This document shows positions 1-64,000 of a stretch of DNA of 64,000 bases, piece after piece. Below the pieces are notes generated by a model that saw only the letters and a program-made list of their open reading frames with translations, searched no databases and was not told where the DNA came from. The stretch is from Paramacrobiotus metropolitanus. Lineage: Eukaryota; Tardigrada; Eutardigrada; Parachela; Macrobiotidae. The position numbers and the translations under genes were made by a program. The DNA is taken from NCBI RefSeq assembly GCF_019649055.1, contig NW_026570236.1:1054001-1118000 (forward strand), given 5' to 3'. Each line of letters opens with the position of its first letter. The first letter of the stretch is position 1.

Positions 1-1643
1 GATACTCGTTTATGCAATTTTACAAACAAAACAACTACTAAAGTTTATATGCAGTTGCCGACTCGCGTTTGCACTTCTGATCTGTAATACGCAATGTTAA
101 ATAAATACATAAGAGACCTCACAACAGTTGAATTATTGCATTTAGTATTTAATATAATTTTTTATGAACACAAACTTAAATAAAATTTATATCTGCAAAC
201 AGTTTCTGAATTATTATTGGGATCAAAACATTAACGAAGCACCATACATCAAGTACTTTTATGACTAGGCACATAGTCATAGCTCCGGCATGTTGTTCCG
301 GTAGTTCTGTAAAAAAAATCGAATCTACAGCTAGGCACATAGCTGTAGATTCGATTTTTTTACAGAACTACCGGAACAAACATGCCGGAGCTTCGCTAAA
401 ACAAAGAAATTTACTTTACATGCCTGCCACTGTTCCTAATAACAGCGTTTACGAATTGCTTACAGTTTTTGCGCAAATACCTGGCACAAGTGATTGTGAA
501 TAAATCATCTTTGTTTTAAAACTACTTTAATATAAATGTTTTTTGAAAAAAGTAGTGTTTTAAAAAATACTGCAAAAAATATTGCTACAAAATATTGTAT
601 TGTTTACTACGGATTGACTTGCTCGTGAAAACGTTATGCAAAGAACTCCGGAATACACTGTGGGGTTTACTGCTGGACGAACGGTGCGGTTAACTGTGTG
701 GTTTACTGCGGGATAAACTGCGGGCTCAACTATGTAGTTCACTATGGGATAAATAATGCGGTACGCTTTGATTAAAATGTCTACACTTTGGCCTGTAGAT
801 TGACTTGCAGTCAAAAGAACAGCCATGTATAGAACTTATTGGATTCTCTAGAACTAAACGCGACCCATGGGTCTTGCGTCTTGAAAGTCTTTTTTTCAAA
901 TTATTCCAAGAACATGATATTATCTTGAGATTTTGTTGCCTTGAGGCAGTTTCCAAAAACCCACGATGAGCTCAACAGAGATTGTGGTACCCGAATGTAT
1001 TTGTCTGAATAAAACAATTGAATTACTTTTCAGTGGCATTCTGTTTGTTTTAATAATATTGCAAGACTAGGAAAAAACGTTCACTTTTGTTAATTATATC
1101 AAGAACTAATAGCAGTTGTAATTGCTTTTTCATTTTCTTATGGAACATAACTATGCGAGTTCACTTCTGGTGCCAGAATATTCTGGATTCCAGTTATGTT
1201 GTGAAAGCAGAATGGACTGGAATTGCTTCAGTTTTAAAAAGTCGCTAAGTCTTCATACGTGTGCATAACATGCACGCATACGCGGATACGTGCGCTCAGC
1301 CTTAGGACGCGTGATGACGTCCGCTACAAGCAGGAGCCTTTTACATAAAATTTTTTGGTATGCTATGCGCGCTTGCTTGCAATGCTTTCTTCGTTCCTGG
1401 AAACGTAAACATACCGGAAAAACCTGATGGCTTATTGTTTTGTTGCAAATCCAGATGATTGTATCAAACAAATTCTAATTCTTTTTCACTGTCAATCAAT
1501 TCACGCTTCCAAAGGGACATTTGCCCTCTAGGTTTTGCTACATATGGTTTTTATGCATGATTGGCGACATTGGAAGTATCGTTTCAGAGCATAGTCCATT
1601 TCTATCATCTTGTACTCTAGTCTTTTAATCGACAACTGCCAAA
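1..1643. other. intergenic region upstream of the first P450
   Basis: No convincing coding exon was seen. The stretch is AT-rich. It contains the palindrome at 281-392 and, at about 655-765, a run of degenerate short repeats built on GTTTACTGCGG-like units. A pyrimidine-rich stretch and an A-rich context (AAAATG) precede the P450 start. Short open frames here have no protein-like composition and overlap on both strands. Confidence 0.6.
281..392. repeat. near-perfect palindrome, 52-base arms
   Basis: The left arm (281-332) and right arm (341-392) are reverse complements apart from two single-base length differences, one in an A/T run (8 A against 7 T). The spacer is 8 bases (AGGCACAT). The 12-mer CTAGGCACATAG that spans the loop also occurs just left of the structure at 265-276, where it forms its own small hairpin. 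The arms show no terminal-repeat or target-duplication structure typical of a transposon. A snap-back or template-switch origin is an inference. Confidence 0.85.
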
Positions 1644-4600
1644 ATGATTGAATACCTATTATTTCCGGCGGTAGCTCTCATTGTGGCCGTTATTGCGGCC
1701 TTTGCTTATGTATTCAAAACACGGCCTGGACAGGATGGAACTCCGCCTGGACCCATGGGTATGTATGTTTTTCGGGAATTACTACGAATATAATATTCGT
1801 AAAGTTTTTAATTTAGTAATTTTAGTTAGTAATTTAGCCTAACATTTGTGATTTGAATATTCCTAAATTATTTGGGAATATTCGAATGTCCTTAATTTCA
1901 GCCATGAATTTTTTGCTGTTGCATTGACTGTTAATTTACCTTTTATGTTAATCGGCATGTGCTTAGATTAGATAGAGGCACATAACTGTCTTCTGATTTG
2001 TTTGATTTTATAATTTTCATTATGTATTTTTAATATATCAGCTGACTTGGTCGGTCGTTTAAATAATTTTCCATAATATTTTGGGTCGTCTTTAGGACAT
2101 CTTAGAATTTTTTTTGTTAGAACGTGGCTGTGATTACACATCACTTGATAATTAAAAAATTTGAAACATTTTTCGAGTGTGACAAGGTTGGCGAAAATTA
2201 ACCAATTAGTGACTTAGTCAGTTAATTTTCGTGATCTCTTTGTTGAGCGTAGGGCGGCGTACTCGGTTTTATGGCGTTTGTTAAAGCAAAGTTACCCTTT
2301 TTACTAGAGACATGTGTTTTGCAGGCATCCCATTTTTGGGATACATACCATTTTTGGGGAGTTATCCATGGATCGGGCTGGAGAAATTACGGGACAAATA
2401 TCCGAAACTGGTAGCACTGTATATGGGAAAGGACTATACAGTCGTTCTGCAGGACTACGAAGCGGTAGAAGCGGCGCTTATCAAGCAGGACGAAATGTAT
2501 CGCGGTCGACCGGAAGCGTTTCTTTTACGCTATTTTCAATCCGGCAGAGACGGAGAAGTGCATGGTACGGTATTTCAAAAGGTTTTAATAGGTGGTAGTG
2601 GTTTTAGGAATGACAAGGCTTTTTTGCATAATTATAATATTTTTATTTATTAGTAGGTGATAGATATTGTTTTTAATTTTCGAGACAAGTACTAGAACTC
2701 TGAATTGTGAAGGTTCTTGAGAATTTGATAATTGAATAGAATTTATGTTTGTAAAGATTTTCAACTTCTTGACTGACTATTTTGTCGAGATGAAGCTCCA
2801 GATACATATGTATTGCATTTGCCTGGTAAATTTAGACGGTACATAACGTACTTGTCAGGGACGCACATCAAAAACGACGATTTATCCATTTATATATGTT
2901 TTAATATCTGTTATTTGCAGGAGTGTTGTTTCTTGAGGGGCCTAAATGGGAAGCCACACATGCGTATCTGCGCGAAACCTTACGCGACGATCTGGGAGCG
3001 TACACTCGTAAAATGGATGACATCTGCGTGGAGGAATGTCAGAAGATGATGCAGCGGTTTTTGGAACAGCGCGGCGCCTTCGTCCCCGACGACTTGATTT
3101 ATCATGCCAAAATGAATGCCATGGGTCGACTGATGTTTGGGCGGCCCCTCAGCGATGCGGAATTCGACAGGATAACCAAGCATGACGATACAGCGTTTGC
3201 CCAGCTGGCCGGCGGTGTTGTCACCATGTACGTAATTCCGATTAGTGCACTGTAGTTTTATTCGACCACAATGTTTTTTTTGGTATTTTTGTCCGTAGTT
3301 TATATTACAGTACTATAATCTCTGTATTGGGTCCGTTGCAATGATGCATCGTTATGGTAAAATTAAGTGCGATCGTTCTTAAGGAGGTTTAAGTATGTTT
3401 ACGTCGACGGTGTCGACGCATTCCTGTATGATTCTCCTGTATTTGGATGGTTAATGATGTTTACTTGAGCCGTTTTGCGCATGATATTTGTAGCACCTCT
3501 CGCGTATGAATATGGAAACGAATTTAAACAGCTCTTTATATTTTTATATATAGGTATCCTTGGACGAGATTCATCCCCGGTCCAACAATGAAGGGATGGA
3601 CAGATGTGCAGTATGCCGTCGAACAGCGTTTTCAGTTAATGGAGAAAGAACTGGCCGAACACACGGCTACCTACCAGCAGGGAGTTATTCGCGATTTTAT
3701 GGATGCCTATTTGCGGCATATTAAGGAAGGCGATAATAAGGACCAACTGGCTATGCAAAGTGAGATATTTGTAGGGCGTTGGCATTTTTCAGGGGCACTG
3801 TCACAGCTGAAATATGTAATCTTTCGAAATATCACATAAATGCATTTGTAGAATTGTTTTGTACTATCATTTTTTGTCATAAATTGGACAATCGATCAGC
3901 GTTTTTTTGGCCAACTGTTCGTTCTTGAGTTGATGTACTTTCATCCAATTTTAGATAATGATGACTTGATGTGCACCGCGGCTGCGGCATTTGCTGCCGG
4001 TTCAGAGGCGACGACGGTTTCGTTGTTGTGGGGCGTTCTCTACCTGGTGGCCCATCCGGAAGTTCAGAAGAAAGTTCACGAGGAATTGGACCGGGTTATT
4101 GGTCGGAGTCGCGCCGTGCATTACGATGATATAGGTAAGAAATAAATGAGAAATGAATAAAGAAATAAATCATTGGTGAGAAATAAATTGGTGCACAAGC
4201 AGCACAACTACTATACTTCGTCTGTTATACAAGGACTGTGGTTTCGTGTGTCGTCGTGTTACTTGTCAACAATTTTTATCGTTTACAAAATGCCTCGTTT
4301 AAGGTTTTGTTTATCTGTGTGTTTCGTATGCAATTCTTTGTGAAACCAGGGCATTAATTTTAAACCATAACCATAAATTCTTGGCTAAAACTAATAATGT
4401 GAGGCACTGTCGTAGAGGAAAAGTAGGGTAATGTCGGTCTTATTTTTTATTATTTTGTTCGTTTAGATAATCTGCCATACACGGCTGCAACGGTGTACGA
4501 GTATCTCCGCCTGGGTGGCAGCGCTCCACTGGGTAATCCTCGATCGACATTTGAGGAGACCGAGCTGCTGGGATACCGTATTCCAAAACGCACCCAGATT

Positions 4601-5171
4601 TTACCCAATTTGCACGCCATTAACCGTAATCCGCAGTATTATGATGATCCGCTCAGTTTCAAGCCGGAACGCTTCATTGGACCGGATGGAGAAGTGCACT
4701 TACCGAAACAGTTCATGCCGTTCTCCGTCGGTATGTTAAAAAATACAGAATCTGTCACCTCCAGACTGTAGATTCACTTAATGTTGCATAGAGATACACT
4801 TAATGTTGCGCAGACTAAAAGATTTGATCTTAGTTTACCGCTGCCGTTTTCATTGCTCTTCGATTCCGTTAATTTTCAACATGCCTGTTTTTTTATAACG
4901 TGGTGATGTTCGATTTCACCTTTGGTTTAATTATGAAGTAGACTACAGAAGTACAGAAAAAGTGTATTGTTTTTCAGGCACGCGTTTCTGTCCCGGGGTG
5001 GATGCGGCGAAGACCCTGACTTTCACCTTCTTCGCCAATATGATGCACAAACTGGACATCCGGTCAGCCAAAGGACAGGATCTGCCGCCGTTTGATGAAT
5101 ATCGTGTGGGAATCTCATCGCGTCCGCTGGAATTCAAAATTGAAGCTGTAGAACGTGGTACTGGATTTTGA
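1644..5171 (+). CDS. cytochrome P450, CYP2-clan, microsomal
   Basis: A haem-thiolate mono-oxygenase of the endoplasmic reticulum, needing NADPH-P450 reductase; its substrate is unknown. Seven exons join in frame: 1644-1758, 2325-2564, 2921-3227, 3554-3759, 3955-4134, 4467-4730 and 4978-5171, giving 501 residues, normal for the family. The N-terminus is a hydrophobic anchor followed by the proline hinge PPGP. Exon 5 carries the I-helix AGSEATT, exon 6 the K-helix ExxR (EYLR) and PERF, and exon 7 the haem loop FSVGTRFCPG with the cysteine ligand. The ATG at 1644 is the only one that gives the anchor. Intron positions and phases match the second P450 at 13082-16394, so the two are paralogues. 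The match to the CYP2 clan rests on motif style; the subfamily cannot be assigned here. Confidence 0.95.
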
Positions 5172-6794
5172 TGTATTAAATTGGTCTCGTGTTCTTGCAG
5201 GATGTTTAATAACAGTTGTAGCAAATATTTATGCTTTTACTAGGGTAATGGAAAGTTTTTGTACATATTTCTGTGTCTGTGTTTTTCTCAGTTTTGCGTT
5301 AAATATCTGTCCGTGATGCCTTCTGTACAGCAGTACTGTCCACGAATGGTCAAGATCTTCGAGTTTTGGTGCCTTCTGATTAGTATTAAAGGTAAAACTT
5401 TTCGCGCAAATCATGCGAATGAAGTTTTTGCATAATGTTTAAATATTTAAGGAAGGCATATTAAAAAATGCGATAATAAGGAGAAAGGACTCTGAGTGAA
5501 ATAGAAGTATCGTCGAGGCGATTGCCGGAATTGTTGAGCCTTTCACCACGCAGAGCCAGAACTCGTTAGAAATGTCACATTACGAAAATTTGTTTTTTCC
5601 GAAAAAGTTAAAATAAATTGTAATATCCATTGAAGTGAGTAATTTGCACCGAGCGCGAAGCGCGAGGTGCTGCAATTAAGCCTTCGTCAAGGGGAAAAAT
5701 TTTGTCTGTCGCCCACGAAGAGCGTGGGTCACGCTTTTCCAATTCCACAAGTTCTCATGTCCGTTGGAAGTGGTATTGCAGAGCAAACGTGCTGTTGAAT
5801 GGATGTGGTTTACATCGCTTTTTAATGGTACTGGAAGCGCGCAATAATTCTTGGTGTTGTTAGACTCGTTATTAATTCTGAATTTAAATTTTCATGGTTT
5901 TTAAATTTTGATTTTGTAATCTGCATTGCGAAATTTTGTTGGTGAGAATTTCAATAAAAACCATTTACTTTTATCTCCAGCGAAATCTGTTGCAAATGAC
6001 TTACGAAATATGCTACTCTGCATCCTGACAATCCCCAGATTGTCTGCAGATCTCGCCCATCATACTGTGGAGTATGCCAGCCACATCTTGCAACATCCTC
6101 GACTGCCATCAGAACTGGGTTCGCCGTTTGCCACTCGTCCGGATCTTCTGACTATGTCGGCCGGTTGGGATAAGATTCTACTTTCTTGACAGGTGAGAAG
6201 AACCCCCCGACTAAAATGCCTTTCTAAGTTTAGGCATTGACTACTTCAACCTCGACACCTGTTGTATTGGCCTTTCGTGACGCTCCGTTGTATGTGAGTT
6301 CTGGGAATTTACCGTGGTTCGCGTCTACCGTACTGTCGATAGTGTCGTATTTTTACAACAGTTCTGCATTATGCGCAACTGAAAGATGGTAAACAGTTTT
6401 TTTGTCTTCTTGCAGATTTGTGGGCTCGTACGTGTTTGGCTTGTGCGTGTTTGTCTTCCGCGTGAATTTTTCGTATCGGATCCTGTTTACTACCTAGCGA
6501 TGCTGTGGGTAAGATTCATTTACAAGTTAGCAGTAATATTTGCAATGTTGTTTGAAGCAAAGTGTGGAATAATTTTTTAAAAAAACAAATAATAAAATAT
6601 TCAGGCTTATGCTTTTTATATCGAAATGATGTCAGCTTTTTATATCGAATTCTCTTTGCAGTTTCACTTTTCATCGCATCGCTGCGCAGCCTTTTGTTAT
6701 ATTGCGTCGCCATTATCAAGTTAACCCGGGGAAGTTTCTCTCTGCTCTTTCTCTTTTGACGGAATCACCAAGAGCTGCCGTCGACGACGTATAA
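5172..6794. other. intergenic region with GC-rich hairpin motifs
   Basis: No assignable gene. At 5646-5672 a GC-rich self-complementary motif (GCACCGAGCGCGAAGCGCG) stands out from the AT-rich background; a related inverted copy lies near 7404-7426 and a shorter one near 7795. At 5694-5733 there is a second hairpin (CCCACG...CGTGGG). An open frame at about 5975-6189 begins after a plausible acceptor (CTCCAG) and has protein-like codons, but it matches no family I know. Confidence 0.4.
5175..5180 (+). terminator. possible polyadenylation signal of the first P450
   Basis: An ATTAAA hexamer lies four bases after the stop codon. Such a short 3' UTR is possible in a compact genome, but the motif is common in AT-rich DNA. 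Confidence 0.3.
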
Positions 6795-7118
6795 CGGACG
6801 AAAGAATGGTCTAAAGAATGGATCCGTTGTCTTGTGAATTTGTACAATACCGAGAGCCTCAATTTTTTGTTGACACTTCAAGAGAAAGAAGAAAAGCGTT
6901 TGCGTGAGAAAGGAACCTGCTATCTTGACAAGTTTGAGGATCTGCTCCCGTATGCTAGAACGTCCGTTGGCCGGAGCCTTACTTCAAGCCGTGCGGAACT
7001 GTACACTTCAACCACAACTGAATTTGAACTGCAACGAATGCTTCTGTATCTCAACGCGATTAAGGCAAAGATCAGTGAACTGGAGAAAAAGAAGGTTGTG
7101 GCCGATAAAAAAAATTAA
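6795..7118 (+). CDS. unrecognised short coiled-coil protein or final exon
   Basis: An open frame runs from just after a TAA at 6792 to the stop at 7116-7118, about 107 codons. The translated part is rich in charged residues and leucine, has a helical core with the segment LDKFEDLLPYARTSVG, and ends in a lysine-rich tail, which suggests a small coiled-coil adaptor. No in-frame ATG precedes the conserved-looking part. The nearest ATG (6818) is in another frame and stops after 29 codons. An AATAAA at 7305 fits a transcript ending here. The real start may lie in an unseen upstream exon, or a base may be missing near 6830. I do not recognise the family. Confidence 0.4.
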   Translation, partial: RTKEWSKEWIRCLVNLYNTESLNFLLTLQEKEEKRLREKGTCYLDKFEDLLPYARTSVGRSLTSSRAELYTSTTTEFELQRMLLYLNAIKAKISELEKKKVVADKKN

Positions 7119-7983
7119 TTTTGAACTGAAACGTGATGTCAAAATGTGATTGGGTTGTGTAATATGGTAAAATCCGAAGCCCATTGGAAGAATACGCAGC
7201 GCTGAATGTTGTCGATAAACCTAAGCCGTGTTTTTTATTGTTCCACCTGATCAAAAGCATGCTTGCTCTGAGGCGGGATGCCACAAAATGTGATTGTTAG
7301 TTTCAATAAAGATGCTTTCAGTTAGATTTTTCGAATGAATTGTGGGTTATGAGTTCGAATAACACATATGCTGCACTGCCACATGAATGTGAACATTTAC
7401 CGGAGAACAGCGCTCGCGCTCGGTGCAAGAATGTGGTTAACAACCACCACTAGTAATTATAAAGTAGATAATTTAAAAAATAATTCGTTAGATAATTAGT
7501 AGATAATTCGTTAGATGCATCCGATACACTACAGAGTACTTGTACATAATACATCTATATAGATATTATTTCGGTATCTACAGTAAAAAGCCGCAGACTG
7601 ATTTTTCCAGCCAGCGACGCCTAGGGGCGGTAGGCGGATAGCGCTGCACTTGAACTTCCTTTTCCGTTTCGCAGTTTTCTTCTTCAGAATTACTTAATTA
7701 CCGTTTTCGAAAGACTTCGAAGTTCGTGTAGTTTGCATGAAACAGAAGTTAGAAGTTCCTTATGGTTAATGGAAACCCATTTGTAAGAGCGGCACCTCGC
7801 GTTCTTCCTTTCGAATACTTTAAGACTGGCTATGAATGGTGAAGGATTTGCTGCTCATTTGCATCATTTGCTTTACCATCTGCATATTTGGGCTCCATCT
7901 TCCCTTCTGCAGTTATTTGCTTGGACATTCCGTTGTAGATTCGTGTTTGTGTGTTAAAGCAGTAGGTTATCCTCGGCGTCACC
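7119..7983. other. 3' UTR and intergenic region before MED19
   Basis: Holds the polyadenylation signal at 7305, the inverted copy of the GC-rich hairpin motif near 7404-7426 and a short AT-rich direct-repeat patch at 7480-7515 (GATAATTCGTTAGAT-like). No further coding sequence was seen. Confidence 0.5.
7305..7310 (+). terminator. polyadenylation signal AATAAA
   Basis: A canonical AATAAA lies 187 bases after the stop of the short coiled-coil frame and well before the MED19 start. Its position and strand fit the 3' end of that transcript. Confidence 0.45.
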
Positions 7984-9503
7984 ATGATGTCTAGTCCGAA
8001 TCCCAATACGTTTCGTGCGGATTCTACGGGAACACTGAAAACCACCATCACATTGGGCAAAAATCCCTCCGTACAACAAAGTGGGCCTTTTTATCTCATC
8101 CGCGCTGAGAATATCGGTATGTTTTGTTGTTACTTCTTTTTTTATTTTGTTTTTGGAACTTCAGAGCTGTAACTTACCAAAAGGAATCAACATAAACCTT
8201 CGTTTCAGTTTTAGAGTGCTCCTTTCAGCGTGTTATGATAACACGCTGAAAGGAGCACTCCTTAAAACTGAAACGAAGGTTTATGTTGATTCCTTTTGGT
8301 AAGTTACAGCTCTGAAGTTCCAAAAACAAAATAAAAAAAGAATGATAACACTGTTATCATTTATGTTCTTAACATATTTATTGCAGCACTGTGCCATTCT
8401 CTGCCTTGTTTTCAATAATTATTACAGTTTTTGTATTTTCCGACTGTGATAATTGTTCGGGGACGTTGAGTGCTTTTCTTAACGCAGAAGAGAGCGAGGC
8501 GACCGGGAGCAGTAATCTGCTGGAGCATAATCTCCTGGAGAGTTCCTACTATAAAATGTGCAACGTGAAGAAGCTGAAAGACGAGCTGAGCTCCTTCCTG
8601 CCCAATCTGCCCGGATTCTGCGACGTGCCAGCCGCGCAGGATAAATCCTCACTCAAAGACCTGTACGACAATCCCCCTCGCGTGCACAAAGAGCTGGATC
8701 CCTTGCCAAATCATCTGTTGGGGAATTTCCGTCTCAATCCTGGCCAGGTACGGTTCGCTACAAGAAATAACGGTTCTCTCGAGTTTTCTCGTTGGTTTAA
8801 TTGATTTGCTGGTTTTTATACAGCTGCCGGAGAAGTTTCGTCTCATGGATATTAACGCAATGAAAAAGCAGCACAAAAAACGTCGCCGGCGCGAAGAAGC
8901 CGCGGCGGGAGCGGCTTCCGGTGGGTTTTTGGTCTTCTTACCAGTTTTGATTTTGCTCGATAATTTTTTAGAGTTTGGATTGGTTTCGGGTTTTAGATTT
9001 CGATTGTTTTATAGGTTTTGATTTTGCCTTTTATCGAGATTTTGATTTTTTTCTGTTTGAATTTCAGATTTTCGTAAGAGTTTTTCTTTCGTATTTTTCG
9101 ATTTTTAGACTTTTTTAGATTTTTATTTTAGACTTCTGTTTGTTTGAGTTTTATTTTTAAAAAGTTGTTTTTATGGCATTTTTATAATTCTTTTAGCATT
9201 TTTTTTTATTTTTATACCGAGTCCGTGGTTTGATTCTTATGCTTGACGAGGGGTATTTTTTGTTTACAGCGGAACAGGAAGCGGCCAATGCTGAGGCCAA
9301 ACGCCAACGCAAGGAAAAAGATGAGGAAAGGCATGCGAAGAAAAAAGAAGGTGCGATTTACTATCCTAGAACTTTCGATACTTTGCGCATTCTAACTGTT
9401 AAATGTTCGCTTTCATAAGCATTTGCTGCATTGCCACTTACAAGACGATCATTTTAGAGAGAAGAAGAGCTAAAGCCGTAATGGCAGGTGCCATGCCGTC
9501 GTA
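7984..9503 (+). CDS. MED19: Mediator complex subunit 19
   Basis: A head-module subunit of the nuclear Mediator complex, which links transcription factors to RNA polymerase II. Exons 7984-8116, 8488-8747, 8824-8920, 9270-9350 and 9458-9503 join in frame to about 205 residues. Family hallmarks are seen in order: the N-terminal GPFYLIR block, the LLEHNLLESSYYKM helix, LSSFLPNLPGFCDVP, a KSSLKDLYDNPP stretch, then LPEKFRLMDI followed by a long lysine/arginine-rich tail (KKQHKKRRRREE) typical of MED19. The start ATG (7984) has a CACC context. Intron 1 contains a 205-base palindrome. The protein ends soon after the basic tail and is slightly shorter than the human one. Identification is by remembered family motifs and is strong. 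Confidence 0.92.
8136..8340. repeat. 205-base near-perfect palindrome inside MED19 intron 1
   Basis: The left arm (8136-8236) and right arm (8238-8340) are reverse complements around a single central G at 8237; the only difference noticed is a 2-base gap in the left arm. A small second palindrome (AATGATAACACTGTTATCATT) follows immediately. The structure lies wholly within the intron (8117-8487), so it does not disturb the coding frame. In RNA it would form a very stable hairpin. Confidence 0.9.
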
Positions 9504-10471
9504 GCAGCTGCTTTGCCATTCCTGGCGATCTCAACTCACCCAAATCTTATGTTTTATACAGGTAAACCAATAATGCTTGAAACAGTTCAATTTCGATGGT
9601 TAGTACGCCGCCAATAGTTGCGGTGTCTGTAATTTCCGGTTTAAGGCTGTCAGTTAGGACTTACTTCTTTTCACTTTTTGAGTATCGTACGAATTATTTT
9701 TGAACCTTTTTTCGGTTATGACGCTAAAAAATTGGGCAGCAGTATTTTTTTGTCAGTGAAGCTTTAGTGAGCATTTAATTGTGCTGCGTAAATTGTGCAA
9801 GAAAGGGATTGTAGTTTGTACAGTAAGTGAGCCGTTTTTACCTTTCATTTATTTCTTTGCTGACTTGTTAACTTTCTGTGGACTCTGTATGAGTTGTTTT
9901 TTACTTAAAGATAATCAAAGGTAATTGGTCCTGTTTTTGCAGGTTAATTACGACGTTGTAAGTCGTGGCTTATTTGGCGGTGTACGTGGATGGAAGCGGA
10001 AGTGGCGTTTCTCCACTCGCGGTTACGTACCAGTCGACTAGTTCTTTTAATATATATAATCGATGTCTGAGGTCTAAGGATTTCGGTGGCAATTTCAGTT
10101 TGGAGATTTTTTTATGCGATTGCACCAGAGTTCATTGAAGTGTTGATAATAAAGTATTTCGGGTTTCTGATATTTTTGTCTAAGGACTTCTTCAATAATT
10201 TTTTACCGTTCTTGTCACAAAAGGTCTTGTACGAAGCTTTCATGTCAAAAATAAATCTAAAAGAAACAGACCAAAATTCGTTGCGAAATTTGCGTTATGT
10301 GGCGGGTACACAGACTGTTTTTTTATAAGAAGTACTTTATCCAGAATTATAAACCTTTCCGTCCAAAATCAGTACTTCTAAGTTCTAAGCACTTTTGACG
10401 TCACGTAGAAAACACAGACAAACGAAATGGTTTATGCAAAAGCCTGCGCCACAGTAAATAGAACCATTCGT
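9504..10471. other. intergenic region between MED19 and a convergent gene
   Basis: AT-rich and without a recognisable gene. The open frame at 10086-10328 is hydrophobic, low in complexity and has no supporting splice structure. The region presumably holds the 3' UTRs of both flanking genes, which point towards each other. Confidence 0.5.
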
Positions 10472-11438
10472 CTAATCAGTCATTGTGCCGTTCTCATACT
10501 TCACATTCATATACTTGAATGTTTTGACGTAATTCCCAAACTCAGAGCAATTAAGTGCCAGCAGCGCTTTCTCGCGCAGTTCCAGGAAGACGTCCAGGGC
10601 CTCTTGTCCACATGTCGCCAGAACGGTGTTGCCCGGGCCCAAGTTGCCGTTAGCATAGGCTAACGCGCCCTGCATAAACCTGCAACGTGACCTTTACTGT
10701 TTTACATACCGGCGTACATATTACAGCAGCAACACTCATCTGTTTACCGGCACAGGAAAGGCCTGTTGATCATAAACATATTAAAACAGGAGCATCCTGT
10801 CGTGACGGAAAGCATATCGGAACCCCATTCCTCGCCCGGATTCTCGCTCCATAGTAATCTCCTCTCCACTTGCTCTCTTTTTCGCAAGCAAGGTGTGATG
10901 GCTCGTATGTATTTGGCAGGGTCACCGGTTTCGCATACAGTAGCTAAAGCCAAAAAGGCGTCCGGGGTGGCCGGCGCTGCAAGTCGACGTTCGTCGATTG
11001 TATGGTTAGGGCATTTTCGGGAAAAATCCGTTCCAAGCTGTCCTGCTGTACGCATCGCTCTAAAACAGGCTAGTAGTCAGCAGGGACCTCACACAACAAG
11101 ATTGGAATTTAACATTTGTAATTAAAGTTTTTTGTTTGTTCTGTGAAGTGCACATTGAATGTTTGAACTTACAAACAGAAATCATTAACAAGAGGGACTG
11201 CATCGGTGCCGTTGTCCGGCTCGCATAAAAACTCGTGGAACGGACTTTGTTTTGTGCCAGGGCAAGAGAGTGCAAGCACCATACCATACTGAGACCTGGT
11301 CTTGTCAAGTGCCGCAGTATAATTCTTGGCGAGTGCATCGCAGTCGGGGCTGTCTGCTACAACCAGCTGGAATGCTCCCACGATCAGAAGAAAAGCATTC
11401 ATGATCCAAAACACAGGGAATAAGCTTGCTAACGACAT
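10472..11438 (-). CDS. secreted cysteine-rich orphan protein
   Basis: Three exons on the minus strand (11438-11173, 11059-10748, 10679-10472) join with matching phases to 261 residues. The N-terminus is a clear signal peptide: a hydrophobic run ending in VVADS, then the mature chain. The mature part has about 11 cysteines spread over all exons (for example DSPDCDA, LSCPG, TGCSCF) and several N-glycosylation sites (NYT, NGT, NHT, NCS). No transmembrane segment follows, so it is probably extracellular and disulphide-bonded. I recognise no domain. The donor GTAAGT after exon 1 and the acceptor phases support the model. The ATG at 11438 was chosen because it starts the signal peptide; upstream in-frame codons look like UTR. 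Confidence 0.75.
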
Positions 11439-13081
11439 AATGACATGGAGTGCAACTTTATCATGCAACTTGAAAGCGCGATAAGCAGATGTGCGTATGT
11501 GAATATTAAGAATAGTACTGTATAATGCTGCCACCTTACGCACCCAGTGCCATGCTATTTCATAAAGCAATTATTCTATTTGGCAGAAGATGGAATCCAG
11601 CCAGAAGTCACTTGAAACACGATCTGATGCATCATGACAGTTATCACAAATCAACATCAAAAAAGCAAATCAAAGTCCCGTTTGTTAACTACAGACAAAT
11701 TTCAAGTTACGCTCCATGTAAACTACGAAAGAAAAAGTTTCAGTTGTGGGTTGTAAATTAAATGCACCGTGCCTGTAGGCTAGAACTCAGCAAAAATATT
11801 TGCTTATCCAACTGCAACTAAAACAAAATACAAATACAACGTAGTAGGTACTATTTAATACTACTTAAAACTCTAATACAATACTCAAGAGATTAACGCT
11901 ATATCCATATTCGGGGCAGACAATATCGTAATTAAGCTAAAGGCAACAAAGTAAGGACGGTTTTGCCGCCATAAGAAGGCGCTTTTATTTTGTCGGACAA
12001 TACAAACGATTTTAGTATCATACGCTTTGTCCGATAATAGGGACAACACAGGATCGGATGCTAAAGCTTGTACAGACACTACATAAGCCCTTGCTGCATT
12101 AGACCCTTTCCCAACCAGACCGTGAACATCAAAAGTCAAACGAATAAGAAAGAAATACGAATCTGCATTAAGCCTGTACACTGTATACGCAAAGTTGAAT
12201 ACTATGTATTATCACTTATCGCACTATATCAGGTATGCGACCATTCCAGGTCACCCATAAAGGGCTGACGTTGATATGATAGCACCCGTAGAATACGTAC
12301 CAAAGACTTCTATTCCTGTTAACTTCCTGATGGCGCTTGTATCGCCTATATTATGTAGCACGAATGACGCAAATTCCAGCCAGCTCTCGTTTTTTCCACC
12401 TGGCCGACATTCATTGAGAAATCTGGAGAGAAGCTGTTTGGCTTGGATGGAATTTATGAACGTATTGAGGACATAATGTACTTACTTGCAATCAGCGCAC
12501 TGTCAGGAACCGGTTTTATCGTAGGTCAGGATTTTGTGAATACCGTCGTATGCGACCCATTGTTTACCGTAAACCGCGTGGAATTCACGGTTAAGAAGCA
12601 GAAGGTGTTGCAGGTGTTGTAGATATTGTACTTAATGTGCATGCTTAGTTCCGTCTTTCAAGTTCCAGCTTCCAGCTGTATCCATCTGCTGAACACCTAC
12701 GGTGGTACCTCACTTACCTCTCTTGATTCAATCAGTCACAGCAATTTGTAGATCACATTTAGTTTATATTTTTGTGATTATAGGACTGCCGTAAACGATG
12801 TCATTTAGACCTATACCGGTAGATTGCTTTTTGACCGGCTGTATGAAGAACTATGAACACGAAATAATAACTGGCAAGCAAGTGAATCTACCGTACTTCG
12901 TTTTGCGGTTACGATTGAGGGACATCCAGACTCCAGAGTGCACTGAAATTTACCGTGTTGTTTATAGATTGCATAAGCAGTCAGCAAAAGTTCCAAGAAC
13001 TGTAGTGAGATTAAATTTTAGAGAGATTGCTGAAGCATTCTTTCAGTTGATTTAGGGTCCCTTGTACTGCGTTATTTTATC
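11439..13081. other. region with possible minus-strand exon remnants
   Basis: No full gene model could be built. On the minus strand, 12472-12301 reads as a protein-like exon (core CRPGGKNESWLEFASFVLHN) that ends at a good donor (GTACGT). Nearby frames at 12621-12523 and 12181-11885 look less certain. In-frame stops and weak acceptors keep them from joining. It may be a decayed or fast-evolving gene. The plus-strand frame at 12798-13055 has no recognisable features. Confidence 0.3.
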
Positions 13082-16000
13082 ATGATCTTGCTGCTTTTCT
13101 ACATGGCTTTATTGTTGTTGCTGATAATCCTTCTGTCAGCTGTACGATTATACCTCAGCCGACCAGGACAGGATGGAACACCACCAGGACCAATCGGTAA
13201 TCCTACAGACACAAATCACACACTACCAATTTTTGAGTTCGTTCTTCTTTATTATCGTACGTATCGATATCCATTAGATCCAGGAAGTGCAGCAATAATA
13301 ATTTTAACAAAGTTCTTCAAGCGGTGATGACCAGCTACAGCGCCGGCATAGAGAATTATACGAGCTGTAATACGAAGAAAGTGCTACAATTCCGTAGTTG
13401 TACAAGATGCAATGTTCTTCGTACCTGTTCTCACGAATATTATTATTACAATATATTTAAACTAGAACTATCGGCATAAAGACACAGAGCATGGTTTGTT
13501 CAACACAAATAACTGCAACTTTTTAATTTGATGTTCATCGACAAATAAGATTCTATAGATTCCGGTTTGGATTTCTGTGCCAGAAACAATAGATGCGTAA
13601 ATAACCTCTATTAATTTCAGCATTTGTATCTGTAGACTTTAACAAATATTATCCTTAAAACTACGGCTGCTTCGAATTGAGTTTAATCCAAATTTCATGT
13701 AAACGTCAAAAGTTTCAGCTTGTTCAAGCAAATTATAAACAGAAGTTCATAGTCAAATCCGAGTACTGGTAGTTCAGACTTCGGCGAATAATGCTTTATA
13801 TTGGATTGTTTACTAACCATACCAAATATTACAGGTGTCCCTTTTCTCGGATATATACCATTTTTGGGCAAATATCCGTGGGTTGGATTGGCACGGTTAA
13901 GGAAGACATATCCACAGATAGTGGCTTTATATTGGGGCGGCGACTACACGGTAGTGTTGCAAGACTATGAAACAGTTCGGGCCGCTTATGTCGACCAGGA
14001 CGAACTCTTCCTAGGAAGACCAGAGGCATTTCTACTGCGCTACTTCAGCACAGGAAGAGACGGAAAAGTTCATGGTATGCAAAACTGTGCTGCCTAAACC
14101 GCTGTGGTGATTGGTAAAATTTTTATAAAAGTATGTTCACTAAAAATCACTAAAATACCCTAATGTTCAATACCCTACTGCTTAATGCTCGCATCTGTAC
14201 ATGTCAAATAAAAGCACATAACAGACAATAAAATTTATTAGTCGTAACGTGGTACAACATGGTATGAACTTGCAGCTAAAGTAAGGAACAAAAAACTGCT
14301 GTTTTCGTAACTCTTAACGCAGTAAATAAACTACCCACATGTGCGCTTTAGGAATAATGCTTCTGGAAGGCGACAAATGGCGAGCAACTCACAATTGTCT
14401 GACAAACACAATAAAAAACGAGTTGGGAGCGTACACTGACAAAATGGACAGGATATTTGTGGAAGAATCTCAGCGAATGTCCCAGAACTTTGCTCAAGCC
14501 GAGGACTTTATACCAGATGATTTTCTTAACCACGCTAGCATGAGAGCAGTTGGGCGCGTCTTGATTGGACGACCACTGAATAGCAAAGAATTTGCCCATG
14601 TTACCCAGCACGATGCGACTTTTTTGGCGCAAATCGCCGGTGGCGTAGTGACAATGTACGAAGTGGGAGTCATCCTGTCTTGTAGCGGTTTTCAGAAATT
14701 AACGCGAAGATTGCTCTGCATACAGCAGCGACCGCATATATCTAAAGGAGAGCGAAAAGGGTCACTGCGGACGTAAGCACGGTTACCGCGAACATGCCTA
14801 TCTGCATACAGTATATAAGTACTAAAGCGTCTGCGCCTTATTATGTTATGTAAAGCTGCGTAAATTAGGTGGATGTTATTCCAGCAAGTGAACCATGTGG
14901 TTGAGAACCGGTTGGGTAGAATATTACGAGAATAGAATCGTATTTCTTGAATTCGTGCATTACTAGGTGGCCTTGGACGAGGTGGGTGCCTGGACCGACG
15001 AAAGCTGCTTGGAACGGCGTGCAACATGCTGTAGAAGAGCGCTTCCGGTTGATCGAACACGAATTAGACGAACGTTCTCAACTGACCAACATGCCAGAAG
15101 AAGTCAGGGATTTTATTGGCGTGTACCTTCACTCCAAAAACCAAGGGAATGATAATTCGTTCGCAATTCAAAGTACGTTGATAATAAGCACAAGAATACA
15201 ATCAACTAACTACGAAAGGGAGTGTGGAATTTTATTGACAGAAGAAATGCATACTATTATATATGGAAGTCAGATGCAGCATATATTAACAGAGAATGAT
15301 ATGATTGAAGAAAGCGAAACTTGCGATGAATTAATTAGACAGTTGTGTATATAGAAGTCAGATGCAGCATATACATTGTATTAACAGAGAATGATTGAAG
15401 AAAGCGAAACTTGCGATGAATTAATTAGACAGTTGTGTACACATAGCGACATTAATGCCATACTTCATTCCATAATGCCATACTGCATTCAAGTAGTCAT
15501 AATCATATAATTATACGAGGTGTAATAGGTGTAATTCTGAGAATGAGAATGCGCCGTCTTGTAATTATGAGAATGCGCCTTCTTGTAGGTCGGGATGATC
15601 TGGTGACGACGATGGTGGCCGCCTTTACTGCTGGTTCAGAAGCCAGCACGGTGACCATGCTTTGGGCGATTCTTTACATGTGCGCATATCCCGATATTCA
15701 AAATAAGGCACAGGAAGAGTTGGAGCGGAATATCGAGCCCAATCGCTCCGTCTGTTACAGTGATATTGGTCAGTCAGAAACCACATGACGTAACAGTGGC
15801 ATACATTTTGGTTGAAGTTGTGTAATTACTTTTGTACGTCTTTGTTTTGTAGAAAGATTACCATATACCGTTGCCGTGCTTTATGAAACAATTCGCCTAA
15901 GTGGTTTAGACCCATTGGGAGTGCCGCGTTCAACATTAAGAGAAACACACTTACTCGGCTACCGTATACCAAAGCGCACAAAGGTCATGCCGAATTTCTG

Positions 16001-16394
16001 GGCTATCAATCGCAATCCAGACTATTACCCCGATCCATTGGCTTTCAAGCCGGAGCGATTCATTGGAGAAAATGGAAAAGTGCAGTTGCCCAAGCAGTTT
16101 ATTCCTTTCTCTACAGGTACAGTATAACAGTATGCAATATTAAAACGTATAATTTTAGTTCATACCTCAATTTGAAAGCGTTTTTTGAATTAATTTTCTT
16201 ATCCTTCAGGAAGCCGAACATGCGCTGGAATGCATTTGGCCAAGCATCTGACTTTTGTATTTTTTGCGAATATCTTGCGAAATCTACGAGTTCGGTTAGC
16301 AGATGGCCAGAAACTTCCTGCGTTTGATGATTACCGTCCTGGAGTGTCTCTGAGACCGACAATTTTTAAAATTCATGCTACGCGACGCCTTTAA
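13082..16394 (+). CDS. cytochrome P450, CYP2-clan, paralogue of the first P450
   Basis: A haem mono-oxygenase, presumably anchored in the endoplasmic reticulum; substrate unknown. Exons 13082-13196, 13835-14074, 14352-14655, 14967-15172, 15589-15768, 15853-16116 and 16210-16394 give 497 residues. Exons 1, 2, 4, 5 and 6 have exactly the same lengths as those of the P450 at 1644-5171 (115, 240, 206, 180 and 264 bases), and all phases agree. Landmarks: leucine-rich N-terminal anchor, PPGP hinge, I-helix AGSEAST, K-helix ETIR, PERF, and haem loop FSTGSRTCAG. Intron 4 carries an 87-base tandem duplication and a duplicated copy of the exon 5 acceptor region. Decayed copies of its last exons are found at 25300-25875 and 37017-37140. 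Confidence 0.95.
15266..15440. repeat. tandem duplication, unit about 87 bases, in P450 intron 4
   Basis: The block beginning GAAGTCAGATGCAGCATATA occurs at 15266-15353 and again at 15354-15440. The copies differ by a few short indels and ending bases, so the duplication is recent. It lies in intron 4 and has no coding effect. Confidence 0.85.
15544..15590. repeat. duplicated splice-acceptor segment of P450 exon 5
   Basis: GAGAATGCGCC[GT]TCTTGTA is present twice. The downstream copy ends TTGTAG and is the exon 5 acceptor. The upstream copy ends TTGTAA, so its AG has been lost or never existed. Confidence 0.7.
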
Positions 16395-16738
16395 ATTTGT
16401 TAATGATCCTTCGTGACTGTCTGCGAGTGCATTGTATTTCTTACTGGCAGCAAGCTTCGTACAAATTGCTGAATCGATCACAGTGAGAAAATGCGTGAAC
16501 ATGAAAGCCGCGAATTTGGACTCTGGATCCAGTCTCGTATCCGACAGGAGTATATACGAGAACAAATGCATCGGTGCAGTACTGTATTCCCAGCTGTAAT
16601 TGCAAATGTTTTTCACAGTGCATAATACAATACTGATAGCTGTAAGTTTTGCAAAACATTGCTCGTTACAGTACTTGCATTCTATATATCTGTACAATTA
16701 AACCACATGCACCGTAATTATCTGTATATTAATCACTA

Positions 16739-17681
16739 CTCTACAGAGGGTGATTTTGCAATATGCTTCCACTTTCTTTATGAATTTATTGCCATCCTCT
16801 CCGTGCATATTTTATTTTTAGAGTCGCTAAGTTTGAAAGCCCTTTCTCTTAGCGATCATAACGAATTAATTTTAAGAAATATAAAACAACTTAGAATACG
16901 GTGGGATTTTGCAAACCGACCAGGGTCTGTGCGCAATACTGTAACAATTCGCAAAACGCTTTCCAGTGCTTTAAATTAAAAATTTGCTAAAAAATCGTCA
17001 TCAATTCATAATCTATGGGTGCCAGGTTTAGTGAAATGTTACATCATGTGGTCTTCAGAAAACATCTGGCTTCGTGAGATTCTAGGCACTGGTACGTTGT
17101 GTTAGCTTCGTGAACTGGAAGATAGCCATTTTGACTGTTCCCCTTGCGTTCCTCCCCGGGCTGCAAATCCAGATTGCTTGTCCTGAGAAGTTTTTTAAGC
17201 GACTTTTTAGTATAGACATCTACAGTGGTTTTAACACTGGGAGCCTGCACTGCAATATTGCCCCGGTAAATAATTTCGGAAAACGAACATCATTCGTTTT
17301 CGTTTTTTACCAAATTTTGAATTTTTGTTATTACGATACTTAAAAGTAGCAGCACGGAATTTCGTATCTCCCGTCCGAATAAAGAAGCCGCATCTGCGCC
17401 TCACCGATTACGACGGTCTGTGCCAAATTTCAGAAAATAAGGAAACTGGCAAAAAGGTTTCCTCGTCAAAAATTTGTTTTGGTTTGGAAAACTGGGCGTT
17501 CCGCTTTAAAATCACTTTTAAGTGCCACCTACTTCTTTTTTCAAATTCAATTAATTACGAATTATAAAGCACATATTGAAGTATTTTTAAGCGCCAAGAA
17601 GTGAAGGAGAGAACAAGGGAGAGAATTAATGCAACTTTATGTCCGTGTTGGAAGCATATTGCGCAATCACCCTCTGTAGAG
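16739..17681. mobile_element. TA-flanked non-autonomous DNA transposon, about 943 bp
   Basis: The left end reads CTCTACAGAGGGTGATT and continues to GCAATATGCTTCCA; the right end is its reverse complement, with a 2-base difference in the middle, giving inverted repeats of about 34 bases. TA dinucleotides flank both ends (16737-16738 and 17682-17683), the target preference of Tc1/mariner-type elements. No transposase frame was found inside, so it depends on a helper in trans. It lies between the second P450 and the 3' end of the guanylyl cyclase. The superfamily is inferred from the TA duplication only. Confidence 0.75.
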
Positions 17682-17855
17682 TATTACCGACGCAAACACG
17701 TGGTCATTTGTGCTTGAGCCAACAAGGAAGGCAAGACCCTAGTGCGGCGCACCTTGACAAAACCGGATCGGTTCTGACAGTGCGAGTATAAACATTGAAC
17801 ACAGAATTTGGCCCCTGTGGCAAGAGTTCCACAATAGACCGGATTAAACATTAAT

Positions 17856-20800
17856 TTATTTCCGCGGTGACGGATGAAGCCAGTAGGTTGTTACTTCATG
17901 TTTTCCCTTGACAGAAAGCAGTCCCCTTTCTTCCACGACGAACTGGCTAAATCGTTTCAACAGAAGTTGGCTATCTGGGCTGAGGTGAATACGGCCTGGC
18001 AAACCGTGACTGCACATTCTGGAGGCCATGTTAATAGTGTCTCCAAATCTAAACGAAGGAGATGTGTTCCATATAGCGTCTCAACCAGAAATAATGTGCT
18101 CGTAAATGTACCGTTCTGTCATTCATGGGAGAGCTTATAATACGAAATAAATGCATAAATCAGCCTTTAAATCGGAAGCATAGAGCTGCTTCAAAAAGTT
18201 TGCGCACAGGTAAGCATACGTACAAGCAATAACGGGGTCGTTTTAGCCCCATTAATCCTGCAGCACAAGGACCTGCAACGCATCGTTCCACAGGTGACAG
18301 TTCACACTCATTATATGACTCATATAAATGCATCAAGGACATGTTACCCGAATGAATGCCAGTCTTAAACTGCAAGCTTTGCAGAAAGGCCAGTTGTGGC
18401 TGAAGATCCATTAGCTTTTTAGCGAAGACCGCAATACGCTCAATATGGTTTATCCCAATTCTTTCCGGAATCCCGCTAGCCACCTGCAGAAATTTTCCTA
18501 TAATCACTTGTCTGCAAACTTAACCGAATCTACGGACACAAAATAAATCTGATTTCACTTGCATTACCATAAACGAAGCACTAATTGCTTCCACTTTATA
18601 AACGTTGCACTCGGTTGTCAGCTTATCAATACAGACTTCCGTTGCCGACGTGACAGCAATCGTCGTCTCCGGTGAATTGCCCTCAACGAAGTCAGCGAAT
18701 CCATGCAGATCCGTGAACAGAATTGTGGCGCATTCAAAAAATTCAGGTAGGACCTTTTCACCGGCTCGAAGCTGTTTGGCGACAGATCTAAAATTAACAA
18801 TAAGCAAGCAAAATGATCTGCAACTTCAGCTCATTCTCGAGATCAGCCGCTGCACAGGTTCACTTGTACCGTGGCAAAATCTGATTGATAATTGCGTTGC
18901 ATTTTTCCGTTTCTTCCATTAATTCGGCAGTCCGCTTCGTAACTTGGTATTCCAGTTCAATTGAATAGCTTTCCATCCTGGCACAGATTTGGTCAAAAAG
19001 CGTAGTATTTTTCTCCTGTGCAGCCAGCATTGGATTAACTCTGGCCAGCGCACGGATAAGACTTTTTATATTCGGTCGCTGCAGGGGGTCCTGAGCGATG
19101 CACGACCGTAATATCGCTTCGAAGTCAGGCAAGCACGAGAAAACTGTCCCAGGCAAAATGTCTTGAAGACTTTGATCAGCTACATAAATGGTGGAAAGCT
19201 AATGAAACATCCACTCATTACTCTGTATGCGTAACGAGTAGTGCTTACCTTGGGCATGTGCTCTGATCTGCTCTAAAAGCTTTCCCATTGTCAGTATGTC
19301 AAGCAGGATCAGACCGCAGGAGTAAATGTCAACCATTTGCAGGGACTTGTTGTCAAGCGTGTTTCCTGTGTCGGGTGGTGACCAGTAGAAGGATTCCCAA
19401 ATAATGTTTTCACACACTGCTATACTAAGATCTCCACAAACCGCGTGTAGACTTCGTCGCAATCTGTCAGAAGCAAGATGCGCTAGCTTCAGTGAAAAAT
19501 GTTTATCCACCCAGCAAGTCAAGATGCTGATTCGTCCATGGAACTGCAACGAGGAAGTGTGGATATACCGTACTGCCTGCAACAGCCAAACTGTCTGCCG
19601 AAAGGTCGCAACAGGTTTTGCGTCTGAACACTGGAATTGTAATGATAACCGGCATTTTACTTGGAGAAAATCGTGAGCCAGGGAAGTCGGCAGTGAAGCG
19701 TCCCTGCTAGCATAGCTGTCGAATATGTCCGGCAACGCGCCTCGTGATGGGCAGTCCATTACTGCCGAAATCCAGTAAATCCCTTTGGAAGATTTTGTTA
19801 TGGCAAGTCCAGCAAACTGGCAAATATTGATATGCTCCATTCTGTTTAACTACAGCAGAACACTGTAATTATACAAAGGGTTAACATTCAAAATGTGAGC
19901 GCACACATCTCATTTAATTACTCGTACCTTTTGAAGCAAGATCAACAGTTCGTTATTACCCGAAATGTCGGGAAAACCAAGTGGATGGTTCCGGTTGCAT
20001 AATTTCCAGCCCATAACTGGTTTGGTTTTATATGTGTCGAAAATTACGGCGCTGCAAAAACTCTGCAAAAAACAACTTCATAAAAATAGTGGAACGATGC
20101 TTTTAACTGGTTCAGTCTGATTATACTCGTGTCCAGCTAAAAGCCGCAGGGAGATCTCTGGAGTGTTGTGAGATTTGGTCGGCATAAATCCTCGACAGCA
20201 GGGAACGGCAGGACGCTACTAGGCGGTTAGTTGGTTCTTGCAGCTGGATTTGCCACCATGGGTCGTGAAGCAGTTGGTAATTAGCTTTGAGTCTGCTATA
20301 TCTAAAGATAAAACATTAGGTTATATATATACGTCTTCGCCTTTGCGACACCAACGGCGGCCTGATGCAAGACCGATTATCAAACTGCTTCTTACTGCAG
20401 TACTGGAAATACAACAGCACTTACCCAATCCACACTAAAACCGTTATGCCGATAGCAAGACAGAGACTTGTTAAAACGGCTGTTAACACGTACGAACGGT
20501 TGTCACCTAAGTCAATGTGAAATACCGTTCAAAACCCTGCTCCGTTTTTCCATAAAACAAAGTTACAACTAAGTATGCAAATTTTGGGGAAAATATCTTT
20601 TACTTGTATAAAGGCAGGACGGATTCTGATTTAGGTAGCCACAATACGGCTCGTTGGGAAGAGGAAATGAACTGTTGACCCACGTCAGTAATTGTGTCAT
20701 TTCGATTAAAGCTCCTGTTTGGCCGAATTTGCGCAGTAACGTCTGTGCAAATAAAAAAACATGCACAAGTGTTTTATACAATCATACAACAATGTCGTGC

Positions 20801-22909
20801 GAAAAGTGACCGCACCTCGCGGCTCCCGTTAGCGTTGATAAAAGATACCACAAAGTCGCTGAGCCGCTGGCCTTTGCTGTCTATATACATGCTGTGACCA
20901 AAGTCATCGGTGAACGTTTGGTTGGATAAACGCTTTGCTAGTGCAACACCTCTCCAGTCCGCTTTTTCGTCGGATGCAAGTGTATTGTTGATCATCTAAA
21001 AGGCCCAAGTTTTAAAACCATTGTGTTACAAAGGATTTTCCAAGGCAGCTGTATCGTTGATGATGTGAGTAGACAAATTTCAAAAGAGCAGCGTTTACAA
21101 GGCTAAGATTTAAATTCTTGAGTCTTCATTGTGACTATTCCAGAGCTGCCAGAAAGCTGCAATTAAGTGCTGCGGTTTTCCGGGCAAGAGTGTTGCACCT
21201 TACCTCCGCTAATGCAAAGACGGTCATGTAACTGCTGAGAATAAGGACGTATGGCTAGAAAATCAAAATTATTAAAGACCGATCAACAGCGAGAAAAGAA
21301 AACAAAACGCTGTGGAATGTGGACTTACCTGCCTTACTAATGGATACGTGTAGTTGTAGTCGTGCTCGGAGCGACGGAGAAATTCCTTACCGAGCTGCAT
21401 TTTTACACTAGCGTTCTCGATAACCTGACTGGGATTCACAATTAAGACCGATTTGTACGCTTCGAAGAGCATCTGGATAAAATGCGTTTTGTGATTCAAC
21501 ACAGTAACTGTAGAAAAGTACTTGTAGAAAAGTCTTTCGCAGAGGTGATGCGTGTGATTTACTCATATAAATTTTTTCTTACAGCGGTGTCACTTACCGA
21601 ATCGTTTGCGTCACCAGCTCGCCATGTTAATGGAGGAAAGAGGTTATTTTCTTCAAGTATGTACACCTGCAATGGCAGTTAAATGATACTTGTTCGAGGA
21701 AAGCGCAAAAAAACATACTATAACTTTAGACAGTAGAAGTATACGAGTACTCAAAGAATACGAGTAGCTTACGTATTCTCCATTGGTCATATTTAATAAA
21801 TGAGCAGTCAACTGCAAAAAATGTGATCTTTCAAAAGTAAAAACCGGCTGAAAAACGGGCTTACCAAAAAGTTCCGCAAAGCCGGTTCACCGCCAAAGTA
21901 CATCACCACTGACAATAACGAAAAAGACAGAGGTAAAATAATTTCCGGTGCGAGATCATGGTCAACGACTCAGTGGCTTACCCCGGCTTGTTGCACGGAC
22001 CCTTTCGAGAATCGGTTGAAATCCAGTAAAATCAGGTGATTTTGTCCTTATATTCCTCACAATGCTAACAATGTGTTTCTGGCTTTTGACAAGGTTTAGG
22101 AATGTAGATGCGAACTGAGAATGAAACGGAGGAGAAGTGATGTCGTTGATCACAGTTATGGTGGTCCAGTTATACTTATTCAAGATCTCCAGGTATAAGT
22201 GAACGAATTCGCCCATAATAAAAGCGTTTGTGTTTATGCGCGTTTTGTATAGATCGCGGTTGAGTAGGTTATAAGGCGAGCCGCTAATGAATAAGAAAAA
22301 AATTGTTTCCTTGAAAGAGAATTTTTACCCTATACTCTGCACTTACGTTGATATCCATAAAGTATCCCACTGAGTAAAAAAATAAGGAATCTCCGAATTT
22401 TCTGCACATGCTGCAAAGTGCAAACCCGATTCGAACTGACAACTCTTCTCAGCAATGTACTAACCGAACCGAACACAGGTATTACCGACCGAACCGAACC
22501 GAACGCCAGCTAACCGAACACAGGTATTACCTAGTATGTCATATATGGTGAGGTCGCGATCATTTCTGTTCTGATAATGCCATTCAGACAACATTGCGAT
22601 TGCACTGCTGCTTTCTGCATTGCATCCCTGTTGTTCAATTAAGTGCGCACGAAAGTTCATCGTCCCGTTGTACTTCGCGCTTACGCGCTCAGCGGCTAAG
22701 GTAAAGGCTGGTCCAATATACGGGAGATCCTGAAACCCTTGCGCGGAAGGGTCACCTATTACCACCAAGCTAACATTGAGCACACCATCCTTTAGGCTCT
22801 TGTCAGGATGGGATGACAGCAGCGGTTGAGGGCCCGCAGTGGCAATAGTGGTACAAAATAAAATCATGGAAGATATGGTTGTTACAAATGACATCAAAGC
22901 CCTATGCAT
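17856..22909 (-). CDS. receptor guanylyl cyclase, catalytic metal site degenerate
   Basis: A single-pass membrane receptor of the natriuretic-peptide-receptor type; such proteins normally make cGMP from GTP. Twenty exons join in frame to about 1078 residues: 22909-22531, 22401-22347, 22283-21982, 21908-21865, 21811-21773, 21666-21598, 21472-21329, 21254-21204, 20995-20816, 20742-20604, 20506-20425, 20301-20127, 20062-19928, 19849-19661, 19594-19249, 19179-18870, 18787-18568, 18483-18348, 18272-18224 and 18048-17856. In order: signal peptide, extracellular ligand-binding fold, transmembrane helix (exon 11, TSLCLAIGITVLVW), kinase-homology domain (HGRIS, VDIYSCGLILLDIL), dimerisation coiled coil (RMESYSIELEYQV), cyclase domain. 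The cyclase keeps FTDL, PRYCLFGDT and NMASRM, but the usual GDAY motif reads SASF, so the second metal-binding aspartate is gone. It is probably catalytically weak or dead, or works with a partner subunit. A polyadenylation-like AATAAA overlaps the stop. Confidence 0.9.
22462..22531. repeat. short tandem repeat duplicating the exon 1 donor of the cyclase gene
   Basis: AACCGAACACAGGTATTACC occurs at 22467-22486 and 22512-22531, separated by CCGAA-type units. On the minus strand each copy contains GGTAATACC. The upstream copy is the true exon 1 donor; the other is an intronic decoy. Translation reads on in frame through both, so a failure of splicing would not stop at once. Confidence 0.75.
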
Positions 22910-25900
22910 TATGTGGCAACCAAGTACAGCCGCAACCCCTAAAATCGGGCATCAGCAACATACTTACAAAACCAGGTGGTTTAGAGTTTCAGAATAATTA
23001 CAAGATTGACCGTCCTGCCATTATACCACCGCTTAAATCAGCAAAACTGGAGTCTGTGCCAAGGCGATGTACTGTAACTTTTCATCATGTATGTGCGGCT
23101 GTGCGTGACCGTGCTGTTATCATTCAAAGAGAACCCCAGAATGTTTGGCATACGAACCGAGCCTATTACAGATACAGATTGATTAGCCGAAGGAAACAAA
23201 TAGTTGATCCCAGTGTCGGCCTGGAATTATTTTCCCTGTGATTGTGGAGGATAACTGCAGCTCCGCCGTAAACAATCGTTCGTGCCGATGCACGAAATCC
23301 ACCGGGCACTGCAATGCCCAGAGGATTCGGCAGAATATTAATTTACAAAATTTCACGGCGCTGTTATATGGGTGACGCCTAATCCCGCGGTCGTTGTACC
23401 TCTCTCACCGGCGCACCGCCAGCAAAACATTGGTTTCATTATGCATTAATATTTCATGAACATGTCTTTCCGATTCAGTTTTCCTTTTCTAAGTGATATC
23501 ATTACGAACGAGTACTCTACTACGTGTATAGCTTGTCGCGTTCTACTTCTAGAGATACAGCGAACTGTGCAAAGTACCGTATTTCAGAATTTAATTTGGT
23601 AAGGCTCCCGTGCCGATTATTTAACGTTTAACACATCTGCGCTTTGAGCTTCATTGTACTTACATATGTTATTAGTATAGTATCGTACTTATACAGGGGA
23701 TCCGTTTTACCCTTATTCAGATATACTGCGTGAATCAGCGTGATGTATGACAAAGAAACGACGCCTTCAAATTTCAAAATTGGTCTTTGAAACAACGAAG
23801 AGAAACATTGTTATATCCAAACAAGCCAGTGTGTTGACATTTCGTGTTTGCCTCAATAGACACGACCTCGCGTTGGACAATGAACAGGCTGGATTCTTTC
23901 AAGAATAGCTGCATTTTCACTATCCAGGCTCAGATAAATATGGTTTTGTACTGCAACTTGTGACTGCACTGTCTGCACAATCTTCGGAAAATGCATTTAT
24001 TGGCTGTGACAAAAACGCCTACGCTGGTTGACCCTAAGACATTCCTCAAGTGAGGGTGACCGTGTCTGCAAGTCAAAAAAATTGGTATGTAGTTTACTGG
24101 ATTCTTCTCCACAGGCTTCGTATGTGCGAGTTTCTTGCAATTTTGCCGAATAATTTATTACTTCCATATTACTTATTTCATTCTAGTGCTCGGAAATTTA
24201 TAAGCAGTTTGCCTCCCCAGCGGCACCCCCTGACAAATACTCGTAGCAAGATACTATAAGAATTCGCTACGAAACGTACTGGTGCAAAACCCTTTAAAAA
24301 AACCAAGGGTTACGGTGAGCAGGCGCATTTCATCCCAATAGGCAGCTATCCACTCCTTCGTTGGTTGAACTCATCAAACTGTGGATATTGGGGAGAAAGG
24401 GATGCGCCAAACCAAGGTGCTTGCTGCAGCAAAGTTGAGTCTGGTAACTTGATAAATCTTGTGCAGGAGTATAGCTGTGCTAGCCCGCATAGTCGGCGGA
24501 ATTGTTGCTGCATTGGGCCTTTCAGCCGGCCATAAATTTCAAAAGTTAAAAGACTCGTTGTTAAAAGAACAGCAAGAACGTAATACGATGGTGTACAAAG
24601 CTGTTCATGCTCACAAGAAGTTTGATATTATCATGAGTGAGCGCACTAAAACGCGTACGCAGGCCCGTGACCTTTCCAGGTTATTTAGAAAAAGACTGAC
24701 TCGAATGTACTGTATATATATACCTCTACTTACTATTGGGATACACTTCAAGAACCCTTGCAATTAAACCTGTCAGTTTCCTTATGGCACTTGTAGACTT
24801 GTAGTTAGTTGTACGAGAATACTTCGTATCATTTTGTAATCGGTATTCTGGTTTTGTTGTATCGTCGATAAGTATGCAACAGGAATCGCGCAAATTCCAA
24901 TCTAATCTATTTTATGCCTACCTGCCAACTGCCGGAACCGGAAAATCAAGCAGCACCGTGTAGAGTCACTGTAGTCATAGTATTACTAAAGTGTGCATAC
25001 TGTCAGAAATCTTTGGAGAAACACACTGACCTTGATATGCATTTTAGAATGTCACGTAGTATCATTACCTAGAGCCTAGCGCAGGCCGCCTTTACCCCAC
25101 GAACCGGTTTATTTGCATACCACGGTTTGTAGTTGCGGTCGAGTATGCGAGTGATTCTTTACCACAAACAGAAATCAAACCACTCGGAACTTTCAGTTAT
25201 TATTTCGCTTCGAAATATTACAGATATTGTTAATATATGGTAATACACATTTCTACCTAGCTGCCGACCTGCTGGACACAGAATTAAATGCGCATACTTT
25301 GTTACCGTTGAGCAAGCCGCACAAAGGTCATGCCAAATTTGTGAGCTATTAAACAACCCAGGCTACTACAGACCAGGACCTAATGGTTTCTGTACCAGGA
25401 GCTAATGGTTTTTCAACCGGAGCGATTCATTGGAAGGAAAGGGAAAAGTGCCGTTGCCCAAGCAGTTCGTTCCATTCTACATAGATACTCGTACATATAT
25501 AACAATAGATATATCAATGTACATTGTAATGTACCGTAACCGGTTTATTTGCATACACGTTACATTGAGTTTTCGACATTTCGACAGTGATTTCTTTGTA
25601 TGAACGATTTTTCTTCTTTGGGAAGCCGAACATACGCTGGAATGCATATGGTATGGTATGGCGAAGTATCTGACTTTCTGTTTTTTGTGAATACGTTGCG
25701 AAATCTAGAGTAGCGGTTCGCTTAGTAGACGGCCGGCACCTTCCTGTATTTGATCATAATTTTGATGGTTGATGATAATCGCTCTGGATTTAGAGTGTCT
25801 CGCAGACTGATAAGTGGCGGCAGACATGCAGTCTTAAATTCCATGCGACGCAACGCCTTGAAGTCGGAATGATATTTGAAGGTGATCATCATATTTCATG

Positions 25901-27071
25901 GTCGCTTGCGACTACATTCTAACTGGTAAGTATGCTCGCAATAAACTTTGCAATCCCCAATCCCCATGCAAAATGTTGAATTACTTCTAGAAAGTTTTTT
26001 CTGAAAACAAATTCCGCGAATTCAGGAATCTCGTATTGTCTAACGGTAAATACAGTACATGACAATAGCAACATCTATATAATTATACAATAACAGTGTA
26101 GTAGAGCTGATCATGCTAAATACCGAACATAAAACTGTTAGTCTTGTAATAACTTTTGGCATCAAATCTCACATATTATGGGTGATTTCACTGTTTCGCT
26201 CGTAGACAGTACTAGACAGTAGACACTGTACTTACAAGTTACAAGTTAAATATTAATAAATAATACTTAATTATGTGTTTAATCAACCGCGTTTAGTAAT
26301 CTCCCGGATGGCTTTTAATTTCCGAACTCTGCGTTATTTTTTTACTGTATGTTTTACATATTTTGTTGTTTGTTATTGACTTTTTTATCTGATATGCCGA
26401 ATGATCGTTATGCTTCGTGTTTATCTATGGAAACCGAATGCACCGGAAAGTAGCTGTACGTATGTTAATTTATTGCATAGTTCGCATCCGCAGCGGCTGC
26501 GCACCGCGCCGAACGAACACTTGGTAAGCCAGGGTAGCGCAGATGAAAAACGCTGTCCTGGCATTCGGCTATCCGTTTTATGGGGTAAGCTTGTGACTGT
26601 AAACTCACATTTTCAACTCGTGCAGGAACGCGCACAAGTCCGTGATTGTTAGTGGGGCTTATTTTTAAAATCCAGCGGAAACCGAAAGTCGTATGCTTTC
26701 GTTATCAACAAGTACAGTAAGTCTTGCATTTTGGCATTTCGTTGCTACTCCTGCCACTCGGCTGCCAGTAAGGAGCTTGTTTCGGTAGTTTGGCGGAAGA
26801 TTGCGACAGTCAGAAATCTGCGGCTGCAGTCAGCTTCCCTGATTAAAGTTGTAAGTAAATCTACATGTAGTCTGCCACTTTGAACGCAATAACTCCGCGT
26901 TGCAACTGAATGTTGTATCTTTGTATTCCTGGCATGAAAGTTCGGTAATTGCCCAACTGGTACAAGTCCTTCATCCGGTAGCCATAAGCTAGTAGATTCA
27001 CGGCGTAAAGTTAGAACACATTCAGCAGTTATGAAAGTTAGTTTTCCAGATGTTCCCAGTTCCTTGTCAAC
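22910..27071. other. gene-poor region between the cyclase and the SMYD array
   Basis: The cyclase promoter should lie at its left end. At 24468-24767 an open frame follows an acceptor-like TTGTGCAG and encodes a lysine-rich, helical stretch (KDSLLKEQQERNTMVYK) of unknown family; it might be one exon of an unmodelled gene. A P450 relic occupies 25300-25875. A direct repeat (AACCGGTTTATTTGCATAC) occurs near 25097 and 25540. Other frames look random. Confidence 0.4.
25300..25875 (+). pseudogene. P450 relic, exons 6 and 7
   Basis: Nucleotide similarity to exons 6 and 7 of the P450 at 13082-16394 is plain. The stretch near 25314-25485 matches the region running from GCACAAAGGTCATGCC to CCCAAGCAGTTC of exon 6, and 25619-25870 matches exon 7 from GGAAGCCGAACATGCGCTGG. 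The reading frame is broken by stops, indels and an internal duplication (CCAGGACCTAATGG against CCAGGAGCTAATGG). The exon 7 start keeps its position after a T-rich tract, so the copy arose from genomic DNA with introns, not from mRNA. It is not functional. Confidence 0.85.
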
Positions 27072-29677
27072 ATGAGCGGTAAATCTGTTGCTGCTGGACA
27101 GATCATCGTTTCCAGCGAAGTCTGGGTTTGGTCGTTCGAATGGCACCAGCATCAGACACACTGCGCCTTTTGCTTTCGGAACTCAGCAAATCTGCGGTCG
27201 TGTCAAGGATGCCAGTTGTATCGATACTGCAACGCAGAATGTCAGGTAGGACCGTAGGCAAAGCGAAGACAGCTTCTTAAATTTTGCAGAGAAACAGAAC
27301 AAATCGTTGCTTATGAAGCGACTAATTTGTCGTTGAACCGTTGATGGTTGGCAGTTGACAAAGTTGCTTTTCGCATTGATTTGCGTTTGCTGCTAGTTTA
27401 CTGGGTGCATTACCAGTTAGTACGCAACTTCTCAGTCGATGGTTGGGGTTACACAAATCTTTTTCTGATAAGCACTTGCCCTGTGGTCAGTGCCCGGAAA
27501 CCCGGGATCAGGGCGTGTAGCCGTTTGAATTGGGTACTTACGAACAGTTGACAGCTGCTTGTTCCTTCAATGCGCTTCGGAGTACCTACACGTTGTAAGC
27601 GAATCCAGATTCGGACTTGCGTTGCATCAACTGCATCTTGCAAGTGCTGTGCTTACGTACAGCTTAGGACAAAATGGTCGCATACCCAAAATCTCCACAT
27701 TCAGTACGAATGCAGCGCAGTGCACTGTACGACTGAGTTCAAAATATCCGTTTCGTACAAGTGCACTGCACCGCTTGCGTACAGAATGCTGGGTATGGGG
27801 CTATGCGACCATTTAGTCCTACATTGTAGTTGTACATTTGCAAATGTGGTTCATCGGAGCTTCTCAAGTACAGACCCTGGCATATAGCGGTGTTCGATAT
27901 TTCAGCGTGCCGACTGGAAAAAGGAGCACAAATGCGAATGCGATCTTCTGAAGCGTGTCCGAGACTACAGACAAGAAACCGAAACTTACCCTGAGGTCCA
28001 TCGTATGGCGAGGATGATGCGGCTTGCCAGCGGTATACAGGGCGACACTTCGCAAACATTTGCCACGAGTTCCATCATTCTACTTAAAATTATAAATAAA
28101 ATTATGGTAATATTAATGCATTAAATGTGTGCACCAGTGATAAAAATTTTGTACAGATTTGTACAAATGTCATCTCTGTGCCATATGTTTGTGTTTCACA
28201 GAAAATGACGAAGGAGAGCATCTCCGGTTATGACGAAAAGTTATCGGCGGGGAACATCCTTGAAATGTTTCCTAGTGTTCTCACAGCGGTAACACGGTGT
28301 GTTTGTTATTTATTAATTATTACGCTCATTTTGACTTTAGTTCGTGTATTTTGGGCCGTCATGCTGTTTTGCAGAAAACTGGAATTTGTTCGAGAAAAAA
28401 TGTTCCAAGGGTTACTGAAAGCAGCATTTCCGGAATTGGTTGCAAAAGAATCCCTTTGGCCGGAATATCTTGTTGCTGAAACTCTGACAAAAATTGACTT
28501 GCATCAGCATGCTATCATCAATTATGACGGTGGTCGTCCGTTTTTCTTTGGAATGGGTCTCTTTCCGGCTGTCCCCAATGGTCTCTTAGACGAAGCGTGT
28601 TCCGATCAGAATGCTGTGGTTCTGTTTAACGGAAGGACTCTCCTGTTGTACGCTGTGGATGATATTCCCAACTATACTGGGCTAGACGACGTACGTAAAA
28701 ACAGTTAACACAGAAATCGCTGATTTCGCTGTAACGCGCGGTCTATTTTTGTAGGTGCAGTTGTGTGATTTGCGAGAGTTTCCCTTCCGATGGCCGGTGA
28801 AGCAGCGGCGCGAAATGTACGCAGACAAGTTTGGCGGCGCGGAATGCACATGTCGCAAATGTACTAAGGAATATGTAAGTTTTTGTTTGAAGAAAACTTT
28901 TACGGAATAATTTGTCTTTACCTGCATAGATACTACTGTATTGATTCACAGGAAGCGATTATAAATCCGTTGAAATGTGCCACAAAAGGATGCACAGAGC
29001 GTATTCCAAGTGATGATCGCGCGTTGGAGCCATGTGCGCAGTGCGGCGCGATCAACGAGGTCAATCTTCGGAAGCTACAGACGTTTCGAGATAAGCACGA
29101 AGAAGACTTTTCCGGGTACCTTGCCATGTGGTTAAAACGAGACTGTCACGCTATTATGCCTAAGAAATTCCCATTATGGAAAGAGCTGGAGAAGGCGAAT
29201 ATTCTGCAGCCGGAAGCGCAGCTTCGCTTCGTCCTTGGCTGGGATGTGGCTCGATCGTGCGATGAAACTGGACGACATCAGGAAGCATGGGAGATATACC
29301 GCCACATGATTGTTTGCCTGCGGTAAGTTACTGAAATCAATTTCCTAGTGGTGTGAACTCTGAAGCCAAAGATTGGTTTACATTTTCACAGGAATATTGC
29401 TCCCAGATATAGCTTTTATCGTGCCCAGTTTCTTCGTGAAGCGTCAACCAGTATCGTCTACTTGGGAATGAAATTCATGATGATGAGCAAGACACAGAAG
29501 ACTCGACTGGTGTCGCTGCTTTTGGATGCGTTTCCGTTGGCTATTGACTGCATGAAAGAGGCACGGGATACCTATTCGACGTTGTGCGGGCAATGTGTAA
29601 TTACTAAGGATATTGCCGAAGCATTGGAGATGGAAGAGATGTTTTTCGCAAACGTGGTAGAATTTTCTAAAGGATAA
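27072..29677 (+). CDS. SMYD-family MYND/SET protein, array copy A
   Basis: Known relatives are lysine methyltransferases and scaffold proteins. Exons 27072-27245, 27906-28106, 28202-28296, 28375-28690, 28755-28874, 28952-29322 and 29392-29677 give 520 residues. The MYND finger is complete: C31, C34, C44, C47, C53, C57, H66 and C70. The SET core is in exon 4, the post-SET cluster (ECTCRKC) in exon 5, a second zinc-like cluster (LKCATKGC ... PCAQC) and helical repeats in exons 6-7. The expected NHSCxPN motif is replaced by EACSDQNA, so S-adenosylmethionine binding is doubtful. The layout resembles the insect SmydA/SMYD4 group. Exon 2 is almost identical to that of copy B for most of its length, which suggests gene conversion. 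Intron 1 is about 500 bases longer than in B and holds a fold-back element. Confidence 0.9.
27637..27847. mobile_element. fold-back element in intron 1 of SMYD copy A
   Basis: Two diverged arms of about 100 bases face each other, sharing blocks such as AATGGTCGCATA and GCAGTGCACT with their reverse complements. The arms nearly touch, with a centre near 27745. It is missing from the otherwise related intron 1 of copy B (167 bases), so it was inserted after, or lost since, the A/B duplication. No coding capacity. Element family unknown. Confidence 0.65.
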
Positions 29678-30649
29678 AACTAATAGTCGTGTCACTTGAT
29701 AACTTCGATTTCAGAGGCGTGAAATCAAAACAGGAGTAATCATCGATTAAGCGACTGGTTTTTTTGACGAAAACTTTTTATGATTCTCAAATTCTTAAAT
29801 TTTAGCATCAGTAATTTCGGACAGATGTAGCACATAATTTTGCAACTTTGTGTCATTTGCCAGTGTATACGCGTACTGTTGTTGCTTGGAACTGCAGTGC
29901 CGTCAAGGCGTCAACAGGTGGAATTAAGTATAAATAATCATCATCCTCTCGTCATCTAAGGCGTTTCCAGCTGGTTACTCCCATAAAACAGAAACCCCAG
30001 AACGTTCTGTAACTTCCGGCGGTTTCCTTGTACTATTAATGCGTTTAATGTAAATTTATACGAAATGGTTTATTGGTGGCATTTAGAATGATCTCGCCTG
30101 GTTAGCAATATTTATGGCTTTAAGAATATCTGCAGCATTCAGTTGCATTGTGATTCTGTGTCAACACAATTGAATTTTAAGCAACAGAATTATTTAACTT
30201 GAACTCTGTGCCACAAGAAAGCAGATTCATATTCAAGAAAATAACGACAATTCCGAGAACTGAAATAATATTATAATTATAAGAAACACAAAATTCTCTA
30301 TCACCTTCAAGACTAGAGGAGGTAACACTGTAATAAAGTTCGGACAGTTTTAATGCTCGAAGAACTGGGTTAAGCCGTTCAAGACTTCAAGCATACTAAT
30401 TCCGTTTGATTGCGAACTGAGATCGACCACATCCGGTCCGGATGAGTTCCCGAATTCGCTTTCACGCAGTCGATTAACTCAAACAAATTACACTGTAAAC
30501 AGTGTACGACAAAATGTTTAGGAAACAGGAAGCCTAACAGCAGGAAGAAGTACATACACGCCGTACAGCTTACGGTATTGCCGCATGCGGTATGCGGTAC
30601 CGTCAATTCGGTTACTGTATGTTAATACCAACCGACACGAAAATCATGA

Positions 30650-31131
30650 GCAGATGTGCCTGCCAGTGGTAGTCTTTGGCAATTCAGATTGGCTGCGTTG
30701 AGTTAGCCAACCACTACTGCGCACTGGGGTACTTCGGGACATATTGCGGGATGTACTCGTGGATGTACTGCAGGAGAAACTGCGGGAGCACTTCGCGGTG
30801 CAGTACGAACTTAAAATTAATGTACTACAGGATGTACTACACGTTGTACTACAGGATGTACAACAAAACGTACACTGCAAAAGCTGGCATAATTCGGTAC
30901 CGTTCTGCAAGTCGCAAGATGAGCCTGTTTAGTGAGTTTTTTTATCTTAAAAAAACCTAAGAATCCTAAGAAAACTTAGAAACCTAAGAAAACCTAAGAA
31001 ACCTAAGAAACCCGAGGAACTGAAGAAACTGTTCCCAAAAAAGCTCCAGAAGTCCTGTACGCAGTTGTGGTTGGCCGCTCGAACACGGCCCATCCGCACT
31101 GCGCGCTGCGGTTATTGGTAGGCACATCTGC
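30650..31131. mobile_element. inverted-repeat element with about 90-base arms
   Basis: The left end (30650-30743) and right end (31040-31131) match as reverse complements over two blocks, GCAGATGTGCCT at the outer edge and GCCAACCAC.ACTGCG further in, with divergence between. The interior holds low-complexity tandem units. No transposase and no clear target duplication were found, so the exact ends are uncertain. Probably an old non-autonomous DNA transposon. Confidence 0.55.
30950..31012. repeat. minisatellite of CCTAAGAAA-type units
   Basis: About six degenerate 9-base units (CCTAAGAAA, CTTAGAAA and similar) occur head-to-tail inside the inverted-repeat element. No coding role. Confidence 0.75.
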
Positions 31132-31693
31132 CTATTTAAAGATTTTTGGCCATACCAGGTATACAAGTACACGTACCGTATTAAACCGTAGACTGACCGG
31201 TGAGTCATTGAAACCGTACGTATCAGAATTATAAACGTACGTTACTACCGGTACGGTTTGGCACCTCTATACTCGGCTCATTCTGCTGTATTGAACAGTG
31301 TTGACACACTGTGTTAATAATTTGTTAAGTAGTTCTAAGGTTTTTAGGACGAATATCCGTGGTTGAATCCTGCTCAGGAGCCAGGAAGAAGCTTTTGCTA
31401 ATTTGGCATGAGTTTCCGTCGTGACTGAATGAGTAGCGATTACTACTAGCGATGCTATCTCAGTAGGGATAAGGAAGCAAGTCTACGCAACTTGGAGTCT
31501 CAAACTCATCTTTTGACTGGATTTTCTACAGCAGTACGTTGCACCTTTGAATTTCATAGAAAGTTATCGTTTGAAACTAACGTAGAAGTGTCGAAACTTA
31601 ATGCAGCAGCCTGAAGGTTAATTTGGACAAGGAAGTTTTGAGCAGCAAGTATCGTACATGCGATTTCTGGTTTTGCAGGTGTCAGCTGGCAAC

Positions 31694-33977
31694 ATGAGTG
31701 GCAAACCAGTTGCTGCTGGACAGATCATAGCGTTCAGCGAAGTTTGGGTTTGGTCGTTTGAGTGGCACCAACACCAGACACGTTGCGCTTTTTGTTTTCG
31801 GAACTCTACAAGTCTGCGATCGTGTCAAGGATGCCAGTTGTATCGATACTGCAACGCAGAATGTCAGGTACTCATGGATGACAGCTTGTGCTTGCAGCCT
31901 GTAGCAGAACAGATCGTGGTTGTGGTAGCCTTGTACAATACACTACGGTGATCTTGAGATTTGCAAAATTTCGTTTATTAAGCCAGCGGTAACCCTTAAG
32001 CATAGCTGATGGGTTGTGCTGCTCGATATTTCAGCGCGCCGACTGGAAAAAGGAGCACAAATGCGAATGCGATCTTCTGAAGCGTGTCCGAGACTACAGA
32101 CAAGAAACCGAAATTCACCCTGAGGTCCATCGTATGGCGAGGATGATGCGGCTTGCCAGCGGTATACAGGGCGACACTTCGCAAACATTTGCCACGAGTT
32201 CCATCATTCTGCTCAAAATCCTGAACAGAATGCATGTAAGGCAAACTGCGCAGACTACTGCACGGTGTACAAAAGTGACAAGATTAAGGGTGTGCATACG
32301 AATTTGCAGTATCTTTTCTGAGGCCTTTTGTTTGTGTTTTGCAGATTAATAGGAAGGAGACTATCTCCGGTCGTGACAAAAAATTGTTAACCGGGGAAAT
32401 TCTTGAAATGTTCCCTAAAGCTAGCACAGTTGTGGCAGCACGGTATATATTTGTAATTCATTGCGTGGTTTTTCGTCGTTTCAGACATACTTTTCTTCTT
32501 TCTCCACACGGTGTGCTTTTATAGGAAACTGGATTTTGCTCGAGAAAAAATGTTCCAGGGTTTATTGAAAGCAGCACTTCCGGATTTGATGGAATTTCTA
32601 GCGGGTGAACCGGTTCGGCCGGAATTTTTTCTTGCCGAAACTCTCACAACAATTGCGCTGCATCAGCATGCTATGACTGATTATCTCGGAGGTCGTCCTG
32701 TCTTCTTCGGAATGGGTCTCTATCCCCGTTTCCCCAATGGGCTTTTACGGGAAGCGTGCTCCGATCAAAATGCCGTAAAGCTGTGCCGTGGACGGACCCT
32801 CTTGCTGTACGCTTCGGACGACATTCCCAGTTACACTGGACTTCACGATGTATGTGACCAATGCGGTTTTGGAGCACTTGATCATTGATATTTTTTATGG
32901 GATAATCTCACGGTTACGTCCGATTATTCTATACAGGTGCTGTTGCGTGATTTGAGGGAGTTTCCCTTCAGATGGCCGGTAAAACAGCGGCGCGCTATGT
33001 ACGCAGACAAGTTTGACGGCGAGGAGTGCACTTGTCGAAAATGTACCAAGGAATACGTAAGTTTCTTAATGATAAATATTTTGTTACAGAATATGCTATA
33101 CGAGCACCAATAATTTGTAATTTTGTGCTCGCTTTTTTAAAAAGTAGTTATTTTGTTCTGTTATTTTTCTCTTTCAATTTTGTCTTGATATTTCCGCAGG
33201 AAGCGACTATAAATCCGTTGAAGTGTGCCACGAAAGGATGCCGAGAACGTATTCCAAGTAATGATCGCGCCCTAGAGCCCTGTGCACAGTGTGGTGCAAT
33301 CAACGAAGCTAATCTCCGTAAGCTGCAGACGTTTCTGAATAAGCACGAGGAGGAGTTTGCCGAATACTGTGCCATGTGGCAGAAGAATGACTGTGAAGCT
33401 ATCATGCCAAAGAAATTCCTCTTATGGAAGGAGCTGGAAAAGGCTGATATTCTGCAGCCGGAAGCGCATCTTCGCTTTGTCCTTGGCTGGGATGTGGCTC
33501 GAGGTTGCGACGAAACTGGACGACATCAGGAAGCGTGGGAATTATTTCGTCCCATGATTACATGTTTGCGGTAAGTCTCTTACGGAATTGATTTTTACAT
33601 ACCGGTTGAATGAAAGACTGGCTCATATGGGATTATTTTTACATATTACTTGTTGAATGAAAGACTGGCTCATAATTTCACACTTTCACAGGGATATTGC
33701 TCCCAGATACAATATTTATCGGGCCCAGTTTCTCCGCGAAGCGTCTACGTGTGTCTTAAACTGGGGAATGAAATTTGTGGCAATGAGTAAAGCCCAGAAG
33801 ACTCGTCTGGTGCCGCTGCTTTCGGATGCGTTACCGTTGGCAATTGACTGCATGAAAGAGACGCTGGATACCTATTTGACATTGTGCGGGGAGTGTGTAA
33901 TCTCTGTGGATATTGAAGGAGCATTGATGATGGAAGAGATGTTTTTGGCACAAGTTTTAGAATTTTTTAAAGGGTGA
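31694..33977 (+). CDS. SMYD-family MYND/SET protein, array copy B
   Basis: Exons 31694-31867, 32035-32235, 32345-32442, 32525-32849, 32937-33056, 33200-33570 and 33692-33977 give 524 residues, and all six introns match copy A in position and phase. The MYND cysteines and histidine, the post-SET CTCRKC and the second cysteine cluster (LKCATKGC, PCAQC) are intact. The SET cofactor motif reads EACSDQNA, as in A, without the family's asparagine-histidine pair. It is the closest relative of A; exon 6 differs at roughly one base in seven, yet most of exon 2 differs at only about three positions. Intron 6 has a 48-base tandem duplication (TTGAATGAAAGACTGGCTCA). The frame is uninterrupted and the gene looks functional. 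Confidence 0.92.
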
Positions 33978-35080
33978 ATTGGACAAAGTCAGTGGCAGAG
34001 TCGTGTAATCGAAAATAGGCGTAATCTTTGCGTGCCCAACTGACTTAGAACATTTTTTTATGGAGAAGTGTTGCGATTTTCAGTTTTACTTTTTTAACTC
34101 ACTTGTCAGGTCATGTTGACCAAATGTGGCAGTGCATGATTTTACTGCTCACTGTCAGTTTTATTATTGTCTGAGAATTGTGATTATAAATTTGCAGTGC
34201 GACTGAAGTAATAAGGATTAAAGATCAATAATCCATGGGGATGGACGCGTTGATCACAGCGAGTTACAATTATGCCGAGAAATAAAAAGTAATAAAATAA
34301 AGTTTGTAATAGTCATTTGTCGGCTCGTTATACCAGTGTGTAATAAGTACGTAATTGTAAATTGTTACATAATGCAAGCCAACATTGAGAAAGACCGAAA
34401 ACAAGAAAATGAAGAAACATTTTCGACCACGGGCCGAGATCGTACTGACATTGGTCTGCCGGCGGAAGTACTGTAATCGCCGTCGGCAGTCAGTACTTAC
34501 ATTATTTACATTCATGACTTACTTATTTACATTCATGATACGGTAACTCACTTTGATAATACGTCCGGCTGAACTATCCTGGTTGACGCTTACCGCAACA
34601 TTAAATTTTATGATTTTACATACACAACAAAAAACAAGGACACTTTCACTAACAATAAAATGACTAATGAAGTAACAATAAGCCTACTTAATACTGTACT
34701 TACCATTAGCTTACTAGTCACAGCAGTCAGTGCCTCAGTGGTGCTAAGTGCTAACTGCTTATTAAACAGCTTACTACAGCTGTAAAAATTATGTAGATCA
34801 TGCTGCCGAGTGCAGAAGAGAAATCTCCATTCTTATGCGTGCACGGCTGCACGCGTTTTGTAGTAGACTGCTGATAAGCACTTTTTTGTTTTTTCCACTT
34901 CCATAAGTTGCTTTCCTGTTGAGCTGCCATCACGTTTGCGTTAAGTATTTCCGTATTACGATTCTAATGCGCAGACATAGCAAAGTTGTAAGCTACCAGT
35001 CACTAGCACAGTCATTGCTTGGTGATCGATTTGTGATTCTGACCACCAGACATCCCGCTGATTAACCAGCGCTTTCGATA
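33978..35080. other. intergenic region between SMYD copies B and C
   Basis: AT-rich, no gene seen. Open frames near 34270-34515 and 34751-34933 are low in complexity and unsupported. The last 100 bases should contain the promoter and 5' UTR of copy C. Confidence 0.5.
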
Positions 35081-36686
35081 ATGGTGGACTCCAGCGAGCA
35101 CACAGCAGAAAACTTCGCTGGCCGAGGGTTTCGGACTGGGGAGCTTATTATGGAATGCGAACCCTGGGTATGGTCACTGGAATGGGATAATCAAAGTGTA
35201 TTTTGTGCGTATTGCCTGAAACGCACGTCGGATTTGAAAACCTGCACGCAGTGCCACACGTATCGCTACTGCGGCGAAGATTGTCAGGTATGTAAGTATG
35301 TTATATAGATATATGTATCTGTATATAATAATAACGAGTGGAGTCTGTGGACTGATGCTGTGCCTTTCGGCTGTCGCTATAATCATGTTACATTTAATGC
35401 TGGTTATGCCGCTAAATTAACTTAACGTGGAATTCTCATTTATATGACGGAACAGCGAAATCTTGGTGAAATGAAACATGCCTTTTGCAGAAACTGGACT
35501 GGAAGAAGGAGCACAAACTCGAGTGTTTTTTGCTGAAAGGTATCAGCTACTACAGGACAGAAATAAGCCGATCCATCTCCAAGTTCGAAATGAATTCGTT
35601 GTTCACGGTGGAAGTGTTGATGCTGATAAAGATGATGAACAAGATATATGTACGCTAAATCAAAATGCAAGTTCTTACGGGATATGGGCAACATGTTTAG
35701 AAAGCCACTTTGCAAAAGACTGTACGAGTCTTTACGCATATGTTTAGGTTTAACTGCTCATTTGTAGGTGCGGTGTTGTGATCTGACCCGTTTCCCTTTT
35801 AACTGGCCCTTAAAAGAACGCCGCCAGCTGTTTGAGAAAGAATTCGGACATGCATGTAGTTGCCGTAAATGCACACCGTAATATGTAAGCCGCATTAAAT
35901 TTTATTTAATATGAGTCTTAATTGCAGTGCACAATTAACTTAAGCGAAACTTTTATAAAATTTTCTGCTCTTTTTTAGGAAGCAGAGATTAATCCGTTAA
36001 AGTGTATGACCAAAGGATGTTCGGAACGCATACCCAGTGACGAGCGAGCCTTACTCCCATGCGAGGTGCGGCGCCATTAACGAAGCCAAACTGCTCAAAC
36101 TGAAAGCTGTAATGAAGAAATATGCAGATCTCTTTGATATGTGCGCTCGTCAAGTGGAAAATTTGGATTCTGATGAAAGCCTTACCAGACGGATTCATCT
36201 GCTGCAAGAACTGGAGTCGGCTGATGTTTTGCAGCCTGATGCTCATATACGCTTTATCAGCGGATGGAATGTGGCGCGATTTTACGAGAATACGAACCGC
36301 TGTCATGAGGCACTAAAACTGTATCGCGAATTGGTAGTTTGCGTTCGGTGCGCTTTGACAAAACGGTAGCATGACTAATTTGTTTGACAGGTATGACGTT
36401 TTGCAGTACTGTCTTTCCGCCTCTTCATCTTCATCGGGCTCGTTATATTCACTGGGCGGGATTGTGTGCACCGAACTGGTGGAATCAGTCGCTGAGCATG
36501 TTAGGCGGGGGCGACGGAAGCCGCAAACCCTCGGTGACGCTTATCAAGGTTGCCCTTCGGGAAGCAGTAGACTGGTTACACGAGTCCTTCGAGATTTACC
36601 GGAAACTGTATGGGAAAGATTGCACAATAGCTGGGGAAGCTGCTGTCATGCTAAACGGGGCAAAGTTTATGCTGAGCCGGTTATGA
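35081..36686 (+). pseudogene. SMYD-family copy C, SET core deleted and frame broken
   Basis: Exon 1 (35081-35287) and exon 2 (35491-35649) are intact and encode a full MYND finger with a GRGF motif upstream, as in true SET proteins. Exons 3 and 4, which carry the SET core, are missing: only 118 bases separate exon 2 from exon 5 (35768-35884). Exon 5 has a nonsense TAA at 35879-35881 where copy D has GAA. Exon 6 (35979-36347, 369 bases) has lost two bases in the PCAQC region near 36060. Exon 7 (36407-36686) remains open. Exons 2 and 5 join in phase, so a MYND-only protein of about 159 residues ending at the nonsense codon could still be made. Its closest relative is copy D. Confidence 0.85.
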
Positions 36687-37016
36687 GCGGAACTTTGAAG
36701 TTTGAATCATTTCCTTAACAAATATTTCGTAGTAAAACTAGAAGAGTAGCATCATCGTATATCTATATGTATACTGCTCGTATTCATCATTCTTTAGATT
36801 TCAATACTGCGGATCATGCGGTGATGGAAAATGACTGTTTTTTATTTCTGTATTTTGATTGACTATTTTTGTTCTTCTTGGGGATTAAGGGCATAAATCT
36901 CCGACTTGTGAAAATCGCAGTGTTGGTAACTTGGTACAAAATATAGATAATTACAACCATACCTGATTTCCGCGGTTTCAGTAAGTACATTCTGCATTAA
37001 TGTTGACCTCTGTTTA

Positions 37017-37140
37017 AGAAGCCGAACACACCTACAATAAGTACGCCTTGTGGTACCGCGCGCATCTTTCTTTTTTGTACTTTTTCGCGAATATGCTGCG
37101 AATTGAGAAATCTGGAAGTATTCGAAGTTCGAACAGTATT
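37017..37140 (+). pseudogene. P450 exon 7 fragment
   Basis: The bases AGAAGCCGAACACACC, then CGCGCATCTTTC and TTTTTCGCGAATATGCTGCG align with the start and middle of the last exon of the P450 at 13082-16394 (the haem-loop exon). The haem cysteine codon region is scrambled and the match fades after about 120 bases. It is a second, more decayed relic than the one at 25300-25875 and lies inside the SMYD array. Confidence 0.65.
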
Positions 37141-37248
37141 TATACGAGTAGGTACTTGTGTATAAGATCCACTAATCTAGGAGTGATTAGACAACTGCAA
37201 TCGGCGCGCAGTTAAGTAGTGACCGTCGGTCCGTCTTTAACGTAAGTA

Positions 37249-37939
37249 CAGTAAAACCTGGTAACTAAATACACCGACGGTTCCGCAAATCCCGTATTCA
37301 TTATCCAGGTGTACATATTTAATTTTCAGAACTGCCCCCAGGCCCGGGCCCAAGGGTAGTAAACATTTTCGCCCCCCTCCCCGGTTAATACATATAGCAG
37401 AACTATTACATTTGTGCAGTATGTTAGCTTCGGTAAAGTAATATTAGAACATGCACTGTGCACTTCGCTTACAATTGAACGAAAAACTTACAGTTTAGCA
37501 AAAAAGAATCTAGCGTCTGTTGCTTTGCTTTCGCTGCATTAGCCAGCTTTTTCTCCAAAGTCAAATCATTTCGCTTCCATTTGTCGACGATAGTTAATTT
37601 TTAACGGTATTAAACTCAAAGACTGGCAACACACTGTTTTTCATCTGCTCGACGTAGCCAAGTTCTGCATGACACTTACAACTGATTTTAAGTTTTTAAC
37701 GCGGAAGTTTTGTTGTATTTTGTTTGTCTTGGCAGAGTGTATGTAGCCAGCAGGTTCTTACATATGCATCCGGTTATATAAGACCAAAAGTGTATGTAAG
37801 CCTATTATACAGGTGTATGCACTGTACAGGATCCCCCTTATGTTATAGTCTACGGGATGCGCCGGTTCCGATTTCAGCGTATGTATTTACTTTCCAGGTG
37901 TATTTGTTTACCAGGTGTATGTAGAGACAGGTTTTACTG
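37249..37939. mobile_element. pogo/Tigger-like miniature transposon, about 691 bp
   Basis: The left end begins CAGTAAAACCTGG and the right end finishes CCAGGTTTTACTG-like (CAGGTTTTACTG), with TA on both outer sides (37247-37248 and 37940-37941). The CAGTAAAACC terminus and TA duplication are characteristic of pogo/Tigger elements. Inner blocks (ACTAAATACACC against CAGGTGTATTTGT) extend the inverted repeat. No transposase frame was found, so it is non-autonomous. Confidence 0.75.
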
Positions 37940-38318
37940 TATTGTAACTTCAGCCGTTTTGACGTCCATTTAGCGGCTCGATCAAAGTGTGAGCATTGGC
38001 GCACTCTGCCTGGTTCTGGTTTATATCCCAGGCAACTGATTTTAAGTTTCAAGTACGACTGTACGAGTACCGTACTACTGTATTGCACTCATCTGTACTA
38101 CATAGTATTTTGACTTACTTTTTGATGCTAATTGTAAGTTGCTAACCGTTGGCTACTACATTTGCACCATTAATACTTTTTCTTGTTTCATAATGATAAC
38201 TTGCGTTGTAGTGTGCTGCATTATCGCATTTATCACCGAGTGATAGGTGCGTAGCTGTAATGAATCCTAACCGCATTCACTTTTGACAGATTCAATTCAT
38301 CCTAAGACTGATACGAGG

Positions 38319-40976
38319 ATGGCTGATACAATCTCCCAGAAAGCAGGAGCCTCTAGCGGGAGAGCGGTCCTTGCTGGGGAGCTCATTATGGATTGCGCGC
38401 CTTTGGTATGGTCGCTGGAATGGCGTAATCACACGGTGTTTTGTGCACACTGCCTCCAACGTTCGTCGCATTTGAGAACCTGCACGCGATGTCACACGTA
38501 CCGCTACTGCGGGGAATCATGTCAGGTACGCTGCGCTTTACAGCTGCACCTTTAACTTGCCCTTCCGTTACTGTTTAACCGACAAGCGGTTCTGGGTGTC
38601 GGGATATGGGTGTCTTTGTACGCATTACGCAGCTAGGCCAGCTACCTATGGCTTATGAGCGCATTTTACGTTGCGTTTAAAACTTTAAAAAATGCCTGTG
38701 ACCAAAGAATTTCCATGCCTAATGCATGTCAATAAAGCAACCTATGCGAACTGAATGTACTGTTGCAGAAACAAGACTGGAAGAAAGAGCACAAGTCCGA
38801 ATGTTTGCTGCTGAAAGGCATCAGCGATTACAAAACGAAGTTAACGAACTGTCGATCGGTTTCGACGTGGGAAATGGATTCGTTATTAACGGTGGAGGTG
38901 TTGATGCTGATCAAGATGATGAACGGGATCAATGTAAGATATGTGACATTGTAGCTAAAATTGACTTTAACTTGGGCTTGGTGATACTGGAAAACAGTGA
39001 AGACTGGATTGCCCCTTCGCTTTTGCAGAACATTCTTAAATGTGGCTTTCTGGCTCGATGGCAGGCATTCTCGCATGATGAGAGGCAATCCACGTCCGTC
39101 CAAAATGTTTTGAACTTGTTTCCGTATGATCATACGAAGCAGAACCCGAAGTAAGTACTGTAAGCATCATAATTATTTAATTATCTGTTCCGAAAAGACG
39201 GAAACTGATTAATTTTAAAACCGGGAAGTTATGTTTGTGTATCTTTCAAAGTTTTCCCTCGTTAATCATTCCATGAAAAATGTAGATTCCTGCAGCTTGT
39301 TCAAAAAAAGCTCTTCCGAGACCTTTTGAATGCGGCTTTCGCGGAGTTGTCAAGGGAATTGCCAAAATCCTTTTCCGACGCTCTTCTCATCGAAATGTAC
39401 AACAGAATCTGCCAGAACTGTCACTGGATGGCTGACCATACCGAGGACAAAGCAGGCCGGGCGCCGTATGCGGCAGGACTGTATTTCGACGCGTTGCAGT
39501 GTAACATGGTGCGGGTCTGCTCGGATCACAATGCCACGGTTGTCTTCCAAGGCAAACGACTGCAGTTGCTGGCTATTGAAGATATTCCCAGTTACACTGG
39601 ACTCCAAGACGTGAGAGAATCCTTTCGCGCGAAAATCGACAGTTTTATTTTCAATAACAACGAACGTTAATTTGCAAATGCGGTGCTGTGATTTGACCCG
39701 CTTCCCTTTTCAATGGCCCATCAAAGAGCGTCGACAGTTGTTCGAAGAAGAGTTCGGACGCGTGTGCGAGTGTCGCAAATGCACACCGGAATATGTAAGC
39801 GGATTTAAAATGGCAATAATTTTACAAACTTTTCATGGTTTTCGGCTCCATGAGACGCACATTACTGTGCGCTGCACAATGTGAAAACAGTGCAACGGAA
39901 GGCTTAACGGTAGTAAATTCGATTAGGGTTGAACCGGTTTTGCGGTTACAGTCAGTTCCGCAACAGGATAAGCTTAATAAAAAGAGTATGGCTGGCAATC
40001 AGTTACCAATCAGTTAAAGCGACGATCACTGTCGCACCAATGTAAAGTTGTAAACCAATGACGTCTAGCGGTCCAGCGTTATCCAAAGTTAATTATGACA
40101 GCCTTGACCGAAGTTATTAATTAGTTAAAATTTTATTATGCCCACCTTCCTCCGGTCCAATGTTTACTTCTGTAGGAAGCGCACGTTAATCCACTAAAAT
40201 GTACAACAAAAGGGTGTTCGGAACGCATACCCAGTGATGAGCGAGCCTTACTCCCGTGTGCCCAGTGCGGCGCCATTAACGAAGGCAAACTGCGTAAACT
40301 GAAGGCTCTATTGGACAAATATGCCGGCCTATTCGATGTGACATGCCCTTTCCAAACGGCAAATATGGATTCTCATGAAAGCCTGACGAAGCGCATTCAT
40401 CTGCTGCAGGAACTGGAGGCGGGTGACATTCTGCAACCTGAAGCGCATCTGCGCTTCGTCACTGGATGGAATGTGGCGCGGTTCTATGAGAATACGAACC
40501 GGTGCCACGAAGCATTGAAATTGTATCGTGAATTGGTGGTTTGCGTTCGGTACGCTTTCGCAAAACTGCAATATAACAAAATTAAACCGATTTGTTTACC
40601 TGTTTTGTAGTATGTATTTTTTCGCTATGTGTAAAATGTTTTAACAGCTTCAGTTTACATGATTGCGATGCTTGAATTTTGTAGAATTATGTTTCCGCGG
40701 TATCATCTGCATCGTGCTCAGTTTGTGCATTGGGCGGCACTTTGTGCACCTAATTGGTGGACGCAGTCGTTGGGAACATTTGGCGGGCAGGATGGGAAAA
40801 CTAAACCCTCGATGCCGCTGATCAAGGCAGCACTGAAGGAGTCGATGGACTGGGTCCGGGAATCTGTGGAGATTTACTGGAAATTGTATGGAAAAAATTG
40901 TGCCGTAGCCAACGAAGCAATGATGAGACTCGACGCGACGAAGATGTTATTGAGTCAGATGTCTAAGATGCGCTGA
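38319..40976 (+). CDS. SMYD-family MYND/SET protein, array copy D, exon 5 acceptor missing
   Basis: Exons 38319-38525, 38769-38933, 39029-39150, 39286-39610, 39678-39794, 40176-40549 and 40685-40976 would give 533 residues. The MYND finger, post-SET (CECRKC) and second cysteine cluster are intact; the SET cofactor motif reads RVCSDHNA. The other exons have good splice sites, but the bases before exon 5 are TTTGCAA followed by ATGCGG, where relatives have an AG followed by a G-starting codon. The acceptor is therefore destroyed, unless a non-canonical site is used. Read-through from exon 4 stops at 39668-39670, which would remove everything after the SET core. It may be a recent pseudogene or encode a shortened MYND-SET protein. 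Confidence 0.75.
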
Positions 40977-41912
40977 ATCGCTGTTCGTTATAAGTATCAA
41001 TGCAGCATCGATGTCGTTATTGAATTTGCAATATTTTTTGTTGTTATTGTTTTTCGAAACGTTAATTACAGGCGGTGATCGCATTTTATTCAGTACCGGT
41101 ATACTTTGCGGCGTTTCTAATTAATCGCTATCGGTGGTCAGTTTTGATTATAAGTATTTCCCTTCTGTCTGGTTTGCTGCGCGCTTGGTACAACAGTTCT
41201 TGATGAAATCACGTGGCGCATTGTTATTTAATAAAATTAGTTTATGTTTCCTGAGATCGGAGACATCCGAAATCGAGTATTTCCTTTAGCTGCGTAATCA
41301 TAGCATAATGTGTATGGTACAACTACTTAACGTTAAGCGAAGGCGGCTTATAATCGGTTTGAGCACGCGTTGCCGCATCTGTAGCTCAACATAGTTGATT
41401 AATATTTCTAACGCAATCCCAGTCTGACGATTCTGGCGGCTCGCTCGTATACTTCGTACAACACTTATTGCCTGTAGGATAATTATGTAAGCGCTGATGT
41501 GGAATTCAACTTCAAGTACCACCAAAGAGATGTGCATCCTTAACGTTCGTCTTGTAGCTCATAGCGGCAACCATGCCCGCAGTAAATTGAAGTGGAATCA
41601 CATTCAAGAGAAAATATAAACACAACAGCAACAATTCTTGTTCAAGCCAGCCGCGTACTCCGTACAATATTTTACCTGTCGTCCGTCGGCCTAGTTTGCA
41701 ATATTCTATTCCAACTTAGCAGTAGTAAGATATATTTGTGCCTTTATATTTGTAAGTATTGTTGATTGCCTTTATGGCGCCAGCACAGCGAAGCCGCAGA
41801 ATATTTTTTCTTCGGTGATATTAAGTTTTTTGTGTCTCATACAGTACGTAGATTGTGAAGTTTTTGCTGCATTCTCACTATGTATTCCGCAGGTGCGCTG
41901 CAGAGAGTTCTA
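40977..41912. other. intergenic region between SMYD copies D and E
   Basis: No gene seen. The sequence is AT-rich with short unsupported frames. It presumably contains the 3' UTR of D and the promoter of E. Confidence 0.5.
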
Positions 41913-44900
41913 ATGGAGTCCCAGAACCGATCGTTAACCGCCGGGGACGTCATTGTCGAGTGTGATCCGTGGATTTGGTCATTCGACTGGGGAAATGAAG
42001 AGAAATTTTGCGCTGGTTGTTTTCGATCCCTTCCTTCTTGCAGACTGCAGGCATGCTCTGGATGCCAGACATACCGATACTGCGATGAAAGTTGCCAGGT
42101 ACAGGGCAATTTTTACAAGACAATATCAGAAGGCGGAAGTTGACGCTTCAGGACTCTTTTTTCATTTCCCTTTGGGAGTATTCGGGGCGCATACCCCGAT
42201 CCAATACCTACGTTATTTACGTGCCTGCATAATGCACAAAAAGAACAGTTATTGCAACACGAGCGTATACCGTAATAATTCATAATCATTAGCTTTGTCT
42301 GTACAGCTATCTGTACAATAAATGTGCATGCAGTCTGTTTTGCCGGCTCGATCGATGTCTTTTGGCCTGATGGCGTACAAAATACAATACAGCATATGCT
42401 TATTGTACTTTGTAAAATTTATTGATTGTGATTTGGTAGCAGATACGTGTTGAGTATTGGCCATTTAAAGTCTGTATTCATATTTCATAATTGATACGGG
42501 ATATACGCAAACAGTGACGTTATGTTATGGATTTTGTTATTTATGTAATTTCTGTGGAAAAATATTCTAGTATGATACGTATATACTGTAGATGAGTGTA
42601 AAAATGGTTAGAAATTAAATTTATACGTTGTGACTACATTAATTTTTGCATCGTAACTGTGTTAATCAGCACCGTTTACGCACATTTTTTGATTCACGGT
42701 GTACGCAGATATGCACCGTTAAAGCAGTACCGTTGTAGCAGGTGGATTCACGATCAGAAATGTGATTTGTGTTTTAGATTCAACACTGGAGAAACGAGCA
42801 CAAAACGGAATGCTCTCTGCTTCATCGCATTTCCGCGTACCATCAAGCAGTCGGTCCCGAAGCAAATGAGTTCAATAGCGTATTTGCGGCGGACATAATA
42901 GTCACCCTTAAAATCCTTAACAAAATCAGTGTAAGAAATATTACGGAAAGCTGCCAAAACAATAACATCTTATCACATCTCGTCTGCCGGCCAAGATTGG
43001 TGATTCTACAGTAGATCTGTTAAATTTTCCTCAACCTGTGTCCATGCAGAAATCCCGTAAAGAAGACAAAGAGGATGAACTGGTCCAGAGAATTATTCAA
43101 CTGCTCACAGCGGACAAAGATAATCTCTCTTCTGGGCAAAGGAACGCCAATAAAGAGTGGTATAAAATTTCGAAATTACAGTAGCGTATTATTTATTCAA
43201 TGTATATCTGTATATACATTGCTAAAGGTCATGCATTACAAGTTTTACTAGGTTTCAAAGACTGAGCCGGAAACCGCGCTTTCGCGGCTTGTTAGCAGCA
43301 GCCTTTCCGGAACAGCCTAATATCACTTGTGACCCTTGGTTTGGTCGCAGTATCGCGGACATTCATAGCAGAGTCTGCAGTCGCATGTTGACAATCGTTG
43401 ACCATACCCCTGATCACGTGTCGGAGTTTCCGTGGAAGCGGATTATTTCCGGGTGTCGACGGAAGCCGTCTGAATCCAGTCTGCTCGGATGATAATGCTG
43501 TGGTGATGTTCAAAGGCAAACACCTGCGAATGATTGCGCTACAAGACATTCCCTATTACACTGGATTGCACGATGTGAGTTGTGCAAGGTGTGATTTAAA
43601 TATTATGCTGGTGTCACACAGTGCGCTTTCATCGTAATTCGGAATAATTTTCCGAAAAGTTTATAAAATGTAAATCAGTTGTAAATAAAATCTAAATTAA
43701 CTTCATTATTTTAATGTTGCCTGTTATGTATAGGAAATTATCGAGATCTATATATTTACCAATCGCATCTTCTGCAGAACTGGCTTGAAAATGGTTTTCA
43801 GCCTTACACAGAGTGTCGCCGCAAAGCGTTGTAATCAATCAATATACAACGTCAAATCGTGAAATGGAAACGACACACGACTAAAATTCTTGATTCTTGT
43901 AACCGAAGTTTCCATTTTACGATTGCTATTTGTCATAAGATTTCGATGAAAGTAAGATTTCGCAAGATTTCGATTGAATTACGAATTTACGATGGAAGTA
44001 TGAACTACAGTACGTATAATTACCCAAGCTGCATATAATGCGATACGTGAGCAATAACAGGAGTAACTCATGGATTTAATGTTTGCAGATACGAACTTGC
44101 GATCAGTCTCGTTTTGCGTTGAAATGGCCATTGCAACAGCGCCAAGAAATGTTTGTCAAAGATTATAGCCTCGTATGCGACTGTCGCAAATGCACACCGG
44201 CATACGTATGAACTCAACATACTTTAGAGTCAAATTCGTCATGCGTAATATTTGGTACATAATAGTCCTTCACTGTAGGAAGCGGAAATTAATCCCATGA
44301 AATGCATCACACCCGGTTGTCCGGAGCGTATACCTAGCGATGAGCGCGCTGCACTGGCGTGTCCACATTGCGGTGCTATCAACGAAGCTAGTTTGCTAAA
44401 GTATAAGAAATTCAGGAAAAAACACGGGAAAGTGTTCAACGCAATGGCCCGGCCGTTTCCTTCTGGTTACGAAAGCGACGGAATGGAGCTGATGCGCGAA
44501 CGTCTCTGCTTTCTGGACGATCTGGATCACGCTGATATTCTGCACGCCGATTCCCATCTTCGCTTTATTATTGGATGGGACGTGGCGCGCTGGTGCGAGG
44601 ATACTCGCCGATTTGAGCGGGCAGCGCAGCTATACCGTGACATGGTTCCGTGTCTTCGGTGCGTCGGCATTAATAAAATCTGTTATACTGGTTTTGCTAA
44701 GGCATCGATTTGGTGCAATTTCAGTAGCAGAAATAGTGCAGAGACACTCTACCCTCGTATTTGAATTTTCAGGATAATATATCCCAAGTATCATCCTCAT
44801 TTGGCGAAATATCTGCACCAGGCCGGACGTTTTGCTAAGGGATGGTATCAGTTTTCGGATGACAAGTATTTTGCAGTACCGGTGATAAAGCCAGCGATGT

Positions 44901-45061
44901 TGGAAGCGGTTCACTGGTTAGCCGAATCGTACAAGATTTACGCGCAGCTGCTGGGAGAGGAGTGTGATGTAGCTTGTGAAATCATGGATGAAATAGAGAA
45001 GACAGGAGACATGTATCATCAGCTTTTGCGAACCGAGCAGCTTGATGTGGACTTGGACTAA
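41913..45061 (+). pseudogene. SMYD-family copy E, one-base frameshift in the SET exon
   Basis: Exons 41913-42098, 42778-42930, 43050-43156, 43252-43574, 44089-44205, 44279-44658 and 44773-45061 follow the family pattern. The ATG at 41913 aligns with the starts of F, G and H. Exon 4 is 323 bases, one more than its phase allows. Compared with F, the segment between the codon for D at about 43400 and the GLFPGV block contains 40 bases instead of 39, so the upstream frame stops at 43490-43492 while the downstream frame carries VCSDDNA. All other exons are open and phase-compatible, and the MYND finger and post-SET CDCRKC are intact. Either a young pseudogene or a one-base assembly error; the rest of the gene has not decayed. 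Confidence 0.7.
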
Positions 45062-46207
45062 AGTTAATTTCCGTTACTGCGATTAATTTAGTTTTGTAAA
45101 AATTGTAAGTAGGAGTACGTATGCACTGCATAATATGAAATTACGTACGTCCGTTTGATTGAGTTAGCATAACGGCCATGAAGACTGATATAATATTTTT
45201 ACAATAATTTGAAGTCGTGTGTGTATAATTAAACGAAATTGTCGGATTAGTCTACTACAAAAGAAATATAATGTAAGATAGATTTCTAGTCCCATATAAC
45301 TGTACAAAGATACGGCACCATACGAAACAGATATGTATGGCGAATTTTACTGTTTAAGAAGTACGAGACTCGTATTGACCAAAGTATTGTCGTCGGGACA
45401 GTTTGGAGTTCATTAGTGCTGGGCCACTGCTGGCTTTTAAATTTGTCCACGGGTATAAACAGCTGTAAAACGGTTTACCTACTTCGTGGAATATATTCAA
45501 AGCAGAAACCGTGAAAACACTTTCTAAACCTTTTTGAATTCGTATTCATATTGCACCGAGTCACCGACTGCTTCAGTTCTGCTTCCTGATTTTGTGTACT
45601 TCACCGAAATATCGGCTGTTAATAATTATATCCGCCTACTAAAATTATGGGAACATTCTTACTACTGGGTAAGGAACGGCTAGTTGCAATAGTTATTACT
45701 GTATATTTGCATTTCTCCGCCTCCATCCAGTCATTTTAACCGGCGATGATACATCCATGTAAGCACAAGTCTGGTTTCACCAAAAGGAATATGAGTACGT
45801 GCAACAGCATTTTGTAAGTGAATTCAAATAGCGCAAACCTGCTTTGTAACAGCAGCGACAGAGACGTGCAACCACTTTGCAAAATGTGACACGCACCCAG
45901 TAGCTACAAATACTACCTGTAGGCTGTAGCTACTCGAGTAGCATTCTACACGCGGCTGTCATGTTTTTGCGTGTTGAATGTTTGCTTTGCTACTGTTGTT
46001 TTGAATAAACTCTAGGAGTTAATTCTGATAGTCGGTGTTGGTAAAATGCACAAATTCCGTTTACAATCAATGTACTCAATGGGTGTACATAAGCCGGACA
46101 TAGTCTTACTCGCGTGGTTTTCAGCATAAGCTATAGTAATAACGATAAATATACAACGATAAAACTTCCACAAAAAGAATTTGATCAAAGACTGCTATTG
46201 TTCGCCA
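45062..46207. other. intergenic region; upstream flank of copy F
   Basis: No gene seen. The part from about 45850 to 46020 resembles the upstream flanks of G (56090-56260) and H (60068-60380), sharing blocks such as CTTTGCAAAATGTG and a purine-pyrimidine block ending in CCAGTAGC-like sequence. The flanks were thus copied along with the genes. Confidence 0.5.
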
Positions 46208-48982
46208 ATGGATTCCAAAGAAAACGCTTTCCGTGCTGGGGTGATTATTGTGGAACGTGAGCCCTGGGTATGGTCATTTCAGTGGGGGAACGAAGACAAA
46301 TTCTGCGCTAAATGTTTTGGAGTCTCTGATAAGCTGCGCGTTTGTTCTGGATGCAAGGTACATCGGTACTGCGGGGAAGATTGTCAGGTGCGATACAAAC
46401 AGTGTTTGTGATGTCCCTGCTGTGCACCCGTTCTTGTGCTCCTGAAAGTGGTATACTGTTGGAGAGTTAGAGTTCTGCCTCTCTGCATTTAGTTCTTTGG
46501 AGTGAATGCTGAATATAATTTGGATTTCCAGCGTTAACCCATTAAAACAATATCTGGCATATCTCCGCTTTTACAACTACTACTCGAAGCTTAATGATGG
46601 TTTAAGTAAAGTTAGGGCTACAATTTAAGCATAAATAGCTTAAACTAATTAATTTGGTTTAATGGCAAATTTACAGACTTTGGTATTATCCAACATGAGT
46701 AACTGTTTTGCAGCGTTCCGACTGGAAAAAAGAGCACAAACTGGAATGTGCTATGCTGAAACGCATCAGTGTCTACAAGCACCAAATGCAGTATGAATCA
46801 CAGACAGCTGCTTTGTGCACAACGGAAATGATGATACTGCTCAAAGTCCTGAACAGAGTCAAACAGAACCCGGACATCGTGCTAAAAAACGTGGGAAAAA
46901 TCCTGGTTAATGCAGCAACTGCCCAGAAAATTCCGATACGCGCGACTCCGGCACAGCTTCAGCTACTGGAGGTTAGTTCGCGCATGGAGATCATCATGAG
47001 ATGTGTGACTTCGAACGCTCCCAGTGTTACCCATCTCGCATTCCTTCTTCCTTCCATCGGCGAAGGATTGGTTGCAGAATAACACGCATATAATATAACA
47101 CACATACTTGTTGTATATTTTACAATACAACAACCGTAAAAACTATAAGTAAGGTATGTATCTCTACTGATAATTGATTAGCTATCTCACATGGTTTTCT
47201 TCTCAGCAGACTACCGGTACTGACGAGGAAGAAGATGCAGCCCGGGAGTTTACGTCGTTGCTCATCTCCGATAATGATGACCATCTGCCACATACAAGTC
47301 AATCGAAAATGGCTGGCGAGTAAGTTCGGTATAAGAAGTCAATTACTTGAAACACTTGGATATTAATATCTGTAGCCTGTATTTAGGTTCCGAAAACTAA
47401 GGCAGAAACCATATTTCCGCGGCTTGATGGAGGCGGCGTTTCCCGACAAACCAGATATTGCCTATCAGCCCTTGTTCAATTCGGATATTGCCGACATCCA
47501 TGATCGAATTCACTGTCGTATGCTGACGATAACCGACTATGTGTCTCTCCCCTTACCGGTGAATTTTGGGGCAGGACTGTTTCCGGGTGTCGAAAGAAAC
47601 CACATCATATCGAAATGTTCGGATAACAACGCTGTTATTGTGTTTCGAGGGAGGCGCTTGCACATGGTGGCAATGGAAGATATTCCCAGTTACACTGGAA
47701 TATCAGATGCAAGTTACCGGTTATGGTTCAGTTTAACGAACATTTTTTCTACTTGCTATACTCAGTGTTGCATGGTATCTATTTGTAGGCGCGATGCTGC
47801 GACTTATCCCTCTTTCCGTTAAACTGGCCTTTAAAACAGCGCCGGGAACTGTTCCAAAAATATTACGAAAGAGTGTGCAACTGCCGCAAATGCACGCCGG
47901 AATTTGTAAGCAGCGTTAACAATTGTGCGAGTGGTGTCTTATGTATTTGCTCGATAGTACTCGTATTTGCCGGTCATTGCAGGAAGCGGAGATAAATCCC
48001 CTACGTTGCGTAACAATAAACTGCCCAGAACGCATCCCTAGCGATGAACGTGCATTACTGCCGTGTGCACATTGTAGTGCCGTGAATGGGTCCAAGTTGC
48101 AAAAGTTGGGAAAGGTCATGAAGAAATATGACAAACTGCTGGATACACTAGCTCATAATGAGCATAATGATACCGATAGCTGTGAAATGTTGGAGGAGCG
48201 GATTCGTTTCTTGGGCGAATTGGATAGTGATAGCATTTTGCACACCGACGCTCACCTTCGCTTTGCCCTGGGATGGGATGTGGCTCGGTATTATGCGGGG
48301 ACTATGCGTTGGCCCTTGGCAGCACAGTTGTATCGCGAGATAGTTCCCTGTCTTCGGTAGGAACGTGTTCGCGTATTGCAGAATTAGAAAAGCTTTCAGA
48401 AGACATAAGTGCTTCTTCATCTTGTACCAATGTATCCATACTTGAATCAATAGCCTATATCTGTATACAGTATACAGAGTACTGTACGATTTTGTAATAC
48501 CAGTACAAGTACCTTATCACATACAACTACAATACAGAGTATCAAATTAATAACTTATATCTCCAGCAGTATTTGGCTACATAATTATCTGTATAAAGTC
48601 CACTTTTTGCAGGAAAATTTACCCTAAATATCACCCGCATTTGGCCCGATATCTCCGTCGAGCGGGACTTTTCGCGTTGATGTGGTTTGACCATCCACGA
48701 TCGGATGATAAGTATTTTGCAGTGCCGCTGATAAAAAAGGCCATGTCCGAGGGAGTTGACTGGCTAGCAGAATCCTACAGGATTTATGTGAAACTGTGTG
48801 GAGAAAACTCTCACGTGGCCAGTGAACTGGTGAATACATTGGAAGCTGCCGCTGACATGTATCGTCAGCTGCTCAGGAGGGAGGAGCAGGACGAGCACTC
48901 GGAAGTGTTGCGCGTGTTGCAGAATATGAGCTATCACAATATGATGGTAATGTCTGACAGTACTAATACGAAGAATGATTAA
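46208..48982 (+). CDS. SMYD-family MYND/SET protein, array copy F
   Basis: Exons 46208-46387, 46714-46971, 47210-47319, 47387-47708, 47789-47905, 47983-48356 and 48613-48982 give 576 residues in one open frame. Exon 2 is 57-105 bases longer than in A to E, adding a helical segment that F shares with G and H. The MYND finger (CAKC ... CSGC ... YCGEDC ... EHKLEC), post-SET CNCRKC and second cysteine cluster (LRCVTINC, PCAHC) are complete. The SET cofactor motif reads SKCSDNNA. Intron 4 starts with GC (GCAAGT), a rare but valid donor class shared with H. Exon 7 is longer than in A to E and ends in an acidic, asparagine-rich tail. It is the best-preserved member of the F/G/H group. Confidence 0.92.
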
Positions 48983-49460
48983 GATCGGTTGATGACCGCT
49001 GCTGTAATAGAGGCAGATTCATTTGAGTTTATGCACACGATGTTCATAAGTTAATTAAATTTCCTGCTTTCCTAATTTCATGAGATCCCTGTTTATATAT
49101 CATTTGCAACTGCATAAATTTCTGCATAAAAACCAATAATTTATTACTTTTCTGCAGTTACAGTACATCCCTGCGTTCCATTGTTTTAAACAGATACAAT
49201 ATAATTATTTATACATCAGCCAGTCATCGGCAAATAATTATGTTAACGTAAAATTTTGAAACCAAGAACGTATGGGAAAGACGACAAGACTAAAAACCAA
49301 AAGTCAGAAAGTATAAAATTTATCACACATGACTAAAAAACCAAAAGCCAGAAAGTATGAAATTCATAACACGACTACCTGTACAGTGTTCACTTCCCGT
49401 GCAGCAAAAAATTATGCCAAAACACCGGCTAATTCAACTGGACTGCGCGCTTCGCAACCA
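48983..49460. other. short intergenic region between copy F and a convergent Hsp70 gene
   Basis: Holds the 3' ends of two convergent genes. A short direct repeat (AAACCAAAAG[TC]CAGAAAGTAT) occurs near 49292-49315 and 49335-49358. No gene seen. Confidence 0.5.
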
Positions 49461-51478
49461 TCAAACGACATTATCCAGGAGGATGTCGATATTCTGCTGG
49501 TAGTCGGCAATATCATCTTGGCCTTGTGCCGTCGCATGCAGAATGTTATTCCGATCGATGCTGTAGGTGACATCAAACGCGCATTCTCTCGCCATCCGCC
49601 CGGGCAAATCGGAAATGACAAATCGGCCAATGCGAAATTTGTCCAGACTGAACCCACGTTTACTCTGGTAAATGTTGAAACCCACGCTATCTTGATAATC
49701 GTAAGCCGTGACAAAAACTTTCGTGATACTTGAAGGGTACGTTTTTCCTCTGGGAATCAGGTCGCTGATACGCGTAGTGCCCATTAGCAAATCATCGACC
49801 ACCTCCAGTCCGTAGTGGTAGGCGGTGACTTCCTGGACATTGGTGGCCTGTCGGTTGTTAATCCGGTAGGACTGGATGGCGGCGCCGCGGGCGATCGCCT
49901 CATCCGGGTCGGCATCCGCGCACACCACCCCGTCCCGGCCGAAAAACGCCTGCAGGGTGTCCTTCACCACCGGCAGCCGGCTACTGCCGCCCACCAAAAT
50001 GACCTTGTCGATATCTCCCGGACACAGATTAGCGGCTTCCAGGGCGTTTTCCACGGGGACCAGGATCTTCGCGAGCAGATCGGTGAACATACCACTAAAG
50101 GTCGCTTTGGTCAGCGTCGCGTTGTAATCAAAGTTCCCGTGCAGTTTGTGCAGGGTTTCCCGAAATGTACCGGAGTACGTACTGGACAGAGCGATCTTGG
50201 CCTTCTCGGCGGTCAGCTTCAGTTTCGCCAGGGCTTTGCTATCAGCTGCCAGCTCGATCATGTGACGGCGGCGAATGTCGTCCAGGAAGTGCTGAACGAT
50301 CTCACTGTCGAAGTTCTCTCCGCCCAAGTACATGTTGCCGTCGGTGCTCAAGACGCGGTATTCGTTGCGGCCCTCTACCTTCATAATACTGACATCCAGT
50401 GTGCCGCCGCCGAAATCGAACACCAGAATCGAGCACTGCTTCTCCACGACGCCGCCGTAAGCGATGGCGGCGGCGGTCGGCTCGTTCAGCAGACTGACCT
50501 CCGTGAAGCCGGCCAAGCGGGCGGCGGACAGCGTGGCGGCGCGTTGGGTCTCCATAAAATTAGCCGGAATCGTCACCACCGCTGCGGTCACTTTGCTGCC
50601 CAGAAACCCTTCTGCCATCTCCTTTAAATACGTCAGCATCGTGGCGCTGATCTGCTCCGGACGGATAACCTTGGTCCAAATGACTTCGCCGTTATCGCTA
50701 CACTGTTCCACCTGCAACACAGCCGTATGCAATACAGGCAACAACAGGCATGACTACAGCGGTAATGCGTAGCGCTCCTGTATGCACCAAAAACTAATAA
50801 AATTATATAGCTCTTGTACTTGTCTGCCGAAGATTCGTTCATGATTACACAGCAACAGCTGATGTGGTATAGCTATTTTCCGAATTATTAATTTTCGAAA
50901 CTTCGTCAAAATAATTGCGTGATTGAACTGTAAATACAAAACAATAAATCCAGAAACGATATTAAATAAAATAATAATTAGCCCAGGAGGATGGGAATCC
51001 CCGTGATTATTAATCAATATATTTTAGCATGAGTTACTTATTGTTATTTGTTGCTATTTAAATACATCAATAAGGAAAGGTGTTAATGATGCACTCGTAC
51101 AATAACTGAACCGCTGCACACAATTCTAACGAGTACAGTAACTTGTTGCAAGTAGTGCTCTACACTTACCCGTATCGCCGCGGATCCGTTGTTATCAACG
51201 ATTGCAAATGGCATCGAACGGCGCTCCGCAGCCACAGCGGGATCATCGAAACTGCGTCCAATGATGCGCTTCGCATTGCAAATGGTGTTGCGGCTGTTGT
51301 CCGGGCTCTGGCGCTTTGCATTTTTTCCTACTTCCATCCCGTCACTCTCCAAGCGGACCCATGACGGCGTGGTGGTGTCGCCGGCTGTGTTCTTTATCAC
51401 CTGCGGACTGCGGCCATATTTGTAGACAAACAGACAACAATGCGTCGTTCCCAGATCGATACCGACTCCATCGGCCAT
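49461..51478 (-). CDS. Hsp70 family chaperone lacking the C-terminal lid
   Basis: An ATP-driven protein-folding chaperone fold. Two exons (51478-51170, 50711-49461) give 519 residues. All three Hsp70 signatures are visible: GIDLGTTHCCLF near the N-terminus, VFDFGGGTLDVSI in the middle and VILVGGSSRLPVVKDTLQ further on, so the nucleotide-binding domain should work. The beta substrate-binding domain follows, but the frame ends at LLDNVV just after it; the helical lid and any EEVD tail of a typical 640-residue Hsp70 are absent. No candidate exon for them was seen downstream. The gene is clearly richer in G and C than its surroundings, especially at third codon positions, which fits high expression; the intron argues against recent bacterial transfer. 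It is transcribed away from the Hsp70-like gene at 52514. Confidence 0.92.
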
Positions 51479-52513
51479 GATATCTAGAAATCCAAAATTT
51501 AATAACGAACTACATGCCTTGTATGGGGCTCATGGGCGGAAGTCAAACATTCAAACACTTCGGAGCAACACGTGACCGTAAAGTACAGTACGGTTATAAC
51601 GAAATAATACATAATACACGAAATAATAATGTACTTACATGCACAGTGATGCACTGGAGAAAACAATTCAATTATGGGATGGAATTCTGATTTCACAATG
51701 TGGATAGCAAATTCCGCGACAGGCGGTCGAGAAGCGAGCAAACGCAAAAGTGAGAATTGAGAACCCAAAATTTATGAATGCGAGTCTCGCAGAGACGGCT
51801 AGCAAGAACGGTCAAGCACGGTAAGTACTCGTACTCGTGCAAGGCCGTGCATGCGGTCAACGCACCGCGGTTGTCCAGGGTTTTTATGGCGAATTTGGCG
51901 AATCAGCGCCTCGTACAACTGCATTCTGAACCGGTACTATTAAACCATATTAGACTGTACTAGTACAGGACTATGTATTTATCACTGATACAGTGCGAGT
52001 ACAAGAACTATGTACTGTAGTTAAACGAAAAAAATTAAAAAGTAATACAGTATTTACTGGCGCAGTTATTCATATCGTGGAATGTTGTTATAGTCACTAT
52101 ATAAAGTATATATAGTGCCATTGCTCCAGCATCTCATGTTGTATTTTTTTTATTTCGTCTTGCCTTCAGTGGTAACTGCATCCCAAATTCCATAATTCAG
52201 TGTTTTCGCATCCGCAGTTTCTGAAGCAGGATGGAGAAGCGCTAGATCCAATCATAATTTTTGGTAAGTGTCGACATGGTAGTTCCTGTACTGTCAACTG
52301 GCAGTTTTGAATTCTGCTTGCAAGTCAGTAACATTGTTTCCGCCATCTGCATTGCAGATCTGTGCAGCGTTCTGTTCATTAGTCTGTTGCCACCGTTTAC
52401 CTGACCAATTTTAACTAGTAAGTGGCACTCACTACACTGTACGTATGAGTTCACTTTTTCCCAACAAGTTGGTTTTACCCTATAATTTACAGGTTACTGA
52501 TCTTTTGGAAACC
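51479..52513. other. shared upstream region of two divergent Hsp70-type genes
   Basis: About 1 kb separates the two start codons. A TATA box candidate for the rightward gene is at 52098. I looked for heat-shock elements (inverted GAA/TTC triplets) and found only isolated partial matches such as GAATTC near 51680 and 52308. A polypyrimidine stretch and AG (TTTACAG) just upstream of the rightward start at 52494 could mark a 5' UTR intron. Confidence 0.45.
52098..52106 (+). promoter_or_regulatory. TATA box candidate for the divergent Hsp70-like gene
   Basis: TATATAAAG lies inside a small palindrome (CACTATA ... TATAGTG) about 400 bases before the start codon. The distance is long for a direct promoter but suits a 5' UTR interrupted by an intron ending near 52493. 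Confidence 0.35.
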
Positions 52514-54959
52514 ATGAGCGGATTACGACTGGGAGTGGAAATCGGATTCAAGAAGATTTCGGTGGCGCTGCTGGAGAACGGCGTGCCACGTATACTGTCC
52601 AGCTTTGCATCCATCGCGGCCTGCAGTCTTGATCTCACCGAATGGCATTTTGGTATGGACGCGCACAGCTACCAAAGGGACAGTAACTATCTCACCATCC
52701 CGTCTGTTAAACGTGCGCTGCTGGTTTTCGCATTCGGGACGGAGGATCCGCTTGTGCCATTCCTGTTGGAGCGACTCTTCGCTTATATCAAGATGATTGG
52801 GGAAACCGAACGCAAGCAGCGTCTTCAAGGCGTTGTTGTTGTTTTGTCGCATGGTCTGCACGCTCGCAAAGTGTTCCGTCAAGCGGTGATGGACGCCTGG
52901 CAGAAGAACGACGTTCCGGATGTGCTGCTTATCTCCGACGTGTCAGCCATTCTACTGGCGTATACCGTGCAAACGCTGGATCGGCAGTCCATCAGCACGA
53001 GCTCGACCGAATCGGTTTATCTCCTCGTATGCAATGCAGATTCCATGAACTGCCGATTAGGCGTCTTCGAGGTGATCAACAACAACCACGTCGTCAAATT
53101 CCTGAGTAAAAACTATGTTGTGTGGAACTGTTTCTGCTGGATGTGGAAGCGAGTTAAAAAAACCATCTATCAGCTGTTGAGGACCGCCGGTTTGCCGCGA
53201 TTGGATCAGTGTACATCGGAGCAGCTTGACGAGGAGTGCATGGATCAGGTGGCACTGTTTAACGATCCCCGAACCGACAAGGTGACCATCCGCGCTCCGA
53301 TTCCCCAGTATGTTGTAACGTTCACGCGGGAGATGTACAACGCGGTGGCGGAGCCGTTTATCAACGTCATCCGACAGCGTGTCGTGGCGGAGTTGAAGTT
53401 GTTCGGCATAATGGACGCCAACACCGGAGATATCTACGGAAAAGTGGAGCTGCTGCTGGTCGGTGAGAATTCTCGCTTGGGACTGTTGCGCACCGCGCTG
53501 GAAGAGGTGACGAAAAGCCAGGTGACTGCCGGCGCGGCGAGTTATGTGGACGATGCGGAGGCGTTTGGCGCGGCGATAGCCAGCAGTCTGGCGGGAAACA
53601 CTGCGAATATCCACCGACAGCATCAACTCTTTCGACTGCAAGAGGGATACTCATTGAATATGGGAAAGTTATTGCAGACATTGCCACTACATGCCAATAG
53701 CGTTCTGGTACAACCGGCGCGGGATATCTTTATTAGTGAGCGCCCTGAGGTTGCCCTATCCGGCTGTTTATACGTCGGGGACCTGAAAAAGCCAGTTTCC
53801 ACTTCCGGTTTTTGCCTGGTGTTGTCCACGCAGAAGATGGGAGGCTGCAAAGTGCACTGTATTGAGCTGGAGAGCAGCGCTGATGGGCATCCGGTAACGT
53901 ATATGCGGATGTTGCTGGGTCGGAATGTGCTGCTGCAGTGGTGTGAATCACAGCAAACAGGAAGTGATCAGGCAGACGGTGAACACCTGTGCATACGCTT
54001 GCAGACGTCATTTACTTACCGCGAGAGCACTGGCTGGAGTAGTCTTGGTTTTATCGCGGATGACGCCAACGCCTTCAAGACGTTTATAGGGGAATACGAC
54101 CAGCGGCAACGAGAGATGCTGAAAGCATCTCCTTATGCCGCGAAGGGTACGTATATGCTGTACGTATGAGTTCTATCATGTACGTATGAGTTCTATCATG
54201 GAGGTAATGGAGACAGTAGGCAGTGTTTATTACTCCTAATGGAATGCGTAGCGAGGACTGTAGTCGCTGCTGTTAATGTCAAACGCCGTGTATCTGCAGC
54301 TTACAAGTTAAGCAGGAAAGCTGTACTGGTATATAGTAGGTACGTATAAATATGTACTGGCATATAGAATTCAATACTTATAGAATTCAAAAGTTTTTGA
54401 CAGAGTAAGCGCGTCCAAATGTGCAATGGTCATTTCCGGCGCTAAGATCTGAAGGCTTGGGAATTGGGTGTCTTTTCCATTAAATGCAGTATATTGTACG
54501 CATATATTTGCATTTCGGTACAATACTTAATATATTATAAGGAAATGCGTTTGTTGCTTTTTAGCGGATGAATCTTTCCCCAAGCTAGCGGGGTCATCAT
54601 CGTCCTCGTTTGTCGCTCTTGTGTCAGACCAGTTGCCTACCAAGCATTCCCATGGAATCCATGAAGATCAGTATCATCCAAGCCTGATTACCGTAAATTA
54701 CTTTTCCCCACAGAGCCTCGTTGTGGTGGTTCAACAGTGCCAGGAAGTCACCGGAAAGCTGCAAGTGATGGAAAGCGGTTTCGTTATCGAACGGCTGCAT
54801 AAGATTTGCAAAGGGTCCGTGGAGAGCGCTACAGCCGTGCTCGAGTTGACTGTGCAAGATTGTGTTCGTGTCAGCTTTCCCAACGAAGCCAGTTGCTGGG
54901 AGTTTGTGAAAAAGTATACCGACTTTTGGCAGCACGCGGTGCATGGTGTGACCGGTTAA
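52514..54959 (+). CDS. divergent Hsp70/Hsp110-like protein with eroded ATP site
   Basis: Two exons (52514-54146, 54565-54959) give 675 residues with the actin-like Hsp70 fold still traceable: LGVEIGFKKISVALLENG stands where IDLGTT should be, VVVVLSHGLHARKVFRQAV matches the conserved VPAYF-type strand, DVSAILLAY matches NEPTAAAIAY, and LLLVGENSRLGLLRTAL matches VVLVGGSSRIPKV. The phosphate-binding threonines of LGTT and the DFGGGT loop are gone, so ATP turnover is unlikely. The beta domain is not recognisable. Exon 2 ends with a PH-like or globular segment of unknown class (CWEFVKKYTDFWQHAV). The ATG at 52514 has an AACC context; an in-frame ATG at 52445 is possible. It is divergently paired with the true Hsp70 at 49461-51478 and may be its derived partner. 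Confidence 0.8.
54164..54201. repeat. 20-base tandem duplication in an Hsp70-like intron
   Basis: TACGTATGAGTTCTATCATG occurs twice in a row just after the exon 1 donor. It is too short to affect splicing obviously. Confidence 0.7.
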
Positions 54960-56462
54960 GTTATCGAAATGCCGGATAGAATGCTTTAGCAAAGACATAA
55001 CGTTGCCATAAGTGCGTAGTTATATTAATTTTATTTTTTGGAATGCTAATTGGATGGTTATTTTGGCAGTTTGGTCTATCGTTTTTCGTGTTTTCCGCCG
55101 GTGTTTTGCCTTTCTGCAGTTCAGTTGACAGGCAGATAATTAGCAAGTCGTCGATGGTGTTGGTTTCAAATTTAAAAAGTGTGATAAATCTTTTAAATCA
55201 GTTTTATTCAAAGTCCTTTGCTGTGTTTCCAAGGAAATTAAAGTTTTAAAGTTTTATTTCATTGCAAAAAGCAGTAGACGATGCTAAAATGGTACGGTAC
55301 GCACTGAAGTCAGTAAAAAGCGAACAAGAAATTTCTAAAAATTGATGATTTAATTGCAACAGAATCAGAAAACTGAATAAAAAAACTAAAAAAAGTTAAG
55401 GATGACTTTTCGGTGTGAATGTCGTCGGCGGTCACTCTGCTCTTTTTAATACTGCTCTCTGCTCTGCTTTAATACTGCTCTCTGCTCTGCTTTAATACTG
55501 CTCTCTGCTGCTGATCTCTCTGCTCTTTGTCAATTCTGATATGCTGGTGGTATTCCTTAATGAACGGCTACGCTTAAAATTTATCACAATTTCATTAGTT
55601 ACTTATATATACTCAAAGTAAACAAAACCAAACTACCAATACCTTCGAACAGTGCCATTAAGCACATAAGAAAAGTTGTAGTTACTGCCAACAGTTTTTC
55701 AGATATCTATGTAGTTGCGATAAAAGAGACTCCAGCAGAGCTTCCGTTAGTATATGGTACGTTAATTTACGCGTGAAATATTTTATATTGTTGCCGAAGA
55801 ATTACAAATTTTGTTTTAGGTACATGTCATTCTGTCTGGTACGTATTTGGGAAAGAAAGCTTCGTTTTTTGCTTTAGTAAATGCAGTCGGGTTTCGACTC
55901 AAATAGTGCAAGTACGAGTTAAGAGGACAGTCTGTACAGAGTACAGACATGGACAATTGTAGTTGGCTGTTCCACCTAAAAATACCTTTGTAGTTTATCT
56001 CGTTATCTGCCGTCCATCCACTGCCGACAGACCACTCAAAAGCCAAAACGATGCTGCTAACGTATGTGGCTCATTGGGTTTAAGTGCTCTTTAAAAAACG
56101 CAAAATTTGCTAAACTGCATCAGCAGACACGTGCGACCACTTATTTGCAAAATTTAAATGTGCCACGTACGTATCAGTAGCGAAAAGTTAACAGTCCTGC
56201 ACCCTTCTGTATTCCTTTGCGTTGGGAATGGTTGCTATTGCGGCTTTTGTTTTATGATGGTAGAATCAAAATCTTTGATCATGGATTAAAAACTAAAGTA
56301 TCTAACTCGTAGATTTCAAATTGTTTTTTTGCAACTTCTCAACAGCAGAGCAAAAGATCACCATGACCTGACGATGCTCAATGCCGGTAAAGCATAAGTT
56401 TACACGTTGACATAATCTACGGATAAAAGGATACAGAAAAACTCCGCAAGTGCAGTTCACGA
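54960..56462. other. intergenic region with minisatellite, upstream of copy G
   Basis: No gene seen. Contains the minisatellite at 55445-55513. The flank at about 56070-56260 is related to the flanks of copies F and H, which makes it useful as the empty reference for the element at 60114-60250. Confidence 0.5.
55445..55513. repeat. minisatellite, three 23-base units
   Basis: TTTAATACTGCTCTCTGCTC plus three bases forms the unit; copies at 55445-55467 and 55468-55490 are identical and a third (55491-55513) differs only at its end. CTCTGCT-rich sequence continues on both sides. Confidence 0.85.
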
Positions 56463-59293
56463 ATGGATTCGAAAGTGAAAGCGTTTCGTGCCGGAGATAT
56501 TATTGTGGAATGTGAACCCTGGGTGTGGGCATTTCACTGGGGCACGGAAGACAAGTTTTGTGCAAATTGTTTTCAAATCTCCGATAATTTGCGCGCTTGC
56601 GCAAAGTGCCAGGTACATCGGTATTGTGGAGCGGATTGCCAGGTGCGATACATTCAGCGTTCGTTGGTGGTACAGAGTATATTCCTCGTTAAGAGCATGT
56701 CCAAGGGTTCAAGTGCAACGGCAGAAACGTATGTTGCATACAAAAAACTGCATTGGATGCTTATTTTTTCATTCTGTTTTTTAGCAAAATTGGTTAATCA
56801 TTTAGTGCACTGGTTGGGCAATTGTTAAAGAATTTAGGTTTATATAAGGCACACATATAATAAAAAAATACGGTCAACCATTAGGGCCGTACAAGCCGGT
56901 TTGAATAATTAACACTAATTCAAAAAAATAACAAATATAAATGATTTGTTGCAGCGCAGGGACTGGAAGAAGGAACACAGGCTAGAATGCGCTATGCTGA
57001 AACGTATCAGCGTCTACAAACAGCAAATGCAAACTGAATCGCTGCTCGAAGCTTTGTGCATCGCGGAAATGATGATATTACTCAAAGTCCTCAACAAACA
57101 TGAATTTTCCGCGGACAGTGTCATGAAGAACTTGAGGAACATTCTTGCTAATGCGCCAGCTTCCCACAGAATTCCCATACAGGCGACTTCTTCCGAGCTC
57201 CAGTCACCGGAGGTTAGTACATTTATTAAATAGCTTTAGAACGCGTGAAGTAGTTTCTCACATCCGCTGAGTAGCAGTGTTATACTGCAAGAAATTGAAC
57301 AACTACACATTTCGCGTCGTTCCATTCATGTTTTTTAGAACGCACAATAGCATAGGCAAGTGTACAGGGACAATAACAGGGTATTGGTACATTACCTGAT
57401 CTTATTATTAACAGACCGCCGGTTCGAACGAGAAAGAAGCTGTAGCGCGAGAGATTATCTCCTTACTTGTATCTGACAACGATGGTCATCTTCCGCATTC
57501 GAGCCTGTCCCAAATGGCGGCTGAGTAAGATCGCGCGCTGTAATTACTCATGCCCTTAGGCACTTGATTTTAACTGCTGTATTCAGATTTCAGAAGCTTA
57601 GGCAGAAGCCATACTTCCGTGGGTTAATGGAGGCGGCGTTTCCCGGTAGACCAGACATTATCGATAAACCTTTATTCGATTTGGATATTGCCGACATCCA
57701 CAATCGAGTTCACTGTCGTATGCTGACGATGACCGACAGTTTATCTCTGTCTTTCCCAGTCCATTTTGGAGCAGGCCTGTTTCCCGGCGTCGAAAGAAAC
57801 CGCATCATTTCGAAATGTTCGGATAATAATGCTGTTATTAAGATTCTTGGGAAGCGTTTGCGTATGGTTGCAATGGAGGATATTCCCAAGTATTCTGGAT
57901 TGCAAGATGTAAGTCATCGGCTATGGTTCGCTTTCAGGAAGATATCTGTATACGGTAATTCAGTAGCTTGCTCTCGCCAATACTACGCGGTATATGCAGG
58001 TCAGATGCTGCAACATGGCTCACTTTCCATTGAGCTGGCCTTTAAAGCAGCGCCGAGAAGTGTTCCAGCAGGCTTACGAAACAATATGCAACTGTCGGAA
58101 ATGCACGCCAGAATTTGTACGTCAGGGTCGAGATCGTTGGCTTTCTCCTACGACGCGCGACGACCGACTTATCACGCGTCGATTTATCGACTTATCACGC
58201 GTCGATTTATTCTTTTACCCGTCGTTGCAGGAAGCGGAGATTAATCCTCTCCGCTGTGTGACAAAAAATTGCTCAGAACGCATACCCAGCGACAAACGCG
58301 CCACACTGCGTTGTCAACGTTGTGGAGCCTGCAATGGGTCCAGACTGCAAAAGTTGCAGAAGATCACGAAGAAGTACGAAAAATTGTTGGATACGCTAGC
58401 TCTCAATCAGCAACCCGATCCCGATAGCAACGAAATGATGTCTGAACGAATTAATTTTTTGCAAGACTTGGATAAAGCTAGCATTTTACATACCGACGCT
58501 CATCTTCGCTTTGTCCTGGGATGGGATGTGGCTAGGTATTATGCGGGGACTAAGCGTTGGCCGCGGCCAACGCTTAGTCCCCGCATAATACCTAGCCGGA
58601 AGCAGCACAGTTGTATCGCGAGATAGTCCCCTGCCTTCGGTACGAACGTTTTGCAATCGGTAAAAACTTTCAGCAAAGAGAGATGAGTTCTGCACCTTCC
58701 TGTAAGTCAAATGAATTATATTGAAATAATTGAATAAGGATTACGTAGGATCAGACGGAGGTTTTTGAGAATTCATACTGTTTAAAAATGATCACTATTA
58801 AGTAATGGGAGACAGTTTTGTACATGGTGATAGTTTTTACAGGAAAATTTACCCTGAATATCACCCGCATTTGGCACTATATCTCCGTCAAGCTGGACTT
58901 TTCGCGGCGTTGTGGTTTGGACACCCGCTATCAGATGCCAAGTATTTTGCGGTGCCGCTGATTAAAAAGGCTATGTCAGAGGGAATTAACTGGCTAGCGG
59001 AATCCTACAGGATTTATGTGAAACTGTGTGGAGAAAACTCTCACTTGGTCAGTGAACTAGAAGTAACATTCGAAGCCGCAGCTGAAATGTATCGTCAGCT
59101 GCTCAGGAAGGAGGAGCAGGACGAGCACTCAAAATTGTTGCGCGTGTTGCAGGATATGAGCTATCACAATATGATGGTAATGTCGGGCAGTGAAAATACA
59201 GTAACAGATTCTGAGCCACGCACATACTCGTACTTGCGGACTTTGGTATTACTTTTTGTTTTGGCACTCATTTGGTTTTACGTTTTAGAATAA
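56463..59293 (+). pseudogene. SMYD-family copy G, disrupted by a 35-base snap-back insertion
   Basis: Exons 56463-56642, 56955-57212, 57415-57524, 57587-57908, 58000-58116, 58231-58639 and 58843-59293. Exons 1 to 5 have exactly the lengths of copy F. Exon 6 is 409 bases rather than 374 because a 35-base inverted copy of the preceding sequence has been inserted, making the palindrome at 58530-58597. The frame then shifts and stops at 58624-58626. Without the insertion the product would be 603 residues. The SET motif reads SKCSDNNA and the MYND finger is complete. Exon 7 encodes, beyond the end point of F, a hydrophobic C-terminus (LRTLVLLFVLALIWFYVLE) that would anchor the protein in a membrane by its tail. 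If the palindrome is an assembly artefact, the gene is intact. Confidence 0.75.
58530..58597. repeat. perfect palindrome in exon 6 of copy G, 34-base arms
   Basis: The arms 58530-58563 and 58564-58597 are exact reverse complements with no spacer; the centre is GGCCGCGGCC. Comparison with F and H shows the right arm to be the added part: removing 35 bases restores the family sequence CGTTGGCCGGAAGCAGCACA and the normal exon length. Confidence 0.95.
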
Positions 59294-60113
59294 CTCTCAC
59301 GTAGCACTGTAGTCTACTGCGTGCATTGTGCTCCTGTGATCACATTCTTACTGCTTCATGGAATGCTTCGTTCAAGCTCATATTTTCACCAGATAGGCAA
59401 CTTAAAAATTGCTGGTTTATTTAAGTACTCGCATGGTTTCATGAATCCCAGACAATCTTAGGACACATGGATATCTGCTTTCCAAACTGGCTGAGGTATT
59501 TAAAAAGGAAGATTCGACTTCCGATTGCTTAAACGTCAGAAATCTGGAAGTACAATGTACATACACCGTCCATGACACTACAAGCATCGGACAGAAAAAT
59601 TATGTATAATCAAATAGCATCTCGAAAAATAATAAATCCTCACCACTGGTCCATGGTCAGGCCGATATTTTTATGGCGATGGAGTCTGAGAGGAGTCCCT
59701 AAATTTTCTGTCGGCAATACCAGCGCGGCAGCGCCCCGTACGGAAGGTCATCGGAACGAATAAGTACCTGCTGGATTTTCTTGCCTCCTGCTGGGTTCGC
59801 TAACTACATCCAATCACAGCAACGTCATCAAGTATCACGGTACCTTTTACTCTCTGAGGCTGATAGATAATGTCCGCGACATTTTTAAACGATTTCCTTG
59901 TCGGTCGAACTGAGCATTAGTTTAGGGTTCCACGCGAACAATGCAAATACGAGTGCGTACGCTCCTGCGCTTAGAATACGAGGACCTTTGTACATAGTTT
60001 GTCTGTTTGCATTCCACGCACTAGTGAATGTCTGGCCATGGTATTCATTAATAAGTTCCTCACATTGTTTAAGTGCTCTTCAAAAAAGCGCCAAACCTAC
60101 ATCGGCAAATGCT

Positions 60114-60250
60114 GACCCCGAGTAAAACAGCTTGTAGGAAAAACGTTAGTTTAACGTGTAACTACCGTTAGGTGAACGGATGTGTGTCAATTTTAGCCGT
60201 CTCCTAACGTTTAACTAACGTTTTTTTTGCAAGTTGTTTTACTGGGGGAC
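60114..60250. mobile_element. miniature inverted-repeat element upstream of copy H
   Basis: The left end GACCCCGAGTAAAACAGCTTG and the right end, reading inwards as GTCCCCCAGTAAAACAACTTG, form inverted repeats of about 36 bases that also include AAAAACGTTAG. The element is about 137 bases. The homologous flank of copy G at about 56105-56135 lacks it. The target duplication is not clear. No coding capacity. Confidence 0.65.
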
Positions 60251-60480
60251 GGCACTTATTAGTTACTTATTTGCAACTTTTCAATGTGCCACGCACGCAT
60301 TAGTCAGTAAACAGTCTCGTACCATTCTGGCGCAGGCCTTTGCGTAGCAAACGCTAACATTATTGCTTTGTTTATTATAAGATAAACACTATTTCTGTCT
60401 GTTTTAAAGTGCGTCAAATTGTTTACTCAGAAATTAGCAACAGAAGGGCAAAAAATGGGCACTGGATGCGTACCTGTTAC

Positions 60481-60529
60481 AATTTAAGTACGTTAACTTT
60501 ACTTTGGGTAAAGTTAACGTACTTAAATT
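60481..60529. repeat. perfect fold-back, 22-base arms, upstream of copy H
   Basis: AATTTAAGTACGTTAACTTT plus AC (60481-60502) is followed by TTTGG and then its exact reverse complement (60508-60529). It lies 87 bases before the start codon, so it may fall in the 5' UTR or promoter of copy H. Confidence 0.85.
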
Positions 60530-60615
60530 ATTTATATTAAGGAATATATATAGATATAAGGTATATATATATATACGATTATAATACGAATAACCCAACA
60601 AGTACAAATTCCCGG

Positions 60616-63600
60616 ATGGATACCACGGAAAAAGCTTTCCGTGCCGGAGATATTGTTGCGGAATGCGAGCCTTGGGTCTGGACATTTCAATGGGGAAAGG
60701 AAGACATATTTTGTGCTGGTTGTTTCCAATATTCTGATAATCTGCGGGCCTGCTCCAGATGTCATGTACATCGGTACTGTGGAGTGGATTGTCAGGTACG
60801 TCGATACAATTATACAGTTACAAAATAAAAATAAATAGTCAAATAATAAAGACAGTGTTCGTGGTGGTACGTTTCTCGCGAAAAGCGTCCTCAAGTACAA
60901 TGTCGGGAAATGCTGCATAACAAAATAAAATAGCCAGAATATGGTGAATCTACGGTTTAGCGTGCTTATTTCGAGGCTGCATTACACCAACAAAAGGTTT
61001 TTAATCAGTCCCACTGCTTGGCTCTTTGAAAGATGAAATTTATAGACATAATTTATAAATTAAGTGAGCCGACCTGAATACGGTCAATCAAGAGCAGATA
61101 GGACCATATTTGAATATTATAATCGAAGAAGTGACCAACGGAAATAACGTGTTGCAGCGCTGGGACTGGAAGAAGGAACATCGATGGGAATGCGATATGT
61201 TAAAACGCATCAGTATGTACAAGCAGCAAATACAACCTCAATCGCTGACCGAGGCTTTGTGCACCACGGAAATGATGATATTACTCAAAATCTCCAACAA
61301 GCTCCTGAAAAATTCAGTGGAACAGCTACGAGGATGGGGTAAATGAGCTCGATGTATGGCAGGCCGTTCTATAACGCGAAATAATTGAAACAGCCGTTGA
61401 GATCGATAGCTGAAACTTTCCTCCATAGACTTGCATGCTAAACAAAATCCCTTCTGTGACTCTGACTCTGTCTCTGTCTAGCACATTTCGACCTAAAACG
61501 ACTTAACCTTAGTTTCAAAAGAATGAGAAAAACTTCACAAGATTTCACTACCAAACAAGTTAATATTCATGATGTCAGTGACAAGTTATCGCCATTTCTG
61601 TTTTCAACATAGCAGAGTATTTGTGCGTCGAACCCGATCGGGACCTAAGAGTCTATGACCTATGCTATGTCTTCGATAACATACTGTAAATGGCGATAAC
61701 TTGTCACTGCCAGCATGAATATTACTTGTTTGGTATCGAGCTGTGTTACCCCTTGCTCGGGTATATCGAGCTCAAAGTTTACCATCCTCGTAGTTGATGC
61801 GGCAGCTTTCCACGGAATCCCGCTTCTGGACACTTTTGTCAAGCTACAGTTGCTGGAGGTCAGTTAAGTAAGCCTTTGAAGCGCGTGTACAATACTGTCA
61901 AGGGCACGGGATGTAGGACGTGCCCTGACGTGGTGGGCCGACACAACTGAAGCTGAACCTTTATTGGCTACTCTCTGCTCTTGCATATAATGCGCTAGTA
62001 TTATACAGGAAGGCAACAAACAAACAAACTCGTCGAAGGCTAGATTGCACAATGAACGATGAGCAATAGCAGCGCTAAATGCTAATGATTGAATTTTGAA
62101 AGCACTCGACACTTGGAACAACGTGAGGATGACACAGAAAACAGAGAATCGCCATATACGGAAGCATCTAAACAAGCTATGGCACGAGGAGCACTCGTGA
62201 CAGTATATACAACATATGGATATATATTTTCTTTCTATTATATATGGAAAGAAGTTCTCTGTTGCAAGAAACTTAATGAAACATTCCCATCCTTTTCTTG
62301 TCAACGTTTCCAGACCAAGTTACTAGCTGCACAGTGGCACAGCTACAACTATAGACAGATATACGTAATACTAGCTGGTACTTACATACCTTCCATGACC
62401 TTCTCCTCAACAGATCACCGGGACGGACGACGTAGAAGTTGCCACACGAGAGATTATGTCTTTATTCGAGCCCGATAATGATGACCATCTTCCTCATTCG
62501 AGCCTGTCCAAAGTGGCGGCTGAGTAAGCTCGGACTAACAAATACCGTTCTTCAGAACTTACCTTCGGCTTTGAGTATCTATATGAGGCTATATCTGTGT
62601 GTTTAGGTTCCGGAAAACCAAAGAGACCCCACAATTTCGCGGCTTGATGAAGGCGACGTTTCCCGAAACGCCAGCCATTGCTCACAGTTCCAGTTTGTTC
62701 AGTGTGGATATCGCCGACATCCACGATCGAATTGAATGTCGTATTCTGACGATCATGGACTACGTGTCTCGATCACGCCCCGTTTGCTTAGGAGCCGGGC
62801 TATTTGCGGGGATCGAAAGAAACCGTATCATATCGAATTGCTTGGATAACAATGCTGCAATAGCATTTCGTGGGAAGCGCTTGCAAATGTTGGCAATGGA
62901 AGATATCCTCAAGTACACTGGATTACAAGATGCAAGTCATCGGATACGCTTCTTTGGCTTCAACATACAGTATATAGATATAATATAATATACGAGATTA
63001 ACAATATACATATCGATAACACCAAATCGCTAATACGGCGCATTATACAGCAGTTTACTTATTTTAGGCACGGTGCTGCAACTTAGCTCATTTTCCATTT
63101 AAACTGGCCTTTAAAACAACGCCGAGAACTGTTTCAGCAGTCTTGTGATAGGATATGCAACTGCCGCAAGTGCTCTGCAGAATTTGTAAGCCAGTGTCAT
63201 GACCGTTGGAATTTTTGTTTGATCAAGCCCTCGTCTGCAAGTACCGTAATATTTTCACTACTACTGTTTTGCAAATGTTAGCACGTGTCGTTTTAGGAAG
63301 CGGAAATTAATCCTCTCTGTTGTATGACAAAAGATTGCCCAGAACGTATACCGAGCGACGAACGTGCCTTACTACCATGCCCACACTGCGGTGTTATTAA
63401 CGAGCCCAACCTGCAGAAATTGCTAAAGGTCACGAAGAGATACGAAAACTTTTTGGATACGCAAGCTTACAACCTGCATCGCGACCCAAATAACCGTGAA
63501 GCGATGACTGAAAGGATTCATTTCTTACAAGAATTGGATACGAACAGCATTCTGCACACGGATGCACATCTTCGCTTTGTCTTGGGATGGGGCGTGGCTC

Positions 63601-64000
63601 GGTATTACGCTGGTGCTACGCGTTTCCGGGAGGCAGCACAGTTATATCGCGAGATAGTGCCATGCCTTCGGTATAAAACTTTTGATAAATTACTGTAGGT
63701 TAAGAGCTTTGATTTCACCAAGTACGTCAGGTACCAGAGAACTGAAAACAGCATTGCAGTAGTAGCACATTTAGAAAATGTTGCTGAGGTTTATGGTATA
63801 TGATTAATAGCGCGTCACTTCTTGCAGGAAAATTTATCCCCAGTATCATCCGCATCTGGCACGATATCTCCGTCTGGCCGGACGTTTCGTCATGACGTGG
63901 TGCGATCATCCCCAGTCGATGGTCCACGGTTTTACTGTGCCGCTGTTCAAACATGCCATGACAGATGGAATAAACTGGTTAAATGAATCCTGCAAAATTT
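60616..64000 (+). CDS. SMYD-family MYND/SET protein, array copy H (runs off the window)
   Basis: Exons 60616-60795, 61158-61338 plus 61794-61858 (exon 2 split by an extra intron), 62414-62523, 62607-62931, 63068-63185, 63297-63670 and 63828 to the window edge. The MYND finger is complete (CAGC ... CSRC ... YCGVDC ... EHRWEC). The SET motif reads SNCLDNNA, the most altered in the array. Intron 4 has a GC donor, like F. Exon 5 is 118 bases instead of 117; an extra T in CCATTTAAACTGG near 63110 shifts the frame, so the copy may be broken. The extra intron in exon 2 consists of a TA-flanked inverted-repeat element; without splicing a stop appears at 61344-61346. The C-terminus is beyond the window. 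Confidence 0.75.
61329..61790. mobile_element. TA-flanked element inserted in exon 2 of copy H, acting as an intron
   Basis: The left end CGAGGATGGGGTAAATGAGC matches, as a reverse complement with small gaps, the right end GAGCTCAAAGTTTACCATCC plus TCG; inverted repeats of about 28 bases extend to GAGCTCGAT. TA lies on each side (61327-61328, 61791-61792). Deleting the element and one TA gives CAG CTA GTT GAT GCG GCA, colinear with F and G. A GT donor at 61339 and an AG at 61792-61793 (second base of TA plus G) allow removal as a 455-base intron, leaving ten element bases, lacking one native G, for a net gain of nine bases. It contains a nested element at 61551-61733. No transposase seen. Confidence 0.75.
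61551..61733. mobile_element. nested TA-flanked miniature transposon, 183 bp
   Basis: Inverted repeats of about 46 bases (left CCAAACAAGTTAATATTCAT, right ending ATTACTTGTTTGG) are flanked by TA on both sides (61549-61550 and 61734-61735). It sits inside the larger element in exon 2 of copy H. The ends share blocks such as CAAGTTATCGCCATTT. Non-autonomous. Confidence 0.75.

Follow-up and report, generated by a model that had tools for sequence, protein, structure and literature searches.

A TA-flanked, pogo-type MITE with candidate splice sites in exon 2 of one duplicated gene copy of Paramacrobiotus metropolitanus

Results

Gene copies and the insertion in copy H

The window analysed here is a stretch of 64,000 nucleotides of the Paramacrobiotus metropolitanus genome (C16:1054001-1118000) containing the related gene copies A to H; genome searches covered 169.8 Mb in 533 contigs. 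The genes had been labelled SMYD in a first-pass annotation. Pfam analysis of the host genes detected a MYND finger in copy F (E 6.2e-10) and no SET match at E<=0.01, which supports this label only in part. The following features of the window are relevant to our analysis:

46714-46971, + strand: exon 2 of copy F, uninterrupted control
56955-57212, + strand: exon 2 of copy G, uninterrupted control
60616-64000, + strand: host gene copy H; the model extends to 64155, past the window
61158-61338, + strand: H exon 2, left part; with splicing it would contain ten exonised bases of the element
61327-61328, no strand: left TA of the target duplication (target CTAG)
61329-61790, + strand: pogo-type MITE in exon 2 of copy H, 462 bp, with family matches
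61329-61356, + strand: left terminal inverted repeat, family form, holding the candidate donor
61339-61793, + strand: candidate intron GTAAAT ... TAG, 455 bases, splicing predicted
61762-61790, - strand: right terminal inverted repeat, altered by two small changes in length
61791-61792, no strand: right TA of the target duplication; its A and the host G at 61793 form the candidate acceptor AG
61794-61858, + strand: right part of H exon 2
61804-61805, + strand: alternative acceptor AG, in frame with the donor at 61338
63068-63185, + strand: later exon of H with one extra base (118 bases vs 117 in F and G)

Exon 2 of copy H is split by the 462-bp element, which is flanked by TA on both sides. 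The insert described earlier was borne out by its coordinates, and its inverted repeats by arm complementarity (outer 15-nt arms 93%, inner 13-nt arms 92%). Aligned end to end, the two ends show no substitutions and differ by lengths of 2 and 3 nt, the left end having the family form and the right end being the odd one. We had also considered that an end lost two G's which were later restored as a frame rescue; this was rejected, because the family form is found at the left and it is the right end that has changed. Removal of the element together with one TA in silico yields an open frame (...SVEQLVDAAAFHGIPLL...) with 87 and 24 open codons on either side, which can be aligned with F and G as had been claimed. 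On sequence grounds, a transposon insertion in this exon is near certain.

The window copy has diverged from its relatives, the longer matches being 65-74% identical and one 99-bp stretch 84%, and its inner arms are 95-100% complementary over 49 bp. Dating the insertion from arm divergence is weak, since subfamily divergence and age are inseparable here.

Paralogues as controls

Exon 2 of both F and G is continuous across the insertion site of H. In copies A-E the protein similarity to F breaks off within F residues 31-63; the match in C is the longest and runs through a stop. A GT is present in 5/5 of these copies two codons after an NK/NR/NG motif (gtaata, gtaagg, gtacgc, gtaaga, gtaaga), and no similarity was detected in A-E past this GT. 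F, G and H have no GT at the corresponding position, and the insertion in H lies nine codons after the motif, i.e. seven codons downstream of the GT of A-E. Judging from these motifs, A-E probably start an intron seven codons upstream of the site in H. Because of the donor-like GT upstream and the end of similarity there, A-E are not controls for the insertion, and of the seven intronless controls counted in the first-pass annotation only F and G are left. The intron of H, if it is an intron, was gained, because its sequence is the TA-flanked repeat.

Comparing exon 2 of A-H (27906-61858), F and G read 37-39 codons and H about 31 codons further past the position of the A-E GT. This extension looks as if the loss of a donor had turned intron sequence into coding sequence. 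The pN/pS values of the stretch carrying the insertion were 0.63 (F-G), 0.51 (F-H) and 0.73 (G-H), those of the upstream part 0.17, 0.22 and 0.31, respectively. The element landed in a loosely constrained stretch.

Two further peculiarities of these genes were observed. An exon of G in 58520-58620 comprises 409 bases vs 374 in F; the excess is a short inverted duplication (GGACTAAGCGTTGGCC/GGCCAACGCTTAGTCC) breaking the frame, which is either a real lesion or an assembly artefact. Furthermore, a GC donor (GAT/GCAAGT, the slash here and below marking the border) is apparently used by F (47709) and H (62932), and G has GT.

The repeat family and a transposase-bearing relative

When the genome was searched with the element, 120 matches were obtained and grouped into 26 loci besides the window. 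The search with the end pattern, allowing up to 3 mismatches, gave 49 matches vs 0 for a reversed control pattern. We fetched 33 loci, including the reference copy L002, and 32 of them match this copy; L031 is probably a chance hit because it does not. Family members are mostly near-palindromes of about 720 bp with TA on both sides. Both ends were placed at 18/33 loci (19 copies) and the other 15 were omitted, so that the two-ended set including the window copy comprises 20 copies with 40 ends. TA was present on both sides in 20/20 of these copies, the ends having been located using sequences that include the TA. In 14 of the 17 copies whose arms were compared, these are 92-98% alike; the values are lower for L004 (80%), L022 (83%) and the window copy (88%).

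One copy that shares these ends is 2,846 bp long, not counting its TAs:

L028:1197-4046 (C133:26596-29445): longer MITE relative; its HTH_psq and DDE_1 pieces lie in different reading frames

Two of its four pieces were recognised by Pfam (HTH_psq, E 1.1e-7; DDE_1, E 2.7e-9) and the other two gave no match. One transposase piece has 37 matches in the genome, itself included. L028 is a candidate source of transposase, by which the window copy may have been moved.

Pogo-type MITEs of the Tc1/mariner superfamily have a TA target and shared inverted ends. The element family fits this type in all tests run, showing the TA target duplication, terminal inverted repeats shared by multiple copies and a related transposase. 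The assignment as pogo-type was made because L028 combines the same ends with HTH_psq and DDE_1 transposase pieces. The origin from a TA-target transposon, already suggested in the first-pass annotation, was supported by a repeat family with TA on both sides and a transposase-bearing relative.

The loci L006 and L007 (C69, about 4 kb apart) have left flanks identical over 100 bases. The two flanks of L006 are inverted copies of each other without a mismatch over 100 bases, its element being the centre of either a larger palindrome or an assembly fold-back.

Other family copies in relation to genes

Joined empty sites were made for the 20 two-ended copies. Open frames across the join were seen at several other sites as well, e.g. 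37 and 51 codons for L007 and 15 and 104 codons for L005. The flanks contain 227 frames of >=75 codons, the longest 121 of which were put to Pfam (25 of 31 families listed). Thirty flank frames were scanned one at a time, 29 of these being among the 121; this approach could overlook genes that lack a Pfam domain. Family copies were located downstream of genes encoding an RNase T2 (L002), a serpin (L001), a receptor (L016) and an Hsp70 piece (L026), upstream of a receptor (L033), beside a kelch piece (L017) and between two receptor exons (L004), the second of which is a weak match.

In this shallow survey of joined frames and Pfam-scanned flank frames, no copy except that in H was shown to interrupt a coding exon, and as to many copies being introns in different genes, H was the only one seen. 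The genome search for the element ends recommended with the earlier interpretation did reveal copies. Since none of those examined at this depth was shown to break into a coding exon, we do not regard the elements as a mass introner family.

A 274-base copy (L025:3330-3603, C375:27329-27602) is situated at the inferred first bases of the intron of an LRR gene, so that part of the donor (GTACGA) would come from the element end. We rejected this candidate as a second exon interruption: on C29, a paralogue with 94% identity has an inferred intron that starts at this point (TTTG/GTTAGA). The LRR exon expected next was not seen on the fetched piece.

Candidate splice sites and reading frame

The usual family end, CGAGGA(G/T)GGG/GTAAAT, is purine-rich and contains GGTAAA; GT occupies end positions 11-12 in 30/40 ends of the two-ended copies. 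On the same strand, the opposite end reads ATTTACCCC(C/A)TCCTCG followed by TA and is pyrimidine-rich. In copy H this results in a candidate donor GGG/GTAAAT with GT at 61339 and a candidate acceptor AG at 61792-61793. The earlier proposal of a donor from the element and an acceptor from the right TA plus the next G agrees with the sequence, the donor being the standard family end. The join 61338/61794 would read EQL-RGW-VDAA, containing the three added codons RGW that had been predicted. It would add 9 bases in frame, because ten element bases are kept and one host G is lost. Unspliced, the frame of copy H hits the stop TGA at 61344. Wherever a host G follows the TA, the usual family ends would give these nine in-frame bases in both orientations. 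The base after TA is a G in at least one orientation in 7/20 two-ended copies, including H with its target CTAG. As judged by sequence only, the candidate splice sites come from the element and the target duplication, as expected of introners.

The strength of these sites was assessed with a model based on 27 native donors and 28 native acceptors, a small set from one gene cluster. The candidate donor scores 5.38, which is above 4/27 native donors and reached by 5.8% of the 4,073 GTs in the window, and ranks 4th of the 32 GTs in exon and element. The candidate acceptor scores 0.96, which is below all 28 native acceptors (lowest 1.4) and reached by 31% of the 3,552 window AGs, and ranks 9th of the 27 AGs in exon and element. 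Pyrimidines make up 10/14 of the bases before it, a level reached by 7.9% of the window AGs. Twelve bases on, a rival acceptor at 61805 scores 2.76 and forms a pair with the donor that is in frame and stop-free. The consensus acceptor scores are 2.77 and 1.19. An earlier model (18 introns), superseded by the present one, gave -3.07 for the acceptor (48% of window AGs) and 5.99 for the donor (4%). The donor is on par with native sites; donor and acceptor as a pair are usable, not outstanding.

State of gene copy H

The extra base in the exon at 63068-63185, which the first-pass annotation did not list, causes a +1 frameshift with stops on reading further. The frame of H after this base is well conserved (LNWPLKQRRELFQ, as in F), which suggests that the change is recent, or an assembly error, or bypassed via an acceptor at 63086. 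This acceptor would restore the frame and scores 1.38 vs 10.27 for the natural one. Pairwise dN/dS values were 0.19 for F-G (569 codons), 0.22 for F-H (540) and 0.24 for G-H (545), with the H exon read from 63087, its first 19 bases being dropped, and part of the G exon omitted. These values show long constraint on H and do not isolate the period since the insertion. The 1,320 downstream coding bases of H contain no stop codon and one frameshift. Under assumed rates, the probability of at most one lesion in this stretch is 0.03-0.09 at 2.7% change since the insertion and 0.43-0.57 at 1% change. Copy H may be decaying.

Discussion

The sequence shows that exon 2 of copy H received, at a CTAG, a TA-targeting MITE of pogo type. 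Its left end would be read as a 5' splice site, and its right end, being the reverse complement, would provide a pyrimidine-rich stretch before the TA. With a G after the TA, TAG could act as acceptor; ten bases would be kept and one G lost, giving nine additional bases in frame. In this way the element could leave the transcript as a new intron (61339-61793), with RGW added, and the frame-keeping acceptor ending at 61805 may serve as well or instead. This reading is supported by the empty site in F and G, the open joined frame in H, the TA on both sides of the family copies and the donor in the family end. Further points for it are the donor score, the pyrimidines before the acceptor, and an H that is otherwise open, with dN/dS of 0.22-0.24 against F and G. 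We estimate the probability of a MITE in H exon 2 with a plausible new intron removed in splicing at roughly 50%. The odds of a new intron in H are thus about even, the acceptor scoring below all native ones, the later +1 frameshift and the loosely constrained site being points against it.

The main rival is a decaying gene. Copy H may well be a duplicate in decay, disrupted by the MITE, with reading ending at 61344 and the splice-like ends being incidental; we consider this a serious possibility at somewhat less than even odds. In its favour are the weak acceptor at the element and the frameshift in 63068-63185, whose bypass acceptor is far below the natural one in score. However, the extra base could be an assembly error, and so few lesions in the downstream coding bases would be improbable at 2.7% change, an argument which vanishes at 1% change. 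It is rather unlikely that the element is spliced mainly by a 61338/61806 join, with VDAA lost, RGW gained and one codon fewer on balance: the acceptor at 61805 has the higher score and an open, in-frame partner in the donor, but the stretch upstream of it is pyrimidine-poor as read and it sits behind the first AG.

A true introner family that made many introns in the genome is very improbable. Splice-like ends are present in most copies and a third or so of the two-ended ones have the suitable G, but in our shallow survey the other copies near genes lie beside them or, in L004, between exons, and the LRR case lies at an inferred intron start. Of the introner-type intron gain claimed at first, the element- and target-derived splice sites were retained, splicing stands as a prediction, and other exon-interrupting copies were not seen among those examined. 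A more far-reaching idea, which we regard as doubtful, is that the MITE ends form a ready-made two-way splicing module: an exon insertion at TA+G would, in either orientation, be born as an in-frame three-codon intron. H would be a working example, and the rarity of copies in exons would result from target choice and purging, not from inability to splice.

How new spliceosomal introns originate is a question of long standing. If the element in H is spliced, it represents a single intron gain with known source element and known empty site, and shows how a common cut-and-paste MITE could turn into an intron in a single step. For any exon insertion of this MITE family, the ends make a testable prediction (ten bases kept, one lost). 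A literature search, conducted mostly without subscription papers, gave nothing on pogo-derived introns by title or start of the abstract; a candidate intron gain from a transposon insertion is of a kind already known.

Introners derived from DNA transposons have been described as having terminal inverted repeats, target duplications and varied ways of recruiting splice sites (Gozashti et al. 2022, PMC9860276), and an Aureococcus family adds 12 bases. The case of H resembles them in its nonautonomous element with inverted repeats and target duplication, in a splice signal belonging partly to the element and partly to the target, and in the added codons. It differs from these introners by its 2-bp TA target, the addition of 9 bases and one candidate intron, known here from sequence, instead of many. 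We did not file H as an introner, because the defining repetition was tested and only H was seen in our shallow survey; the comparison holds as 'works like' only. With pogo-type MITEs the element shares the TA target, the inverted ends and a relative with HTH_psq and DDE_1 pieces, and it differs from them in the long near-palindromic body and in the position of the window copy in an exon, from which it may be spliced. Tc1, a TA-targeting transposon of nematodes, can be spliced from mRNAs when present in an exon, often imprecisely. Copy H likewise has a TA-targeting transposon in an exon and a candidate removal from the mRNA, but here, unlike in nematode Tc1 splicing, both candidate sites lie at the ends of the element and together preserve the reading frame.
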